Source: Sphingomicrobium aestuariivivum
GTDB lineage: Bacteria > Pseudomonadota > Alphaproteobacteria > Sphingomonadales > Sphingomonadaceae
Direction: 5' to 3'
Assembly (NCBI RefSeq): GCF_024721585.1
Contig: NZ_CP102629.1
Location: 1,426,001 to 1,490,000 of the forward strand
DNA: 64,000 nt
Shown here piece after piece: positions 1-64,000 of the stretch; the first letter of the stretch is position 1, and the number at the start of each line of letters is the position of its first letter. The translations under genes and the position numbers were made by a program. Under the pieces are notes generated by a model that made no database searches, was not told the DNA's origin, and was given only the letters and a program-made list of their open reading frames with translations.

Positions 1-28
1 TCAGTCCGGTGATGATCCCGACCCGCAT
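1..28 (-). CDS. N-terminus of a gene cut by the window edge, possibly a nucleosidase/phosphorylase-like protein
   Basis: On the minus strand an ATG at 28 opens MRVGIITGL and then leaves the window. A purine-rich ribosome binding site (aaggaa) lies about 11 bases upstream. The start resembles hopanoid-associated phosphorylases and other nucleoside phosphorylase-fold proteins, but nine residues cannot establish this. The call depends entirely on sequence outside the window. Confidence 0.35.
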
Positions 29-129
29 CGCCAAAAATTCCTTCTACTGGCGAGCATGGGAACGGTCCGCCGATTCGACCCCCACCTAGCTTGCAGACGC
101 TACGGATTGCTTACAATTTTGCAGGAATA

Positions 130-276
130 CTAGAGGGAGGGAATAATCCAGGCCAGCGACATGGCGATGACGATCAGGAAAAGCGACACGCCGAGCACCC
201 AACGGGTGATGTGCGGCTTGACCGCGCCCGTGGCCTCTTCCTCGGAAACATGGATTTCTTCGCCCTTGCGGTACAT
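130..276 (-). CDS. Small single-pass membrane protein (48 aa)
   Basis: A 48-residue protein with a charged, Glu-rich N-terminal segment (MYRKGEEIHVSEEEA), then one hydrophobic helix at about residues 26-46 (VLGVSLFLIVIAMSLAW) and a short tail. A purine-rich RBS (aaaggga) precedes the ATG. Short acidic tail-plus-helix proteins of this kind are common, unnamed genes in sphingomonads. The layout is also reminiscent of small cytochrome-oxidase accessory subunits, but no signature residues support that. The product and its membrane location are clear; the function is unknown. It lies divergent from the SLC13 permease. Confidence 0.6.
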   Translation of the reverse strand: MYRKGEEIHVSEEEATGAVKPHITRWVLGVSLFLIVIAMSLAWIIPSL

Positions 277-466
277 GCTCTGGTCCCTTTGCTATTCGGT
301 TCATCAACCGCCAAGCCCGCGACTTGGTTGCACCGCAGCAGCACCCGCTTTGGTCGGTGTCGGGCGCGAAGCGACGAAAAGCCTGTATTTTCGCGCTCGC
401 GCTACCTAGGCTTGCCGCCGTGCCACGCGCAGATGCCCGTTCCGACCCCCGAGGTGACCCGCTCTC

Positions 467-2251
467 GTGCTGAGCCTTCCCTCCCTTCACGCCGCGCTCG
501 CGCTGCTTGTCGCCATCTGCATGTTCGTGGCCTTTGCCTCGAACCGCTTCCGCGTCGAGATCATCAGCCTGATGACGATCGGCGTGATCGCGCTGATGCT
601 CTACCTCTTCCCGTTGCCGCAAACCAACCCCAAGGACGGGCTCGAGCTCGCCTTCGGCGGCTTCGGCCATACCGCACTGGTGACCATCTGCGCGCTGATG
701 GTGATGGGACGCGGGCTGGTGGTGACGGGTGCCCTCGAGCCCGCGGCCCGCGCGCTTGGCGGGGTGTTCAGGATCAACAACCATCTCGGACTTCTGGTGA
801 CGCTGCTGCTCGCCATGTTCGCCTCGATGGTGGTCAACGACACGCCGGTGCTGGTGCTGCTCATCCCCGTGATGGTGCAGCTGGCGGCGGGCGGGGCGAT
901 GCCGGCGTCCAAGACGCTCATCCCCTTGAATGCCGCCATCCTCATCGGCGGGATGGCAACGACGATCGGCACTTCGACCAACCTGCTCGTCGTCTCGATC
1001 GCCGCCGATCTCGGCATGCAGGAACTGCCGATCTTCCATTTCACGCCGATCGTGCTGATGGCCGCGCTGATCTGCCTGCCCTACATCTGGCTGGTGATGC
1101 CGCGGCTACTGCCCGACAACAGCCCCGAGGCAGGGCACGAGCCGCGCAAGTTCATCGCCACGCTGCGCGTTGGTACGGGGTCGAACTGGCTCGAGCGCAG
1201 CTATGAGGACTTCAAGGAAAAGCTGCCCGAAACCTTCTCCTTCCTGCGCAACCCCCGGACGCTCCAGCCGGGACAGCGGCTCGCCGCCTTCGCGACCGCC
1301 GATGCGCTCCGCGAGGCGGGGCGCAAGCTCGGCGCGGCCGCCGCGCCGCGCTGGCTGATCGACCGGTTGCAGAAGGAAAGCTCGGAAACCGGCGAGGATC
1401 TCGTCGAGGCCGAAATGGCGTTGAGCGGCGACAGCCGCCTCGTCGGCCGTACGCTCCAGACCGCGGGGATCCGCGGCGTCGCGGTGCTCGGGGTCGCGCA
1501 GGCGCCGAGCCGCAGCTTTGCCGCCCCGCGCGAGATGAGCGCCGAGGCGCGGCTCGCCGAGGGCGACATCCTCCTCGTCCTCGGCCGCGAAAGCGCGCTG
1601 CAGGAATTCGCCCAGAACGATGCGCTGCTGATGCTCGACGGCGCGCGCCCGCTACCGCGGCGCAGGAAGGCGCTGACCGCCATCGCCATCATGGGCACCG
1701 CCGTGCTGCTCGCCTCGCTCGGCATCGTGCCCATTGCCATCTCGGCGCTGGCGGGCGCGGTCGCCATGTTCGTCACAGGCTGCGTGCATTTCGACAAGGT
1801 GGGGCGCGCCCTGTCGGCCAAGGTGATCGTGCTGGTCGCCGCCTCCATCGCCATCGGGCGGCTCATCTTCGAGAGCGGTGCGGCGCAGTGGATGGGCGAG
1901 GTCCTCGGCTATGCGATGGCGGGGCTCGCACCGCCCTTCGTGCTGGCAATCATCATGCTGTTCGTCACACTGCTCACCAATTTCGCGTCCAACGCCACGG
2001 CGGCGGCGGTCGGCACCCCCATCGCTTTTTCGCTCGCAGGGCAGTTGGGGCTCGAGGTCGAGCCGATGGTGCTCGCCGTCCTGTTCGGCTGCAACCTGTG
2101 CTACGCCACGCCGATCGCCTACCAGACCAACATGCTGATCATGGCCGAGGGCGATTACCAGTTTAACGACTATCTCAAGACCGGCATCCCGCTCGTCATC
2201 CTGATGGTGGCGAGCCTGTCGGTCATTCTCTCGATCACCTACGGGCTCTAG
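467..2251 (+). CDS. SLC13/CitT-type permease with TrkA-C (RCK_C) domain
   Basis: A 594-residue inner-membrane transporter. The N-terminal half (about residues 1-215) has hydrophobic helices and the Asn/Thr-rich re-entrant motif of the ion-transporter superfamily (MVVNDTPVLVLLIP, TTIGTSTNLLV). A soluble TrkA-C regulatory domain follows at roughly 300-385 (LVGRTLQTAGIRGVAVLG, EGDILLVLG). The C-terminal helices repeat the motif (TNFASNATAAAVGTPI). The length matches the YfbS-like SLC13 family of about 600 aa, which moves anions such as dicarboxylates or sulfate with Na+. The substrate cannot be read from sequence. The start is a GTG with gaggtg upstream. No operon partner is seen. Confidence 0.85.
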   Translation: MLSLPSLHAALALLVAICMFVAFASNRFRVEIISLMTIGVIALMLYLFPLPQTNPKDGLELAFGGFGHTALVTICALMVMGRGLVVTGALEPAARALGGVFRINNHLGLLVTLLLAMFASMVVNDTPVLVLLIPVMVQLAAGGAMPASKTLIPLNAAILIGGMATTIGTSTNLLVVSIAADLGMQELPIFHFTPIVLMAALICLPYIWLVMPRLLPDNSPEAGHEPRKFIATLRVGTGSNWLERSYEDFKEKLPETFSFLRNPRTLQPGQRLAAFATADALREAGRKLGAAAAPRWLIDRLQKESSETGEDLVEAEMALSGDSRLVGRTLQTAGIRGVAVLGVAQAPSRSFAAPREMSAEARLAEGDILLVLGRESALQEFAQNDALLMLDGARPLPRRRKALTAIAIMGTAVLLASLGIVPIAISALAGAVAMFVTGCVHFDKVGRALSAKVIVLVAASIAIGRLIFESGAAQWMGEVLGYAMAGLAPPFVLAIIMLFVTLLTNFASNATAAAVGTPIAFSLAGQLGLEVEPMVLAVLFGCNLCYATPIAYQTNMLIMAEGDYQFNDYLKTGIPLVILMVASLSVILSITYGL

Positions 2252-2267
2252 GTGCCCCGCTGCGGCC

Positions 2268-2300
2268 AAAAGAAAAGGCCCGCCGGTTGACCGGCGAGCC
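2268..2300 (-). terminator. Rho-independent terminator downstream of the PspC-type operon
   Basis: On the minus strand, GGCTCGCCGG and CCGGCGGGCC pair as a 10-bp stem (one G-T pair) around a TCAA loop, followed directly by TTTTCTTTT. It lies about 47 bases beyond the stop of the PspC-type gene, so it ends that transcript. Confidence 0.85.
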
Positions 2301-2346
2301 TCGTCGCGTCGCCCCGGCCCATTGGCCGGGGGGCGGGTCGGGTCTC

Positions 2347-2535
2347 TTACCGCGCGCTGTCGGCGACGAGGCCCGTGATCAGGTAGAAAAGCAGCGCGGT
2401 GCCTGCCGAGATGAAGAAGCCGAGCACCCAGGCGAGGCGGACGAGCGTGACGTCGATCCCGAAATAGTCGGCGATGCCGGCGGAAACGCCCATCAGCTTG
2501 CCTTCAGCGGGTTTGACGAGAAACTTGCGGTCCAT
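2347..2535 (-). CDS. PspC domain protein (62 aa)
   Basis: A small membrane protein made only of a PspC domain: MDRKFLVKP, then GVSAGIADYFGIDVTLVRLAW, then one or two hydrophobic helices (VLGFFISAGTALLFYLITGLV). The family is linked to envelope stress responses. Here it stands alone, without pspA or pspB. The chosen ATG has a strong RBS (aaggaaag); a longer upstream reading gives a Ser/Pro-rich shadow and was rejected. It is probably cotranscribed with the 35-aa gene 46 bases upstream, and a terminator follows. Confidence 0.85.
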   Translation of the reverse strand: MDRKFLVKPAEGKLMGVSAGIADYFGIDVTLVRLAWVLGFFISAGTALLFYLITGLVADSAR

Positions 2536-2581
2536 GATGTGATATCTTTCCTTATTCGGTTGTGATGGTGGTGGTGGCCGG

Positions 2582-2689
2582 TTAGGCGATCGGGGCACCC
2601 GACAGCGCGGCGCTGAGGAACAGGCTGGCGACGATGATCGAACCGGCGAGCGAGACGAGGACGTCCTTGGCAGCATACTGAGCATTCAT
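2582..2689 (-). CDS. Small hydrophobic protein (35 aa) upstream of the PspC gene
   Basis: A 35-residue protein beginning MNAQYAAKDVLVSLAGS with one hydrophobic helix (IIVASLFLSAALSG). The second of two in-frame ATGs is chosen because the gggag element lies 7 bases before it; the first ATG (2695) would sit almost on the RBS. It is followed by the PspC gene, so the two are likely one operon. The function is unknown. Confidence 0.65.
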   Translation of the reverse strand: MNAQYAAKDVLVSLAGSIIVASLFLSAALSGAPIA

Positions 2690-2764
2690 TTTCATTCTCC
2701 CTTTTTTGTCGGCCCGGCCGTTGTGGCGGGCTTGCCAGTTACAATGCAGGGAGCGTGCCAAATG

Positions 2765-2791
2765 AAAAAAGCGAGCAAAATCAATGCTCGC
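2765..2791 (-). terminator. Rho-independent terminator after the 82-aa gene
   Basis: On the minus strand GCGAGCA and TGCTCGC pair as a 7-bp stem around a 7-base AT-rich loop, followed by TTTTTT. It lies 30 bases beyond the stop codon of the gene at 2821-3069. Confidence 0.8.
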
Positions 2792-2820
2792 CTTTCCGGT
2801 TCATGAACGGAGTTGGGACT

Positions 2821-3069
2821 TTATCCCGACTGTTTGGGGTTTTCCCCCACATGGGGGACAAGCGCCACGGGAATTTTCTCGATCTTGGTGCATTCCGCCT
2901 CGATCCATGGGGCGTCGATGTCCATCCGGCGCTCGAGCTCGGCGTCGATCGTCGCGATGCAGGCGGCCTCATTCTCGAAGCTCATGGTGCTGGCGGCGAC
3001 GGGTTCGCACATGGCGCCGCCATCGGCGCAGGCGAAGAGGAGGACGGCGAAATCGGCGGGGGAAAACAT
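2821..3069 (-). CDS. Hypothetical small cysteine-containing protein (82 aa)
   Basis: An 82-residue protein, MFSPADFAVLLFACADGGAMCEPV..., with three further Cys/acidic patches (ENEAACIATIDAELERR, APWIEAECTKI). The short hydrophobic start and spaced cysteines suggest a periplasmic or secreted small protein, although the signal is weak. A good terminator follows it. No domain is recognised. Confidence rests on coding-like composition and the terminator. Confidence 0.55.
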   Translation of the reverse strand: MFSPADFAVLLFACADGGAMCEPVAASTMSFENEAACIATIDAELERRMDIDAPWIEAECTKIEKIPVALVPHVGENPKQSG

Positions 3070-3201
3070 GCTAGGTCTTTCACATTACACGATGAATTTC
3101 CAAGACGAACGCGATGACGGGGCCCCCGTTCCGTGATTTCCGCAGGCGTAACGACCAAGGGCCGCATTGCGGATCGCTTCCGCGCGCCCTACCTCCCCGC
3201 C

Positions 3202-5016
3202 ATGGCCCGCCCCACCAAAGGACATGCCCCCGAGGGCGGCGACTTCCGCATCCTGCTCCGTTTCCTCCCCTGGCTCTGGCCCGAGGGGCGCACCGACTTG
3301 CGCGCGCGCGTGGTCGTCTCGATCCTCCTCGTCATCCTCGGCAAGGCGATCGTGCTGGCGGTGCCCTTTTTCTACAAAGAGGTGGTCGACCGCATGGCGG
3401 GCGAGGGCGGGGACGCCGCGCTCGGCATCATCCTCGGGCTTGTCGCGGCCTATGCGAGCATGCGGCTCCTCGGCACGCTCATAGACAACATCCGCAACGG
3501 CATCTTTGAGCGCGTCGGGCAGGAAGCGGCGAGGGGGCTGGCCTCCAAGCTCTTCCGCCACATCCACCGCCTCTCGCTGCGCTTCCACCTCGAGCGCCGC
3601 ACGGGCAGCCTGACGCGGCTCGTCGAGCGCGGGACCAAGAGCGTGGACTCCATGCTCTATTTCATCCTGTTCAATATCGCGCCGACCGCGATCGAGCTCA
3701 TTGGCATCGCGATCATCTTCACGGTGGAGTTCGGCTGGGGCCTGACCGCCGCGACGATGGTGATGGTGGTGGCCTATATCTGGTTCACCCGCGTGGTGAC
3801 CGACTGGCGCAACCAGATCCGCCGCGACATGAACAAGGTCGACCAGAAGGCCGCCCAGCGCGCGGTCGACAGCCTCCTCAATTACGAGACGGTCAAATAT
3901 TTCGGTGCCGAGGAGCGCGAGAGCGCGCGCTATGATGCGGCGGTCGAGAGCTATACCGACGCGGCGGTCAAGAACGAGACCAGCCTCGCCTGGCTCAATG
4001 CGGGCCAAGCGGTCATCACCAACCTGATGATGGCGGGCGCGATGGGCTATACCGTCTGGGGCTGGAGCGAGGGGCGCTTTACCCCGGGCGACGTGGTGCT
4101 CGTCAACTCGCTCCTGATGCAGCTCTACCGCCCCTTGAACATGCTCGGCTGGGTCTATCGCTCGATCAAGCAGGGGCTGATCGACATGGAAGAGATGTTC
4201 GGCCTCCTCGACACGCCAGTCGAGATCGAGGACGCCGAGGGCGCGCGGGACCTCACCGTCTGCGCGGGCCATGTGCGCTTCGAGGACGTGCGCTTCGGCT
4301 ACGGTCCCGACCGCGAAATCCTGAAGGGCATCAGCCTCGACATCCCCGCCGGCACCAGCCTCGCCGTCGTCGGTCCCTCGGGGGCGGGCAAGTCGACGCT
4401 CGCGCGCCTCCTCTACCGTTTCTACGAGCCGCAGGACGGGCGCATCACCATTGACCGCGTGGACATCGCCGAGGTGACGCAGGCAAGCTTGCGCGCCGCG
4501 ATCGGCATCGTCCCGCAGGACGCGGTGCTGTTTAACGACACGATCGGCTACAATATCGGCTACGGCCGCGAGGATGCCTCACAGGCCGAGGTGGAAGCCG
4601 CCGCGCGGGGTGCCGCCATCGACCGCTTCATCGCCTCGCTGCCCGAAGGCTATGACACCAAGGTCGGCGAGCGCGGCCTCAAGCTGTCAGGCGGCGAGAA
4701 GCAGCGCGTCGCCATCGCCCGCACGCTCCTCAAGGACCCGCCGATCCTGATCCTCGACGAGGCGACCAGCGCGCTCGACAGCGCGACCGAGCAGGACATC
4801 CAGGCGACGCTCGAGGATGTCATGCAAAAGCGCACCTCGATCATGATCGCCCACCGCCTCTCGACGGTGGTGCATGCCGACCAGATCGTTGTCCTCGATC
4901 AGGGCAAGGTCGCAGAACGCGGCACGCACGAGGAATTGTTGGCGCTGGGCGGGCTCTACGCCGATCTCTGGGCGCGGCAGGCACGCGAGCGGGCGTTGGA
5001 GAAGGCGGCGGAGTAG
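3202..5016 (+). CDS. Atm1-type ABC exporter (fused membrane and ATPase domains)
   Basis: A half-transporter of 604 residues. Six transmembrane helices (about 35-330) precede a nucleotide-binding domain with Walker A (GPSGAGKST), signature LSGGEKQRVAIAR, Walker B (ILILDEATSALD) and H-loop (IAHRLSTV). The long N-terminal domain with KEVVDRMAG and VKYFGAEERES matches the Atm1/ABCB7 group, which exports glutathione-linked sulfur species or metal-thiol conjugates across the inner membrane. It would act as a homodimer. The ATG at 3202 (MARPTKGH) is preferred because family members start close to it; the frame is open to a GTG at 3133, and neither has a clear RBS. Confidence 0.9.
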   Translation: MARPTKGHAPEGGDFRILLRFLPWLWPEGRTDLRARVVVSILLVILGKAIVLAVPFFYKEVVDRMAGEGGDAALGIILGLVAAYASMRLLGTLIDNIRNGIFERVGQEAARGLASKLFRHIHRLSLRFHLERRTGSLTRLVERGTKSVDSMLYFILFNIAPTAIELIGIAIIFTVEFGWGLTAATMVMVVAYIWFTRVVTDWRNQIRRDMNKVDQKAAQRAVDSLLNYETVKYFGAEERESARYDAAVESYTDAAVKNETSLAWLNAGQAVITNLMMAGAMGYTVWGWSEGRFTPGDVVLVNSLLMQLYRPLNMLGWVYRSIKQGLIDMEEMFGLLDTPVEIEDAEGARDLTVCAGHVRFEDVRFGYGPDREILKGISLDIPAGTSLAVVGPSGAGKSTLARLLYRFYEPQDGRITIDRVDIAEVTQASLRAAIGIVPQDAVLFNDTIGYNIGYGREDASQAEVEAAARGAAIDRFIASLPEGYDTKVGERGLKLSGGEKQRVAIARTLLKDPPILILDEATSALDSATEQDIQATLEDVMQKRTSIMIAHRLSTVVHADQIVVLDQGKVAERGTHEELLALGGLYADLWARQARERALEKAAE

Positions 5017-5117
5017 AAGCGCGCCAAACGACAATATGCGACAATTTGGGCGAGCGCTGCGATACGGCTGCGACGGGCCGGTGGCACAAACACTGCGTTC
5101 ATCACCGGAGTGTCGCC

Positions 5118-6566
5118 ATGTCCTTCAAGCCCGTCTCCCATTCGCTCTCGCTCGTCCTTGCCGCCTGCCTTGCCGCTTGCGGCGGAAGCGCGGGCAATGA
5201 CGATCCCTCGGCCCCGGATAGCGGGGGGAGCAGCAGCGGCGGCGGCGAGATCGACGGACCCGCGGTGGCGATCGATGCCCGGCCCGCAGCCGTCACCAAG
5301 GACGCCTTTGCGACCGTCGGCTTTTCCAGCAGTGGTGCCGCGCGCTTCGAATGCAGCCTCGACGGTGCGCCGGCATCCACCTGCGCGAGCCCCTTTGTCG
5401 CCATGCCGCTCGATGTGGGGGCGCACCAGCTGAAGGTCACCGCCTTCGACGCGAGCGGGCGGGCGGGGGCACCGGCGCTGGTGCAATGGACCAACAGCAG
5501 CATCTTCGGCGATGCCGCCGATTCCGTGCTCCACCCCGATCTGATCCGCACCAGCGTCGTTCCCGCACCGGTCGCGCCCAATAGCTGGAAGGGCATCCTG
5601 CGGATCAACTGCGACTTCGCCCACGCCGCCTATGACGATCCGATCGTCTTTCCCGACCAGCCCGGCAAGGCGCACCTCCATCGCTTCTATGGCAACATGC
5701 TGACCGACGCATCGAGCACGACGCAGAGCCTCTTCACGCAGGGCGCATCGACCTGCCAGGGCAACGAGCTCAACCGCTCGGCCTATTGGGTGCCGACGCT
5801 CCTCGCCCCCGCCTACGAGGCTGGCGGCGGACGCGCTCGCGACAGCAACGGCGATCCCGCCTTCAAGGCCGTGCCGGCGGTCGTCGGCAACGACGAGGTC
5901 GCACACGAAATCTTCTATTATTCGGCAGGGGTGAGCGACCTCGCCTCGATCCAGCCGATCCCGCTCGGCCTCAAGATGATCGCGGGCGATCATATGGGAT
6001 CGCCGGGGATGGAGCAGGACAGCTCCATCGCGCGCTGGCATTGCCAGTCGTGGGAATCGGACGAGGCGACGAACCCGCGCTGGAGCACGAGAATTCCAGA
6101 ATGCGCGGCCCCCGACCGGCTGCGCTTCGACCTCTTCTTCCCCAGCTGCTGGAACGGCACCGATCTCGACAGCGCCGACCACAAGAGCCACCTCGCCTAT
6201 CCGGTCGCCTCGGGCAGCCGCACGGTCTGTCCCGCCACCCATCCGGTGCCGATCATCCGCGTCAGCTTCCATTATGCCTTTGGCGTACTGCCCGATGTCG
6301 CCGATCCCGCCACCGGCACGACGCGCGGCTGGCAGCTGGCCTCGGACGGCTACACCGTCTCAACGGGCGCGCCGGGCGGCATGTCGCTCCACGGCGACTG
6401 GTTCAATGCCTGGCATCCCGAGGCGCTGGACGCGATCCTCGAGGGCTGCATCCAGCGCGGGCTCGACTGCCACGACGGCAATCTCGGCAACGGCTATCGC
6501 CTGTCGGGCACCCAGCCCGGCACGCAGGTCGAACCGGCGGTCATCAATGGAGGCAAGGGCGGGTAG
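5118..6566 (+). CDS. DUF1996 domain lipoprotein
   Basis: A 482-residue predicted lipoprotein. The signal peptide ends in a lipobox (LAACLAACGG), followed by a Gly/Ser-rich linker. An Ig-like segment at about 45-130 contains two Cys (FECSLDGAPASTC). The large C-terminal part (about 150-470) has hallmarks of DUF1996: ILRINCDFAHAAYDDPIVFP, KAHLHRFYGN, CWNGTDLDSADHKSHLAYP and HGDWFNAW. The family is common in fungi and actinobacteria and its activity is not established; the conserved His/Asp residues suggest a hydrolase or binding role. The ATG has ggag upstream. The gene converges with the HerA-like gene, with only six bases between stops. Confidence 0.75.
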   Translation: MSFKPVSHSLSLVLAACLAACGGSAGNDDPSAPDSGGSSSGGGEIDGPAVAIDARPAAVTKDAFATVGFSSSGAARFECSLDGAPASTCASPFVAMPLDVGAHQLKVTAFDASGRAGAPALVQWTNSSIFGDAADSVLHPDLIRTSVVPAPVAPNSWKGILRINCDFAHAAYDDPIVFPDQPGKAHLHRFYGNMLTDASSTTQSLFTQGASTCQGNELNRSAYWVPTLLAPAYEAGGGRARDSNGDPAFKAVPAVVGNDEVAHEIFYYSAGVSDLASIQPIPLGLKMIAGDHMGSPGMEQDSSIARWHCQSWESDEATNPRWSTRIPECAAPDRLRFDLFFPSCWNGTDLDSADHKSHLAYPVASGSRTVCPATHPVPIIRVSFHYAFGVLPDVADPATGTTRGWQLASDGYTVSTGAPGGMSLHGDWFNAWHPEALDAILEGCIQRGLDCHDGNLGNGYRLSGTQPGTQVEPAVINGGKGG

Positions 6567-6572
6567 ACGCGA

Positions 6573-8033
6573 TCACGCCGCCGCCGTCGTCCAGCCGAGG
6601 GCGGGCAGGGTGATGCTCGTCTTGCCGCCCATGTCGGTGCGCTTCACGATCAGTTCGCGCTCCTCGATATAGTCGATCAGGCGGCGCGCGCGGCTGAGGC
6701 TCGCGGTGCCGTAGATGGCGGCGATCTGGTCCTCGGTGGGCGAGGGGGCGCCGTCGCGCGCGGCCTTGGCGATGAGGAGGAAGGGCGCGAGCATGTCGTC
6801 GGGCAGCGCCTCGGCGGCCGCGAGCACCTCGCCCCAGTCGGGCTGCGGATCCTCGGGGATGCCCGCGCGGGCCGCTGCCAGCCGCCGCCCGAAAGCGGGC
6901 AGGTCGAGCGGGGGCGTCCGCAGCCCCTTCATCCGGCAGCGCACCGAAAAGTCCTGATAGGCAATGGGGGTGGAACGGGGCTTGCCGTCCTCTTCCTCGA
7001 CCATCGCGCCGAGCGCCTCGGCGATGATCGGCTCGACCTCTTCGGCATCGGGTGCGGGGACGGGGGGCTCGTCGGCGGCGCGGCGCGTGGTCACGGCGGC
7101 GGCAAGCTGTTCCATCATCGTTTCCGACGGCAGCGGCTTGGGCGCGGCCTTTTCGGGCTTGGGCGGCTCGGGCGCATCGGCGAGATCGTCGAACAAGAGC
7201 GAGGCGGCTTCCTCGCCCGTCGCGGTCGGCAGCGGGGTGAGCTGCGGCGTGGCGTCCTTGGGGCCGGTCTCGACGGTGCCGATCTTCACCTTGATGGGGC
7301 GCCGCGAAATGGCGGGGCCGAGGCCGAGGAACTGGCCGCGCTCGAGGTCGCGGATCGCCTCGGCCTGCCGCCGTTCCATACCGAGCAGGTCGGCGGCGCG
7401 CGCCATGTCGATGTCGAGGAAGGTGCGGCCCATGAGGAAATTCGAGGCTTCCGCCGCGACATTCTTCGCGAGCTTGGCGAGGCGCTGAGTGGCGATGATG
7501 CCCGCGAGCCCGCGCTTGCGCCCGCGGCACATGAGGTTGGTCATCGCGCCCAGCGAGGCGCGGCGAACGTCTTCGGGCACCTCGCCGCCCGCTGTGGGGG
7601 CGAACATCTGCGCCTCGTCGACGATGACCAATGCTGGAAACCACATGTCGCGGGGCGCGTCGAACAGGGTATTCAGGAAATTGGCGGCGCAGCGCATCTG
7701 GCCGTCGGCTTCCAAGCCTTCGAGGCTCAACACGACGCTCAACCGATGCTCGCGGATGCGCATGGCGAGCTTGCCGATCTCGGTTTCGCTGTGCGCGGCA
7801 CCTTCGACGACGACATGGCCGTATTTGTCCGCGAGCGTCGTGAATTCGCCTTCGGGATCGACGATGACCTGCTGCACCTGCCCCGCCGATTTCTCGAGCA
7901 GGCGGCGCAGAAGGTGCGACTTGCCGCTCCCCGAATTGCCCTGGACGAGCAGGCGGGTGGCGAGCAGTTCTTCAAGATTGAGGGTCGCGCTCTTTCCGTA
8001 AGGATCGAGACCCATGTCGACGCTGATAGGCAT
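6573..8033 (-). CDS. HerA/DUF87-type ATP-binding protein
   Basis: A 486-residue ATPase of the HerA/FtsK-like superfamily. Walker A is NSGSGKS near residue 35, Walker B is ALVIVDEAQMF near 135, and a later segment MCRGRKRGLAGIIATQR matches the arginine-rich stretch of DUF87/DUF853 proteins. The C-terminal 200 residues are acidic and low complexity, then carry a possible winged-helix segment (PTEDQIAAIYGTASLSRARRLIDYIEERELI). Family members move DNA or DNA-protein complexes; no NurA-type nuclease is nearby. The ATG at 8033 (MPISVDMG) is chosen over an upstream one because homology-like sequence begins there. It is divergent from the DUF442 gene. Confidence 0.8.
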   Translation of the reverse strand: MPISVDMGLDPYGKSATLNLEELLATRLLVQGNSGSGKSHLLRRLLEKSAGQVQQVIVDPEGEFTTLADKYGHVVVEGAAHSETEIGKLAMRIREHRLSVVLSLEGLEADGQMRCAANFLNTLFDAPRDMWFPALVIVDEAQMFAPTAGGEVPEDVRRASLGAMTNLMCRGRKRGLAGIIATQRLAKLAKNVAAEASNFLMGRTFLDIDMARAADLLGMERRQAEAIRDLERGQFLGLGPAISRRPIKVKIGTVETGPKDATPQLTPLPTATGEEAASLLFDDLADAPEPPKPEKAAPKPLPSETMMEQLAAAVTTRRAADEPPVPAPDAEEVEPIIAEALGAMVEEEDGKPRSTPIAYQDFSVRCRMKGLRTPPLDLPAFGRRLAAARAGIPEDPQPDWGEVLAAAEALPDDMLAPFLLIAKAARDGAPSPTEDQIAAIYGTASLSRARRLIDYIEERELIVKRTDMGGKTSITLPALGWTTAAA

Positions 8034-8125
8034 TGTCAGGACCCTGCCCCCCAAGTGCTTGCGAGACAAGCGCGAAACCCGCATGGGGGGCCGCGCATTG
8101 GGCTTTTGCAGCAGGAGTGTGGTCG

Positions 8126-8542
8126 ATGATCCTCAAGAAAGTGTCGCTGGACGGCGAATTCCATGTCGGTAGCCAGATCGCGCTCGACGATGTCGAGGCG
8201 TTGAAGGGCGAGGGCTTCGCGATGATCATCAACAACCGGCCCGATCACGAGGTCGACGACCAGCCGACCGCGGTCGAGCTCGAGGAAGCCTGCAAGGCGG
8301 CCGGCCTCAAATATGCGCATATCCCGATCGGGCGCGGCATCTCGCCCGCCGATGTCGCAGCCGAATGCGCAGCGCTCGACGAGGCCGGCGGGGCCAAGAC
8401 CTTCGCCTTCTGCCGCTCGGGCACGCGGTCGACGCTGATGTGGGCGCTGGCGCATCACGACAAGGGGCGCCCCGTCGCCGAGCTGCGCGACAAGGCGCAG
8501 GACGCGGGCTACAGCCTCGATCCGATCAGCCACCTCCTCTAA
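8126..8542 (+). CDS. DUF442 / TIGR01244-type phosphatase-fold protein
   Basis: A 138-residue protein with the cysteine-loop FCRSGTRS, the CX4R-like phosphatase/sulfurtransferase signature of the DUF442 group. The group also forms the N-terminal domain of Blh-type beta-lactamase-like hydrolases involved in sulfide metabolism. Other family-like stretches are MIINNRPDHEVDDQP and YAHIPIGRGISP. The start has AGGAG nine bases upstream. It is free-standing here, 41 bases before recQ. The fold is confident and the substrate unknown. Confidence 0.8.
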   Translation: MILKKVSLDGEFHVGSQIALDDVEALKGEGFAMIINNRPDHEVDDQPTAVELEEACKAAGLKYAHIPIGRGISPADVAAECAALDEAGGAKTFAFCRSGTRSTLMWALAHHDKGRPVAELRDKAQDAGYSLDPISHLL

Positions 8543-8583
8543 GCAGGTTGTGGCGGCGCCCGCGCCGCGCTAGCGGTTGACGG

Positions 8584-10347
<1,764 letters not shown>

Positions 10348-10360
10348 TCTTGTCCGACGC

Positions 10361-10588
10361 CTAATCCTCGGCGACGACGGCGTCGGGGGGCAGTCTCAGG
10401 ATGTCCTGCGCGATGGCGAGGTCGCTGTCGTCGACCATCAACCGGACCCAGGCGAGCCCGCCCCCGCCGAACACGCTGTTGAGCCCACCGTCGAAGATCA
10501 TCGCGGGGATATTCTCGGCCTCGAGGCGGTGACGCGCGAGGTCGGCTTCGACCTGCGTGGGATAGCGCGCCGCCTCGACGAGGCTCAT
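10361..10588 (-). CDS. DUF2007 putative signal-transducing protein
   Basis: A 75-residue soluble protein of the DUF2007 family: LVEAARYPTQVEADLARHRLEAENI, a GLNSVFGGGG loop, then RLMVDDSDLAIAQDIL. The compact fold resembles ferredoxin-like ACT/PII-type modules; the role is unknown. Its ATG overlaps the tldD stop as ATGA, so it is the last gene of that minus-strand group. A longer upstream reading overlaps tldD and was rejected. Confidence 0.8.
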   Translation of the reverse strand: MSLVEAARYPTQVEADLARHRLEAENIPAMIFDGGLNSVFGGGGLAWVRLMVDDSDLAIAQDILRLPPDAVVAED

Positions 10589-12009
10589 GTCGCGGTGCCG
10601 CCCACGGTGATGGCGGAGACGAGGAGGCTCGGCTGGCCGACGCCCGCGGGGACCGACTGGCCACCCTTGCCGCACATGCCCACGCCTTCATCGAGCGCCA
10701 TGTCGTTGCCGATGCCGAGGACGCGCTGCATCACGGTGGGGCCATCGCCGATGAGGGTCGCGCCCTTGATCGGGTCGCCCAGCTTGCCGTTCTCGACCTT
10801 GTAGGCCTCGGTGCAACTGAAGACGAACTTGCCCGACACGATATCGACCTGCCCGCCGCCGAAGCTCTTGGCGTAAATGCCCTTGTCGAGCCGTGACAGG
10901 AGGTCGGCGGGATCGTCCTCGCCGCCGAGCATGAAGGTGTTGGTCATGCGCGGCATGGGGGCGTGGGCGAAGCTCTCGCGGCGCCCGTTGCCGGTCGGCT
11001 CGACCCCCATCAGGCGGGCGTTGAGGCGGTCCTGCATATAGCCACGCAAGATGCCGTCCTCGATGAGGACGTTACGCTGCGTGGGCGTGCCTTCGTCGTC
11101 GATGGTGAGGCTGCCGCGCCGGTTGGCGATATTGCCTTCGTCGACCACGGTGACGCCGGGCGAGGCGACGCGCTCGCCGATCCGGCCGGCGAAGGTCGAC
11201 TGGCCCTTGCGGTTGAAATCGCCCTCGAGCCCGTGGCCGACGGCCTCGTGGAGGAGCACCCCGCACCAGCCGGGGCCGAGCAGCACGGGCATGTCGCCCG
11301 CGGGCGCGGCGACCGAGCGCATGTTCACATCGGCCATGCGAACCGCTTCGTCGACGCAGCGCATCCATGTCGCGCGGTCGAACAGGCGGTCGTAGAGATA
11401 GCGTCCGCCGAGTCCGTGGCTGCCGCTCTCGCGGCGCTCGCCGTCGGCCATGACGACCGAGACGTTGAGGCGCACCAGCGGGCGGATGTCGGTGGCGAGG
11501 AAGCCGTCGGGACGGACGATCTCGACGACGCTCCACGAGCCCGACAGGACGACGCTGACCTGGTCGACCCTCGGGTCACGCGACCGGGCTTCGGCCTCGA
11601 TCTCCTTGATAAGGGCGAGCTTCTTCTCGAACGGGACCGCGACCAGCGGGTCCTCGTCGGTATAGAGCCGCGCGTTGGTGCCGTGCGGCGGGCCGGCGGG
11701 GGCCTGCTTCGAGGGATCGAGCAGCCTAAGCGTCTCTGCAGCGCGCTGGATCGCGGCGGTCGACAGCTCGTTGGCATGGGCAAAGCCCGTCATCTCGCCG
11801 GTCACGCCGCGCAGGCCGAAGCCGCGGTCGGTCGAATAGTCGGCGCTGCGCAGGCGGCCGTCGTCGAAGGCCACCATCTCGGAGGCGCGATATTGCAGAT
11901 AGAGTTCGCCGTCGTCATGCCCCGACAGATGCGCGCGCGCGGCGGCCATCGCGTCGGAGGGCTCGAACTGGCCCGGCGTGTAGAGAAAGCCCCGGGGGCC
12001 GAGGCTCAC
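10585..12009 (-). CDS. tldD: Metalloprotease TldD
   Basis: A 474-residue zinc metallopeptidase. The metal site is in the HEAVGHGLEGDFNRKG motif (HExxxH), and the C-terminal segment GGGQVDIVSGKFVF plus GPTVMQRV is typical of TldD. TldD normally works with PmbA (TldE) to degrade unfolded peptides or mature small peptide products; no pmbA gene is in this window. The start is taken as the GTG at 12009, which overlaps the stop of the zinc-finger gene as GTGA and gives the normal length of about 475 aa. It is cotranscribed with the DUF2007 gene. Confidence 0.93.
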   Translation of the reverse strand: MSLGPRGFLYTPGQFEPSDAMAAARAHLSGHDDGELYLQYRASEMVAFDDGRLRSADYSTDRGFGLRGVTGEMTGFAHANELSTAAIQRAAETLRLLDPSKQAPAGPPHGTNARLYTDEDPLVAVPFEKKLALIKEIEAEARSRDPRVDQVSVVLSGSWSVVEIVRPDGFLATDIRPLVRLNVSVVMADGERRESGSHGLGGRYLYDRLFDRATWMRCVDEAVRMADVNMRSVAAPAGDMPVLLGPGWCGVLLHEAVGHGLEGDFNRKGQSTFAGRIGERVASPGVTVVDEGNIANRRGSLTIDDEGTPTQRNVLIEDGILRGYMQDRLNARLMGVEPTGNGRRESFAHAPMPRMTNTFMLGGEDDPADLLSRLDKGIYAKSFGGGQVDIVSGKFVFSCTEAYKVENGKLGDPIKGATLIGDGPTVMQRVLGIGNDMALDEGVGMCGKGGQSVPAGVGQPSLLVSAITVGGTAT

Positions 12010-12206
12010 GCCACGTCCTTCGTGTCGGCCGGGCCACCCTTGAGCACGAAGCGGCGGTCGCAATATTTGCATTCGACCATGCCGTTGTCGTCGATGTGGT
12101 AATAGACGCGCGGATGGCCGAGCGCGGGCGAAATGTCGCCGGCACCATCGCAATGGACGCGCAGCGTATCGACTCGGATCGTCTCGGGGGGCGGAATCTT
12201 TGACAT
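12006..12206 (-). CDS. CHCC zinc-finger domain protein (66 aa)
   Basis: A 66-residue protein with a C-terminal zinc site: VRVHCDG-type N-terminal Cys, then LGHPRVYYHID and VECKYCDRRFVL. This is the zf-CHCC (NDUFS6-like) fold found in alphaproteobacteria and in the mitochondrial complex I subunit. In bacteria it may be a complex I accessory, though no nuo genes are here. It overlaps tldD by four bases (GTGA). Confidence 0.85.
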   Translation of the reverse strand: MSKIPPPETIRVDTLRVHCDGAGDISPALGHPRVYYHIDDNGMVECKYCDRRFVLKGGPADTKDVA

Positions 12207-12241
12207 GACCGCCGATTAGCGAAGCGCGGCGGGCGCGGCAA

Positions 12242-13639
12242 CTAGTCGGCGCGCGGCAGTCGCGTATCGCCCGCCACCAGCGCGGTGACCTCGCCGCCGG
12301 GGCCGCGTTCCACATCGACGATCTGGCCGCCCTGCGGGAAATAGAGGCGATCGCCCTCGATCAGGATCGACGGTTCGATCTCGCCCTGCGGGTTGCGCAG
12401 GCTGAGCCGGTCGCCGTCGACCGAGAATGCAAAAGCGCGCTCGTCGAGCAGATAGACGCCGGCGATCCGGGCAAGCGCCTCGGGGGTGGCGGGCGCGCGC
12501 ACGAGGCGGCGCTGCTCGAACCCCGGCCAGTCCATTTCGCGGGCGACCGCCGCCGCGATCGACTGGAACAGCGGCGCGCCAAGTTCGCCATTGGTCATGA
12601 TGACCAACCCTTCGCCGCGCTCGGGAAAGGAGAACATGTAGGCCTTGTACCCCATGTTCGACCCGCTGTGTCCGATCCGAAAGTCCGCGCCCGACCCGCT
12701 CGTCCCGAAGCCGAGCGCATAGTCGCTGTCGCCGCCCGGCGCGGTGAGAAGGGTGCGCATTCCCGCAGGGCCGACCGGCAGGCCGGTCTCGCCTGCATGG
12801 GCGCGATTGGCGGCGATCAGGAAAAGGGCGAGGTCGCGCGGGGTGGTCCACAGGCCGGCGGCGGCCTGCTCGGGGTAGAGATGGTAGCCGCCGGCGATCA
12901 ACCTCCCCTGTTCGTCATGCGCGAGCGCGAGCTTCTCGCGCGCCGCGCGCGGCGGCTGGGCGAAGCTCGACCGGTCCATGCCGAGCGGTACGAGGAGGAC
13001 CCGCGCCGCGACATCGGCGAAGGGCTGGCCCTCGACCTCCTCGACGAGCAATTGCGCGACCGAATAGCCGCCGCCCGAATAAGAGAAGGTGCCGGGGGCA
13101 GAGACCAGCTCGACCGGATCGGTATTGCCGCGTCCCTCGAGCACGGCGACGAGGTCGGGCGTCGCGGCGGGATCGGCATAGCCGGGAAAGCCCGAGACGC
13201 TCGTCCCGGCGCGATGCGACAGGAGGCTGCGCAGCGTGGCGGGGGCATGCTCGCCCTCGGGCAGCCGCCAGCGCGACAGGCGGGCATTGACGGGCAGGTC
13301 GAGATCGAGCGCGCCCGCCTCGACGAGCGCCATCATCGTCATCGCCGCGACGGACTTCGACAGGCTCGCGGCTTGGAAGCGCGTGTCGAGATGCGCGGGC
13401 ACGCGCTGCGCCGGATCGGCCCAGCCGAAGCTGCGCGCGGCGACAATGCGATTGTCGTCGATCAACGCGATCGACACGGCGGGGACCCGCAGCTCGGCCA
13501 TCGCCTCGTGGATCGAGCTGGGCGCCGGTTCCTCGCCCACGATCACCGTGCCCGGCACCAGCGCCTCGATGGCGCGGTCGAGCGGCGTGCCCTCGGCGGG
13601 GACGGCGGCGACGAGAAGCGTGGCGACAGACAGGAACAT
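12242..13639 (-). CDS. Class C beta-lactamase-fold serine hydrolase, secreted
   Basis: A 465-residue protein with an N-terminal signal peptide (MFLSVATLLVAAVPAEG). The beta-lactamase-fold domain covers roughly residues 40-370. The catalytic SxxK is S92-L-S-K95 in FQAASLSKSV, and the YxN-position motif is Y187-S-G rather than YAN or YSN. The last 90 residues form a small beta-rich C-terminal domain. Members include peptidases and esterases; the altered YxN suggests no efficient beta-lactam hydrolysis, but this is inference. It lies 35 bases upstream of the zinc-finger-tldD group on the same strand and may share its transcript. Confidence 0.85.
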   Translation of the reverse strand: MFLSVATLLVAAVPAEGTPLDRAIEALVPGTVIVGEEPAPSSIHEAMAELRVPAVSIALIDDNRIVAARSFGWADPAQRVPAHLDTRFQAASLSKSVAAMTMMALVEAGALDLDLPVNARLSRWRLPEGEHAPATLRSLLSHRAGTSVSGFPGYADPAATPDLVAVLEGRGNTDPVELVSAPGTFSYSGGGYSVAQLLVEEVEGQPFADVAARVLLVPLGMDRSSFAQPPRAAREKLALAHDEQGRLIAGGYHLYPEQAAAGLWTTPRDLALFLIAANRAHAGETGLPVGPAGMRTLLTAPGGDSDYALGFGTSGSGADFRIGHSGSNMGYKAYMFSFPERGEGLVIMTNGELGAPLFQSIAAAVAREMDWPGFEQRRLVRAPATPEALARIAGVYLLDERAFAFSVDGDRLSLRNPQGEIEPSILIEGDRLYFPQGGQIVDVERGPGGEVTALVAGDTRLPRAD

Positions 13640-13731
13640 GGCTCTTGGACCCCCGCGATGAAAAACGCGCCTCGGGCCTAGGTCAGCGCAGACCGTAGCG
13701 CAATCGCTCGCGGCCCGCTAAGGCGCTCGGG

Positions 13732-14655
13732 ATGACCCAAGCCCCCGCGATCAGCATCGAGAACCTGTCCAAGACCTATGCCGGCGGCAAGCAGGCGCTG
13801 GACGATGTCAGCTTCGAGGTCCCGCAGGGGCAGATCTTCGGGCTGCTCGGCCCCAATGGCGCGGGCAAGTCGACGCTGATCAACATCCTCGCTGGCCTCG
13901 TCACCAAGACGAGCGGCACGGCGGCGATCTGGGGCTTCGACATCGACCGCGACCATCGCAATGCCAAGCGCTCGATCGGCATCGTGCCGCAGGAAATCCT
14001 CTTCGACCCCTTCTTCACGCCCGCCGAGGCGCTCGAGATACAGGCGGGGCTCTACGGCATCCCCAAGGACGAGCGCCGCACCGCCGAGCTGCTCGAGGCA
14101 GTGTCGCTGACCGACAAGGCCGATGCCTATGCGCGCACCCTTTCGGGCGGGATGAAGCGCCGCCTGCTGGTCGCCAAGGCAATGGTCCATTCGCCCCCCA
14201 TTCTCGTCCTCGACGAGCCAACCGCTGGCGTCGACATCGACCTTCGCCAGCAGCTGTGGGACTATGTCCGCACGCTCCACGCCCGCGGCGTCACGGTCGT
14301 GCTGACCACGCATTACCTCGAGGAAGCCGAGGAGCTGTGCGACCGCATCGCCATCATCAACCACGGCAAGCTCGTCACCAACGAGCCGACGAAACAGCTC
14401 ATCGCGCGGGCGCAGGAGAAGCAGGTCGTCGTCACCTTCGACCGCGCGGTGGCGCAGTTGCCCTCCGACGACCGTTTCGAGAAGATCGAGCGGATCGGCG
14501 AGGAAGAGGTCGCCATTTCCTATTCGAAGGACAAGGTGAATGCGGGCGAGGTGCTGCGCCTGCTGGCGCGCGAGGGTTATGACATCGTCGACGTGCGCAC
14601 GCGCGAACCCGACCTCGAGGACGTCTTCCTCTCGCTGACGCGGGGAGCCGAATGA
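13732..14655 (+). CDS. ABC-2 type transporter ATP-binding protein (YadG-like)
   Basis: A 307-residue ABC ATPase: Walker A GPNGAGKST, signature LSGGMKRR, Walker B ILVLDEPTAGVD and H-loop TTHYLEEAEELC. A C-terminal extension (about 220-307) ends DLEDVFLSLTRG, typical of drug- or polysaccharide-type ABC-2 ATPases such as YadG. The expected ABC-2 permease does not follow. Instead nadB starts within the stop codon (ATGA), so the membrane partner must be elsewhere. The ATPase is certain; the substrate is unknown. Confidence 0.9.
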   Translation: MTQAPAISIENLSKTYAGGKQALDDVSFEVPQGQIFGLLGPNGAGKSTLINILAGLVTKTSGTAAIWGFDIDRDHRNAKRSIGIVPQEILFDPFFTPAEALEIQAGLYGIPKDERRTAELLEAVSLTDKADAYARTLSGGMKRRLLVAKAMVHSPPILVLDEPTAGVDIDLRQQLWDYVRTLHARGVTVVLTTHYLEEAEELCDRIAIINHGKLVTNEPTKQLIARAQEKQVVVTFDRAVAQLPSDDRFEKIERIGEEEVAISYSKDKVNAGEVLRLLAREGYDIVDVRTREPDLEDVFLSLTRGAE

Positions 14656-16238
14656 GCGACCACGACTTCGACGTCCTCGTCATCGGCACGGGTGCCGCCG
14701 GCCTTACTGCCGCGCTCAACCTCGCCGAGCGGTTCAAGGTCGGCGTCCTCGCCAAGGGCAAATTGGGCGGCGGGGCGACCGAATGGGCACAGGGCGGGAT
14801 CGCTGCCGTGCTCGAGGACGAGGACAGCTTCGAGAACCATATCCGTGACACGATGATCGCGGGCGCCGGCCTCAATGATCGCGACGTGGTCGAGATGGTG
14901 GTGCAGCGCGCGCCCGCCGCGATCGAGAAGCTCGCCAAATTGGGCGTGCCCTTCAACCTCGACACCGATGGCGACTGGCACCTGACGCGCGAGGGCGGGC
15001 ACAGCCACCGCCGCATCGTCCACGTCCATGACGCCACCGGCTGGGCGGTCGCACAGGCGCTCGAAAAGGCGGCCGTGATGCACGAGAATATCACGCTCCT
15101 GCCGGGCCGCGTGGCGATCGACTTCATCCAGGGCCGCCATGCGCAGCATTATTCGACGAGCGGCACGGTGCATGGCGTCTACGCGCTCGACCGCGCCGCG
15201 GGCGAAGTCGAAACCATCACCGCCCGCGCGACCGTGCTGGCGGCGGGCGGGGCAGGGCGCGCCTACCAGTTCTCGACCGCGCCGCGCGGCGCGACCGGCG
15301 ACGGTATCGCGATGGCGTGGCGCGCGGGCTGCCGCGTGTCGAACATGGAATTCATGCAATTCCACCCGACCTGCCTCTACAATCTCGAGGTGAAGAACTT
15401 CCTCATCACCGAGGCCGTGCGCGGCGAGGGGGGGATCCTCGTCAACCCGACCAGCGGCGAGCGCTTCATGAAGAATTACGACGAGCGGCTGGAGCTGGCG
15501 CCGCGCGACGTCGTCGCCCGCGCCATCGACGCCGAGATCAAGCGCGACGGGCTCGACTATGTCCATCTCGACATCTCGCACCGCGGGCCGGACTTCGTGA
15601 GGGAGCATTTCCCGACTATCTACGACAAGCTGATCGGGCTCGGCATCGACATCACCAAACAGCCGATCCCCGTCGTGCCGGCACAGCATTACACCTGCGG
15701 CGGCGTGGTGGTGGACATGGACGGGCGCACCGATGCGCCGGGCCTCTATGCGGCGGGCGAGGTCACCATGTCGGGGCTGCACGGCGCCAATCGCCTCGCC
15801 TCCAATTCCTTGCTCGAATGTTTCGTCTACGGCGATGCGGCGGCCGAGCATATCAAGGCGAACTGGGACAGCCTGCCCCGGCCCATTGATGTGCGCGACT
15901 GGGACGAAAGCCGCGTCACCGACAGCGACGAGGAAGTCGTCATCCAGCAGGTGTGGGGCGAGATCCGCCGCTTCATGTGGAATTTCGTCGGCATCGTGCG
16001 CACCACCAAGCGGCTCGAGCGGGCCAAGGCGCGCATCGACCTCCTGCGTCAGGAAGTCGACGACTATTACAAGAATTTCCGAGTCACCCCCGACCTCATC
16101 GAGCTCCGGAGCCTCGTCGAGGTCGCCGACCTCATCGTGCGCTGCGCCTTGAAGCGCCACGAGAGCCGCGGGCTGCATTACACGCTCGATTATCCCGAGA
16201 CGGATAGCGTCGCACAGGATACGGTGCTGGCACCATGA
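14652..16238 (+). CDS. nadB: L-aspartate oxidase
   Basis: A 528-residue flavoprotein that oxidises L-aspartate to iminoaspartate, the first step of NAD synthesis. It has an FAD Rossmann motif (GTGAAGLTAALNLA), the active-site segment EGGHSHRRIVHVHDATG, MEFMQFHPTCLYN, and the FAD-binding GLYAAGEVTMSGLHGANRLASNSLLE. The C-terminal helical domain is complete. Succinate dehydrogenase flavoprotein and fumarate reductase are close relatives; the length and segments such as GGGATEWAQGG point to NadB. It overlaps the ABC ATPase and the FNR gene by four bases each. nadA and nadC are not in the window. Confidence 0.93.
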   Translation: MSDHDFDVLVIGTGAAGLTAALNLAERFKVGVLAKGKLGGGATEWAQGGIAAVLEDEDSFENHIRDTMIAGAGLNDRDVVEMVVQRAPAAIEKLAKLGVPFNLDTDGDWHLTREGGHSHRRIVHVHDATGWAVAQALEKAAVMHENITLLPGRVAIDFIQGRHAQHYSTSGTVHGVYALDRAAGEVETITARATVLAAGGAGRAYQFSTAPRGATGDGIAMAWRAGCRVSNMEFMQFHPTCLYNLEVKNFLITEAVRGEGGILVNPTSGERFMKNYDERLELAPRDVVARAIDAEIKRDGLDYVHLDISHRGPDFVREHFPTIYDKLIGLGIDITKQPIPVVPAQHYTCGGVVVDMDGRTDAPGLYAAGEVTMSGLHGANRLASNSLLECFVYGDAAAEHIKANWDSLPRPIDVRDWDESRVTDSDEEVVIQQVWGEIRRFMWNFVGIVRTTKRLERAKARIDLLRQEVDDYYKNFRVTPDLIELRSLVEVADLIVRCALKRHESRGLHYTLDYPETDSVAQDTVLAP

Positions 16239-16921
16239 AGCTGCAATGCGAGACCTGCCCCGTTCGCGACAGCGCTGCCTGCGCATCGCTTTCGATCGAG
16301 GAGCGTGACGAGCTGGCGCGGATCGGCGCGCATCGCAACCTCAAGCGCGGCGAGGTGCTGTTCCATGCCGGCGACGAGGCCGATGTGTGCGCCACGCTCA
16401 ACAGCGGGCTGCTCAAGATCTCGCACCTCGATGCCGAGGGCAACGAGCGCATCCTCAGCCTCGTCCACCCCGCGGGCTTCGTCGGCGAGATGTTCGCACC
16501 GGTGGAAAATCACGACATCGTCGCGCTGACCGACAGCCGCCTGTGCCTGTTCGACCGGCGCGAATATGAAAAAGCGATCGAGCGCTTTCCCGCGCTGGCC
16601 CGCGCGCTGCTGCGGCGCTCGGCGGCGGACCTGTTCGAGGCGCGCGCGCAGATCGCATTGGATGCCAAGAAGGGCGCGGGGGCCAAGATTGCCAACCTGC
16701 TGCGTTCGCTGGCACGGGCGGCGAGCAGCTCGCCCTGTCATTCGGCCGGTGAATTCGACCTGCCGCTCACGCGCGGCGAGATGGCGGGCCTCCTCGGGCT
16801 CACCATCGAAACGGTCTCGCGCCAACTCACCAAGATGGAAAAGCAGGGCATCATCGCCCGCAGCGGCACACGCGGGATCCGCATTGCGGATCCCGCGCGG
16901 CTCGCGGACCTGGCCGAATAG
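16235..16921 (+). CDS. FNR-type Crp/Fnr transcriptional regulator
   Basis: A 228-residue regulator. A cyclic-nucleotide-binding-fold domain (about 25-140) precedes a winged HTH whose recognition helix reads ETVSRQLTKME, the E-xx-SR pattern of FNR that contacts TTGAT half-sites. Cysteines C5, C8 and C16 form an N-terminal cluster, and C104 (SRLCLF) lies where E. coli FNR has C122. Together these four could bind an oxygen-sensitive 4Fe-4S cluster. The spacing CxxC-x7-C differs from FNR (CxxC-x5-C). It is translationally coupled to nadB (ATGA). A perfect FNR box lies 0.5 kb downstream, in front of the convergent gene. Confidence 0.9.
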   Translation: MKLQCETCPVRDSAACASLSIEERDELARIGAHRNLKRGEVLFHAGDEADVCATLNSGLLKISHLDAEGNERILSLVHPAGFVGEMFAPVENHDIVALTDSRLCLFDRREYEKAIERFPALARALLRRSAADLFEARAQIALDAKKGAGAKIANLLRSLARAASSSPCHSAGEFDLPLTRGEMAGLLGLTIETVSRQLTKMEKQGIIARSGTRGIRIADPARLADLAE

Positions 16922-16929
16922 CCGGGAGG

Positions 16930-17364
16930 CTAGGCCAGGGCGGCGATACTCACCGCGGCGATGCCCCAACCGACGATGAGCAAGGGGAGGATGAGGACCT
17001 GCGCGACCGCGTCGCCGCCCGAGCTCTTCCCGGTCTCGGTGGCGATGCCCTTGGCGAGCAGGGTATCGAGGCGCATCGCGCGGCTGCTGCGGTCGGGCGC
17101 GATGCGGGTCCACGCCATCGGCACCGCGAAGGCGGCGATGACGAAGGTGAAGAAGATCGCCATCGGCAGCACCATTTCGGGGTGGGGGAAGCCCACCGCC
17201 ATGATGCCGAGATAGGCGAGGAAGGCACCGAAGTAGATGACATGCAACGCGGCGGGCAGGCCGAAGCTGCGGTCCTCGATATCGGTGCGGATGTTGCGAA
17301 GGCTCGGCGCTTGCGCCCGCTCGGCGGCGGCGATGACTTCAGCTTCGGTGATCGGTTTGGACAT
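16930..17364 (-). CDS. Hypothetical membrane protein under a likely FNR site (144 aa)
   Basis: A 144-residue protein. The first 35 residues are soluble (MSKPITEAEVIAAAERAQ), followed by two clear helices (about 38-58 and 66-84), a hydrophilic loop (RIAPDRSSRAMRLDTLLAKG) and a final helix (VLILPLLIVGWGIAAVSI). AAGGAGA precedes the ATG. It ends eight bases from the FNR-type gene, convergently. A perfect FNR box is centred about 60 bases upstream of the start, which suggests micro-oxic control. No family is recognised. Confidence 0.75.
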   Translation of the reverse strand: MSKPITEAEVIAAAERAQAPSLRNIRTDIEDRSFGLPAALHVIYFGAFLAYLGIMAVGFPHPEMVLPMAIFFTFVIAAFAVPMAWTRIAPDRSSRAMRLDTLLAKGIATETGKSSGGDAVAQVLILPLLIVGWGIAAVSIAALA

Positions 17365-17417
17365 CGGGCATCTCCTTGATGGATGCCCTCTTTTGACGGC
17401 GCGCTGACGCCCCCGCC

Positions 17418-17431
17418 TTGATCGGAATCAA
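17418..17431 (-). promoter_or_regulatory. Perfect FNR box (TTGAT-N4-ATCAA)
   Basis: TTGATcggaATCAA matches the FNR consensus at all ten fixed positions. It lies between the stop of the gene at 17435 and the start of the gene at 17364 and can only regulate the latter. If FNR sits at -41.5, transcription would start near 17383, leaving a leader of about 19 bases. Confidence 0.75.
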
Positions 17432-17434
17432 ACC

Positions 17435-17632
17435 CTAAGCAGGAATCCGGAAAGGCACGGCTTCATGCCCGCCAACCTCGCCGACGCAGCGCGGCCCCGA
17501 CCAGATTTCGGCGCGCCGCCCGCGCCGCACGCGATTGGCGTAATCGATCGCCTCGAGCACGTCGCCGCCGGGCAGCGTCTCGGCATCGACGACCGTGCTC
17601 TGTTCGAAATAGAGGATGGAAAAACGGGGCAT
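17435..17632 (-). CDS. Hypothetical small protein (65 aa)
   Basis: A 65-residue soluble protein, MPRFSILYFEQSTVVDAETL..., with a beta-alpha-beta-like layout (VLEAIDYANRVRRGRRAEIWSGPRCVGEVGG). Similar short FxIxYF...AEIW proteins recur unnamed in sphingomonads. TAAGGTG precedes the start. It is divergent from polA with a 160-base gap; I saw no confident promoter there. A second reading frame over the same DNA was rejected as Arg/Ser-rich. Confidence 0.65.
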   Translation of the reverse strand: MPRFSILYFEQSTVVDAETLPGGDVLEAIDYANRVRRGRRAEIWSGPRCVGEVGGHEAVPFRIPA

Positions 17633-17792
17633 TGGAACACCTTACGCGACTGTCAGAGCAGACAAGACGCGCGAGCGGGCCGATGGTGCCATGCCTTTTG
17701 CACCATTCGTCGAGCGGGCGCGGCGGCTCGTGGTAAACAGGCGAAATCATTTTGGCATGGCAAGGCGGGCAAGCCCTGCTAAACCCCCCGCC

Positions 17793-20606
17793 ATGGCCGA
17801 CCAGCCCCACCTCTATCTCGTCGACGGCTCGAGCTATATCTTTCGCGCCTATCACGTCCTTCCGCCGATCACGAACAAGGCGGGCACCCCCGCCGGCGCG
17901 GTCTATGGCTATACCGCGATGCTGTGGAAGCTCGCCGACGGCCTCAACAAGGAGGAAGGGCCGAGCCACCTCGCGGTGATCCTCGATGCCTCGGGCAAGA
18001 CCCACCGCGACGAACTGTTCGAGGAATATAAGGCCAACCGCCCGCCCGCGCCCGAGGACCTCGTGCCGCAATTCCCGCTGGTGCGCGAGGCGACCCGCGC
18101 CTTCTCGCTGCCCTGCATCGAGCAGAGCGGGCTCGAGGCCGACGACATCATCGCCTGCTATGCCAAGGCCGCCGCCGACAAGGGCTGGCGGGTCACCATC
18201 GTCAGCTCCGACAAGGACCTGATGCAGCTCATCGAAACGCGCGACAATGGCGCCGATGTCGACATGCTCGACACGATGAAGGACAAGCGCATCCGCCGCG
18301 AGGACGTGATCGAGAAGTTCGGCGTGCCGCCCGAGAAGGTCGGCGACTTGCTCGCCATGATGGGCGACAAGGTCGACAATGTCCCGGGCGTGCCGGGCGT
18401 GGGGCCCAAGACCGCCGCGCAACTGCTCGAGCAATATGGCGACCTCGACAATATCCTCGCCAATCTCGACAATATCACCAAGCCCGCGCTCAAGCGGAAC
18501 CTGACCGAACACCAGGACAATGCCCGCCTGTCGCGCGAGCTGGTCGAGCTCGTCTGCGACCAGCCGCTGCCGCAGCCGCTCGAGGAACTGAAGCTCGACG
18601 GCATCCCCGCCGAGCCGCTGCGCGCCTTCCTCGAGGAGCAGGGCTTCAAGCGCCTGCTCGACCGCATGGGCGGCGGCTCGAAGCCGCAGGCCGAGCGCGG
18701 CAAGGCGGGCGAGACCGGCATGGACAGCGCCGATCACGGCCCTGCCGCCCCGCCCGCGTCCGAGAAGATCAGCGTGGACCGCTCGAAATATGAGACGGTC
18801 ACCGACATGACCGACCTCGAGCGCTGGATCCTCGCCGCGCGGCACGTCGGCCATGTCGCGGTCGATACCGAGACCGACTGCCTCGACTGCGTGACCGGGC
18901 AGCTTGTCGGCATCAGCTTGTCGGTCGGCCCCGATGTCGCCTGCTACATCCCGCTCGACCATGGCGGCACCGACCTCCTCGGCGAGCGCCCCGACCAGCT
19001 CGACAAGGCTGCGGTGCTCGAGAAGCTGAAGCCGCTGCTCGAGGACGAGAGCGTGCTCAAGATCGGGCACAACCTCAAATATGACCTCGCCATGTTCGCC
19101 CGCGAGGGGATCGTCATGGCGCCCTATGACGACACGCTCGTCATGAGCTTCAACCTCGACGCCGGCCGCAGCCTGCAGGGCCACGGCATGGACACGCTGG
19201 CGAGCCAGCATTTCGAACACACTTGCATTTCCTTCAAGGACGTCTGCGGGACCGGCCGGAAACAGATCAGCTTCGCCGAGGTGCCGCTCGACAAGGCGAC
19301 CGAATATGCCGCCGAGGATGCCGATATCGCGCTCCGCCTGTGGCAGCGCCTCAAGCCCCGCATGGCGCCCGAGCGCGCCGCCACTGTCTACCAGCGCGTC
19401 GACCGGCCGATGCCGGAAGTGCTGAGCCGGATGGAGCTACGGGGCATCAAGGTCGACCGCGCCGCGCTCGCCGGCCTGTCGAAGCAGTTCGCCGAGGACA
19501 TGACCGCGCTCGAGGCCGAGATCTACGCCGCGGCGGGCGAGGAGTTCACCATCGGTTCGCCCCAGCAGCTCGGCAACATCCTGTTCGAGAAGCTCGGCGC
19601 CAAGGGTGGCCGCAAGGGCAAGTCGGGCAATTATTCGACCGACCAGAGCGAACTCGAACGGCTCGCGGGCGAAGGGTTCGATGTCGCCACCAAGGTGCTC
19701 GAATGGCGCCAGCTTTCGAAATTGAAGTCGACCTATACCGACGCGCTGCAGGAGCAGATCAACGCGAAGACGGGGCGGGTGCACACCAGCTACAGTCTCG
19801 CCGGGGCGCAGACGGGCCGCCTGTCGTCGAACGATCCCAACCTCCAGAACATCCCCATCCGCACCCCCATCGGCGCGCGCATCCGCGACTGTTTCGTCGC
19901 CGAGGAAGGGCACAGCCTCCTCAGCGCCGACTATAGCCAGATCGAACTGCGCCTCGCCGCCCACATGGCCGACGTGCCCCAACTGAAGGAGGCGTTCCGC
20001 GAGGGCGAGGACATTCACGACCGCACCGCGACCGAACTGTTCGGCGAGGTGACGAAGGAGACCCGTGGAAAGGCCAAGACGGTCAACTTCGCCATCCTCT
20101 ACGGCATTTCCGCCTTCGGGCTCGCGGGCCGCCTCGACATCGGGCGCGACGAGGCCAAGGCGATCATCGACACCTATTTCCAGCGCTTCCCCGGCATCCA
20201 GAACTATATCGCGCGGACCACCGCCGAGGTGAAGGAGACGGGGTTCACGACCACCCTGTTCGGGCGCAAGACGCATTTCCCGAACATCAATGCGCGCATG
20301 CCGAACGTGCGCGCGGGTGCCGAGCGCGCCGCGGTCAACGCGCCGATCCAGGGCACCAGCGCCGACCTTATCAAGCGCGCGATGGCGCGGATGGACGATG
20401 CGCTCGTCAAGGCCGGGCTCGATGACGTGAAAATGCTCCTGCAGGTGCACGACGAACTGCTGTTCGAGGTGCCCCACGGCAAGGAAGAAGCGGCCGCCGC
20501 CGTCATCCGGCCGGTGATGGAAGAGGCGGCAAGGCCGATGCTCGAGATCGACGTGCCGCTCGAGGTCGTGATCGGCTGGGGCGCCAATTGGGGAGCAGCG
20601 CATTGA
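17793..20606 (+). CDS. polA: DNA polymerase I
   Basis: A 937-residue polymerase with three domains. The 5'-3' exonuclease is at about 1-290 (YLVDGSSYIFRAYH, QSGLEADDIIACYA). The 3'-5' proofreading domain is at about 330-520 and keeps its DTET metal motif (VAVDTETDCLD), so proofreading is probably active. The polymerase has motif A (SADYSQIELRL), motif B (RGKAKTVNFAILYGIS) and motif C (LQVHDELLFEV). It fills gaps in repair and removes primers. The ATG at 17793 (MADQPHLYLVDG) is chosen; the frame is open further upstream, but that sequence is not family-like. Confidence 0.96.
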   Translation: MADQPHLYLVDGSSYIFRAYHVLPPITNKAGTPAGAVYGYTAMLWKLADGLNKEEGPSHLAVILDASGKTHRDELFEEYKANRPPAPEDLVPQFPLVREATRAFSLPCIEQSGLEADDIIACYAKAAADKGWRVTIVSSDKDLMQLIETRDNGADVDMLDTMKDKRIRREDVIEKFGVPPEKVGDLLAMMGDKVDNVPGVPGVGPKTAAQLLEQYGDLDNILANLDNITKPALKRNLTEHQDNARLSRELVELVCDQPLPQPLEELKLDGIPAEPLRAFLEEQGFKRLLDRMGGGSKPQAERGKAGETGMDSADHGPAAPPASEKISVDRSKYETVTDMTDLERWILAARHVGHVAVDTETDCLDCVTGQLVGISLSVGPDVACYIPLDHGGTDLLGERPDQLDKAAVLEKLKPLLEDESVLKIGHNLKYDLAMFAREGIVMAPYDDTLVMSFNLDAGRSLQGHGMDTLASQHFEHTCISFKDVCGTGRKQISFAEVPLDKATEYAAEDADIALRLWQRLKPRMAPERAATVYQRVDRPMPEVLSRMELRGIKVDRAALAGLSKQFAEDMTALEAEIYAAAGEEFTIGSPQQLGNILFEKLGAKGGRKGKSGNYSTDQSELERLAGEGFDVATKVLEWRQLSKLKSTYTDALQEQINAKTGRVHTSYSLAGAQTGRLSSNDPNLQNIPIRTPIGARIRDCFVAEEGHSLLSADYSQIELRLAAHMADVPQLKEAFREGEDIHDRTATELFGEVTKETRGKAKTVNFAILYGISAFGLAGRLDIGRDEAKAIIDTYFQRFPGIQNYIARTTAEVKETGFTTTLFGRKTHFPNINARMPNVRAGAERAAVNAPIQGTSADLIKRAMARMDDALVKAGLDDVKMLLQVHDELLFEVPHGKEEAAAAVIRPVMEEAARPMLEIDVPLEVVIGWGANWGAAH

Positions 20607-22129
20607 GCGCCGATAATGCCGCCGACGGGGGCAAGAAGGATCTCGCGGCGCTCGCCCGCGGGGGCCGCATCAACTTCTTCGGTTTCGTGCTGCGCCTCTT
20701 GGCGCGCATCCCCTTCCTGTTCATCGCCGGCCAGTTTTATGGCGCGGAAGCGCTGGGGCGCTTTGCCTATGCGCTGATCGTCGTCGAATTCTCGGCGCAG
20801 ATCGCGACCCTCGGCCTCAAGCGCGGGCTCGCCCAGCAGCTGTCGGCCTCGAAGGGTAAGGACCATACGCATATCGTCTGGGACGGCATGGTCGTGGCCA
20901 TGCTCGGCAGCCTCCTCATCATGGCGGTGCTGTTCCTCTTCCCGCAGATGATGTTCCCCAACTCCGAGGTGCGCGGGCTGGAGCGGCTGCTGCCGATCAC
21001 CGTGCTGGCGCTGGCGTGGACCGAGGTGGCGCTGGCGGCCTGCAACTATCGCCACAATATCGCCGCCACCGTGCGCAGCCGCGCCATCGTCGAGCCTTGG
21101 ACCATCTCGATCGTCGCGGGGGTCTGGGCTTTCATCTCGACCGATGACGGGCTGATCGTCGCCTATGTCGCCTCGATGGTCGGCGCGCTGCTCGCCGCGC
21201 TCTGGCCCTTCATCAAGGACTATGGCCTGCCGCACCATTGGAAGCCGCATTATGCCGAGCTTTGGGGAATGGCGCGGCGCAACCTTCCGGTGGCCGCCGC
21301 CGATGCCACCGAATGGGCATCGCGCCGCCTCGACATCCTTGTCCTCGGCCTGTTCTTCACCCCCGCCATCGTCGGCATCTACTGGGCCGCGCAGCAGGTC
21401 GCCTCGCTGCCGTCCAAGTTGAAGACCAGCTTCGACCCCATCATGGGGCCCGTGATCAGCCAGAATGTCGAGGCGGGCAACATGGGCGCGGTCGCGCAGC
21501 AGGTGCGGCAGGTCGGCTTCTGGATCATCGCCGCACAGGCGGGCGTGGCCCTCGCGCTCGGCATCCCCGCGATGGCGGTGATGAACCTCGTCGGCGAGGA
21601 ATTCGGCGCGGGCTACATCATCCTCGCCGTGCTGCTCGCCGCCGAAGTGATCGCCGCCATGGCCGCCGTGTCTGAGGCCGCGCTCATCTATCTCGCGCGC
21701 CATCGCAACATGATCATCGGCTTCATCATGCTCGCATTGGAGGCCGCGATCGGCGCCGGCGCGATCATCGTCCTGCGCAACATGGGCTATCCGGTCGAGG
21801 TGCAGGCCGCGGGCGCCGCCATCGGCCTTGCCGCCGCACTGGGCTTTGCCGCCATCGCCAAGGCGTGGCTGCTGTCGGGCATCGTCAATGCGAGCGTGTC
21901 GGGCTGGCGCTGGCCGCTGGTCTGGGCGGGCATTGCGACGATCCCGCTCGGGCTGATGATCGGGCGCATCCCCGACTGGGCGCAGCTCACCATCGGCGCG
22001 CCCGCCATCCTGCTCGTTTTCGGCATCGTCGTGTGGCGTTGGGGTTTCGGCCCCGAGGACCGCGAACTGTTCAAGATGAAAAAGGAGCGCCCGGGCGCAG
22101 CGACGCCGGGCGACGATCTTTCAAACTAG
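20603..22129 (+). CDS. Oligosaccharide/lipopolysaccharide flippase-like membrane protein (MATE/MOP superfamily)
   Basis: About 508 residues with 12-14 hydrophobic helices and the opening GRINFFGFVLRLLARIPFLFIAGQFYGAEALGRFAYAL, typical of polysaccharide-biosynthesis (Wzx-like) flippases. Such proteins move lipid-linked sugars across the inner membrane. The start is read as the TTG at 20603, overlapping the polA stop (TTGA) with GGAG upstream; a TTG at 20588 is also possible. No glycosyltransferase genes lie nearby, so the substrate is unknown. The hairpin repeat follows its stop. Confidence 0.8.
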   Translation: MSADNAADGGKKDLAALARGGRINFFGFVLRLLARIPFLFIAGQFYGAEALGRFAYALIVVEFSAQIATLGLKRGLAQQLSASKGKDHTHIVWDGMVVAMLGSLLIMAVLFLFPQMMFPNSEVRGLERLLPITVLALAWTEVALAACNYRHNIAATVRSRAIVEPWTISIVAGVWAFISTDDGLIVAYVASMVGALLAALWPFIKDYGLPHHWKPHYAELWGMARRNLPVAAADATEWASRRLDILVLGLFFTPAIVGIYWAAQQVASLPSKLKTSFDPIMGPVISQNVEAGNMGAVAQQVRQVGFWIIAAQAGVALALGIPAMAVMNLVGEEFGAGYIILAVLLAAEVIAAMAAVSEAALIYLARHRNMIIGFIMLALEAAIGAGAIIVLRNMGYPVEVQAAGAAIGLAAALGFAAIAKAWLLSGIVNASVSGWRWPLVWAGIATIPLGLMIGRIPDWAQLTIGAPAILLVFGIVVWRWGFGPEDRELFKMKKERPGAATPGDDLSN

Positions 22130-22261
22130 GCACTAGCGGGGTCAGGGCGGCCTGACCCCGTCAGACGGGTTCGCTGCCGCGACCCGCTGGCCGCGGCTTG
22201 CCGTCTCTCGACGGAAGGACGCGTTGCCCTTGCAACGCTACCCTTCCGCTCGGCGGCGCGC
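22126..22261 (+). repeat. Intergenic hairpin repeat, copy 1
   Basis: This 136-base spacer between the convergent flippase and purH genes is similar to the reverse complement of 27596-27726. The first 38 bases match at 34 positions; a block GGCTTGCC(G/A)TCTCTCG and a final block CGCTCGG(C/T)GGCGCGC are also shared. It begins with a 9-bp stem, GGGGTCAGG / CCTGACCCC around GCGG (22138-22159). No T-tract follows, so it is not a standard terminator. Confidence 0.7.
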
Positions 22262-23848
22262 CTAGTGGCGGAAGTGGCGCATCCCCGTGAAGACCATCGC
22301 CAGCCCCGCCTCGTCGGCAGCAGCGATGACTTCCTCGTCGCGGATCGACCCGCCCGGCTGGATCACTGCCGTGGCACCCGCTTCGGCGGCCGAGATGAGG
22401 CCGTCGGCGAAGGGGAAGAAGGCATCGGAGGCGACCGCGCTGCCGATGGTGCGCGCTTCGCCGAAGCCATGCGTTTCGGCGGCTTCCTTCGCTTTGATCG
22501 CGGCGATGCGCGCTGAGTCGCGGCGGTTCATCTGGCCCGCGCCGATCCCCGCCGTCGCGCCGTCCTTGGCATAGACGATGGCGTTGGATTTGACGTGCTT
22601 GGCCACCGTCCAGGCGAAGAGGCAGTCTTTCAGCTCCTGTTCGGTCGGCTGGCGTTTGGTGACGACCTTGAGGTCTTCTTGGCGGATCATGCCATTGTCA
22701 CGGTCCTGGATGAGGATGCCGCCCGCGATGGGCTTGAACATCTGCCCCGGGCGCGCCGGGTCGGGGAGCTCGCCGGTCAGCAGCAGGCGCAGGTTCTTCT
22801 TCTTGGCGAAGACGGCCTTCGCGGCGTCATCGGCGTCCGGCGCCACCACGACTTCCGTGAAAATGTCGGTGATGGCGCGGGCGGTGTCTTCGTCGAGCGG
22901 GCGGTTGACCGCGACGATGCCGCCGAAGGCCGAAACGCTGTCGCACTGGAGCGCGTCGTTCCAGGCGGTGAGGAGGTCGGCGGCCTGCGCGACGCCGCAA
23001 GGGTTGGCGTGCTTGACGATGACGCAGGCAGGGGGACCGTCGCGGAACTCGGCGATCAGCTCGTAGGCCGCGTCGGCGTCGTTGAGGTTGTTGTAGCTCA
23101 GCGCCTTGCCCTGCACTTGGGTAGCGCCGGCGAGGCCGGGACGGACCGCCTGCGGGATGTAGAGCGCGGCCTTCTGGTGCGGGTTCTCGCCATAACGCAG
23201 CTCGTCGGCCTTGGTCATCGCGATCGAGCGGGTCTCGGGATAGCCCTGTCCGAGGTCGGCGAAGGCGAACCAGCTCGAGATGGCGGCATCGTAGCTCGCG
23301 GTCAGCGCATAGGCCTTGTGCGCGAGCATGGTGCGGAATTCCTGCGTGAGGCCGCCATGCCCCTCGATCTCGCCGATGACCGCGTCATAGTCGGCGGGGT
23401 CGGTGACGACCGCGACCGAGGCGTGGTTCTTGGCCGCCGAGCGCACCATCGCGGGGCCACCGATGTCGATATTCTCGATGATCGTCTCGCGGTCCGCGCC
23501 GGAGGCCACCGTCTGTTCGAACGGATAGAGGTTGATCACCACCATATCGATCGGCCCGATGTCATGCGCTTCCATCGCGTCGAGATGGTCCTGCTTGTCG
23601 CGGCGGGCGAGGATGCCGCCATGCACCTTGGGGTGGAGCGTCTTCACGCGCCCGTCCATCATCTCGGGAAAGCCGGTGAGGTCGGCGACGTCCTTCACCT
23701 CGAGGCCCATCTCGCGCATCGCCTTGGCGGTGCCGCCGGTCGAAACCAGTTCGGCGCCATGCGCGGCCAGCGCGCGCGCGAGCGGCTCCAACCCCTCCTT
23801 GTCCGAAAGCGAAAGCAGCGCGCGGCGAATGGGGGTGTGGGTGGCCAT
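22262..23848 (-). CDS. purH: Bifunctional AICAR transformylase / IMP cyclohydrolase
   Basis: A 528-residue enzyme for the last two steps of IMP synthesis. The N-terminal IMP cyclohydrolase domain (about 1-200) has [22 protein letters not shown] and [15 protein letters not shown]. The transformylase domain has [25 protein letters not shown] and the C-terminal [19 protein letters not shown]. The ATG at 23848 has AGGGAA upstream, placed in the eight-base gap after the heparinase stop, so it is the last gene of rsmB-rpe-heparinase-purH. Confidence 0.97.
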
Positions 23849-23856
23849 GATGTTCC

Positions 23857-25467
23857 CTAGCTGGAGCGGCGGAATTGCCAGTTGACGGTGGCGCCCTCCT
23901 TGCCCGCTTCCGAAGCGATGACAAGTTGGGTCGAATTGATGGGCCGCGCGCCGGGGCCGATGACGAGGCTCTGGTCGAGCGACAGGCTGCCGCCGGTACA
24001 GCGGAACTGCCATGGCGGCGCGGCCTTGGGACGCAGGAGCGCGCCCTGCCCGTCGGCGGTCGGGATGACCTCGACGTCGGGCGAGAGATGGAAGCGAAGG
24101 AGGAAGGGCAGGGTCTTGCGCCTGAGGCGGCGGCCCTCCGGCGCTAGATTGTCCTCGCCGCGCACTTCCTTACCGTCATTGGCAAGCGCGAGCTTGCGCT
24201 CGTGGATAAGGCCGTAACGCTTGAGATAGCCGTCATGGGTCGCGGTGAGGCGGCTGAAATGATCGTCCTCGCGGCGCTCGACGTCGACTTCGGGCAGGCC
24301 CTTCTTGGGCGCGCCGTCCTCATCGAGCTGCGTCGCGTTGGCCCCATCGAGGACGAGCCCCGAATGCGCATCCGACCCGCGCAGCCCCGCGACTAGCGGC
24401 GGCGGCAAGCGGTCGGGGCGGTCGGCGGGGCCGCCACAGCTCATGACGAGGCGCTGCTCGCCGTCGCACAACTCGATGGCGAGGGCGCTGCTGTGGGCGG
24501 CGGCGGCATGCGGGGGTGTCGGCGGGGCAGCGCCGTCGAGCTGGACCACCGTGCCGAGCGCGGAGAGGCGGTGATAGCCCCAGCCGCGGGGCTTGCGCAG
24601 GGGCCGTGCGCGCATGCCGCAGCCCTCGACCAGCGCATTGAGCTGTTGCGGATCGCCCGGGTGGCCGCCCTGCCAGCTGGCCAGCCCGCCATCGCCCATC
24701 CGCACCCCGTGGAGCGCGGCGAGCGCGGCGCCGGCGGCATCCTCGAGCGCGTCGGGCAGCGTCTGCTTGGCAGCGAAATAGGCAGCGCGGACGAGGCCGA
24801 GGCGGTCGACCAGCTGCGCCTGCTCCCACGGGCGGCGGCTGATCAGGCCGCCATCCTCGTGCTGGCCCTGCGCCAATGCGCGCATGAGACCCGCTTCGGC
24901 GCGGGCGACGCGCGGCAAATCGCCTTCCATGCACAGGCAGGCGGCGGTCATGCCGCTCCAAGCGGTGATGCGCGGCAGGCCGGGCGCGACCTTGTCGGCA
25001 TGTTCGCCGAGGTGCCGCGCAGCGCGCGCCATCGCATTGAGCAGCGCAGCGCGGTAATTCTCGTCGCGGCTCGACAGGATGTAGGGCGCATAGGCCATCC
25101 AGAAGAGGAGCCGCTCTCCCATCAGGTCGGGCGCCCAGGCGGCATCGGGTTCGCCGCCATGCTGGGCGAGCCAGCGGCGGATCACCGCCTCGCCGAGCCG
25201 TGCTCCCTGTTCGCGGCCGCTCGCGGCGGCGAGATCGCGCAGCCACGCAAAGCCGTGGAGATGGCGGTGGATCGGTTTCGCCAGATCGAGCGCGGCAAAG
25301 TCGAGCCCTTTCAGAGAGTAGCGTTCGCCGTCGTGGAAAAGCACGCCCTTGCCGAGCGCTTCGCCGATCTGCCGGTCGCCCTCGACATGGTCGCGCGCCA
25401 CCGCCGCCAGCCGCAACGACTGGCGCCTGCCCCCGAGCAGCCGACCAAGCCAGCCGCCCTCGAACAT
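23857..25467 (-). CDS. Heparinase II/III family protein
   Basis: A 536-residue protein. An N-terminal alpha-helical toroid (about 40-300: [44 protein letters not shown]) precedes a beta-sandwich C-terminal half with [32 protein letters not shown] and the end [13 protein letters not shown]. This is the alphaproteobacterial heparinase II/III-like group, usually found between rpe and purH. The in vivo substrate is unknown; no signal peptide is evident. The start overlaps the rpe stop by one base (TGATG). Confidence 0.88.
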
Positions 25468-26120
25468 CAGGCGTTCTTCAGTGCCGCGATGTTGGAAGCG
25501 TAGGCGTCCGGACCCCCGCGGAAGACCGCCGAGCCCGCGACCAGCGCGGTGGCACCGGCCTCCTTGCATTTGGGCGCGGTATCGGGATCGACCCCGCCAT
25601 CGACCTCGAGGTGGAAGTCGAGCCCGCGCTGTTCCTTAAGATTGGCGATGCGCTCGATCTTGCGGAGCTGGTCGTGGATGAACTTCTGCCCGCCAAAACC
25701 GGGATTGACGCTCATCACGAGGACGAGGTCGGCCTGTTCGATCAGGTAATCGATCGCGCTCTCGCTGGTACCGGGGTTGAGAACCACGCCCGCCTTCTTG
25801 CCGAGCGAGCGGATCTTCTGGAGCGAGCGGTGCGCATGCGGCCCCGCTTCGGGATGGATCGTCAATATGTCCGCACCCGCCTCGGCAAAGTCCTCGAGAT
25901 ATTGGTCGACGGGGCTGATCATCAGGTGGACGTCGAAGGGCTTGTCGGTGTGCGGACGGAGCGCCTTCACCACCGCCGGACCGATGGTGATGTTGGGCAC
26001 GAAATGGCCGTCCATCACGTCGACATGGATCCAGTCGGCACCGGCTTCGTCGATGGCGCGGACCTCTTCGCCCAATTTGGCGAAATCGGCGGAGAGGATC
26101 GAGGGAGAGATGATCGTCAT
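25467..26120 (-). CDS. rpe: Ribulose-phosphate 3-epimerase
   Basis: A 217-residue TIM-barrel enzyme interconverting ribulose-5-P and xylulose-5-P. Family motifs: [54 protein letters not shown] and the C-terminal [11 protein letters not shown]. The metal-binding His/Asp pairs are in these motifs. The ATG at 26120 is used. It lies 22 bases after rsmB. Confidence 0.97.
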
Positions 26121-26142
26121 GATGGTCTTTCCAATGCCCTGA

Positions 26143-27399
26143 TCAGGCGTCGCGAACAAGGTGCGCGATGAAGAAGCCGTCGAGCCCGCCTTCGGCCTCC
26201 AGCATGCCGGGCGTGATGCGCAGCCAGCCCTTCGAGGACGGCGCGATGCCGGCGAACGTGGGCGCGGGTTCGATGCGGAAGCCCGGGTTGCGCGCGAGGA
26301 AGGCGGGGACCTGCAATTCGCCCTCTTCGGGCTCGAGGCTGCAGGTGGCGAAGACGAGGCTGCCGCCGACCTTCACCAGCCCCGCCGCCGCGTCGAGCAA
26401 TTGCGCCTGCAGCTCGGCCATCTCCGCGATGATGCGCGGGCTGGCGCGATAGAGGCTCTCGGGATGGCGGCGGAAGGTGCCGGTGGCGCTGCACGGCGCA
26501 TCGAGCAGCACGGCATCGAATGCCTCGCCCTTGTGGCGGCGCAAGTCGCGGGTGACGACGCGCGCCTTGAGGCCGGTGCGCTCGAGATTCTGCCGGACGC
26601 GCTCGTTGCGGCGACCGTTGAGGTCGAGCGCGGTGACGTCATGGCCGGCGGCGGCGAGTTGGAGCGTCTTGCCCCCGGGCGCGGCACAGGCATCGAGGAC
26701 GCGGCGCGCATTGGCCGGGATGAGCCGCGCGGGCAGCGAGGCGGCGAGGTCCTGCACCCACCAATTGCCTTCATCGAAGCCGGGCAGGCTGGTGACGCTG
26801 TCGCCCGAGGTGACGCGGACGTGGCGCGGCGCGAGCGATTTGCCCTCGGGCGCGGTGGCGTCATCGGCCTTGAGACTGATGTCGAGCGGGGGGCGCTCGC
26901 CGAGCATGGTACGGGCGGCCTCGAGCGCATCCTCGCCCCACAGCGACCAGCGTTCGGCGATGGCCTTGGGAAGCTGGGGCTTGGACAGGTCGGGGAGGTC
27001 CGACTTCAGAAGTTTCGAGATCACACCGTGGACGAGTCGCCGCTGGCCGCCTTCGACCAGCGGGAGCGCGGTGGCGACGACGGCATGATGCGGGATCTCG
27101 AGCGTGATCGCCTGCGTCAGCGCGAGGCGCAGCACCATGCGGACCTTGGCATCCTCGGCGACGGGACGCTCCATCGCGCCGTCGATCAGCGCATCGAGGT
27201 CTGGCAGGCGGCGCAGCGTCTCGCCCGCGATGGCCTGTGCGAGGCGCGCATCCTCGGGCTTCAGGCCCTTGGTCGCGGCGGGCGCGGCGGCATCGATCGT
27301 CTCGGCGCGGCGCAGCACGGCATCGAGCAATTTGAGGGCGGCGCGGCGTGCGCCGGTTCCCGCGGCGTCGGGAGTACGACTCTTCTGTGGTCTTGGCAT
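26143..27399 (-). CDS. rsmB: 16S rRNA m5C methyltransferase RsmB family
   Basis: A 418-residue protein. The N-terminal NusB-like RNA-binding domain (about 12-140: [33 protein letters not shown]) is followed by the SAM-dependent methyltransferase. SAM site: [14 protein letters not shown]. Catalytic cysteines: motif [18 protein letters not shown] and motif [14 protein letters not shown]. It methylates a cytosine in 16S rRNA. It is the first gene of the rsmB-rpe-heparinase-purH set and is divergent from the DUF1674 gene, 28 bases between starts. Confidence 0.93.
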
Positions 27400-27427
27400 G
27401 CGCCCCCATAGCGCCCAAATGGGCAGC

Positions 27428-27595
27428 ATGAAACGGCCCGAACACCTCAAACCGCCGAAATATCTGTCGCCCAGCCCGCCCGTGCCCGAACCCGAGCCGG
27501 TCGAGGACAATGACGGACCGGTCGGCGAGAAGGAAAAGAAGGACCCGACGCGCTACGGCGACTGGGAGCGTAAAGGCATCGCCTGGGATTTCTGA
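27428..27595 (+). CDS. DUF1674 / SDHAF4-type succinate dehydrogenase assembly protein (55 aa)
   Basis: A 55-residue protein with a Pro-rich start (MKRPEHLKPPKYLSP) and the diagnostic C-terminus DPTRYGDWERKGIAWDF. This signature defines the DUF1674/SDHAF4 family; the mitochondrial member chaperones the flavoprotein of succinate dehydrogenase. The sdh genes are not in the window. It is divergent from rsmB. The hairpin repeat begins at its stop. Confidence 0.9.
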   Translation: MKRPEHLKPPKYLSPSPPVPEPEPVEDNDGPVGEKEKKDPTRYGDWERKGIAWDF

Positions 27596-27726
27596 GCGCG
27601 CCACCGAGCGCAGTGACGCCGACCCGCAGGGTCGCCGGAACAGCGCGAGAGATGGCAAGCCACGGACGGCCTGCGCGAAGCGACAGGACCGACGGGGTCG
27701 GGCCGCCCCGACCCCCTAGCGCCTAG
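27596..27726 (-). repeat. Intergenic hairpin repeat, copy 2 (inverted)
   Basis: This 131-base spacer fills the gap between the convergent DUF1674 and gpsA genes. Read on the minus strand it aligns with 22126-22261. Its stem is GGGGTCGGG / CCCGACCCC (27694-27715). Compared with copy 1, one A-T pair in the stem is G-C here, a compensatory change that keeps the pairing. It has no T-tract. Confidence 0.7.
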
Positions 27727-28712
27727 GCATTCTCCGGCCGTGCCGGCCGGCTCAGGATCTGCTCCACGGCCTCGTCGATATTGAGCTCGCCCGCGAGCAG
27801 CGCTGCGACCGTCTCGACGATCGGCATGTCGATATCCTCGTCCTTCGCGATCTTTGCCAGCACGGGCGCGGTATGCGCGCCTTCGGCCACAGTGGTGCGG
27901 TCGCTCATGAGCGCGGCCGCCGACTGGCCCTCGCCAATCGCCTTGCCGAGCGAGAAGTTGCGGCTCGCGGTAGAGGTACAGGTCAGCACCAGGTCGCCTA
28001 GCCCTGACAGCCCCGCCAGCGTTTCCTCGCGGGCGCCGACGGCGGCGCCATAGCGCTTCATCTCGGCAAAGCCGCGGGCGATGATGGCGGCGCGGGCGTT
28101 CTGGCCCATCTGCCGCCCCTCGACGATGCCGCAGGCGATGGCGAGGACGTTCTTGATCGCCCCGCCGACCTCGGCACCCGCGACGTCATCGGTCGAATAG
28201 AGGCGGAAGGTGGGCAGCGCGAGCCGTTCGTGAAGCGCCTTGCCGAGCTCCTCGTCCTCACAGGCGAGCGTGACGGCAGTGGGCAGGCCGCGCGCGACCT
28301 CATGGGCGAAGCAGGGGCCCGACAGCACCGCGACCGGCGAAGACGCGCAAACGTCCTTGGCGACATGGTGGAGGAGCTGGCCCGAGCGTTCCTCGATCCC
28401 TTTCGAGCAGAGGACGAGCGGCATGCCGGGGCAGGGCGCGCGGCCGAGGACGGCGCGCATATGCTGCGCTGGCGTGACGACAAGCCAGGCGTCGGCCTCC
28501 GACAGCTCGGAGAAATTGCTGGTCGCGCGGATCGCCGGCTCGAGCGGGATGTCCTTGAGGTAGACGGGATTCTGGTGGATCTTGTTGACGGCGCGGACGA
28601 CGTCTTCCTCGAGCGCCCACAGCAGCACCTCGCGCCCGCCGGTGGCGGCGACCTGTGCGAGCGCGGTCCCCCAGGCGCCCGCGCCGACGACGGCGATCTT
28701 CTCGATGGTCAT
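27723..28712 (-). CDS. gpsA: NAD(P)-dependent glycerol-3-phosphate dehydrogenase
   Basis: A 329-residue enzyme reducing dihydroxyacetone phosphate to sn-glycerol-3-phosphate for phospholipid synthesis. NAD site: VVGAGAWGTALAQ. Other motifs: LVLCSKGIE, VLSGPCFAHEVARGLPTAV, catalytic Lys in GGAIKNVLAIACGI, and GLGDLVLTCTS. The ATG at 28712 overlaps the tsaD stop (ATGA), so the two genes are coupled. Confidence 0.97.
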   Translation of the reverse strand: MTIEKIAVVGAGAWGTALAQVAATGGREVLLWALEEDVVRAVNKIHQNPVYLKDIPLEPAIRATSNFSELSEADAWLVVTPAQHMRAVLGRAPCPGMPLVLCSKGIEERSGQLLHHVAKDVCASSPVAVLSGPCFAHEVARGLPTAVTLACEDEELGKALHERLALPTFRLYSTDDVAGAEVGGAIKNVLAIACGIVEGRQMGQNARAAIIARGFAEMKRYGAAVGAREETLAGLSGLGDLVLTCTSTASRNFSLGKAIGEGQSAAALMSDRTTVAEGAHTAPVLAKIAKDEDIDMPIVETVAALLAGELNIDEAVEQILSRPARPENA

Positions 28713-29740
28713 GCTTTCACTCCTGCCCCGCGCACCTTCTCGGCGCTCCTGTCCAGCGGCCAGCGCGCCCGCGCCGGCGTATCGAGCGGATCGACGAGGC
28801 CGGCGGCAAAGCGCTCGGCCCCCGCCCAGCCGATCATCGCCGCATTGTCGGTGCACAGCCAGCCGGGCGGTACCGAGAAGCGGCGGCCATGTTCGCCCGC
28901 CAATTGTTCGAGCGCGCCGCGCACCGCCTTGTTGGCCGCGACCCCGCCGGCCACGACGAGCGCGGGCGCGTCGGTTTTCCCCAGGGCGATGCGGGTGCGG
29001 TCGACGAAACAGTCGAGCACTGCCTGCTGGAAGCTGGCCGCGATATCGGCATGGCTGTGCTGGTCGGCGACGACCGCGCGCTGCACCGCGCTCTTCAAAC
29101 CGGCAAAGCTGAAATGGGGTTCGCCCGAGCCGACCAGCGGTCGCGGCAGGGGCACCGCCGTGGGATCGCCCTTCATGGCGAGCTTCTCGATCTCCGGGCC
29201 GCCGGGATAGCCGAGCCCCATCAGCTTGGCCGCCTTGTCGAAGGCCTCGCCCGCGGCATCGTCGATGGTGGTGGCGAGGCGTCGATAGTCATCGACCCCG
29301 CGCACCTCGAGAAGCTGGCAGTGGCCCCCGCTGGCGAGCAGGAGGAGATAGGGAAAGTCGAGGTCGGGATCGGTGAGGCGCGGGCTGAGCGCATGGCCTT
29401 CGAGATGGTTGACCGCGATGAGTGGCTTGCCGGTCGAGAGCGCAAGGCCCTTGCCCGCCAGCAGGCCGACCATGACGCCGCCGACGAGGCCCGGCCCCGC
29501 GGTGGCGGCAATGGCATCGACCTCTGTCGCGTCCATGTCGGCATCGGCGAGTACCTGCCGGACAAGGTCGGGCAGGATCTCGGCATGGGCGCGGGCGGCG
29601 ATCTCGGGCACGACCCCGCCGAAGGGGGCGTGGCGCTCGTTCTGGCCGACCACGGCCTGCGCGAGAATCTGGCGGTCCGAGCCGACAAGGGCGGCGGCGC
29701 TGTCGTCGCAGCTGCTTTCAAGGGCGAGAATGACGCTCAT
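28709..29740 (-). CDS. tsaD: tRNA N6-threonylcarbamoyladenosine transferase component TsaD
   Basis: A 343-residue ASKHA-fold protein of the KEOPS/Gcp family that makes t6A37 in ANN-decoding tRNAs. Motifs: ILALESSCDDS, FGGVVPEIAARAH, metal ligands in VNHLEGH, LLLASGGHCQL, FSFAGLKSAV and VAGGVAANKAVR. The C-terminal DNAAMIGWAG supplies the third metal ligand. RBS ggaaag precedes the ATG at 29740. It is divergent from hemC and coupled to gpsA. Confidence 0.96.
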   Translation of the reverse strand: MSVILALESSCDDSAAALVGSDRQILAQAVVGQNERHAPFGGVVPEIAARAHAEILPDLVRQVLADADMDATEVDAIAATAGPGLVGGVMVGLLAGKGLALSTGKPLIAVNHLEGHALSPRLTDPDLDFPYLLLLASGGHCQLLEVRGVDDYRRLATTIDDAAGEAFDKAAKLMGLGYPGGPEIEKLAMKGDPTAVPLPRPLVGSGEPHFSFAGLKSAVQRAVVADQHSHADIAASFQQAVLDCFVDRTRIALGKTDAPALVVAGGVAANKAVRGALEQLAGEHGRRFSVPPGWLCTDNAAMIGWAGAERFAAGLVDPLDTPARARWPLDRSAEKVRGAGVKA

Positions 29741-29821
29741 CTGGGCTTTCCATAGACGTTCCGGCGGAGAGAAAGCCAGCGCCACTTGTGCCGATGCCCG
29801 CAAACGGGCAGGGGAAAATCC

Positions 29822-30733
29822 ATGACTTTCCGACTAGGCACGCGCGGATCGCCGCTCGCCCTCCTGCAGGCCGAGATGGTGAAGGCAGCGCTCATTGCCA
29901 AGAATGGCTGGGCCGAAGGGGACGTCGATGTCGTCATCCTGTCGACCCGCGGCGATCGCGACCGCGTCGCGCCTTTGACCGAAATGGGCGGCAAGGCCGT
30001 CTGGACCAAGGAACTCGACCGAGCGCTCCTCGATAGCGAGACCGACGCCAGTGTGCACAGCATGAAGGATGTCGAAAGCGACCCCTATCGCCCCGAGGGT
30101 CTCGGCATTGCCGCGATGCTGCCGCGCGCCGACGTGCGCGACCGGCTGATCGGCGCGGCTTCCTTCAACGAATTGCGCGAGGGCGCGGTGATCGGAACCG
30201 CCAGCCCGCGCCGTGCCGCGCAGGTCCGGCGGCTGCGCCCCGATCTCGTGACCACGCTGCTGCGTGGCAATGTCGCGACGCGATTGGAGGCGGTGAAAGC
30301 GGGCAAGGTCGATGCGACCATGCTCGCGGCGGCAGGGCTCGAACGGCTCGGCGTCGACGAAGGTACGCCGGTCGGCACCGACGTCATGCTCCCCGCGCCC
30401 GCACAGGGCGCGATCGGGATCGACGCGCGGCGTGACGATATGCGGGCGCAGGAAGCGCTGGCGGCCATCGATCATCGGGCGACCAGCGATGCGGTGCGTC
30501 TCGAGCGTGCCTTCACGGCCGCGCTCGGCGGCGATTGCCATTCGCCCGTCGCCGCGCTGGCGACGCTGTCGGGCGATGACGTCACCTTCCGCGCCGCGCT
30601 CTACGCCGAAGACGGCGGTGCAGCGGTGACCCGCGAGATCACGCTCGACCGTTTCGACACGGACGGGGCCGCCGCGCTTGCCCACGACATGCTTGGCGCA
30701 GCACCCGAAAGCATAAAGGGCCTGTTTCGCTGA
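29822..30733 (+). CDS. hemC: Hydroxymethylbilane synthase (porphobilinogen deaminase)
   Basis: A 303-residue heme-pathway enzyme that joins four porphobilinogens. Family motifs: RLGTRGSPLALLQAEMV, STRGDRD, VHSMKDV, TASPRRAAQ, LLRGNVATRL, MLPAPAQGAIGI. The dipyrromethane cofactor Cys is in LGGDCHSPVAA. ggggaa precedes the ATG at 29822. Its stop overlaps the hemD start by one base (TGATG). Confidence 0.97.
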   Translation: MTFRLGTRGSPLALLQAEMVKAALIAKNGWAEGDVDVVILSTRGDRDRVAPLTEMGGKAVWTKELDRALLDSETDASVHSMKDVESDPYRPEGLGIAAMLPRADVRDRLIGAASFNELREGAVIGTASPRRAAQVRRLRPDLVTTLLRGNVATRLEAVKAGKVDATMLAAAGLERLGVDEGTPVGTDVMLPAPAQGAIGIDARRDDMRAQEALAAIDHRATSDAVRLERAFTAALGGDCHSPVAALATLSGDDVTFRAALYAEDGGAAVTREITLDRFDTDGAAALAHDMLGAAPESIKGLFR

Positions 30734-31410
30734 TGCGGCCGATCCTCCTCCTCCGCCCCGAACCCGGTGCCAGCCTGAGCGCGGCGCGGGCGGCGGACAT
30801 GGGGATCGAAGGCGTCGAGACGCTGCCCCTGTTCAAGGTGCGCCCGATCGACTGGACCCCGCCCGACCCCAAGCGCTTCGATGCCATCCTGATGACCAGC
30901 GCCAATGCGGCGCGGCACGGCGGCGAGGGGCTCAAGGCCCTGCGCCACCTGCCGGTGCAGGCGGTGGGCGAATCCACCGCGGCGGCGGCGCGCGCGGCGG
31001 GGCTGATGGTCGACGAGATCGGCTCGGGCGGGGTCGATGCGCTGCTCGAGCGGCTGCCCCCCGACTGCCGCCTGCTCCATCTTGCGGGACAGCATCGCCG
31101 TGCCCCTGCCTCGGCCAGCCAGACGATCGTGCCGCTGGCCGTCTATTCCTCGGTCACGCGCGACGACCCGCCGGGGCTCGAGCGCCTCGCGGGCGCCATC
31201 GCGGTGGTGCACAGCCCCCGCGCTGGCAAGCGGCTTGCCGAGCTGTGCGATCGCGAAGGGATCGACAAGAGCGGCATCGCGGTGGCCTCCATCAGCGAGG
31301 ACGCCTGCCCGCCCGACCGGCTCGACTGGGAGGACGTGGCGGTCGCCAGCGCCCCGCGCGATCGCGAACTGTTGCAACTGGCCGCCCATTTGCGCGACAA
31401 TAGCGCATGA
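30733..31410 (+). CDS. hemD: Uroporphyrinogen-III synthase
   Basis: A 225-residue protein with the loose HemD pattern: [61 protein letters not shown], and IAVASISEDA near the end. HemD sequences diverge widely, so position after hemC (one-base overlap) is the strongest support. It cyclises hydroxymethylbilane with inversion of ring D. The downstream mitofilin-like gene overlaps it by four bases. Confidence 0.92.
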   Translation: MRPILLLRPEPGASLSAARAADMGIEGVETLPLFKVRPIDWTPPDPKRFDAILMTSANAARHGGEGLKALRHLPVQAVGESTAAAARAAGLMVDEIGSGGVDALLERLPPDCRLLHLAGQHRRAPASASQTIVPLAVYSSVTRDDPPGLERLAGAIAVVHSPRAGKRLAELCDREGIDKSGIAVASISEDACPPDRLDWEDVAVASAPRDRELLQLAAHLRDNSA

Positions 31411-32219
31411 GCTGGAAGAAGCGGGTCGGGCTGGGGGCAGCCCTTGTCGGCGTCGGCATGGTCGCGGCGCTCTATGGCGTGAGCCAATGGGAAACGGGCC
31501 AGCAATGGCTTGGCCTCGAGGCGCGCGATGCACCCGCCACCGCCCCGCAGGCGCTGGCCGCCATGCCGGTCGATCCCGCTCCCGACACGACCGATGCCGC
31601 ACCGCCGAGCGCCGACCCCGCACCGGTGCAGGATGACCTGGAGGCCCAGGCGGTCGAGAATCGCATCGCCGCGCTCGAACAGGCCATGCTGCGCGCCGAG
31701 GGGGCTGCGGGGCGTGCCGACGGGCTTCTTCTCGCCTTCGCCGCGCGCCGCGCCATCGAACGCGGCCTGCCGCTGGGCTATCTCGAACCGCTGCTCGTCG
31801 ACCGCTTCGGGCGCGATCATGAAGCCGCCGTGGGCACCGTCATCGCGGGCGCCCGTACGCCCGTGCCGATCGAGACGCTGGTCGCAGACTATGGCGGGCT
31901 TGGCACCGTGCTGCGGGGCCCCGGCCCCGACGCGGGCCTCGGCACGCGATTGAAGCGGACATTGGCCAGCCTCGTCATGGTCTATCCCGCGAGCGAGCCC
32001 AATCCGCGCCCCCGCGCCCGCTACGAACGGGCACTCGTCGACCTCAAGCTCGGCAATGTGGAGACCGCGCTTGCCGAGACCATGCGGCTACCCGGCGCGG
32101 GCGACCCGGCGGCGCAGGCGTGGATCGCCAAAGCCCGCCGCTATGTCGCCATCCAGCGGGCGCTCGACAGCGTGGAATCCGCCGCCTTGCTCAGCCGTGA
32201 GCAAATCACGACCAATTGA
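31407..32219 (+). CDS. Mitofilin/Mic60-like inner-membrane protein, short form
   Basis: A 270-residue protein with an N-terminal membrane anchor (about 7-29: VGLGAALVGVGMVAALYGV), an Ala/Pro-rich linker (40-75), a short predicted coiled coil (AVENRIAALEQAMLRAEGAAG), and a helical C-terminal domain with LKRTLASLVMVYPASE and RARYERALVDLKLGNVETALAETMRL. Alphaproteobacterial Mic60 homologues typically follow hemD, bend the inner membrane and end in such a domain. Full-length versions usually have a longer coiled coil, so this one is reduced. Assignment rests on position and layout. Confidence 0.7.
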   Translation: MSWKKRVGLGAALVGVGMVAALYGVSQWETGQQWLGLEARDAPATAPQALAAMPVDPAPDTTDAAPPSADPAPVQDDLEAQAVENRIAALEQAMLRAEGAAGRADGLLLAFAARRAIERGLPLGYLEPLLVDRFGRDHEAAVGTVIAGARTPVPIETLVADYGGLGTVLRGPGPDAGLGTRLKRTLASLVMVYPASEPNPRPRARYERALVDLKLGNVETALAETMRLPGAGDPAAQAWIAKARRYVAIQRALDSVESAALLSREQITTN

Positions 32220-32318
32220 TTTCGCCCCCGATATCTTTTCGAGACAGCCTCGGTTAAGCATATAGGTGATAATGATTAACCCATTGATTTTCGGGGTTTA
32301 AGGGGAACGTCTCACAAT

Positions 32319-33491
32319 ATGTCGAACTGGCTTGGAAGGGTCCTGATCGCCGGCGCGGCCGTGTTGTCGTCGGTGGCGAGTGCGCAGCTTGTGTCCGAGA
32401 ACCGGACGCAGGTGGTGCCCGATCGCCCGCTGCTCGATATCGACCTCGATGCCGACGAAAATGACGAGGGCGTGCAGCCGCGCCCGATGGCCAACGACTT
32501 CACTGTCTCCATCCCGCAGCGCCCCGCCGTGGCCAATCCCGCGCATGTCGAGGAGCTCAACGCCAAGATCCTCGAGCGCGTCCGCTCCTTCCGCGGGTCG
32601 AGCGGGCTCGCCATCAAGGCGATCGATGCAGGCTGGGAAGCCGGCTGGCAGGTCGACAAGCGTTTCCCGCAGCAGTCGGTGTCCAAGCTGTGGGTCAGCC
32701 TCGCCGTGCTCGACCAGGTCGACCGTGGTCGCCTCAACCTCGGGCAAACGGTGCGTTTCGACCGCAATGACGTCACCCTCTGGTCCTCCTCGACCACCGC
32801 GCAGATCCTGAAGGGCGGCTACAGCCGCTCGCTCGACGGGCTGATCTTCGATGCGCTGACCAAGTCGGACAACCATGCCAATGACAAGATGCTCCGTCTC
32901 GTCGGAGGGCCCGAGGCGATCCGCCGCATGGTCCGCGACAAGGCGCTGGGCGACATCCATTTCGGCGATGGCGAGCGCGCCATGCAGGCCCAGATCGCAG
33001 GGCTGAGCTGGCGCCAGAGCTATGCCTATAACAATGGCTTCAACCGGGCCCGCGCGGCCGTGCCCTCGGGCCAGCGCCGCGCCGCCTTCCAGCGCTATAT
33101 CGACGATCCCTATGACGGCGCCGCGCCGATGGCGATCGCCCGCGCACTGGCCCGTCTCGAACGCGGCGAACTCCTCTCGCCCTCCTCGACCGCCAAGATG
33201 CTGACCACGATGGGGCTGACCCGCACGGGCCGGCTGCGCGTCAAGGGCGGGCTCAAGTCTGGCTGGGAGTGGAGCCACAAGACCGGCACCGGCCAGACGC
33301 TCGGCGGCTGGCGCGGCGGCCTCAACGATGTCGGCATCCTGACCGCCCCTGACGGCACCAGCTACGCGCTCGCCTTCATGACCGTGCCCAATCCCGACGA
33401 CGGCAGCGCGCAGGAACTGATGCGCGACGTAACGCGGATGGTGATCGCGCATCACGAGCGCTACGGCAACGCGAGCGTCGCCAGCCGCTAG
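32319..33491 (+). CDS. Class A beta-lactamase-fold serine hydrolase, exported
   Basis: A 390-residue protein with a signal peptide (cleavage after about VASA, residue 22) and an acidic, Pro-containing segment before the catalytic domain. SxxK is S120-V-S-K123 (PQQSVSKLW), the SDN loop is S183-D-N185 (KSDNHANDK), and the KTG triad is K321-T-G (SHKTGTG). The Omega-loop segment lacks the ExxxN deacylation motif of true class A beta-lactamases, which suggests a penicillin-binding or peptidase role. The 99-base upstream region is AT-rich (gttaagcatataggtgataatgattaa) with aagggga as RBS. No neighbour explains it. Confidence 0.82.
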   Translation: MSNWLGRVLIAGAAVLSSVASAQLVSENRTQVVPDRPLLDIDLDADENDEGVQPRPMANDFTVSIPQRPAVANPAHVEELNAKILERVRSFRGSSGLAIKAIDAGWEAGWQVDKRFPQQSVSKLWVSLAVLDQVDRGRLNLGQTVRFDRNDVTLWSSSTTAQILKGGYSRSLDGLIFDALTKSDNHANDKMLRLVGGPEAIRRMVRDKALGDIHFGDGERAMQAQIAGLSWRQSYAYNNGFNRARAAVPSGQRRAAFQRYIDDPYDGAAPMAIARALARLERGELLSPSSTAKMLTTMGLTRTGRLRVKGGLKSGWEWSHKTGTGQTLGGWRGGLNDVGILTAPDGTSYALAFMTVPNPDDGSAQELMRDVTRMVIAHHERYGNASVASR

Positions 33492-33523
33492 GCAAGCCGT
33501 GCCCCAGCCTCTAGGCAGGGGGC

Positions 33524-34273
33524 ATGGACCGCGCCTTTTTTGACCTGCTCCGCGATCGCGCCCGCCGCGCCATCGCGGGCGTCGCCGACCTCACCCCCGA
33601 CAACAAGCTCGATGAGGGGTTCGACCCCGTGACCGAGGCCGACCGCGCCGCCGAACGGGCGCTGCGCGAGGCGATCGAGGCGCATTTCCCCGGGCATGGC
33701 ATCTGGGGCGAGGAATATGGCTGGAGCCGCGAAGGCGCGAACCGCCACTGGAGCCTCGACCCCATCGACGGCACCCGCGCCTTCATCTGCGGCCTGCCGA
33801 GCTGGGCCGTGCTGGTCGGCCATCTCGAGGACGGGACCCATGTCGCGGGGATGATCGACCTGCCCGACCTCGGCGCCACCTATGTCGGGATCGAGGGCGA
33901 GACGCGGCTCAATGGCGAGATCACGCGCACCAGCGGTTGCCGGTCGCTGGCGCAGGCGCGCATCGCCACTACCGACCCCTATCTCTTCGACGCGGTCGAA
34001 CGGTCCCGCTTCGAACGCTTGCGCGATGCGGCGCGGCTAACCCGTTTCGGTATGGACGCGATGGCCTTTGCCAAGGTCGCCTCGGGCGGGCTCGACCTTG
34101 CGACCGACACCGGATTGAAGCGGCACGACTATGACGCGCTGGTCGCGGTCGTGCGCGGCGCGGGCGGGCATGTCGGCAACTGGTCGGGGGGAAGCGACCT
34201 CACGGGCGGCGATGTGATCGCGGCGGCGTCGGAGGCGCTCTATGAAGAAGCCGTGCGGGCGCTCGAGGATTAG
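33524..34273 (+). CDS. hisN: Histidinol-phosphatase, inositol-monophosphatase family
   Basis: A 249-residue member of the IMPase superfamily. Metal site 1: GIWGEEYG and the signature DPIDGTRAF. Further motif: FGMDAMAFAKVASGGLDLATDTGLKRHDYDAL, with the second metal Asp. The FICGLPSW segment is typical of HisN. Its place beside the his operon and the absence of a HisB phosphatase domain there support histidinol-phosphate as substrate. It converges with the YhiN-type gene, overlapping by four bases. Confidence 0.85.
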   Translation: MDRAFFDLLRDRARRAIAGVADLTPDNKLDEGFDPVTEADRAAERALREAIEAHFPGHGIWGEEYGWSREGANRHWSLDPIDGTRAFICGLPSWAVLVGHLEDGTHVAGMIDLPDLGATYVGIEGETRLNGEITRTSGCRSLAQARIATTDPYLFDAVERSRFERLRDAARLTRFGMDAMAFAKVASGGLDLATDTGLKRHDYDALVAVVRGAGGHVGNWSGGSDLTGGDVIAAASEALYEEAVRALED

Positions 34274-35442
34274 GCTGCCTGGCCCGCGGCCACCCCGCTC
34301 GCCCAAGCCCATTGGAAATTGTAACCGCCGAGCCAGCCAGTGACGTCGACCGCCTCGCCGATCGGATAGAGGCCGGACACCTTCTTCGCTTCCATCGTCT
34401 TCGATGACAGTTCGGCCGTCGAGATGCCGCCGACGGTGACTTCCGCCTTGGCGAAGCCTTCGCTTCCCGACGGAAAAAATTCCCAGCCCGACAGCCGCTC
34501 CTCGGCCTGCGCGAGCGCCTTGTCCGACTGGCCCTGCAGCGGGCCCGCCAGGTCGAGCTTTTCCGCCAGCGTGCCGGCGAGCCGCTCGGGCAGTCGCTCG
34601 GCGAGCAAGGTGCCGAGTTGCCTGTTGGGGGTGTCGCGCTTGGCCTGTCGCAGCCAGCCGTTCGCATGGTCGGGAAGGAAGTCGATCCGCACCGGCTCGC
34701 CATTGCGCCAGTAGCTCGAGGCCTGGAGGATGGCGGGGCCCGACAGGCCGCGATGAGTGAAGAGCGCGGCTTCGGCGAAGGCCGGCCCGCTTTTCGCGCG
34801 CGCCGTCACGGGGGCGGCCACCCCTGCGAGCTCGCGGAACAGGAGCTGGTCGCCCGCCAGCGTCAGCGGCACCAGCGCAGGACGCGGCTCGACGATCTTG
34901 AGGCCCCACGACCGCGCGAGGTCATAGGCGAAACTGGTGGCACCGAGCTTGGGGATCGACAACCCGCCGGTCGCGAGGATGAGCGAGGACGCCCTTACCT
35001 TACGGGCGCCGATGGTGGCGATGAAGCCATCACCGTCACGCGCCACGTCGGCTGCCTGCCCGAAGGCGAAGTCGACGCCCGCGGCGGCGCATTCGTCCAT
35101 CAGCATGGCGACGATCTGCTTGGCGGAGCCGTCGCAGAACAGCTGGCCGAGCGTCTTTTCGTGCCAGGCGATGCCGTGCTTCTCGACCAGCGCAATGAAG
35201 TCGGCGGGGCGGTAGCGCCGGAGCGCCGACTTGGCGAAATGCGGGTTCTGGCTGAGATAATTGCCGTCGGTCGCGCCGAGGTTGGTGAAATTGCACCGTC
35301 CCCCGCCCGAGATCAGGATCTTCCTGCCGGGTGCGTCATTATGATCGACGACCAGTACACGGCGCCCGCGCTGGCCCGCGACCATCGCCGCCATCAGCCC
35401 CGCGGCACCCGCTCCCATGACAATGACGTCGACCTGTTCCAT
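34270..35442 (-). CDS. HI0933/YhiN-type FAD-dependent oxidoreductase
   Basis: A 390-residue flavoprotein. FAD motif: VIVMGAGAAGLMAAM. Family signatures: APGRKILISGGGRCNFTN, LILATGGLSIPKLGATSFAYDLA, LFTHRGLSGPAILQAS, EVTVGGIST and GLYPIGEAVDVTGWLGGYNFQWAWASG. The family has a conserved flavin fold but no agreed substrate. It begins 15 bases after hisIE and may be transcribed from the his operon. It is not a known histidine enzyme. Confidence 0.9.
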   Translation of the reverse strand: MEQVDVIVMGAGAAGLMAAMVAGQRGRRVLVVDHNDAPGRKILISGGGRCNFTNLGATDGNYLSQNPHFAKSALRRYRPADFIALVEKHGIAWHEKTLGQLFCDGSAKQIVAMLMDECAAAGVDFAFGQAADVARDGDGFIATIGARKVRASSLILATGGLSIPKLGATSFAYDLARSWGLKIVEPRPALVPLTLAGDQLLFRELAGVAAPVTARAKSGPAFAEAALFTHRGLSGPAILQASSYWRNGEPVRIDFLPDHANGWLRQAKRDTPNRQLGTLLAERLPERLAGTLAEKLDLAGPLQGQSDKALAQAEERLSGWEFFPSGSEGFAKAEVTVGGISTAELSSKTMEAKKVSGLYPIGEAVDVTGWLGGYNFQWAWASGVAAGQAA

Positions 35443-35457
35443 GGGGCCGCGCCTAGA

Positions 35458-36057
35458 TCAGCCGTGGCGGCGCTGCAACTCGTCGGTGACGTCGGATAGC
35501 GCGAGCCCCTGGTCCTTCAGGAGCACGAGAAGGTGGTAGAGGAGGTCGGCGGCCTCGTTTGTCAGCTCGTCGCGGTCGCCCACCGTGGCGGCGAGCGCGG
35601 CCTCCACCCCTTCCTCGCCGACCTTCTGGGCGACGCGCTTGGTGCCCTTGGAAAGGAGGCGCGCGGTGTAGCTCTCGTCCGGATCGGCCGCGGCGCGTTC
35701 GGCGATCACCGCTTCGAGGCGCGCGAGAAAATGCGGCGCGGTGTCCAAGTCGAAACAGCTGTCCATATCCTTGTGACAAGTCGGACCCGCTGGTTCTGCA
35801 ATGACGAGGATCGCATCCGAATCGCAGTCGGCGTGAATGGAAATCACGCTGAGCGTGTTGCCGCTGGTCTCGCCCTTGACCCAGAGACGCTGCTTGGAGC
35901 GGCTGAAGAAGGTGACGGTGCCGGTCTCGAGCGTGGCCTCGAGCGCCGCGCGATCCATGTAGCCGAGCATGCGCACGCGGCCATCATCGCCGCCCTGCAC
36001 CACAACAGGCAGCAGCCCGTCCATCTTGTCCCAGGCGAGCGCATTCACATCGATCAT
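35458..36057 (-). CDS. hisI: HisIE: phosphoribosyl-AMP cyclohydrolase / phosphoribosyl-ATP pyrophosphatase
   Basis: A 199-residue fusion. HisI domain (about 1-105): [35 protein letters not shown], metal ligands in [11 protein letters not shown] and [13 protein letters not shown]. HisE domain (about 110-199): [27 protein letters not shown] and [14 protein letters not shown]. It opens the purine ring of PR-AMP after removing pyrophosphate. In most alphaproteobacteria hisI and hisE are separate genes; the fused form is typical of enterics, xanthomonads and Bacteroidetes. Its ATG overlaps the hisF stop. Confidence 0.95.
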
Positions 36058-36821
36058 CGGCGCACCTCCAGCCCTTCTTTTTCCAGATAATCCTTCAGCT
36101 CGGGAATCGCGATGCGGCGGTCATGGAAGACGCTAGCCGCCAAGGCGCCCGAGCAGCCGACTCCGAAGGCCTCGGCGAAATGGGCCGGCGTGCCGGCGCC
36201 GCCCGAGGCGATGACCGGAACGTCGACCGCCGCGCACAGCGCTTCGAGCTGGGGCAGGTCATAGCCCTGCCGCACGCCGTCATTGTTCATGGCGTTGAGC
36301 ACGATCTCGCCCGCGCCGAGCGCCACGGCCTCGCGCGCCCAGGCGATGGTCTCCAGTCCCGCATCCTGCGTCGCCTCGGGGCGCCCGGTGAATTTCTTCA
36401 CGCGAAGCACGCCCTGCTCGTCGGTGAAACTGTCGATCCCCAGCACCACGCATTGCCGCCCGAAGGCTTCGGCGAGGCGGGTGATGAGCGCAGGCTCGCG
36501 CAGCGCGGGGGAGTTGACGCTGACCTTGTCGGCGCCCGCGCCAAGCACGGCGGCGGCCTTGTCGACGCTGTCGATCCCGCCCGCCACGCTGAAGGGAATG
36601 TCGATGACGGTCGCGACCTTGTGGACCCAGTCCACCTCCACGCTGCGCCCGTCGGCGCTGGCAGTAATGTCGTAGAAGACGAGCTCGTCGGCGCCCTCGC
36701 GCGCATAACGCTGGGCATTCTCGACGATATCCCCGATGACGCGGTGATCGCGGAACTGCACGCCCTTGACGACCACCCCGTCGGCGACGTCGAGACAGGG
36801 GATGATCCTAGCCGCGGGCAC
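36054..36821 (-). CDS. hisF: Imidazole glycerol phosphate synthase, cyclase subunit
   Basis: A 255-residue TIM barrel. Catalytic acids D11 ([10 protein letters not shown]) and D130 ([11 protein letters not shown]) are present, as are the phosphate-binding GGI and [15 protein letters not shown] segments. With HisH it converts PRFAR and ammonia into imidazole-glycerol phosphate and AICAR. The GTG at 36821 ([11 protein letters not shown]) is the start that fits the family; it overlaps the hisA end by 14 bases. A longer N-terminal reading was rejected. Confidence 0.96.
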
Positions 36822-37530
36822 GGGCGACCCCCTCGGCAACAGTGAAAGCGCCTTCCCAGATCGCCTTGCCGGTGATGGCCGCGGCAGCGCCCGCATCGCG
36901 CAGGGCATCAAGGTCGTCGAGGCTGGCGACGCCGCCCGAGGCCTGCACCGCCTTGTCGGGCCAGCTTTCGGCGAGCGTGCGATAGAGGTTGGTGTTGGGC
37001 CCCTGCATCATGCCGTCCTTGGCGATGTCAGTGACGAGCAGATGGCGGATGGCGGGGAACTGGCCGAGCACCTCGTCCAGCGCCTTGCCGCTATCCTCTG
37101 CCCAGCCGTGCTTGGCGACCATCGGCACGCCGTCACGCAAGTTGACGTCGAGCGCCAGCGTGATGCGCTCGGGGCCGAAATAGGCGAGCATGTCGGCAAA
37201 AGCCTGCGGCTCGTTGAGGGCGAGGCTCCCGACGACGACGCGCGCGACCCCCGCCTCGAACAGCGGCTTGGCGTGAGCGGTGCCGCGGATGCCTCCGGCG
37301 ACCTGAAGTGGCAGGATCGGGGCGAGCTCCATGAGGAGGTCGTGCTGGACGGGACTTTTCGCGCGCGTACCGTCGAGGTCGACGACATGCGCCATCTCCG
37401 CGCCCGCCTCGCGGAAGGCGGCGAGGGCGTCGGCGGGCGAGGGGTCATAGTCGGTGCGGGCGTCGAAATCGCCCTGCCGCAACCGCACGGGCTTGCGGTC
37501 CATGAGGTCGAGAGCGGGGAGCAGGATCAT
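36808..37530 (-). CDS. hisA: ProFAR isomerase
   Basis: A 240-residue TIM barrel catalysing the Amadori rearrangement of ProFAR to PRFAR. Motifs: [20 protein letters not shown] with catalytic D8, [35 protein letters not shown] with the second Asp, and [15 protein letters not shown]. The sequence reads like the enteric HisA group. Its ATG overlaps the hisH stop (ATGA). Confidence 0.96.
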
Positions 37531-38111
37531 GAGCGGAGAAACGCCTTCAGGAAGGCCGCGCCGGGGGCGGACGACCGTTCGGGATGGAATTGCGCGCCCC
37601 AATAGGGGCCGTGGCGGACGATGACTGGGAAGGTGCGGCCATAGGTGGCGCTGGCCCCATCCGCGTGTGTCGACGGACAGGCATAGCTGTGCGCGAAATA
37701 GACATGGTCGCCATTGGCAACCCCCAGACCTTCGCTCACGCCCTCCAGCCGCGTCCAGCCCATGTGTGGGACGGGGCGACCGGGCGCGGGCTTCAGTGAC
37801 GTCACCTTTCCAGGCAGGATGCCGAGCAGGGGGCGGGCGGTCTCTTCGGAGCCTTCGAACAGCAGCTGCATGCCGACACAGATGCCGAGCGTGGGCCGCG
37901 TGCGCTCGCGCAGAACGTTGGCGAGCCCCGCCATCTCGAGCTTTTCCATCGCATAGCCGGCGTGGCCGACACCCGGCAGGATGACGCGATCGGCACCGGC
38001 GATGACGTCGGGGTCGGCAGTGCGCAGCGGCTCGGCACCGGCGCGCTCGAAGCCGAGCCGGACCGATTCCACATTGCCATAGCCAAGGTCGATCAGGGCC
38101 AGCGCGGTCAC
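37527..38111 (-). CDS. hisH: Imidazole glycerol phosphate synthase, glutaminase subunit
   Basis: A 194-residue class I glutamine amidotransferase. Oxyanion strand: LPGVGHAGYAM. Nucleophile elbow: LGICVGMQLLFEGSE. Catalytic His and Glu: WGAQFHPERS. It feeds ammonia to HisF. The GTG at 38111 (MTALALIDLGYGNVESV) overlaps the hisC-hisB stop (GTGA). A longer reading into the preceding gene was rejected. Confidence 0.95.
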   Translation of the reverse strand: MTALALIDLGYGNVESVRLGFERAGAEPLRTADPDVIAGADRVILPGVGHAGYAMEKLEMAGLANVLRERTRPTLGICVGMQLLFEGSEETARPLLGILPGKVTSLKPAPGRPVPHMGWTRLEGVSEGLGVANGDHVYFAHSYACPSTHADGASATYGRTFPVIVRHGPYWGAQFHPERSSAPGAAFLKAFLRS

Positions 38112-39757
38112 AGCGACCCCTTGGTCGAGGGGATGCCCTTGCCGCTCGCGCCGGTAGCGAGGCCCTGGCGCAGCGCGCGACCGAAGGCCTTGAAGGCACC
38201 CTCGACCTTGTGGTGATCGTTCTCGCCCTCGACGCTGACATGGATCGCGGCGCGCATGCTGTCGGCAAGGCTGCGGAAGACGTGCGGCGTCATCTCGGTC
38301 GGGAATTCGCCGAGATGTTCGGTCGTAAAGCTGCCGTCGAACTTGGCATAGGGGCGCCCCGACAGGTCGACGAGAACCTCGGCGCGGGTTTCGTCCATCG
38401 GCAGCGCAAAGCCGAAGCGGCCGATGCCGGCACGGTCGCCGAGTGCCTTGTCGAGCGCGGCGCCGAGCGCGAGCGCTACATCCTCGATGCTGTGGTGCGG
38501 GTCGATATGCGTGTCGCCGGTGCATGCGAGCGTGAGCGAAAAGCCGCCGTGGCTCGCGACCTGGTCGAGCATATGATCGAAGAAGCCGATGCCGGTCGAG
38601 ATCTGCCGCTTGGGCTCGGGATCGTCGAGATCGACCGCAACCGCGATGCGCGTTTCGGCAGTATCGCGGGTGACGCTCGCCCGGCGGCGGCGCGGCGCCG
38701 CATCGGTAATGCCGAAGACGGCGAGCAAGGCGCGATTCTCGGCTTCGGTACCGATGGTGACGCGGACCCCGCCCGGTGCGGCATTGGGGCGGAAGCGGAC
38801 TTTGACGGCCGCCGCTTCGAGGCGTTGTGCAAGCCCTTCGGGATCGGCGACGGTTAGGAAAAGGAAATTGCCGCCCTCATAGAGCGCTTCCACCTCGTCG
38901 ACTCCACGCAAAAGCGCGGCAAGGCGCGCGCGCTCGGCGAGGAGGTCGGCGATGCGGGCCCTGTGGATCGGCATGCGCTCGGGCGCCAGCGCGCCCAATG
39001 CGGCGGCGATGGACGGACCGGGCAGCGGGTAGGGCGGCGACACGCGCGCGAGCCAGTCGATGACATTGGCATCGGCAATGGCGCAGCCGATGCGGGCGCC
39101 GGCAAGGCCATAGGCCTTAGACAGGGTACGCAGGACGACGAGATTGTCGACATTGCCGGCATCAGGGGCAAGGCTCGGCGCATCGGCAAATTCGCCATAG
39201 GCCTCGTCGGCGACGACCAGCGTGTCGGGGAGAGCGGCGGCGATATCGCGCACGGTCTCGACCGCGATCGGTGTGCCCGTGGGGTTGTTGGGGGTGCACA
39301 GGAACAGGAGCTTTGGCGCCGGCCCATCCTTGGCCGCCCTCAGCACTGCGCCCGCGTCGAAGGCGAAGTCCCCGTCCATGCGAACGCTGTCGACCTTCGC
39401 CCCCTGGATGCGGGCGAATTGCGCATAGGCCGAGAAGGTCGGCTCGACGACGAGGATACGATCCTCGCCCGGCCGCAGGAAAGCGCGGCAGAGAAGGTCG
39501 ATGGCGTCATCGCTGCCGCGCGTCACCCACAGGCGCTGGGGGAAAACGCCGTAAAGGCCCGCCATCCGCCGCCGCAGCGTATCGGGCTGGGGCTCGGGAT
39601 AGCGGTTGATGTCGCGGCCGCCCGCGAGCGGCTCATAGGGATTCTCGTTGGCATCGAGACGGATGGTGCCCGGGACCGGCGCACCGGCAAGGTCGGTGCG
39701 CGGCAGTTGGCGCAGGTCGCGGCGCGCGAGGCGGTCGCCGATGGGTTGCTCGCTCAC
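38108..39757 (-). CDS. hisC/hisB: HisC-HisB fusion: histidinol-phosphate aminotransferase joined to imidazoleglycerol-phosphate dehydratase
   Basis: One uninterrupted 549-residue reading frame. Residues 1 to about 350 are HisC: RLDANENPYEP, TPNNPTGTP, VVADEAYGEF, and the PLP lysine K214 in RTLSKAYGLAGARIG. After almost no linker, IGPD (HisB dehydratase) runs from about 357 to 549: RDTAETRIAVAVDLDDP, FFDHMLDQVASHGGF, metal sites DPHHSIED and ENDHHKVEG, ending ASGKGIPSTKG. The N-terminal phosphatase domain of enteric HisB is missing. No stop codon or start lies at the junction. Both active sites look intact. Neighbours overlap it by four bases on each side. Confidence 0.93.
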   Translation of the reverse strand: MSEQPIGDRLARRDLRQLPRTDLAGAPVPGTIRLDANENPYEPLAGGRDINRYPEPQPDTLRRRMAGLYGVFPQRLWVTRGSDDAIDLLCRAFLRPGEDRILVVEPTFSAYAQFARIQGAKVDSVRMDGDFAFDAGAVLRAAKDGPAPKLLFLCTPNNPTGTPIAVETVRDIAAALPDTLVVADEAYGEFADAPSLAPDAGNVDNLVVLRTLSKAYGLAGARIGCAIADANVIDWLARVSPPYPLPGPSIAAALGALAPERMPIHRARIADLLAERARLAALLRGVDEVEALYEGGNFLFLTVADPEGLAQRLEAAAVKVRFRPNAAPGGVRVTIGTEAENRALLAVFGITDAAPRRRRASVTRDTAETRIAVAVDLDDPEPKRQISTGIGFFDHMLDQVASHGGFSLTLACTGDTHIDPHHSIEDVALALGAALDKALGDRAGIGRFGFALPMDETRAEVLVDLSGRPYAKFDGSFTTEHLGEFPTEMTPHVFRSLADSMRAAIHVSVEGENDHHKVEGAFKAFGRALRQGLATGASGKGIPSTKGSL

Positions 39758-41052
39758 AGGGCGGGTTCCTTGATGGCGGCGCCGCGGATCTCGGCGGCGC
39801 GGGCATGGGCTTCGAGCCCCTCGAGCCGCGCGAGGGCGGCGGCGGGGGCGGCAAGGCGGCGGGCAGTGTCGGGGCTGATGCGCTGGATACTGATCGCCTT
39901 CAGGTAGGTGAGCGCGGTGACGCCGCCGGTGTAGCGCGCCGCGCCGTCGGTCGGCAGGACGTGGCTCGAACCGGCGAGATAGTCGCCGAAGCTCTCGGCA
40001 GCCCCTTCGCCGACGAAGACCGCGCCAGCGTCGGTGATGCGCGCGGCAAGGTCGGCGGCGACGTCATCGGCGAGCGCGATGCTGAGATGCTCGGGGGCAT
40101 AGGCGTTGGCGATCGTCACGGCTTGCGTGAGGTCGGCGCAGCGGATCGCCCGCACGGGGGCGAAGTCGCCGCCCATGTCGGCAGCCTGCCGGTCGACCTC
40201 GGCAAGCGCGGCGGCAATGGCGCCATCGCTGGTCGAGACGAGGAGGACCTGCGCATCGCGGTCATGCTCGGCCTGGCTCAGGAGGTCGGCGGCGACGCGC
40301 GCGGGATCGCTGGTTGCATCGGCGATGACGAGCAGTTCGCTGGGACCGGCGGGCAAGTCGATGCCGGGGCCGCCGGGCAGGCTCGACACCTGCCGCTTGG
40401 CGGCGGCGACCCACGCATTGCCGGGGCCGCAGATACGGTCGACGGGGGCGATGTCGCCGGCGCCGAAGGCGAGCGCGGCGATCGCCTGCGCGCCGCCCAC
40501 GGTCCAGATGCGCTCGACGCCGCAGATTTCGGCGGCCAGCGCGACGGCAGGGTCGAGACCGCCATCAGGGCGGGGCGGGGTGACCACGGTCAGCCACTCG
40601 ACACCGGCGACGCGCGCCGGGATGGCGAGCATCAGCAAGGTAGAGAAGAGCGGCGCCTTGCCGCCCGGGACATAGAGCCCGGCGCTGCCGAGCGGAGCCC
40701 ATCGTTTCTCGACGGTGAGGCCCGGCATGGTTTCGACGCTGACCGGCTGCGGCAGGGTCGCACGGTGGAAAGTCTCGATATTGTCGGCGGCGAGCCGGAT
40801 GGCCGCCAGCGCTTCGGCAGGAAGTTCGGTGCGGGCACGCTTTGCGTAAGGGGCGACCTCGAGCGCACCGGGCGCACTGCCGTCGATGCGGGTGGCGATG
40901 GCGCACAGCGCATCCCAGCCGCCATCGCGCACGTCGGCGATGATGTCGCGCACGGCGTCCTGCAGTGAGGCGTCCTCGCGCTGCTGCGGGCGGGCGAGCG
41001 CAGTCTTTCGTCCGGCATCGTCGAGGCCGGTCCAGTCGATCACGCCGGTCAT
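39754..41052 (-). CDS. hisD: Histidinol dehydrogenase
   Basis: A 432-residue zinc enzyme that oxidises histidinol to histidine. Motifs: GLYVPGGKAPLFSTLLM, WTVGGAQAIAALAFG, DRICGPGNAWVAAAKRQV, IDLPAGPSELLVIAD, zinc ligands in SQAEHDRDAQ and YAPEHLSI, and the GYLAGSSHVLPT-like segment DYLAGSSHVLPTDGAARYTGG. It overlaps hisG and hisC-hisB by four bases each. Confidence 0.97.
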   Translation of the reverse strand: MTGVIDWTGLDDAGRKTALARPQQREDASLQDAVRDIIADVRDGGWDALCAIATRIDGSAPGALEVAPYAKRARTELPAEALAAIRLAADNIETFHRATLPQPVSVETMPGLTVEKRWAPLGSAGLYVPGGKAPLFSTLLMLAIPARVAGVEWLTVVTPPRPDGGLDPAVALAAEICGVERIWTVGGAQAIAALAFGAGDIAPVDRICGPGNAWVAAAKRQVSSLPGGPGIDLPAGPSELLVIADATSDPARVAADLLSQAEHDRDAQVLLVSTSDGAIAAALAEVDRQAADMGGDFAPVRAIRCADLTQAVTIANAYAPEHLSIALADDVAADLAARITDAGAVFVGEGAAESFGDYLAGSSHVLPTDGAARYTGGVTALTYLKAISIQRISPDTARRLAAPAAALARLEGLEAHARAAEIRGAAIKEPAL

Positions 41053-41936
41053 AGCATCATCTTCTCGATGGGCATGACGAGGATGTCCCGCGCGCCGGCG
41101 GCTTTGAGCGCCTCGAGCGTCTCCCAGAAGACCGATTCGCGGGCCACGGCCTGGATGGCGACATGGCCTTCCATCCCGAGGAGCGGCATCACCGTTGGTG
41201 CCTCGGCGCCCGGCAGGATGCGCGTAATCTCGGGCAGCGCGCTTTCGGGCGCGTTGAGGACGATATATTTGCTCTCCGCCGTCGCGATGACGCCGAGCAT
41301 CCGGGTCTTCAGCGCATCGGCGCGGTCGACCTGCTCGTCGGCGAGCGTCGCACGGGTGCGGATCAGCACGCTTTCCGATTCGAGGATCGTATGCACGGGC
41401 TTGAGGCCGTTGGCTTCCAGCGTCTGGCCAGTGGAGACGAGGTCGCAGACATAATCGGCGATACCGAGACGCGGTGCGAGTTCGACCGCCCCGTGCATGG
41501 TCACCACTTCGGCGCTAATCCCCTCCTTCTCGAGGAAGGCGCGGGTCAGCAGCGGGTAGCTGGTGGCGATGCGCTTGCCTTCGAGGAGGCCGAGCGACCA
41601 GTCCTCGGCGACGGGGATGGCGACCTTGAGCGCGCAGCCGCCGAAGCCGAGCCGCGCCAGCACGTCAACATCCTCGTTGGCGGGATCGAGGCGATATTCC
41701 TCGAGCACGTTCAACCCGACGATGCCGAGGTCGCAGACGCCATCACCGACCAGCGTCGGGATGTCGTCGTCGCGCACCAGCATGAGGTCGAGCGGGAAAT
41801 TTGTCGCGCGGGCAGTGAGCTGGCCCTTGGCGCTGCGGATGCGGAGCCCCGCCTTGGACAAGAGGCCCTCGCCCGCGTCGGCGAGGCGGCCCGATTTCTG
41901 TACCGCCATGCGCAGGCGGGTCATGGTCGCGGTCAT
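41049..41936 (-). CDS. hisG: ATP phosphoribosyltransferase, long form
   Basis: A 295-residue HisG, the first enzyme of the pathway. Motifs: RMAVQKSGRLAD, MLVRDDDIPTLV, DLGIVGLNVLEE, KRIATSYPLLTRAFLEKEGI, VCDLVSTGQTLEANGL. The last 80 residues form the ACT-like regulatory domain of the long form (LLGMEGHVAIQAVARESVFWETLEALKAAGARDILVMPIEKM), so it should be feedback-inhibited by histidine without HisZ. Many alphaproteobacteria use the short HisG with HisZ, so this form is unexpected. Its start overlaps the regulator stop (ATGA). Confidence 0.97.
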   Translation of the reverse strand: MTATMTRLRMAVQKSGRLADAGEGLLSKAGLRIRSAKGQLTARATNFPLDLMLVRDDDIPTLVGDGVCDLGIVGLNVLEEYRLDPANEDVDVLARLGFGGCALKVAIPVAEDWSLGLLEGKRIATSYPLLTRAFLEKEGISAEVVTMHGAVELAPRLGIADYVCDLVSTGQTLEANGLKPVHTILESESVLIRTRATLADEQVDRADALKTRMLGVIATAESKYIVLNAPESALPEITRILPGAEAPTVMPLLGMEGHVAIQAVARESVFWETLEALKAAGARDILVMPIEKMML

Positions 41937-42265
41937 TGGTCGTCCTTTGTCGTCGCGGCCAGCGCGGCGCGATAGCCGCCCGCATCACCGCCTTTGAGGA
42001 AACGCGCGACGCGCGTGATGGTGGTCGTCGACACGCCGGTCAGGTCGTGGATCTGGCGGTAGGTGTAGCGCTCCTCGGCGAGGAGGCGCGCGACGTGCCA
42101 GCGCTCGGCCAATGCGCGGCGCTCGGCTGGCGTACAGAGGTCGTCGAGCAGCATGGCGACGGCCTGCGGATCGCTGAGACGTGCAAGCACCAGCGCGAGC
42201 TGAGCCTGCGCTTCGGCGCGCGATTCGCCTGCCGCGCTTTGATCGTTATCCCGGATTTCCACCAT
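41933..42265 (-). CDS. TrpR-like (YerC/YecD family) regulator at the head of the his operon
   Basis: A 110-residue TrpR-superfamily protein: MLLDDLCTPAERRALAERWHVARLL, then an HTH, YTYRQIHDLTGVSTTTITRVARFL. It is the first gene of the his operon and is coupled to hisG by an ATGA overlap. TrpR-family repressors of histidine genes have been proposed in xanthomonads, so a histidine-responsive autorepressor is the likely role; this is inference. An 18-bp palindrome sits just upstream of its start. The ATG at 42265 (MVEIRDND) fits the family better than an upstream extension. Confidence 0.85.
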   Translation of the reverse strand: MVEIRDNDQSAAGESRAEAQAQLALVLARLSDPQAVAMLLDDLCTPAERRALAERWHVARLLAEERYTYRQIHDLTGVSTTTITRVARFLKGGDAGGYRAALAATTKDDQ

Positions 42266-42271
42266 ATTCTT

Positions 42272-42289
42272 GTTCCAACGTGTTAAAAC
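42272..42289 (-). promoter_or_regulatory. Candidate operator for the his operon regulator
   Basis: GTTCCAAC-GT-GTTAAAAC is an 18-base palindrome of the form GTTnnAACnnGTTnnAAC, seven bases upstream of the regulator start. A possible promoter on the minus strand is TTGCAA (42321-42326) and TACATC 16 bases on, which would put the palindrome across the early transcript start. Binding is inferred from symmetry and position only. Confidence 0.5.
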
Positions 42290-42390
42290 GCTGGCATGGA
42301 TGTAGCGATGTTCGTCGTGATTGCAAGACCGTCCGCCTACCGACTTTTTGCCGCTTGACGCCGGCCGGAAAATGGGGCTCTCTCGCATGC

Positions 42391-42459
42391 ATGCGTAAGA
42401 CCGCACCCGTTCACAGCCTCAATGCCGCTGCCCTGCAGTGGTGGTGGCGCTCGTCCTGA
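42391..42459 (+). CDS. trpL: trp leader peptide with three consecutive Trp codons
   Basis: A 22-residue reading frame, MRKTAPVHSLNAAALQWWWRSS, ending in TGA. Three adjacent TGG codons near the end are the hallmark of a transcription-attenuation leader. It lies 35 bases before a Rho-independent terminator and 119 bases before aroF-trpEGD(CF)BA. In known systems, ribosome stalling at the Trp codons when charged tRNA-Trp is scarce favours an antiterminator. The RBS is weak (a G-rich stretch upstream). Confidence 0.88.
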   Translation: MRKTAPVHSLNAAALQWWWRSS

Positions 42460-42494
42460 CGGCGGCGCTGCGCTCACGATTGACGTGAACCCAC

Positions 42495-42518
42495 AGCCCG
42501 CCACCGAGCGGGCTTTTT
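42495..42518 (+). terminator. Attenuator terminator of the aroF-trp operon
   Basis: AGCCCGC and GCGGGCT pair as a 7-bp stem around CACCGA, followed by TTTT. A competing antiterminator is visible: GGCGGCGCTG at 42461-42470 can pair with CAGCCCGCC at 42494-42502 (two 4-bp helices with a small internal loop), which destroys the terminator stem. The Trp codons of the leader lie just before the first strand, the classic arrangement. Confidence 0.85.
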
Positions 42519-42577
42519 CATGACCTCGATCAGGTCCGCTCTCCTTCTCCCCCCTTCGAGAACAAGAGACCCGACCC

Positions 42578-43591
42578 ATGATCATCGTAATGAAACCCGA
42601 CGCCAGCCAGGACACCATCGACCGCCTCCTCGGGCGGATCGAGGAAAAGGGCCTGAAGCCGCTCCACATGCCGGGCGCCGAACGCGTCGTCCTTGGCGCG
42701 CTAGGTGACGAGCGCGTGCTGGCCGAACTGGCACTGGAGGCGGAACCCTCGGTCGAGAGCGTGAAGCCGATCCTCGCCCCCTACAAGCTGGCCGCGCGCG
42801 ACCTCCACCCGCACGACAGCCGCGTGAAGGTGGGTGACGTCGCGGTGGGCGGCGGCCGCTTCGCCCTGTTCGGCGGGCCCTGCGCGGTCGAGGGCGAGGA
42901 GCAGTTGCGCGCCTCGGCGAAGGCGGCGAAGGCGGGCGGAGCGCGGATCCTGCGCGGCGGTGCCTACAAGCCGCGCACCAGCCCTTACAGCTTCCAGGGC
43001 AAGGGCCCCGAGGGCCTGTCGTTGCTCCGCGAAGTGGGCGACGAGCTCGGCATGCCGGTCGTCACCGAGATGGTCGATGCGCGCGACCTCGACCTCTTTC
43101 TCGAGGCCGCCGACGCCATCCAGATCGGCACCCGCAACATGCAGAATTTCGAACTGCTGAAAGCGGTCGGCCAGTGCGGCAAGCCGGTGATCCTGAAGCG
43201 CGGCATGGCGGCGCGGATCGACGACCTGCTGATGGCGGCCGAATATGTGCTGGCCGGCGGCAACGAGGATGTCATCCTTTGCGAGCGCGGCATTCGCACC
43301 TTCGAGACGGCGACGCGCAACACGCTCGACCTCGCCGCCGTGCCGCTGCTCAAGGAGAAGACCCACCTCCCCGTCATCGTCGACCCGAGCCACGGCACGG
43401 GCAAGCGCAGCCTCGTCGCGCCGATGGCGCTGGCGGCCGCCGCGGCGGGCGCCGATGGCGTCATGGTCGAGGTCCATGTCGATCCCGCCACCGCCTTGTC
43501 CGACGGGCCGCAGTCCCTCTATCCCGAGCAGATGGAGGCGCTCGGCCACCAGTTGTCGCGGCTGCTCCACGCGCTGGGCCGCGAGCTGTGA
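42578..43591 (+). CDS. aroF: 3-deoxy-7-phosphoheptulonate synthase (DAHP synthase), class I-beta with N-terminal regulatory domain
   Basis: A 337-residue enzyme for the first step of the shikimate pathway. An N-terminal ferredoxin-like domain (1-70: MIIVMKPDASQDTIDRLLGRIEEKG) is followed by a KDO8P/DAHP synthase barrel: FGGPCAVEGEEQL, LRGGAYKPRTSPYSFQG, DAIQIGTRNMQNFELL, VILKRGM, CERGIRTFE and VDPSHGTGKRSLV with metal His. It is the first structural gene after the Trp attenuator, so its expression should follow tryptophan. The trpE start overlaps its stop (GTGA). Confidence 0.94.
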   Translation: MIIVMKPDASQDTIDRLLGRIEEKGLKPLHMPGAERVVLGALGDERVLAELALEAEPSVESVKPILAPYKLAARDLHPHDSRVKVGDVAVGGGRFALFGGPCAVEGEEQLRASAKAAKAGGARILRGGAYKPRTSPYSFQGKGPEGLSLLREVGDELGMPVVTEMVDARDLDLFLEAADAIQIGTRNMQNFELLKAVGQCGKPVILKRGMAARIDDLLMAAEYVLAGGNEDVILCERGIRTFETATRNTLDLAAVPLLKEKTHLPVIVDPSHGTGKRSLVAPMALAAAAAGADGVMVEVHVDPATALSDGPQSLYPEQMEALGHQLSRLLHALGREL

Positions 43592-45093
43592 GCCATCTCC
43601 GCCTCCTCTCGCGCCGCCTGCCCGGCGTGCACGATCCGGTGAGCCTGTTCGCCGCGCTCCATGCCGAAGGGCGTGCGCGGATGCTGTTCCGTCGCACCGG
43701 CGGGACGAGCGTCATCCTGTGCGACAGCGCGCTGGCGGTCGATGCCAAGGGGCGCGAGGCCGAGGTGCGGGTGGCGGGCGCACAGGGCGCCGCACTGCTC
43801 GATCCGCTGCTCGCGCCGCTCTCCGCACAGGTCGTGGAGCGCGACGGCGAATCGGCTCGGCTCGTCTTCGACGCGCCCGACGAAAAGGGCGATGAGGGCG
43901 AGCGCGGCCGACGGACTAGCCCGCTGCATCTCTTGCGCGCCGCCGCGGCACTCGGGGCGGACGAGGATGACGCCTACGGGCTCGCGCTGTTCACGCTCAT
44001 TGGCTTCGATCATGCCGACATGGTCGAGAGCATCGCGGTCGCCGCCCCCGAAGGCCCGCTGCCCGACCTCGTCGCACGTCTCGCCGAGACGCTGGTGGTC
44101 GTCGAGGCCTCGGGCGCTGCACGGGTGCTCGCCATCGCCGCCGTCACCGGTGAGCGCGGGGAAGATCACCGCCTGTCCTGCCTCGCGCAGGAGAAGCTCG
44201 GCAAGCTCGCCGCGCGGATCGAACAGGCACCGGTGCCGCCGCTTCGCGAAGCGGTCGCAGGCGCGCCGTCGGTCGATATGGATGACTTGGACTTCGCCGC
44301 CACGGTCGAGGCGTTGCAGGGCGAGATTGCCGCAGGCGAGATCTTCCAGGCGGTGCCGAGCCGCAGCTTCTCCCTCCCCTGTCCCGACGCCCTCGGTGCC
44401 TTCCGTCGCCTCGTCGCCGCCGACCCCTCGGCCTACCAGTTTTTCGCCGAAACCCGCCACGGCACGCTGTTCGGTGCCTCGCCCGAAAATGCCATCGCGC
44501 TCGAGCCCGGCGCGGACGGGGTTCGGCTGTCGGTCAGCCCGATCGCGGGCACCCGTCCGCGCGGCGCCAGCGCCGACGAGGACGACCGGCTCGAGGCCGA
44601 GCTCCGGCTCGATGGCAAGGAAGTGTCCGAGCATCTCATGCTGGTCGACCTTGCCCGCAATGACGTCGCCCGCATCGCGCGGCCCGGCACGCGGCGGGTG
44701 ACCAGCTTGATGCGGGTCGAACGCTTCGCCCGCGTCATGCACATCGTCTCGACCGTCGAGGGCCTGCTGCCGGAGGGTCGCGATGCGGTCGATGCCATCC
44801 GCGCCTGTCTCAACGTCGGCACCCTGTCGGGCGCGCCCAAGCTGCGCGCCATCGAGCTTGTCCGCCGTCACGAAGCGACGCAGCGCGGCTTCTATGGCGG
44901 CGCCATCGGCGTCCTTACCGGACGCGGCGCCTTCGACAGCGCGGTGGTGATCCGCTCGGCCTTCGTGACCGATGGCATCGCCCGCGTCCGCGCGGGCGCC
45001 GGCGTGGTCGCACATAGCGATCCGGCCGCCGAAGCCGCCGAAACGCGCGCCAAGGCAAGCGCGGTACTGGCCGCGCTGGGAGCGGCGGCATGA
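43588..45093 (+). CDS. trpE: Anthranilate synthase component I
   Basis: A 501-residue chorismate-using enzyme. Catalytic segments: IFQAVPSRSFSLP, LFGASPENAI, SPIAGTRPRGASADEDD, DGKEVSEHLMLVDLARNDVARIA, MHIVSTVEGLLPEG, TLSGAPKLRAIELV and GFYGGAIGVLTGRG. These read like the enterobacterial TrpE group. The LLES feedback motif that binds tryptophan in E. coli TrpE is not conserved; the aligned stretch is MLFRRTGG. It works with TrpG, which overlaps it by four bases. The start is the GTG at 43588. Confidence 0.95.
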   Translation: MSHLRLLSRRLPGVHDPVSLFAALHAEGRARMLFRRTGGTSVILCDSALAVDAKGREAEVRVAGAQGAALLDPLLAPLSAQVVERDGESARLVFDAPDEKGDEGERGRRTSPLHLLRAAAALGADEDDAYGLALFTLIGFDHADMVESIAVAAPEGPLPDLVARLAETLVVVEASGAARVLAIAAVTGERGEDHRLSCLAQEKLGKLAARIEQAPVPPLREAVAGAPSVDMDDLDFAATVEALQGEIAAGEIFQAVPSRSFSLPCPDALGAFRRLVAADPSAYQFFAETRHGTLFGASPENAIALEPGADGVRLSVSPIAGTRPRGASADEDDRLEAELRLDGKEVSEHLMLVDLARNDVARIARPGTRRVTSLMRVERFARVMHIVSTVEGLLPEGRDAVDAIRACLNVGTLSGAPKLRAIELVRRHEATQRGFYGGAIGVLTGRGAFDSAVVIRSAFVTDGIARVRAGAGVVAHSDPAAEAAETRAKASAVLAALGAAA

Positions 45094-45689
45094 AGTTCAC
45101 CGTGATCGACAATCGCGACAGTTTCACCTTCAATCTCGTCGATGCGCTTGCGGTCGCGGGGGCCGAAATGCAGGTGCTTCGCAATAGCATCAGTGCGGAA
45201 AAAGCGCTCGAAAGCGCCAATGGCGGCGCGCTGCTCCTTGGCCCTGGCCCGGGCGATCCGGCGAGCGCGGGCTGCTGTCTCGACCTATGCGTGAAGGCGC
45301 GCGGCATTGTCCCGCTGATCGGCATCTGCCTCGGCCACCAGGCCATCGTCGAGGCCGCCGGCGGGCGCGTTCGCCGCGCCGCCGCGCCCGCCCATGCCGA
45401 AACCGCACGGCTCGCCCATCGCGGCGACGGCGTCTTGGCGGGGCTGCCCGATCCGCTGATCGTCGGCCGCTATCATTCGCTCTGCACCCCTGTCTCCGAC
45501 CTGCCCGCGCGATTCGCCGTCGATGCCGAACATGGCGGCATGGCGATGGCGGTGCGCGACGAAGCCGGCCTCCAGCTCGGCCTGCAATTCCATCCCGAAT
45601 CCATCCTCACGCCGCGGGGCGACCGGCTCGTCGCCAACATGCTTGCATGGGCGAAAGCCTGTCTCGACCGCCCCGCCAAAGCCGCCTGA
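45090..45689 (+). CDS. trpG: Anthranilate synthase component II (glutaminase)
   Basis: A 199-residue class I glutamine amidotransferase supplying ammonia to TrpE. Motifs: VIDNRDSFTFNLVDAL, LLLGPGPGDPASAG, nucleophile LIGICLGHQAIVEAAGG, GRYHSLC and QFHPESILTPRG. It is a separate protein, not fused to TrpD as in E. coli; this matches the Vibrio-type arrangement. Its start overlaps the trpE stop. Confidence 0.95.
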   Translation: MKFTVIDNRDSFTFNLVDALAVAGAEMQVLRNSISAEKALESANGGALLLGPGPGDPASAGCCLDLCVKARGIVPLIGICLGHQAIVEAAGGRVRRAAAPAHAETARLAHRGDGVLAGLPDPLIVGRYHSLCTPVSDLPARFAVDAEHGGMAMAVRDEAGLQLGLQFHPESILTPRGDRLVANMLAWAKACLDRPAKAA

Positions 45690-45699
45690 AAGGACCAAC

Positions 45700-46746
45700 A
45701 TGCTCGATAAAGCCCATCTCCCCGCCGATCTCGGCCCCGTTCCCAACCCGCTGCCCAAGCTCCTGTCGGGCGAGGACCTGCCCTCGGAGGACGCGCAGCA
45801 CCTGTTCGAACGGCTCGTCCTCGGGCGGCTGTCCGAAGCCGAGATCGCAAGCGTGCTGGTGGCGCTGCGCATGAAGGGCGAGACCGCCGAGGAGATGATC
45901 GGCGCGGCGCGCGCGCTGGGCGCGGCGGCGGAGGAGTTTCCCTCGCCCGACACGTTGTTCGCCGATTGTTGCGGCACGGGCGGCGATTCCTCGGGCATCA
46001 TCAACGTGTCGACCGCGGCGGGGTTCGTCGCCGCGGCCTGCGGGCTGCCCATCGCCAAGCATGGCAACCGCTCGGTCAGCTCGAAATGCGGTTCGGCCGA
46101 CGTGCTCGAGGCGCTGGGCGCGCGGATCGACATGCCCGCCGACGAGGCGCGCGCGGTGATGGACGCGACCGGCTTCACCTTCCTCTACGCCCCCGCTTAC
46201 CATCCCGGCATGAAGCATGCGGGCCCCGTGCGGCGGCAACTCGGCGTGCGCACGGTGATGAACCTGCTCGGTCCCTGCATCAATCCGGCGCGCCCGAGGG
46301 TCCAGCTCCTCGGCGTGGCCGATCCGACGCTGATGCGCCGCATCGCGCGGACGCTCCAGGCGATGGGGGTCGAGAAAGCGCTGGTGGTGCATGGCGCAGG
46401 GCTCGACGAACTTGCACTGCACGCCGACAGCCGCGCGCTGCGGCTCGAGCATGGCGAGATCAGCGAGGAAGTGATCGCGCCCGAGGAAGTCGGTCTCGAC
46501 CCCGCGCCGCTGAAAGCGCTGGCGGGCGGCGATGCGCAGGAGAATGCGCGTCGGCTGCGCGCCATTTTCGAGGGCAAGGGATCGAAGGCCGAACGCGACA
46601 TGGTGGCGCTCAACGCAGGGGCGCTGTTGCACCTTGCGGGCACTTCGCGCACCTTGGCGCAAGCGGTCGAGGCGGCAGGTGCCGCGATCGACGGGGGCAA
46701 GGCGGGGGCCGTGCTCGCCGCTTATGTGGAGGCAAGTCATGGGTGA
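45700..46746 (+). CDS. trpD: Anthranilate phosphoribosyltransferase
   Basis: A 348-residue enzyme transferring phosphoribose to anthranilate. Motifs: LFADCCGTGGDSSGIINVSTAAGFVAAACGL, IAKHGNRSVSSKCGSADVLEALG, YAPAYHPGMKHAGPVRRQLGVRTVMNLLGP, INPARPRVQLLGV. The KHGNRSVSSK and LFAD-GTGGD pattern resembles enteric TrpD. AAAGGA is eight bases upstream of the ATG. trpCF begins inside its last codons. Confidence 0.95.
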   Translation: MLDKAHLPADLGPVPNPLPKLLSGEDLPSEDAQHLFERLVLGRLSEAEIASVLVALRMKGETAEEMIGAARALGAAAEEFPSPDTLFADCCGTGGDSSGIINVSTAAGFVAAACGLPIAKHGNRSVSSKCGSADVLEALGARIDMPADEARAVMDATGFTFLYAPAYHPGMKHAGPVRRQLGVRTVMNLLGPCINPARPRVQLLGVADPTLMRRIARTLQAMGVEKALVVHGAGLDELALHADSRALRLEHGEISEEVIAPEEVGLDPAPLKALAGGDAQENARRLRAIFEGKGSKAERDMVALNAGALLHLAGTSRTLAQAVEAAGAAIDGGKAGAVLAAYVEASHG

Positions 46747-48115
46747 CGTTCTCGACAGGATTATCGCGCGTAAGCGGCGCGAGGTGGAGGAGCGGCTAGG
46801 AACACGCCGCTTCAACGCCCAGCCGACGACGCGGAGCCTCTCGCAGGCGCTGCGCAAGCCCGGCGCGCGCTTCATCATGGAGGTAAAGCCCAAATCACCC
46901 TCGGGCCATGTCGCGGCGCATCGTCCCGAAGAGGCGCTCGCCGCCTATCGCCCCGTCGCCGATGCCATCAGCATCCTCACCGACGAGGCGGATTTCGGCG
47001 GTTCGCTCGCGCTGCTCGAACGGCTGCGCAAGGATTATGGCGGGCCGATCCTCGCCAAGGATTTCATCGTTGACCCGCGGCAGGTGGACGAGGCGCGCTC
47101 CTGCGGCGCCGATGCCGTGCTGGCGATGATGTCAGTGCTCGATGATGCCACCGCCGGGCAAGTCATGGAGCGCGGCCGCGCGCTTGGCATGGACGTGCTG
47201 GTCGAAGTGCATGACGAGGCCGAACTCGCCCGCGCGATGGCGCTCGGCGCGACCCTCGTCGGCATCAACAATCGCGATCTCAAGACACTCTCCACCGACC
47301 TTGCCGTGACCGAACGGCTCGCACCCCTCGTGCCCGGGCATGTCACGCTGGTTTCCGAGAGCGGCATCTCCACCTTTGCCGATGCGCAGCGGCTCGGGCC
47401 GCTGGTCGACGGTTTCCTCGTCGGTTCCGCGTTGATGGCGGCCGACGACATCGCCTTTGCCGCGCGCACGCTGGTCCACGGTCCCGTGAAGCTGTGCGGC
47501 ATGACACGGGTCGCCGACGTCGCGCTGGCGGCTCGCCAGGGCGCGAGCCACGTCGGCTTCATCTTCGCGCCCGGCACGCCGCGCGCGATCGACGTCGAAC
47601 GGGCGCGCACGCTGACCATGCTGGCCTCCGATTTCGGCATGAAGACCGTCGGCGTGTTTCGCGGCCGCGACCCCGAGGCCATCGCCGAGGCCAGCCGGAT
47701 CCTGCGGCTCGACGCGGTCCAGCTCCACGAGCCCGGCGCCGACACAATCATCGCGCAACTGCGGCAAAAACTTCGCCCCGGCACCGAATGCTGGGCGCTC
47801 TCGCAGGTCGGCGAGCAAGGGCCCGACCCCGTGCCGCTGGCCGACCGCACCCTGTTCGACACGCTCGTGGGCGGCTCGAGCGGGGGCACCGGAATCGCTT
47901 TCGACTGGAGCCGGATCGCGGGGCGCGACGACCTTACCCGCGCCTTCCTCGCTGGCGGCATCGGTCCGGACAATGTCCGCGAGGCCGTGCGTACCGGCGC
48001 TTATGGCATCGACGTCTGCTCTGGCGTCGAGAGCGAGCCCGGGACCAAGGACCCCGAGAAGATCGAAGCGCTGTTCGCCGCGCTGCGCCATCCCGACCGC
48101 CGGAGTGCGCGATGA
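46739..48115 (+). CDS. trpC: TrpCF fusion: indole-3-glycerol-phosphate synthase / phosphoribosylanthranilate isomerase
   Basis: A 458-residue fusion, close to the 453 of E. coli TrpC. Residues 1 to about 255 are [60 protein letters not shown] and VSESGIST. From about 258 comes Trp[47 protein letters not shown], and [15 protein letters not shown]. Both active sites look complete. Alphaproteobacteria normally have separate trpC and trpF genes. It overlaps trpD by eight bases and trpB by four. Confidence 0.95.
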
Positions 48116-49296
48116 GGCAGGACGGCCGTTTCGGCGATTTCGGCGGTGCCTATGTTCCGGAAATCCTCGTTCCCGCGATCGAACAGCTCGAGGCCGCCTA
48201 TCTGGGCGCGATGGAGGACAAGGGCTTCCTGGCCGAGCTCGACCATCTCCTGCGCACCTATGCGGGGCGGCCGACCGCGCTGACGCGGTGCCGCAATATC
48301 GGCGATGAACGCGTTCGGCTCTACCTCAAGCGCGAGGATTTGCTCCACGGGGGCGCGCACAAGACCAACCAAGTGATCGCGCAGGCCCTTCTGGCGAAAC
48401 GCATGGGCAAGACGCGGCTGATCGCCGAGACGGGCGCGGGCCAGCACGGGGTGGCGACCGCCATCGCGGGCGCGCTGTTCGGGATGGAGACGCGCATCTA
48501 CATGGGCGCGCTCGATGCCGAGCGTCAGGCGCTCAATGTCTTCCGGATGAAGCTGATGGGCGCCGAAGTGATCCCCGTCGAGATCGGCAGCCGGACCCTG
48601 AAGGATGCGGTCAACGAGGCGCTGCGCGACTGGACCGCGAGCTTTGCGGACACCCATTACCTCCTCGGCACGGTGGCGGGGCCGCACCCCTTCCCGCAGA
48701 TGGTGCGCGATTTCCAGGCGGTGATCGGCCGAGAGGCGCGCGCGCAGATGCTGGAGCGCGAAGGGCGCCTGCCCGACAGCGTCATCGCCTGTGTCGGCGG
48801 CGGGTCGAACGCCATCGGCATGTTCCATGAATTCGTGCCCGACGAGGGCGTCGCGCTGGTCGGCGTCGAGGCTGCAGGCAAGGGCATGGACAGCGGCGAG
48901 CATGGCGCGACCCTCCAGAAGGGGCGTCGCGGCATCCTCCATGGCGCCGAGACCTATCTCATGCAGGACGATGTCGGACAGGTCGGCGAGAGCTGGTCGG
49001 TCTCGGCCGGCCTCGACTATCCCGCCGTCGGCCCCGAGCATGCACATCTGATGGCCTCGGGACGCGCCACTTATGTCGGCGCGACCGATGCCGAGGCCAT
49101 CGCGGCCTTCCAGCGGCTCGCGCGTGAGGAAGGGATCATTCCTGCGCTCGAGACCGCCCATGCTCTCGCCGAAGGGTTCAAGCAGGTCGATGCCGCACAG
49201 GCTGTGGGCGAGGAGAAGATCATCCTCGTCAACCTGTCGGGGCGCGGGGACAAGGACATGGCGCAGGCCATGGAACTGGTGGGTCTCGCCGCATGA
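48112..49296 (+). CDS. trpB: Tryptophan synthase beta chain
   Basis: A 394-residue PLP enzyme condensing indole with serine. Motifs: [41 protein letters not shown] with the PLP lysine, [58 protein letters not shown]. The GMDSGEH form is typical of the major TrpB1 group. Its ends overlap trpCF and trpA as ATGA. Confidence 0.97.
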
Positions 49297-50090
49297 GCAG
49301 CCAACGATATGGAAAGATGTTCGCCCGGCTCGACGCGGCGGACGAGGGGGCGCTGGGCGCCTTCCTGATGCTCGGCGATCCCGATGCGGCAACCAGCGTC
49401 GAATTGCTCCACGCCTGCGTCGAAGGCGGCGCCGACATGCTCGAGGTCGGCATTGCCTTCTCCGATCCCGTCGCCGACGGGCCGGTCATCCAGGCCGCCG
49501 CCGATCGCGCGCTCGCAGCGGGCATGACGCCTGCGGCCTCCTTCGGCATCATCGCCGAAGTCCGTGCTCGCCATGCCGACGTGCCGATCGGGATCCTCAC
49601 CTATGCGAATCTCGTGGTGGCGCGGGGATTGGACGCCTTCTGCCGCGATGCCGCCGGAGCGGGGGCGGACAGCCTGCTCGTCGCCGACGTGCCCAGCCTC
49701 GAAGCGCCCCGCTTTGCCGCGGCGGCGCGGGCGGCCGGGCTCGACCTCGTGCTGATCGCAGCGCCCAACACCGGCGACGCCGCGCTCGAGCGGATCGCCG
49801 AGCTCGGCTCGGGCTACACCTATTGCGTGGCGCGCGCGGGCGTGACGGGACAGCGCAGCGACATGGCGCTCGACCATGATGCGCTGTTCGAGCGATTGCG
49901 CGCGCTCGGCGCACCGCCACCAGTGCTGGGATTCGGCATCTCCACCTCCGAGCAGGTGCGCGCCGGCATCGAGTCGGGCGCCGCGGGCGTCATCTCGGGT
50001 AGCGCCATCGTCGCGGCAGCGCAGGGTACCGACGATCCGGTGGCGGCGGTGCGGTCACTGGTCGCCGAGCTGAAGTCGGGGACGCGTTAG
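49293..50090 (+). CDS. trpA: Tryptophan synthase alpha chain
   Basis: A 265-residue TIM barrel that releases indole from indole-glycerol phosphate. The catalytic Glu is in [10 protein letters not shown] and the Asp in [18 protein letters not shown]. Other segments: [60 protein letters not shown]. These are close to the enteric TrpA. It is the last gene of the trp operon and converges with the DUF2721 gene (four-base overlap). No terminator was seen. Confidence 0.96.
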
Positions 50091-50587
50091 CCTTCGCGCT
50101 CGCTGATCCGGCGCGCCAATTCGCGCGTATCGTGGAGGTTCCTGGTCGCGAGCGACGTCTCGCGCAGGAAGAAGGTGAGGGCTGCGAAGATCAGCGCCAT
50201 CGCGCCGATCCACGACAGTGCGACGAAGGTCCCGAGCGCGGTGCGCACGAAGGCCGAGACGAACAGGAGCCCGACGACGAGGCAGATCATCAGCGCCGCC
50301 GCGGTCGACAGGTTGACCGCATGATGGGCGTAGCGCTGGCGACGCAGCAGCACGGGCAATTGTTCGGCGCGGCGGTCGTCGGGGCGGTCCTCGAGGGCAG
50401 CTTCGATGCCGTTCACCCGCTCAACCAGCCAGGTCAGGCGGATGTTCATCACGTTGAGGAAGGCGCCGATGCCCGCGAGAAGGAAGACGGGGGCGAGGCT
50501 CAGTTGGAGGATCGACTGGACGCGCGGTGTCGAGGCAGTGCGCTCGATGAGGTCGGCGACCCCTGCGGCGATGGAAAAGTCGATCAT
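50087..50587 (-). CDS. DUF2721 family membrane protein
   Basis: A 166-residue protein with a membrane segment near 28-48 (LSLAPVFLLAGIGAFLNVM), a charged loop (ERVNGIEAALEDRPDDRRAEQLPVLLRRQRYAHHAVNLS), and two further helices (about 95-115 and 120-142). This layout and the RRxxY/LRRxRY loop match DUF2721, of unknown function. It is convergent with trpA and upstream of nothing on its own strand here. Confidence 0.8.
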   Translation of the reverse strand: MIDFSIAAGVADLIERTASTPRVQSILQLSLAPVFLLAGIGAFLNVMNIRLTWLVERVNGIEAALEDRPDDRRAEQLPVLLRRQRYAHHAVNLSTAAALMICLVVGLLFVSAFVRTALGTFVALSWIGAMALIFAALTFFLRETSLATRNLHDTRELARRISEREG

Positions 50588-50669
50588 CTGTTCCCCCTTC
50601 GGCTCACGACCATAGCGCGCCCGGCGGCGCGATCAACGCGCCGACTTCACAAACGGATTGGAGGAAAAA

Positions 50670-50744
50670 TGGAGCGGGCGAGGCGATTCGAACGCCCGAC
50701 CCTCACCTTGGCAAGGTGATGCTCTACCCCTGAGCTACGCCCGC
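50670..50744 (-). tRNA. tRNA-Gly (GCC)
   Basis: The minus strand folds as a cloverleaf: acceptor stem GCGGGCG with CGCCCGC, D-arm GCTCAGGGGTAGAGC, anticodon stem CACCT/AGGTG with loop TTGCCAA (anticodon GCC), T-loop GTTCGAATC, discriminator T and encoded CCA (50670-50672). A T5 run follows the CCA and may end the transcript. Confidence 0.97.
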
Positions 50745-50800
50745 TCACTGGCGTGCCGGGAAGTGGCCGGTTGGCCGCGTCTCCCGACTGGGTGGAGGCG

Positions 50801-50829
50801 CAGATAGCGGGACATGTCGGATGCTGCAA
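50801..50829 (-). promoter_or_regulatory. Likely sigma-70 promoter of tRNA-Gly
   Basis: On the minus strand TTGCAG (50824-50829) and TATCTG (50801-50806) are separated by 17 bases. The start point would fall about 50 bases before the tRNA. Confidence 0.5.
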
Positions 50830-50849
50830 CCCCCAATTTTATCCCGCGG

Positions 50850-50878
50850 TTGTCGAGAGGCCCCGGAACCCCATATGA
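50850..50878 (+). promoter_or_regulatory. Likely sigma-70 promoter of cnoX
   Basis: TTGTCG (50850-50855) and ATATGA (50873-50878) are separated by 17 bases, ending 35 bases before the cnoX start codon. Confidence 0.5.
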
Positions 50879-50913
50879 CGGGGGAAAGCACATCAATCTT
50901 GGGGACGAAATCA

Positions 50914-51825
50914 ATGGCCACGCTGGGAATGAGCGACGACGACAAGGCTGCGCTCAAGCGATTCGAGGAGGAGGTCATCAACCCCTCCATGTCCAAGCTG
51001 GTCATTCTCCAGTTCACCGCCAGCTGGTGCGGGCCGTGCAAGCAGCTGACGCCGATTCTCGAACAGGTCGCGGCCGATTATGCCGACAAGGGCGTCATGC
51101 TCGTGAAGGTCGATGTCGACGAGCAGAAGTTCATCGCCGCCCAGTTCCGGATCCAGTCGGTGCCGACCGTCTATGCGCTGTTCCAGGGCCAGCCGCTCGG
51201 TGACCTCACGCAGTATCGCACGCCCGGCCAGCTCGGGCAGGTGCTCGACCAGATGATTCGCCAGCTCCCCCTCGACGGCGAGGCGCAGCAGACCCAGCAG
51301 CAGGTCGAACCGCTGCTCGCGATGGGCGAGGAAGTGCTGGCGGGCGGCGATGGCGAGCGCGCCATGATCCTCTTCTCGCAGCTGATGGAAATGGCCCCCG
51401 ACAACCCCAAGGTCGTCGCCGGCATGGCGCGCGCGCAGATCCTCGGCGGGCAGGTCGAGGCGGCGCAGGCGCTGCTCGACGGGCTCGACGACAAGGTCGC
51501 CGGCGACCCCGCGATCGCGCAGGCCCGCGCCCAGCTCAAGATGGCCGGCATGGGCGAGGAAGCGGTCGACACCAGCCCCTATATCGCCCGTCTCGAGGCC
51601 GACGCCGACGACCATGAAGCCCGCTACAAGCTTGCCGAAGCCGCGATGGCGGCGGGCCAGCGCGATGCGGCTGCCGACAATCTCCTCGAAATCATCGGCC
51701 GCGAAAAGGAATGGGAAGGCGGCAAGGCGCGCACCACCTTCCTCGAATTGATCGAGGCGGCAGGGCTCGAGGACGACTGGTCGAAGACGCAGCGGCGGCG
51801 CCTGTCGGCGGTGCTCTTCACATGA
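50914..51825 (+). CDS. cnoX: Thioredoxin-domain chaperone CnoX (YbbN-like)
   Basis: A 303-residue protein. The thioredoxin domain (about 15-125) has FTASWCGPCKQLTPILEQVA, retaining both active-site cysteines (CGPC), and VDVDEQKFIAAQFRIQSVPTVYALF. The C-terminal two thirds form tetratricopeptide-like helices (ERAMILFSQLMEMAPDNPKVVAGMARAQILGG). Family members are holdases that pass clients to GroEL/ES and DnaK; the CGPC pair suggests a thiol activity that E. coli YbbN lacks. gggg precedes the ATG at 50914. The Lon-N gene starts inside its stop. Confidence 0.9.
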   Translation: MATLGMSDDDKAALKRFEEEVINPSMSKLVILQFTASWCGPCKQLTPILEQVAADYADKGVMLVKVDVDEQKFIAAQFRIQSVPTVYALFQGQPLGDLTQYRTPGQLGQVLDQMIRQLPLDGEAQQTQQQVEPLLAMGEEVLAGGDGERAMILFSQLMEMAPDNPKVVAGMARAQILGGQVEAAQALLDGLDDKVAGDPAIAQARAQLKMAGMGEEAVDTSPYIARLEADADDHEARYKLAEAAMAAGQRDAAADNLLEIIGREKEWEGGKARTTFLELIEAAGLEDDWSKTQRRRLSAVLFT

Positions 51826-52454
51826 TGGACGCCCGCCCCGCTCGCGTGCGCATCTTTCCGCTCGCGGGGGCGATCCTCTTTCCGCGCGCCCAGCTCCCGC
51901 TGCATGTCTTCGAGGCGCGATATCGCGACATGGTGAAGGACGCGATCGACGGCGACGGGCGAATCGCGATGGTACAGCCGCTCGACCCCGAGGATGACGA
52001 GGCGCTCCACCAGGTCGGCTGCATCGGCGATATCGTCGCCTTGGAAGAGCTCGATGACGGGCGCTACAACATCATCCTCGAGGGCGTCGAACGCTTCCGC
52101 ACCATCCGCGAACCGCAGGTCGACACGCTCTACCGCCAGCTCGACGTCGATTTGAACGCATATGATGACAGCATCGTCGGCACGCTCGGCCCCGCGCGGC
52201 GCGTGTCGGTCGAGGAGGAAGCGCGTGCCTTCGGCAATGCGCTCGGACTCGAGGTGGACTGGGAAGCGGTGACGCGGCTCGACGACGAGACGCTGGTCAA
52301 CGCCATCAGTCAGGTCGCGCCGTTCGACGTGCCTTCGAAGCAGGCGCTGCTCGAGGAGCGCGAGCTTGCCGGCCGCGCCGACCTGCTCGTCCAGCTGATG
52401 CAGTTCCAGCGCATCGCGCCCGGCGGTCCCGAGGCCGACCAGACCTTGCAATAG
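51822..52454 (+). CDS. LON peptidase N-terminal (substrate-binding) domain protein
   Basis: About 210 residues of stand-alone Lon-N (PUA-like) fold: RIFPLAGAILFPRAQLPLHVFEARYRDMVKDA, GRIAMVQPL, VGCIGDIVALEELDDGRYNIILEGVERFR. No protease or ATPase part follows. The family usually neighbours cnoX in alphaproteobacteria and may select substrates for protein quality control. ATGATG gives two possible starts; the first overlaps the cnoX stop. Confidence 0.88.
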   Translation: MMDARPARVRIFPLAGAILFPRAQLPLHVFEARYRDMVKDAIDGDGRIAMVQPLDPEDDEALHQVGCIGDIVALEELDDGRYNIILEGVERFRTIREPQVDTLYRQLDVDLNAYDDSIVGTLGPARRVSVEEEARAFGNALGLEVDWEAVTRLDDETLVNAISQVAPFDVPSKQALLEERELAGRADLLVQLMQFQRIAPGGPEADQTLQ

Positions 52455-52498
52455 GAAGCGGCTTGGCCATGATCGCCTCCCATCAACGGGGGGACGGA

Positions 52499-52873
52499 AT
52501 GAAGCTCGCATTCGACATTTTTCGCATCGCCTATGGCGCCTGGTTCCTCTTCTGGGGCCTCGCACCCTTCATCGGGGTGGCGCCGCCCGAGACGAGCCAG
52601 CCCGACGCGGTCGCCCTGCTCGAAGCCAATCGCGCGGCCTTTCCGATGAAACTGGCGAGCGCGAGCTTCATCGCGGGCGGCGCGGCGCTGATATGGAAGC
52701 GCACGGCGCCGCTTGGCGTGGTCATCCTCGCCCCCACGGTGGCGTGGATCTTCCTGTTTCACGTGACGATGACTGCCGACTATCCGTGGGCGGCCTTCTG
52801 GCTCGCGGGGCTGGCGGTGCTGGCCCTGCGCATGCGCAAGGCCTATCGCCCGCTCTACACCTGGAAGGGCTGA
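52499..52873 (+). CDS. Small four-helix membrane protein, DoxX-like (124 aa)
   Basis: A 124-residue membrane protein: helix 1 AFDIFRIAYGAWFLFWGLAPFIG, a loop with DAVALLEANRAAFPMKLASASFIAGGAALIW, then two further helices (LGVVILAPTVAWIFLFHVTM, AAFWLAGLAVLALRM). The layout suggests the DoxX/DUF-type family, but no signature residues confirm it. A G-rich RBS precedes the ATG at 52499. It follows the Lon-N gene by 45 bases. Confidence 0.7.
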   Translation: MKLAFDIFRIAYGAWFLFWGLAPFIGVAPPETSQPDAVALLEANRAAFPMKLASASFIAGGAALIWKRTAPLGVVILAPTVAWIFLFHVTMTADYPWAAFWLAGLAVLALRMRKAYRPLYTWKG

Positions 52874-52876
52874 CGC

Positions 52877-54091
52877 CTAGATCGGCAGGCCGCGCAAGAG
52901 CAGCGGCAGGTCGCCCGAGGTGCCCTGCGCCTCGTCCTTGAGCCGTTCCTTCAGCGGGCCGATGCGGTCGATGATGCCCATGCCCAATCGCCGGACGACC
53001 GACGCGGTGCGGCCGGGAACGCCGAACATGCGCACGAAGCCGTCGGTCGAGGCAGCCACGCTCAGCGAATCGAGCCCGCGCCAGGTCGCGTAACGGTCGA
53101 GCAGCGCGGCATCGCCAAGGTCCATGCCCAAACGGCGGCCCTCGACCAGCACTTCGGCGAGCGCGGCGGCGTCGCGATAGCCGAGATTGACCCCCTGTCC
53201 GGCAATCGGGTGGATGCCGTGCGCGGCATCGCCGACCAGCACCAGCCGTTCATCGGTGATGCGCGCGGTCCGGTGGAAACCGAGCGGGTAGGTCGAGCGG
53301 GGGGCAAGCAATTCGAAGCGCCCGAGGAAACCGCCCGCTGCGGCCTCGGCCTCGGCGGCAAAGTCCGCATCGGACAGCTTGAGGAAGCCTGGCGCATTGT
53401 CCGACGGCACCGACCAGACGATTGCCGAGCGGTGGCGCCCGTCGGGAAGGTCGGTCATCGGCAGGAGCGCGAACGGCCCTTCGGGATAGAAGATCTCGTA
53501 GGCGACATCGCCGTGCGGCTCGTCATGCGCGAGGACCGAGACGATGGCGTGATGGTCGTATTTCCAGCGCGCAACGCGGATCCCCGCAGCCTCGCGGGTC
53601 GGCGAATTGCGACCTTCGGCGGCGACATGCAGCGGCGCCGCGATTTCGCTGCCATCGTCGAGCGTCATGCGCACGCCATGCGCGTCGCGCACTGTCGAGA
53701 CGGCACGGCGACCGTAGCGCAGGTCGAGGTTCTTGCCTGCACGGGCGCGGTCGATGAGCGCGCGGCGCAAGTTGCGGTTTTCGTGCATCCAGCCGAGCGG
53801 CTCGCCTTCCTCGCCCGCCTCGAAGGCGAGGCCGCCGGGGGCAAGGCCGTCGGCGACCTGGATGGTGCGGATCGGGCTGCCCGGCGCGGGGAGATGGTCG
53901 GCGATGCCGATCGTCTCGAACATGCGCATCGAGGAGGAGGAGACCGCGCTGGTGCGCCCGTCGAAGGCGGCATCGGCCTGCGCGTCGGGATCGGCGGGGT
54001 CAACGACGACCGCCTTCAGGCCCGCGCTGTCGAGCGCGGCGGCGAGGGCGAGGCCGACGAGGCCGCCGCCCGAGATGATGACATCGCTCAT
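52877..54091 (-). CDS. UbiH/COQ6-family FAD-dependent monooxygenase
   Basis: A 404-residue flavoprotein hydroxylase. FAD-binding: DVIISGGGLVGLALAAALDSAG. DG-like motif: EGRNSPTREAAGI. Second FAD motif: LVLVGDAAHGIHPIAGQGVNLGYRDAAALAEVL. The group includes UbiH, UbiF and UbiL, which hydroxylate the ubiquinone ring; the exact ring position cannot be assigned. It is convergent with the DoxX-like gene and divergent from ftsK. Confidence 0.9.
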   Translation of the reverse strand: MSDVIISGGGLVGLALAAALDSAGLKAVVVDPADPDAQADAAFDGRTSAVSSSSMRMFETIGIADHLPAPGSPIRTIQVADGLAPGGLAFEAGEEGEPLGWMHENRNLRRALIDRARAGKNLDLRYGRRAVSTVRDAHGVRMTLDDGSEIAAPLHVAAEGRNSPTREAAGIRVARWKYDHHAIVSVLAHDEPHGDVAYEIFYPEGPFALLPMTDLPDGRHRSAIVWSVPSDNAPGFLKLSDADFAAEAEAAAGGFLGRFELLAPRSTYPLGFHRTARITDERLVLVGDAAHGIHPIAGQGVNLGYRDAAALAEVLVEGRRLGMDLGDAALLDRYATWRGLDSLSVAASTDGFVRMFGVPGRTASVVRRLGMGIIDRIGPLKERLKDEAQGTSGDLPLLLRGLPI

Positions 54092-54185
54092 GGCCCCTCG
54101 ATAGGCAAATTGACGCGCGCGCGATAGGGCGTTGACCGCCCCATGGGGCTAGCCGCTATATTGCCGGCCACGAAGGGGAATGGGC

Positions 54186-56519
54186 ATGGCGACCAAGGCA
54201 GCCAAGGTGACGCGCGGCAAGGGCGGCGCGGGCGAGGCGATTCACGGGTTTTTCGCGAGCATGGTGCGCCGCACGGGCGGCCTCGCGATGGTCCTCGGCG
54301 GGCTGGCGCTGGCGCTGGCGCTCCTGACCCACGAGGCAACCGATGCCTCGCTGTCGACGGCGGCGGGCGGCGTGCCCGAGAACTGGCTCGGCAATTTCGG
54401 CGCCTATGCCAGCGACCTCTTCCTCCAGGCCTTCGGCATGGCCTCCTTCGTTTTCGTGCCGCTGCTGCTGGTCGGCGGATGGCGCCACCTGCGGCTTGCC
54501 GAAACCGGTCATGCCGCGCGCCCCGTGCTGCTCGGCATCGGTAGCGCGATCGGCGTCGGCACCGCGCTGGCGCTCCTCACCGACAGCAGCGTCAGCGAGC
54601 TTCCCGCTGGCTGGGGCGGGCTGGCCGGCATGGGCGGCGCGGGGCTGGTCGAGGCGGCAGTCGGTCTGATCGATGATACGGGGATCGCCGGACCGGTGCG
54701 GCTCTCGCTCCTCATCATCGCCGCGCTCGGCGGGGTAGCGCTCTTCCTGATGGCGCTCGCGCTTCGTGAGGAGGAACGCGAAACGCTGGGCCAGCTGGTG
54801 CCGAGCCGCGAGGCGCTCAAGGCCCCGACCCTGCGTCGCGAGAAATCGTCTAAGCCTCTGAAAGAAAAGAAAAAAGCGGAAAAGCGCGCCCGTCCGCCCC
54901 GCGCGGAGGTCGAGGTCGCCGAGCCCGCCGCGCCCGTCATCGCGGCCGCCAGCCCCAAGCCCAAGCGGCAGGCCAGCGGCCAGCAGGCGAGCCTCGCGCT
55001 GGGCGACGGCTACGAGCTTCCCGCGCTCGACCTCCTCACCCCGCCGGGCGAGGCGATCAACGCCAAGATCGACAAGGCCGCGCTCGAGCGCAACGCGCGT
55101 CTCCTCGAAAGCGTGCTCGAGGATTTCCACGTGCGCGGCGACATCGTCGAGGTGAAGCCCGGCCCCGTCGTCACCATGTACGAGCTCGAACCCGCGAGCG
55201 GCATCAAGGCGAGCCGCGTCATCCAGCTGGCCGACGACATCGCCCGCAATATGTCGGCGCTGTCGGCGCGCGTCGCCACCATCCCGGGACGCAGCGTCAT
55301 CGGTATCGAACTGCCCAACAACGAACGCGACATGGTCAACATGCGCGAACTGCTGGGCTCGGCTGATTTTGCGGGCGACAATCGCTCGCTCCCCATCATC
55401 CTCGGCAAGAATATCGGCGGCGAGCCAGTGATTGCGGATCTCGCGCCCATGCCCCACTTGCTCGTCGCCGGCACCACCGGCTCGGGCAAATCGGTGGGTC
55501 TCAACGCAATGATCATGAGCCTGCTCTATCGCCTCAGCCCCGACGAGTGCCGGATGATCATGATCGATCCCAAGATGCTCGAACTGAGCATCTACGACGA
55601 CATCCCGCACCTCCTCGCCCCCGTCGTGACGGAACCGCAAAAGGCGATCCGCGCGCTCAAATGGACGGTCGAGCAGATGGAAGAGCGCTATCGCATGATG
55701 GCGAGCCTGTCGGTGCGCCAGCTGTCGGGCTTTAACAAGAAGGTCGTCGAGGCCCGCGCCAAGGGCAAGCCATTGGAGCGCAAGGTGCAGACCGGCTATG
55801 ACGCCGACACGGGCCAGCCGACCTATGAGGTGGAAGAGCTCGATTACGCTCCGCTGCCGCAGATCGTGGTGGTGGTCGACGAGCTCGCTGACCTCATGAT
55901 GACCGCGGGCAAGGAAGTCGAATTCCTCATCCAGCGCCTCGCGCAGAAAGCGCGCGCGGCGGGCATCCACCTCATCATGGCCACCCAGCGCCCCTCGGTT
56001 GATGTCATCACCGGCGTCATCAAGGCCAACCTGCCGACCCGAATCAGCTTTGCCGTGACCTCGAAGATCGACAGCCGCACCATCCTCGGCGAACAGGGCG
56101 CCGAACAGCTCCTGGGCAAGGGCGACATGCTCTACATGCCCGGCGGCAAGAAGATCGAGCGCGTCCACGGCCCCTTTGTCTCGGACGAGGAAGTCCGCGC
56201 GGTCGCCGATTTCTGGCGCGCGCAGGGCACGCCCGATTATATCCAGGCGGTCACCGAGGAGCCCGAGGACGGCGGCTTCAGCCTCGATGGCGAGCCGGGC
56301 GGGGAGGACGATGCCGAAACGCAGCAGTTCCGCCAGGCGATCCAGATCGTCGCCACCAGCCAGAAGGCCTCGACCTCCTATCTCCAGCGCCAGCTGCGCG
56401 TGGGCTACAACACCGCCGCGCGCCTGATCGAACGGATGGAGGACGAGGGGCTTGTCGGCCCGCCCGACCATGTCGGCCGCCGCGACGTGCTCATCGACCG
56501 CGACGGCCAGCCGATCTAG
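54186..56519 (+). CDS. ftsK: DNA translocase FtsK
   Basis: About 777 residues. Four N-terminal membrane helices (within 30-195) anchor it at the septum. A charged linker (200-270, KEKKKAEKRARPPRAEVEVAEPAAP) leads to the alpha-beta motor with Walker A (LLVAGTTGSGKSVGLNAMI), Walker B (QIVVVVDELADLMM) and GIHLIMATQRPSVDVITG. The C-terminal gamma winged helix (ASTSYLQRQLRVGYNTAARLIERMEDEGLVGP) reads polar DNA sites and activates XerCD. The second ATG (54186) has better RBS spacing than the one at 54180. The size is normal. Confidence 0.97.
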   Translation: MATKAAKVTRGKGGAGEAIHGFFASMVRRTGGLAMVLGGLALALALLTHEATDASLSTAAGGVPENWLGNFGAYASDLFLQAFGMASFVFVPLLLVGGWRHLRLAETGHAARPVLLGIGSAIGVGTALALLTDSSVSELPAGWGGLAGMGGAGLVEAAVGLIDDTGIAGPVRLSLLIIAALGGVALFLMALALREEERETLGQLVPSREALKAPTLRREKSSKPLKEKKKAEKRARPPRAEVEVAEPAAPVIAAASPKPKRQASGQQASLALGDGYELPALDLLTPPGEAINAKIDKAALERNARLLESVLEDFHVRGDIVEVKPGPVVTMYELEPASGIKASRVIQLADDIARNMSALSARVATIPGRSVIGIELPNNERDMVNMRELLGSADFAGDNRSLPIILGKNIGGEPVIADLAPMPHLLVAGTTGSGKSVGLNAMIMSLLYRLSPDECRMIMIDPKMLELSIYDDIPHLLAPVVTEPQKAIRALKWTVEQMEERYRMMASLSVRQLSGFNKKVVEARAKGKPLERKVQTGYDADTGQPTYEVEELDYAPLPQIVVVVDELADLMMTAGKEVEFLIQRLAQKARAAGIHLIMATQRPSVDVITGVIKANLPTRISFAVTSKIDSRTILGEQGAEQLLGKGDMLYMPGGKKIERVHGPFVSDEEVRAVADFWRAQGTPDYIQAVTEEPEDGGFSLDGEPGGEDDAETQQFRQAIQIVATSQKASTSYLQRQLRVGYNTAARLIERMEDEGLVGPPDHVGRRDVLIDRDGQPI

Positions 56520-56618
56520 CCACTCGTTTCGGCTGAACACGACGGAACGCGCGGGTTCAGTACGCATTCAACCGTGGATGCCCATCAGGGGCGACAAGGT
56601 TTTTCAGGAGTTCTGCCG

Positions 56619-57233
56619 ATGTTTTCACTGGCCAAGCAGCTTGCTTTCCCCGTCGCGGCGGTCGCCGCCGTGGCCGTTGCCGCCCCCGTCGAGGCGCAGA
56701 GCAGCAAGGCGAGCATCGACCAGGTCGAGCGTCATCTCGGCGCGACGCGCTCGATGACCGCTACCTTCACCCAGACCGATGGCAGGAACCGCTCGATCTC
56801 GGGCGAATTGTCCCTGAAGCGCCCGGGCAAGGTGCGCTTCGACTATGGTGCCAATGCCGACATGCTCCTTGTCGGTGACGGGGCGAACCTGCACTTCATC
56901 GATTATGAGGTCGGGCAGAAGTCGAGTTGGGAGATCGCCAACTCGCCGCTCTCGGTGCTGTTGCAGAACAATCCGAACCTCGGCCGCATCGCGCGGATCG
57001 TGCCGAGCCGCGATGATCGCGTCGTGATCGTGCGCGCCCGCGATGCGCGCCGTCCCGAATTCGGCACCCTCATCCTCGCCTTCACCAAGAATGGCGCCTA
57101 TCCGGGCGGTCTTCGCCTCGAGGGCTGGACCGCGATCGATGCGCAGAACAAGCGCACGGCCGTGACGCTCAAGAACCAGCGCTACAATGTGAGCATTCCG
57201 GACAGCAAGTTCGCCTATCGTGATCCAGCATAA
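56619..57233 (+). CDS. lolA: Outer-membrane lipoprotein carrier protein LolA
   Basis: A 204-residue periplasmic protein. Signal peptide to about residue 27 (FPVAAVAAVAVAAPVEAQ). Mature part: VERHLGATRSMTATFTQTDGRNRSISGELSLKRPGKVRFDY, LLVGDGANLHFIDYEVGQ and TAVTLKNQRYNVSIPDSKFAY, the beta-sheet half-barrel of LolA that ferries lipoproteins from LolCDE to LolB. AGGAG precedes the ATG. It lies 99 bases after ftsK, its usual neighbour. Confidence 0.92.
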   Translation: MFSLAKQLAFPVAAVAAVAVAAPVEAQSSKASIDQVERHLGATRSMTATFTQTDGRNRSISGELSLKRPGKVRFDYGANADMLLVGDGANLHFIDYEVGQKSSWEIANSPLSVLLQNNPNLGRIARIVPSRDDRVVIVRARDARRPEFGTLILAFTKNGAYPGGLRLEGWTAIDAQNKRTAVTLKNQRYNVSIPDSKFAYRDPA

Positions 57234-57389
57234 GGGTTTTTTGGGTTTCGATTGTAAACGTGTTCAGCAATTTGAAAGCTTGCGAATCGTAATATCCTTT
57301 TGATCGTCGATGTCCGGGGTTTCCCCCTGTTACCCGGTGATATCGACCTTCGCCTTGCGTGACGAACGCTAGGTCGGCCCTCGCTCCAC

Positions 57390-57415
57390 GCCCCCGGAGC
57401 GGGGGCCTTTTGTTT
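57390..57415 (+). terminator. Strong Rho-independent terminator; the preceding spacer may encode a small RNA
   Basis: GCCCCCG and CGGGGGC form a 7-bp stem around GAG, followed by CTTTTGTTT. It ends a 156-base stretch (57234-57389) with no ORF, which holds an AT-rich segment (ttgaaagcttgcgaatcgtaatatcc) with one GAATC site, then hairpin-forming ggggtttcccc. This is either lolA's 3' region or a separate short RNA. Confidence 0.7.
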
Positions 57416-57483
57416 GGCCGGTGCCAATCATTTGAAAGGGCGGGGAGGGGCGGCTAAGGGTCGTTGCGATCCCTTCTTTCCCA

Positions 57484-58290
57484 ATGCGAAAGTCCCCCGT
57501 GACCCGTCTCAAGATTGCCAGCTGGAACATCAACTCGGTCCGCGCGCGTCCCGACCTCGTCAGCCGTTTCCTCGAACAGTCCAATCCCGACATCCTCTGC
57601 CTGCAGGAAACGAAGGCCGACAACAACGCCTTCCCCAAGAACTTCTTCACCGATCGCGGCTACGACCATATCGCGCTCAATGGCCAGCGGATGCACCACG
57701 GGGTGGCGACCATCTCGAAGGTCCCGCTCGAAGAGGACCTGCGCCATGACTGGCAGGACAATGGCGAGGCGCGTCACATCGGCGTGCGGGTCGCCGGGCA
57801 GTTCCGGCTCGAAAATGTCTACATCCCCGCGGGAGGCGACATTCCCGACCGCAACGAGAACCCGAAATTCGGCCAGAAACTCGATTTCCTTGAGCGCATG
57901 ACGTCGTGGGCTCAAAAGTTGGCTGAGCCGACTTTGCTCGTTGGTGACTTCAATGTGGCACCGCTGGAGTGTGACGTCTGGAGCCACAAGGCGCTCCTCA
58001 AGGTCGTCAGCCACACGCCGGTCGAGGTCGAAGCGCTGTCGCGGTTGCAAGAGGCGCATGACTGGGTCGACCTCGGGCGCAAGTTCATTCCCGCGCCGCA
58101 GCGCTGCTACACCTGGTGGAGCTATCGCTCGAAGGACTACACCAAGAACGATCGCGGACGCCGCCTCGACCATATGTGGGCGAGCCCCGTGCTGGCCGAG
58201 AAGGTCGTCGCCCATGAAGTGCACGAGCCCGTGCGCGGTTGGGAAAAGCCCTCGGACCATGTCCCGCTCGTCTGCGAGGTCGCGCTTTGA
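57484..58290 (+). CDS. xth: Exodeoxyribonuclease III / AP endonuclease
   Basis: A 268-residue enzyme of base-excision repair. Motifs of the exonuclease-endonuclease-phosphatase fold: KIASWNINSVRARPD, ILCLQETKAD, VYIPAGGD, LLVGDFNVAPLECDVW, DHMWASPVLA, KPSDHVPLVCEV. Catalytic N, E, D and H residues are visible. The ATG at 57484 is used; a GTG at 57499 is possible and neither has a strong RBS. ribA starts in its stop codon (TGATG). Confidence 0.92.
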   Translation: MRKSPVTRLKIASWNINSVRARPDLVSRFLEQSNPDILCLQETKADNNAFPKNFFTDRGYDHIALNGQRMHHGVATISKVPLEEDLRHDWQDNGEARHIGVRVAGQFRLENVYIPAGGDIPDRNENPKFGQKLDFLERMTSWAQKLAEPTLLVGDFNVAPLECDVWSHKALLKVVSHTPVEVEALSRLQEAHDWVDLGRKFIPAPQRCYTWWSYRSKDYTKNDRGRRLDHMWASPVLAEKVVAHEVHEPVRGWEKPSDHVPLVCEVAL

Positions 58291-59333
58291 TGGCAATCCT
58301 CTCTCTCGAGCGCGCGGTTGCCCGGCTGAGGCTGGGCCAGCCGATTGCGATCGAGGGACGCGAGGGGCGGATCACCTTCCTCCCGCTTGAAAGTGCGAGC
58401 GAAGCGATGCGCGGCGAAGTCGAAGCCGGCAAGGGCGCGCTGCTGCTGAGCGGCGAACGTGCGGCGGTGTTGGGGCTTGGCAACCAGAAGGACGCCGCGA
58501 ACGAGGATCGCGCGACGCGGATCGCGCCCGCCGATTGGTTCGACCATGAAACGGCGATGGCGCTCGTTGACGCGGGCCGCGACTTCGACCGCGCGCCGAC
58601 CGGACCGGTGACCACGCAAGCCGCGGGGCCACTCGACGGCGCGGCCTTGGCGCTCCTGCGCTTTGCGGGACTCTTGCCGGCCGCGCGTATCCTCGGCAAC
58701 GACTTGGCGGTCGACGCCGTGCCTGTCTCCGCCTTTGCCGAAGCGCGGCGCAGCGTCACGCTCGTCTCGCGAGCGCAGATCCCGCTGCACGACCTGCCGT
58801 CCTCGCAAATGGCGGTTTTTCGGGACCACCAGACCGGCGCCGAGCATGCGGCGATGATCCTCGGCGCCTTCGGTGGCGAGCCGCCGCTGGTGCGGCTCCA
58901 TTCGGAATGCCTGACGGGCGATGTCTTCGGCAGCCTCAAATGCGATTGTGGGCCGCAGCTCGACGAGGCGATGCGGCTGATCGGCGCGGGCGGGGGCGGG
59001 ATCCTCCTTTACCTTCGCCAGGAAGGGCGCGGCATCGGGCTCGCCAACAAGCTGCGCGCCTATGCGCTACAGGACCGCGGGCTCGACACCGTCGATGCCA
59101 ACCGTCGCCTCGGCTTTGCCGACGATGCGCGTGATTATGGCCTTGCCGCCGCGATGCTCGAGGCATTGGGCGTGCGCGAGGTGCGGCTGCTCACCAACAA
59201 TCCCAACAAGATGGCAGGGCTGGAGGCCGAAGGCGTGCGCGTCGTCGAGCGCGTCGCGCACCATCTGCCGACCAATCCGCACAATGCCGATTATATCGCG
59301 ACCAAGAAGGCCCGCTCGGGCCATCTCGACTAG
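58290..59333 (+). CDS. ribA: GTP cyclohydrolase II with a long N-terminal extension
   Basis: A 347-residue protein; free-standing RibA is usually about 200. The C-terminal domain (about 140-347) has VRLHSECLTGDVFGSLKCDCGPQLDEAM with the zinc Cys residues, LYLRQEGRGIGLANKLRAYALQD and RLLTNNPNKMAGLE. It opens GTP for riboflavin synthesis. The N-terminal ~135 residues (RLGQPIAIEGREGRITFLPLE) occupy the place of a RibB domain but lack its acidic metal-binding signature. The start overlaps the xth stop by one base. Confidence 0.9.
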   Translation: MAILSLERAVARLRLGQPIAIEGREGRITFLPLESASEAMRGEVEAGKGALLLSGERAAVLGLGNQKDAANEDRATRIAPADWFDHETAMALVDAGRDFDRAPTGPVTTQAAGPLDGAALALLRFAGLLPAARILGNDLAVDAVPVSAFAEARRSVTLVSRAQIPLHDLPSSQMAVFRDHQTGAEHAAMILGAFGGEPPLVRLHSECLTGDVFGSLKCDCGPQLDEAMRLIGAGGGGILLYLRQEGRGIGLANKLRAYALQDRGLDTVDANRRLGFADDARDYGLAAAMLEALGVREVRLLTNNPNKMAGLEAEGVRVVERVAHHLPTNPHNADYIATKKARSGHLD

Positions 59334-59338
59334 GCTCG

Positions 59339-59986
59339 TCAGCCGCGCGGTCCAAACAGCGCGGTCCCCACGCGCACCGCGGTGGCGCCGAGCATCGCCG
59401 CTTCTTCGACATCGTGAGTCATGCCCATCGACAGGCCGTCCACGCCGTGGCGCCGCGCCAATTCGGCGAGTAGAGCGAAAAAAGGCGAGCTTTCGAGCTC
59501 AGCGGGCGGGATGCACATCAGCCCCTTGATCTTCAGGCCCTTGTCCTTCGCCATTGCGAGCAGGTCGCCGAGTTCGGTGACCGCGACGCCGCCCTTCTGC
59601 TCCTCGGCACCGATATTGACCTGGACATAGAGGTCGGGCTGGCGGCCCTGCGTCTCGACCGCCTTGGCGATCGCCTTCAGGAGCGAGGGGCGGTCGAGCG
59701 AGTGGATCGCGTCGAACAGCGCCACCGCTTCCTCCGCCTTGTTCGACTGGAGCTGGCCGACCATGTGCAGCCGCACATCGGGATATTCTTCGCGCAGCGC
59801 GGGCCATTTGTCGGCCGCTTCCTGCACGCGGTTCTCGCCGAAGTCGCGCTGCCCCGCCTCGAGCAGGGGACGGATCTCCTCCGCACTACGCGTCTTGGAG
59901 ACCGCGACCAGCGTCGGCAGGGTGTCGCGACCCGATCGCTTGGCGGCTAGCGCGATCCGCGCTTTGACTTCTTCCAGCTTGTGCAT
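59339..59986 (-). CDS. YggS-family PLP-binding protein
   Basis: A 215-residue alanine-racemase-N-fold protein. PLP lysine in LVAVSKTRSAEEI. Family signatures: FGENRVQEAADKW, HMVGQLQSNKAEEAV, LYVQVNIGAEEQKGGV, GLMCIPP and LSMGMTHDVEEAAMLGATAVRVGTALFG. YggS proteins keep vitamin B6 and amino acid pools in balance. The ATG at 59986 (MHKLEEVKARI) is used. It is divergent from the ThiE-like gene, 22 bases between starts. Confidence 0.93.
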   Translation of the reverse strand: MHKLEEVKARIALAAKRSGRDTLPTLVAVSKTRSAEEIRPLLEAGQRDFGENRVQEAADKWPALREEYPDVRLHMVGQLQSNKAEEAVALFDAIHSLDRPSLLKAIAKAVETQGRQPDLYVQVNIGAEEQKGGVAVTELGDLLAMAKDKGLKIKGLMCIPPAELESSPFFALLAELARRHGVDGLSMGMTHDVEEAAMLGATAVRVGTALFGPRG

Positions 59987-60008
59987 GGGGCGCGCTATAG
60001 GAGAGGCG

Positions 60009-60527
60009 ATGCTTCCCCGCCAGACCCTCTTCACCGACGACCGATTGGGCGACCGGCTATGGCCCACCCTGGAGGCCTTGCCGCGCGGCAGCGGGGTGGT
60101 GCTACGCCATGATTCGATGCCCGAAGAGGAGCGCGAACGGCTTGCGATGGAGGTCGCGCGCCTCGCGCGGGCGCGCGGGCTGCTGCTGTCGGTTGCCGGC
60201 GACGTGGCACTGGCGGTGCGGGCGGGAGCGGTGATGGTCCACCGGCCCGACGGCCCGAGCTTCGGCCTGCCGTTCAGCCTCCCCGTCCACGACGAAGCCG
60301 AGGCCCTCGACGCACGCCGTCGCGGCGCCGCGCTGGCCTATGTCTCGCCGGTGCATGCCACGGCCTCGCATCCCGGCGCTCCGGCGCTAGGCGAAGCGGC
60401 GGCGATCCGGCTTGCGCGCCTCGCCGCCATGCCCGCCATCGCGCTCGGCGGGATGGACGCAGGACGCTATCGTCCGCTGGCCGCCCACTTCGCGGGATGG
60501 GCCGCGATTAGCGCGCTAAAAACGTAA
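60009..60527 (+). CDS. ThiE/TenI-like thiamine phosphate synthase fold protein
   Basis: A 172-residue TIM-barrel protein: TLFTDDRLGDRLWPTLEALPRGSGVVLRHD, GLLLSVAGDVALAVRAGAVMVHRPD, LAYVSPVHATASHPGAPALG and MPAIALGGMDAGRY. This is the truncated ThiE/TenI group. True ThiE has about 210 residues and the diphosphate-binding G-x-GP-F/VT signature; that is not clear here, so the substrate is uncertain. AGGAGA precedes the ATG. Confidence 0.75.
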   Translation: MLPRQTLFTDDRLGDRLWPTLEALPRGSGVVLRHDSMPEEERERLAMEVARLARARGLLLSVAGDVALAVRAGAVMVHRPDGPSFGLPFSLPVHDEAEALDARRRGAALAYVSPVHATASHPGAPALGEAAAIRLARLAAMPAIALGGMDAGRYRPLAAHFAGWAAISALKT

Positions 60528-60545
60528 GTTTTTCAGGGACTTAAG

Positions 60546-61304
60546 CTAGAATTTCAGCTTGGTGCCGACGTAGACCGCTTGGCTGTCGAAGCGCTGGCCG
60601 TCGACATTGGCCTCGGGGAGGCGTTCCTGGTCGATGCGGTAACGGACGCCGCCGGTGATGGCGATGTTGTTGGTGATCTTGACCGCGCCGCCGACGTCGA
60701 GCGCATAGCTGTCGGTGGCGCGCACGCCGGGCACGGCACGCGTGGTCTCGCGATCGGCCGAAACGGCGACCTGCCCGCTCACCTTGCTGCCATAGCTCAG
60801 GCCGACGCGAGCGCGATCACGATTGAGCAGCGCGGGGCCGCCCTGGTTGTTCTGTTCTGCCACCTCGGTGGTGAGACGGAAGCGCTTCCAGCCGACGTCG
60901 ACGCCGAGATCGTAGTTGCTCGGCGTGAGGGTGGCGGTGCGGCGCTGGCTGTCGACCGCCTCGGCGACGCGGCGCGTCGGTGCGGGCGTGGCTGCGGCGC
61001 TCGAGGATCCGCGGACGGCGACCTTCACCTTGGGCGTGTCCTCGCCCTTCGATCCGGCGGGCGTGAAGCTCAGCGCCTCGCCCTGCCGTTCGGCGAAGGC
61101 GGCGGCGAGCCGCGGGTCACCGCCGGCCGGCGTGAAGCGTCCGGTCGGGGTGCGGCTCGGCGGTGCCTCGACACCGGTCTGCGCGAAATTGACGGCGGCG
61201 ATGGCGGGAATCGACGTTGCAGCGAGGCCGAGGGCGAGCGCAATGCCGACGCCCGCGCTGCCGCGAGCGAGTCGATTCGCTTGTTTCTGCCCCTGTACGT
61301 CCAC
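60546..61304 (-). CDS. Exported protein with predicted outer-membrane beta-barrel C-terminus (252 aa)
   Basis: A 252-residue protein with a GTG start, GGAG eight bases upstream, and a signal peptide (IALALGLAATSIPAIAA, residues 20-36). A Pro/Ala-rich middle (40-115) precedes amphipathic beta-strands (YDLGVDVGWKRFRLTTEV, RARVGLSYGSKVSGQVAVSADR, IAITGGVRYRID), and the chain ends VYVGTKLKF. A terminal Phe with alternating hydrophobic residues is the outer-membrane barrel signature. Such small barrels occur unnamed in sphingomonads. It is divergent from the DUF3576 gene across a GANTC-rich region. Confidence 0.72.
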   Translation of the reverse strand: MDVQGQKQANRLARGSAGVGIALALGLAATSIPAIAAVNFAQTGVEAPPSRTPTGRFTPAGGDPRLAAAFAERQGEALSFTPAGSKGEDTPKVKVAVRGSSSAAATPAPTRRVAEAVDSQRRTATLTPSNYDLGVDVGWKRFRLTTEVAEQNNQGGPALLNRDRARVGLSYGSKVSGQVAVSADRETTRAVPGVRATDSYALDVGGAVKITNNIAITGGVRYRIDQERLPEANVDGQRFDSQAVYVGTKLKF

Positions 61305-61310
61305 TAATAC

Positions 61311-61399
61311 GACTCCAATCCTTGCATGGACTCATAGCCTGACAGACCTGTTCGTTCCATGACTCAGAATCCGGTTTCGTGCCGACTGTGTCATGAGTC
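61311..61399. promoter_or_regulatory. Cluster of GANTC (CcrM methylation) sites in a divergent promoter region
   Basis: Five GANTC sites occur within 89 bases (61311, 61329, 61361, 61367, 61395), and two more overlap the start of the adjacent barrel gene (61269, 61274). CcrM methylates GANTC in alphaproteobacteria and GcrA reads the methylated sites at cell-cycle promoters. At the base composition here fewer than one would be expected in this length. The sites lie between the barrel gene and the DUF3576-leuS genes. Confidence 0.55.
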
Positions 61400-61478
61400 C
61401 CACAATGATCCTCCTTCACAAGGGGGAGGCATGGGGCTAGGCACGGTTGAAAGACCATCAGTTGCGAGGCCTATCGTC

Positions 61479-61922
61479 ATGAAATTCCCCCTTTCCACCG
61501 GATTGATCGCTGCCAGCGCGCTGGCCCTCTCGGCCTGCGGCGGCGGCAACAAGGCGATGGCGCCGGTCGCAATGGCGCCCTCGGCGATGACCCAGATCGG
61601 TGTGAACGCCTATCTGTACCAGGCCGCGGTCGACACGCTGAGCTTCGCCCCGCTGCTCCAGGCCGATGCCACCAACGGCGTCGTGCTGACCGACTGGTAT
61701 GCCGATCCCAACACCCCGGGTGAGCGCATCAAGCTGACCGCCGCGATCCTCGATGCCGCGCTGCGGGCCGACGCCGTGCGCGTCACCGCCGTGCGCGAGG
61801 TGAACCAGAACGGCATGTGGGTCGTCGCCCCCGTCGAGGCCGCCACCGTGCAGAAGCTCGAGGACATCATCCTCACCCGCGCGCGCGACATCCGCCGCAC
61901 CACCATCGCACCCGCAGGATAA
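61479..61922 (+). CDS. DUF3576 domain lipoprotein
   Basis: A 147-residue lipoprotein: signal MKFPLSTGLIAASALALSACGGG with lipobox LSAC. The mature part has IGVNAYLYQAAVDTLSFAPLLQADATNGVVLTDWYADPNTPGERIKLT and ADAVRVTAVREVN, the DUF3576 pattern of an envelope protein of unknown role. It regularly precedes leuS in alphaproteobacteria, four bases upstream here. The ATG at 61479 is the start that gives a proper signal peptide. Confidence 0.88.
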   Translation: MKFPLSTGLIAASALALSACGGGNKAMAPVAMAPSAMTQIGVNAYLYQAAVDTLSFAPLLQADATNGVVLTDWYADPNTPGERIKLTAAILDAALRADAVRVTAVREVNQNGMWVVAPVEAATVQKLEDIILTRARDIRRTTIAPAG

Positions 61923-61926
61923 ACCA

Positions 61927-64000
61927 TGACCGACCGCTTCGACTCGGCGGCCGCCGAGCGGCGCTGGCAGGACAAATGGGACGCTGAAAAGACCTTCGTC
62001 GCCGACAGTGGTTCGGCGCGGCCCAAGGCCTATGTCCTCGAGATGTTCCCCTATCCCTCGGGGCGCATCCACATGGGGCATGTGCGCAACTACACGATGG
62101 GCGACGTCCTTGCCCGCTACAAGCGGATGAAGGGCTTCGAAGTGCTCCACCCGATGGGGTGGGACGCCTTCGGCATGCCCGCGGAAAATGCGGCGATGGA
62201 GCGCAAGGTCCATCCCGGCGCCTGGACCCGCGACAATATCGCGACCATGCGCGCCCAGCTAAAGCGCCTCGGCTTCGCGCTCGACTGGAGCCGCGAGCTC
62301 GCCACCTGTGAGCCCGACTATTACGGTCACGAGCAGGCGCTCTTCCTCGACCTTTATGAAGCCGGACTCGTCTTCCGCAAGGAAAGCGAAGTGAACTGGG
62401 ATCCCGTCGACATGACCGTGCTCGCCAACGAGCAGGTCATCGACGGCAAGGGCTGGCGCTCGGGCGCCCCCGTCGAGCGCAAGAAGCTTAGCCAATGGTT
62501 CTTCCGCATCACAGATTTCGCCGAGGAACTTCTCGAGGGCCTGGGCAGCCTCGACCGCTGGCCCGACAAGGTCCGGCTGATGCAGGAAAACTGGATCGGC
62601 AAGTCGGTCGGCATGCAGTTCGACTTCCGGCTGGACGACAATGTCGGGGGCCAAGACAAGGTCACCGTCTTCACCACGCGCCCCGATACGATCTTCGGCT
62701 CGAGCTTCGTCGCCGTCGCCGCCGACCATCCGCTCGCGCAGGCGATCGCCAGGGACAATCCCGAAGCCGCTGCCTTCATCGAGAAGGTCAAGCAGGGCGG
62801 GACCAGCGCGGCGGAAATCGAGACGGCGGAGAAGGAAGGCTACAACACCGGCGTCGGCGCGGTGCATCCCTTTGATTCCGATTGGAAACTTCCAGTCTTC
62901 ATCGCCAATTTCGTGCTCATGGACTATGGCACCGGCGCCGTCTTCGGCGTGCCCGGCCACGACCAGCGCGACTTCGAATTCGCGACCAAATACGGCCTGC
63001 CGATCAAGCGTGTCGTCGCCGCCTCGGCCGATGAGGCCGACAAACCGGTCGAGGGCGAAGCCGACACCGAAGCGGGCGTCGCGGTCAATTCGCGCTTCCT
63101 CGACGGCATGGACACCGACGCCGCCAAGGCCGAGGTGATCGCACGCGCCGGAAAGGACGGTTGGGGCGAGGCCAAGACCACCTATCGCCTGCGCGACTGG
63201 GGCGTCAGCCGCCAGCGCTACTGGGGCACCCCCATCCCGATCGTGCATTGCGACCAGTGCGGACCGCAGCCGGTGCCCAAGGACCAGCTGCCGATCGTGC
63301 TGCCCGAGGACGTCACCTTCGACGTGCCCGGCAACCCGCTCGACCGCCATGCCGAATGGCAGGCGACCAGCTGTCCCAAATGCGACGGCGCGGCGCGGCG
63401 CGAGACCGACACGCTCGACACCTTCGTCGACAGCAGCTGGTATTACATCCGCTTCGCCTCACAGCCCGAGGGCAAGCCCTTCGATGCCGACGAGGCCAAC
63501 AGCTGGCTCCCTGTGGGCCAGTATATCGGCGGCGTCGAGCATGCGATCCTCCACCTCCTCTATGCGCGCTTCATCGCGCGCGCCTTGTCCAAGCACACCG
63601 GCCTCGAGGCTCCCGAGCCCTTCGCCGGCCTGTTTACGCAAGGCATGGTGACCCACGAAACCTACAAGAGCCTCGATGGTCGCTGGCTCAGCCCCGAGGA
63701 TCTCGGCGTCGGCGAAGAAGGCCACCTGGTCGAACGCGCCAATGGTGCCGAAGTCGTTCGCGGCCGCGTGGAGAAAATGTCCAAGTCCAAGCGCAACGTG
63801 GTTGATCCCGACCCGATGATCGCGCGCTACGGCGCCGATGCGGTGCGCTGGTTCATGCTGTCCGACAGCCCGCCTGAACGCGACCTCGAATGGTCCGAGG
63901 GCGGCATCGAGGGCGCGGGTCGCTTCGTCCAGCGCGTGTGGAAGCTCGCGCAGGAAGAGGCGGGGGCCGAAGGCGAGGACAAAGATCTCGACGTCAAGCG
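61927..64000 (+). CDS. leuS: Leucyl-tRNA synthetase (5' part; gene runs off the window)
   Basis: An open frame of about 691 codons with no stop before the window edge. The class I HIGH motif is [19 protein letters not shown], followed by [12 protein letters not shown]. The editing domain (CP1, about 220-420) contains [20 protein letters not shown] and [13 protein letters not shown]. The KMSKS loop is [25 protein letters not shown]. The sequence stops at the start of the anticodon-binding domain. The product charges tRNA-Leu. Confidence 0.96.

Follow-up and report, generated by a model that had tools for sequence, protein, structure and literature searches.

In Escherichia coli, the trpL leader combines a peptide carrying tandem Trp codons with 1:2, 2:3, and 3:4 hairpins and a U-run, and the whole trp pathway lies downstream of it. 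In Sinorhizobium meliloti, only one of the three trp operons, trpE(G), is described as attenuated (PMC7298713). Classical attenuators are also described before the trp operons of Corynebacterium and Streptomyces, and C. diphtheriae has two trp units under attenuation (PMC1262725); the main text of that account contains no occurrence of DAHP, aroF, aroG, or aroH. E. coli AroH is a Trp-tuned DAHP synthase isoenzyme belonging to the TrpR regulon (PMC5343134), and on contigs from the Sargasso Sea a DAHP synthase gene was thought to be co-expressed with trp genes in three cases (PMC2395257), in a main text that does not contain the word leader. Among open-licence papers searched by title and abstract, none reported Trp attenuation upstream of a DAHP synthase gene or in any sphingomonad.

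Here, we analyzed a stretch of 64,000 nucleotides from Sphingomicrobium aestuariivivum (the window), for which an earlier note had proposed a Trp-leader attenuator in front of aroF and the trp genes. We conclude with high confidence that a classical ribosome-mediated Trp-leader attenuator controls a single aroF-trpEGD(CF)BA transcript.

Anatomy and predicted folding of the leader

The genes downstream of the leader were assigned with NCBIfam models and lie on the plus strand in the order aroF-trpE-trpG-trpD-trpCF-trpB-trpA. The first, aroF (42578–43591), encodes a type I-beta DAHP synthase that scores above the NF006421 and TIGR01361 cut-offs. It is followed by trpE (43588–45093), for anthranilate synthase component I, whose best matches are trpE models at scores below their curated cut-offs and whose start we chose as a GTG overlapping aroF by 4 nt. 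Next come trpG (45090–45689; anthranilate synthase component II, TIGR00566), trpD (45700–46746; TIGR01245), a trpCF fusion (46739–48115; NF006945), trpB (48112–49296; TIGR00263), and trpA (49293–50090; TIGR00262), all above the cut-offs of the models named. Neighboring genes either overlap or are separated by a 10-nt gap.

Upstream of aroF, a plus-strand leader ORF of 22 codons (42391–42459) runs from an ATG at 42391 to a TGA stop at 42457–42459 and encodes the peptide MRKTAPVHSLNAAALQWWWRSS; it is recognizable from the sequence, from the relatives, and in the uniform scan described below. Inside it, TGG-TGG-TGG at 42439–42447 provides three consecutive Trp codons, the candidate control codons. 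Three Trp residues in a row occurred in one of 422 short ORFs (10–50 codons) counted in the window, a count that does not include the leader ORF itself, since the reading frame of the leader extends upstream as far as a GTG and so spans 59 codons. The Trp codons lie in the 5′ arm of a predicted 1:2 hairpin (42439–42476; −17.6 kcal/mol), a fold that competes with the antiterminator. The latter pairs region 2 (42461–42470), its 5′ arm, with region 3 (42494–42502), its 3′ arm, with a folding energy of −21.4 kcal/mol that counts in an inner hairpin at 42474–42488; this inner hairpin is backed by folding, by hairpins that relatives have in this position, and by compensatory changes in one alignment of eight sequences. 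Region 3 overlaps the 5′ arm of the 3:4 hairpin, a predicted intrinsic terminator (42495–42514; −13.0 kcal/mol) that runs into a T-run at 42514–42518; the whole element (42495–42518) emerges from folding and from the alignment of relatives and is also listed by a consensus scan of the window. Because region 2 begins 2 nt past the stop codon, a ribosome at that codon would cover it. The adjacent Trp codons, the mutually exclusive hairpins, and the T-run had all been pointed out in the earlier note, and sequence and folding agree with them down to the exact coordinates.

By its anatomy and its recurrence in relatives, described below, the leader is a classical ribosome-mediated Trp attenuator, and we infer stalling, termination efficiency, and the response to Trp from these features. 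Transcription would begin at the leader AUG or immediately beside it, a position estimated from promoter spacing. With charged Trp-tRNA plentiful, the ribosome would reach the stop codon and mask region 2, region 3 would then pair with region 4, and transcription would end at 42514–42518. With charged Trp-tRNA scarce, the ribosome would stall on TGG-TGG-TGG and mask region 1; region 2 would then pair with region 3, no terminator would form, and transcription would read through into aroF and all of the trp genes. Folding calculations with a ribosome in place make the antiterminator and the terminator of the window leader exclude each other: the computed terminator probability was 0.97 with the ribosome at the stop codon and 0.00 with the ribosome stalled at the first Trp codon. 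Over 36 leaders, the terminator probability averaged 0.43 in the stalled state, against 0.94 with the ribosome at the stop and 0.83 when no ribosome was placed. These folding states, together with the comparative evidence from relatives, uphold the mechanism that had been proposed for the leader.

Two features of the equilibrium calculations qualify the picture. In the absence of a ribosome, the window leader favors the antiterminator (0.71) over the terminator (0.19), whereas most relatives do the opposite, so equilibrium folding predicts read-through of an untranslated window leader. In the stalled state with region 4 present, the terminator probability still exceeds 0.5 in 17 of the 36 leaders, and for those kinetics must be invoked.

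We also compared folding with shuffled controls. When stalling at the first Trp codon was modeled, an average of 8.9 bases of region 3 and its loop were paired upstream over the 36 leaders. Shuffling the spacers lowered this to 6.4, moving the ribosome to the stop lowered it to 4.4, and ribosome-free RNA gave 7.5; the difference between the stalled state and the shuffles gave a Wilcoxon p of 6e-11 over 36 leaders that, as relatives, are not independent of one another. Leader by leader, the antiterminator reached p 0.05 against shuffled spacers in only 9 of 36, with a value of 0.07 for the window. Region 2 pairs with part of the leader ORF, as expected of a 1:2 hairpin, with a mean probability of 0.60, and the spacer hairpin had a mean z of −1.83 against shuffles, with p 0.05 reached in 17 of the 36 leaders. 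For the window leader as a whole, the folding z-score was −2.26, and 4 of 200 shuffles were equally low.

The Rfam Trp_leader model (RF00513) matches 42436–42521 end to end at a lax threshold, with 36.0 bits (E 5.1e-6 for 281 bases). As this falls below the gathering cut-off of 41 bits, we claim the functional anatomy of a Trp leader and no accepted membership of RF00513. Among six relatives compared with the model at E up to 1, three scored 35.6, 32.3, and 27.6 bits (L034, L036, and L055), all under the cut-off, and the other three (L044, L063, and L076) gave no Trp_leader match; a gathering-level Rfam scan of the window and 10 loci returned nothing besides tRNAs. These scores suggest that the Trp_leader cut-off misses alphaproteobacterial cases. 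Assignment to another known RNA family was considered and rejected, the next Rfam matches having E values of only 0.67 and 2.

Recurrence, covariation, and the promoter region

To describe relatives uniformly, we scanned for a short ORF encoding WW or W.W followed by a terminator within 160 nt. The set comprised 37 aroF loci, the window plus 36 fetched loci, which took in every strong aroF locus found in the genus apart from the one in G508, where aroF is cut by the contig start, together with those of two sister genera (G053 and G044). Matches were found upstream of aroF in 36 of the 37, and the single miss (L050) starts 113 nt before aroF yet shows a terminator. Separate trpD-trpCF-trpB-trpA units behaved similarly, with a match before 21 of 22 and, before the remaining one (L083), a leader whose Trp codons are separated, as judged by eye. 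The aroF loci, 429,347 bases read on both strands, contained seven other matches, three of which are the leaders of neighboring trpD units (L053, L067, and L068), and a control of 155,895 further bases from other loci, also on both strands, gave six, two of them at one place. A chance Trp triplet was rejected on these control rates, which are far too low.

A terminator that acts at a fixed level, with incidental Trp codons, would also produce a G+C-rich hairpin followed by a T-run, and such a hairpin is indeed present by itself. We nevertheless consider this extremely unlikely: the tandem Trp codons occupy a fixed place in nearly all of the aroF loci and trpD units just described against four unrelated matches in 429 kb, and the antiterminator shows compensatory changes in one alignment of eight sequences. 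In that alignment (A2), whose structure was derived from the same eight sequences, 89% of antiterminator cells are paired and the covariation score is 0.313, values each reached by none of 500 shuffles and none of six slid versions; both partners are altered in 7 of the 16 antiterminator pairs, a number matched by 2 of 500 shuffles. In the terminator, the 36 leaders have G-C at pair 122/146 in 19 cases and A-U in 12. RNAalifold recovered the terminator and not the antiterminator from the 36-leader alignment, found no structure when that alignment was cut before region 4, and recovered neither the antiterminator nor its inner hairpin from an alignment of 11 sequences (A3). The spacers are too divergent to align, and the covariation of the antiterminator therefore comes from A2. 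The covariation check that had been suggested came out in favor of one terminator pair across 36 leaders and of the antiterminator across eight, and not of the antiterminator across 36 or 11.

Strong aroF matches were present in 36 of 71 Sphingomicrobium genomes, of which 53 are at least 90% complete, and strong trpE matches were present in the same 36; one further genome (G489) has a 60-residue trpE fragment and no aroF. The closest named relative is Sphingomicrobium astaxanthinifaciens JCM 18551, whose AroF is 96% identical to that of the window and whose locus (L119) has this leader as well.

As a candidate promoter, a −35-like TTGACG (42355–42360, plus strand) lies 36 nt upstream of the leader ATG and is followed 17 nt later by a weak candidate −10 box, CTCTCT (42378–42383), whose position would have transcription begin at the ATG or right beside it. 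The −10 box is poor, and a promoter consensus scan of the window found no promoter. TTGAC (or TTGAT/TTGAA) lies 35–37 nt before a leader start codon in 33 of 36 aroF leaders, the exceptions being L048, L051, and L069, with the first of two adjacent ATGs taken as the start in L038 and L039 and a GTG in L056. Among trpD leaders, the spacing from a TTGAC-like motif to the start codon is 35–37 nt in 13 of 19 and 35–39 nt in 18 of 19. Transcription that begins with the start codon itself would give a spacing of 35–37 nt, and the leader mRNA is thus probably leaderless, as in Sinorhizobium. Elsewhere, 375 leaderless mRNAs are described in Caulobacter (PMC4117421).

The same spacing would fit a leaderless small mRNA that acts mainly in trans, as RNA or as peptide, with attenuation in cis secondary; the precedent is rnTrpL/peTrpL of S. 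meliloti, where rnTrpL starts at the trpL ATG and works in trans (PMC7298713). Judged by eye, the peptides differ widely among leaders outside their Trp codons, and the parts that are conserved are accounted for by the anatomy of an attenuator, so we regard a mainly trans-acting leader as extremely improbable here.

Beside the promoter, and divergent from the operon, lies a gene of the TrpR family (41933–42268, minus strand), which raises the question of whether a Trp-binding repressor is the true regulator. Its match to the TrpR model has an E value of 1.8e-8, yet the score of 34.7 bits falls short of the TrpR cut-off (67.25 bits), and the gene does pass the YerC/YecD cut-off. It stands directly before hisG, at the head of his genes, in 14 of the 16 loci where it was found, the exceptions being L046, where the locus ends, and L072. 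A palindrome, CCAACGTGTTAAAACGCTGG, lies at 42275–42294 just before the gene. Of 12 loci, only the window, L034, L036, and L072 have a palindrome at this place, and it is about 60 nt from the trp −35. Control of the operon by such a repressor is very unlikely in our judgment, and attenuation remains the reading that we follow; from their sequence and setting, the YerC/YecD-like gene and the palindrome may perhaps be a His-responsive repressor and its operator.

Operon forms and aromatic supply

The aroF loci occur in two arrangements. Thirteen of the 37 have the whole operon, 23 lack trpD after trpG in the fetched stretch, and one (L042) is cut by the contig end, so the whole-pathway operon described at the outset holds for the window and is not universal in the genus. 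The separate trpD units that we fetched carry Trp leaders of their own. Where the operon is whole, trpG and trpD are separated by no more than 27 nt in all 13 cases, which leaves no room for a second leader.

A tree of TrpD-TrpCF-TrpB placed three whole operons in one well-supported group; the remaining ten fall in a weakly supported group (85/68) that also takes in four genomes lacking aroF-trpE-trpG, and the split forms are outside. The fork above this second group has no resolution, and one or two origins of the whole operon both fit. Three rows from family f2 are labeled noEG in the tree, though at least G167 of that family has trpE-trpG-aroF elsewhere. The four genomes in the (85/68) group that lack aroF-trpE-trpG have retained the leader before trpD. 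Taken together, the forms suggest, short of proof, that two attenuated units merged into the whole operon.

Partial pathways also occur. Twelve genomes that are 99–100% complete retain trpCF without trpE, and of 15 trpE-less genomes checked, six have no chorismate-binding enzyme and nine have one, probably PabB. Twelve near-complete genomes without aroF-trpE-trpG (G348, G351, G384, G283, G371, G239, G256, G145, G268, G299, G280, and G334; L070–L073 and L078–L085) have kept a Trp leader and trpD-trpCF-trpB-trpA; judging from gene content, they could make Trp only from anthranilate supplied from outside. The first five of these have no chorismate-binding enzyme. The first six, together with G378, have neither a class II DAHP synthase nor a type I-beta AroF, and a type I family search gave one match in each (none in G371), probably a KDO-8-P synthase; entry into the shikimate pathway seems to have been lost in these seven, as far as their sequences tell.

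The window genome, 2.35 Mb in one contig, also encodes a class II DAHP synthase, so the aroF product is probably a second, Trp-linked isoenzyme. A class II enzyme was found in 12 of 20 genomes of the genus tested, and in G309 its gene (G309:C1:2016128–2017159) is located within 1 kb downstream of the trpA in a leader-bearing separate trpD unit (L074). G436 has no class II enzyme, and a type I family search of this genome found AroF and one second protein only, which we take, on weak similarity, to be a KDO-8-P synthase; the only recognized DAHP synthase of G436 would then sit under a Trp leader.

A wider reading of these arrangements is tentative, and we think it somewhat unlikely to hold as a whole. 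It says that the attenuated aroF is the only DAHP synthase in some species (G436), where Trp-tRNA would gate the supply of Phe, Tyr, and folate; that the whole operon arose from two attenuated units with the loss of one attenuator; and that the lineages that lost aroF-trpE-trpG keep an attenuator over a partial, anthranilate-fed pathway. With whole, split, and partial versions carrying their own leaders in one genus of small genomes, Sphingomicrobium offers a usable natural series for the merging, keeping, and loss of operons and attenuators.

Distribution outside the genus and comparison with known systems

A close AroF of this type was found in 4 of 149 genomes of the family (G000, G077, G053, and G044), and among 385 genomes of the class eight, G000 included, match AroF at E 1e-60 or better. 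A full-length fused TrpCF was matched in 28 of 396 genomes of the order, comprising 24 Sphingomicrobium, G053, and three of family f2. In that family, G167 and G176 have trpE-trpG-aroF with aroF last (L228 and L229); the uniform scan found no leader at the trpE start, with one match about 1.3 kb upstream in L229. The trpD-trpCF-trpB-trpA unit of family f2 (L086–L088) has a Trp leader.

Other genera of the Sphingomonadaceae were sampled at trpE, using the 30 best-scoring loci from 89 genomes searched. A leader match within about 1.5 kb before trpE was found in one of the 30 (L110). For the first 20 of them, stretches of about 5 kb before trpE held no credible Trp leader: the single match on the trpE strand (L203) falls where a long ORF begins and does not resemble a leader, and two more matches are on the opposite strand. 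The statement that full Trp attenuation of a trp operon is not standard in this group fits the sampled Sphingomonadaceae but not the genus itself, in which the leader precedes aroF wherever the locus extends far enough upstream. As far as these sequences indicate, then, the attenuator is constant in the genus where aroF occurs and unusual in having a DAHP synthase as its first target.

Looking for a source of the aroF-trp cluster outside the order, we examined the best 80 of 284 AroF relatives for flanking trp genes. Five had one (L119, L120, L121, L122, and L160), and the first three of these belong to Sphingomicrobium. L122, from a metagenome-assembled genome labeled Planctomycetota (NORP233), has aroF-trpE-trpG-trpD with an AroF 63% identical to that of the window, and no Trp leader was found before its aroF.

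The locus appears to be a lineage-specific case in which Trp attenuation governs the committed aromatic step together with the whole Trp pathway. It is like E. coli trpL, the type case of RF00513, in its tandem Trp codons, its 1:2, 2:3, and 3:4 hairpins, its U-run, and the whole pathway downstream, and differs in having a DAHP synthase as the first gene, a probable leaderless start, a score under the Rfam cut-off, and a neighboring TrpR-family gene that by the model cut-off is not TrpR. With S. meliloti trpLE(G) it shares the character of an alphaproteobacterial Trp attenuator, and a leader mRNA that starts at the leader ATG, as described there (PMC7298713), is probable here; in contrast to S. 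meliloti, Trp leaders precede either the whole pathway with aroF or each of the two separate units. The attenuators of Corynebacterium and Streptomyces are alike in kind, in bacteria unrelated to the host of the window. For E. coli AroH the link to Trp is made through a repressor, whereas for aroF of the window it would be made by attenuation inside the trp transcript, and the Sargasso Sea contigs have their aro gene beside trpA, whereas aroF of the window is the first gene of the operon.
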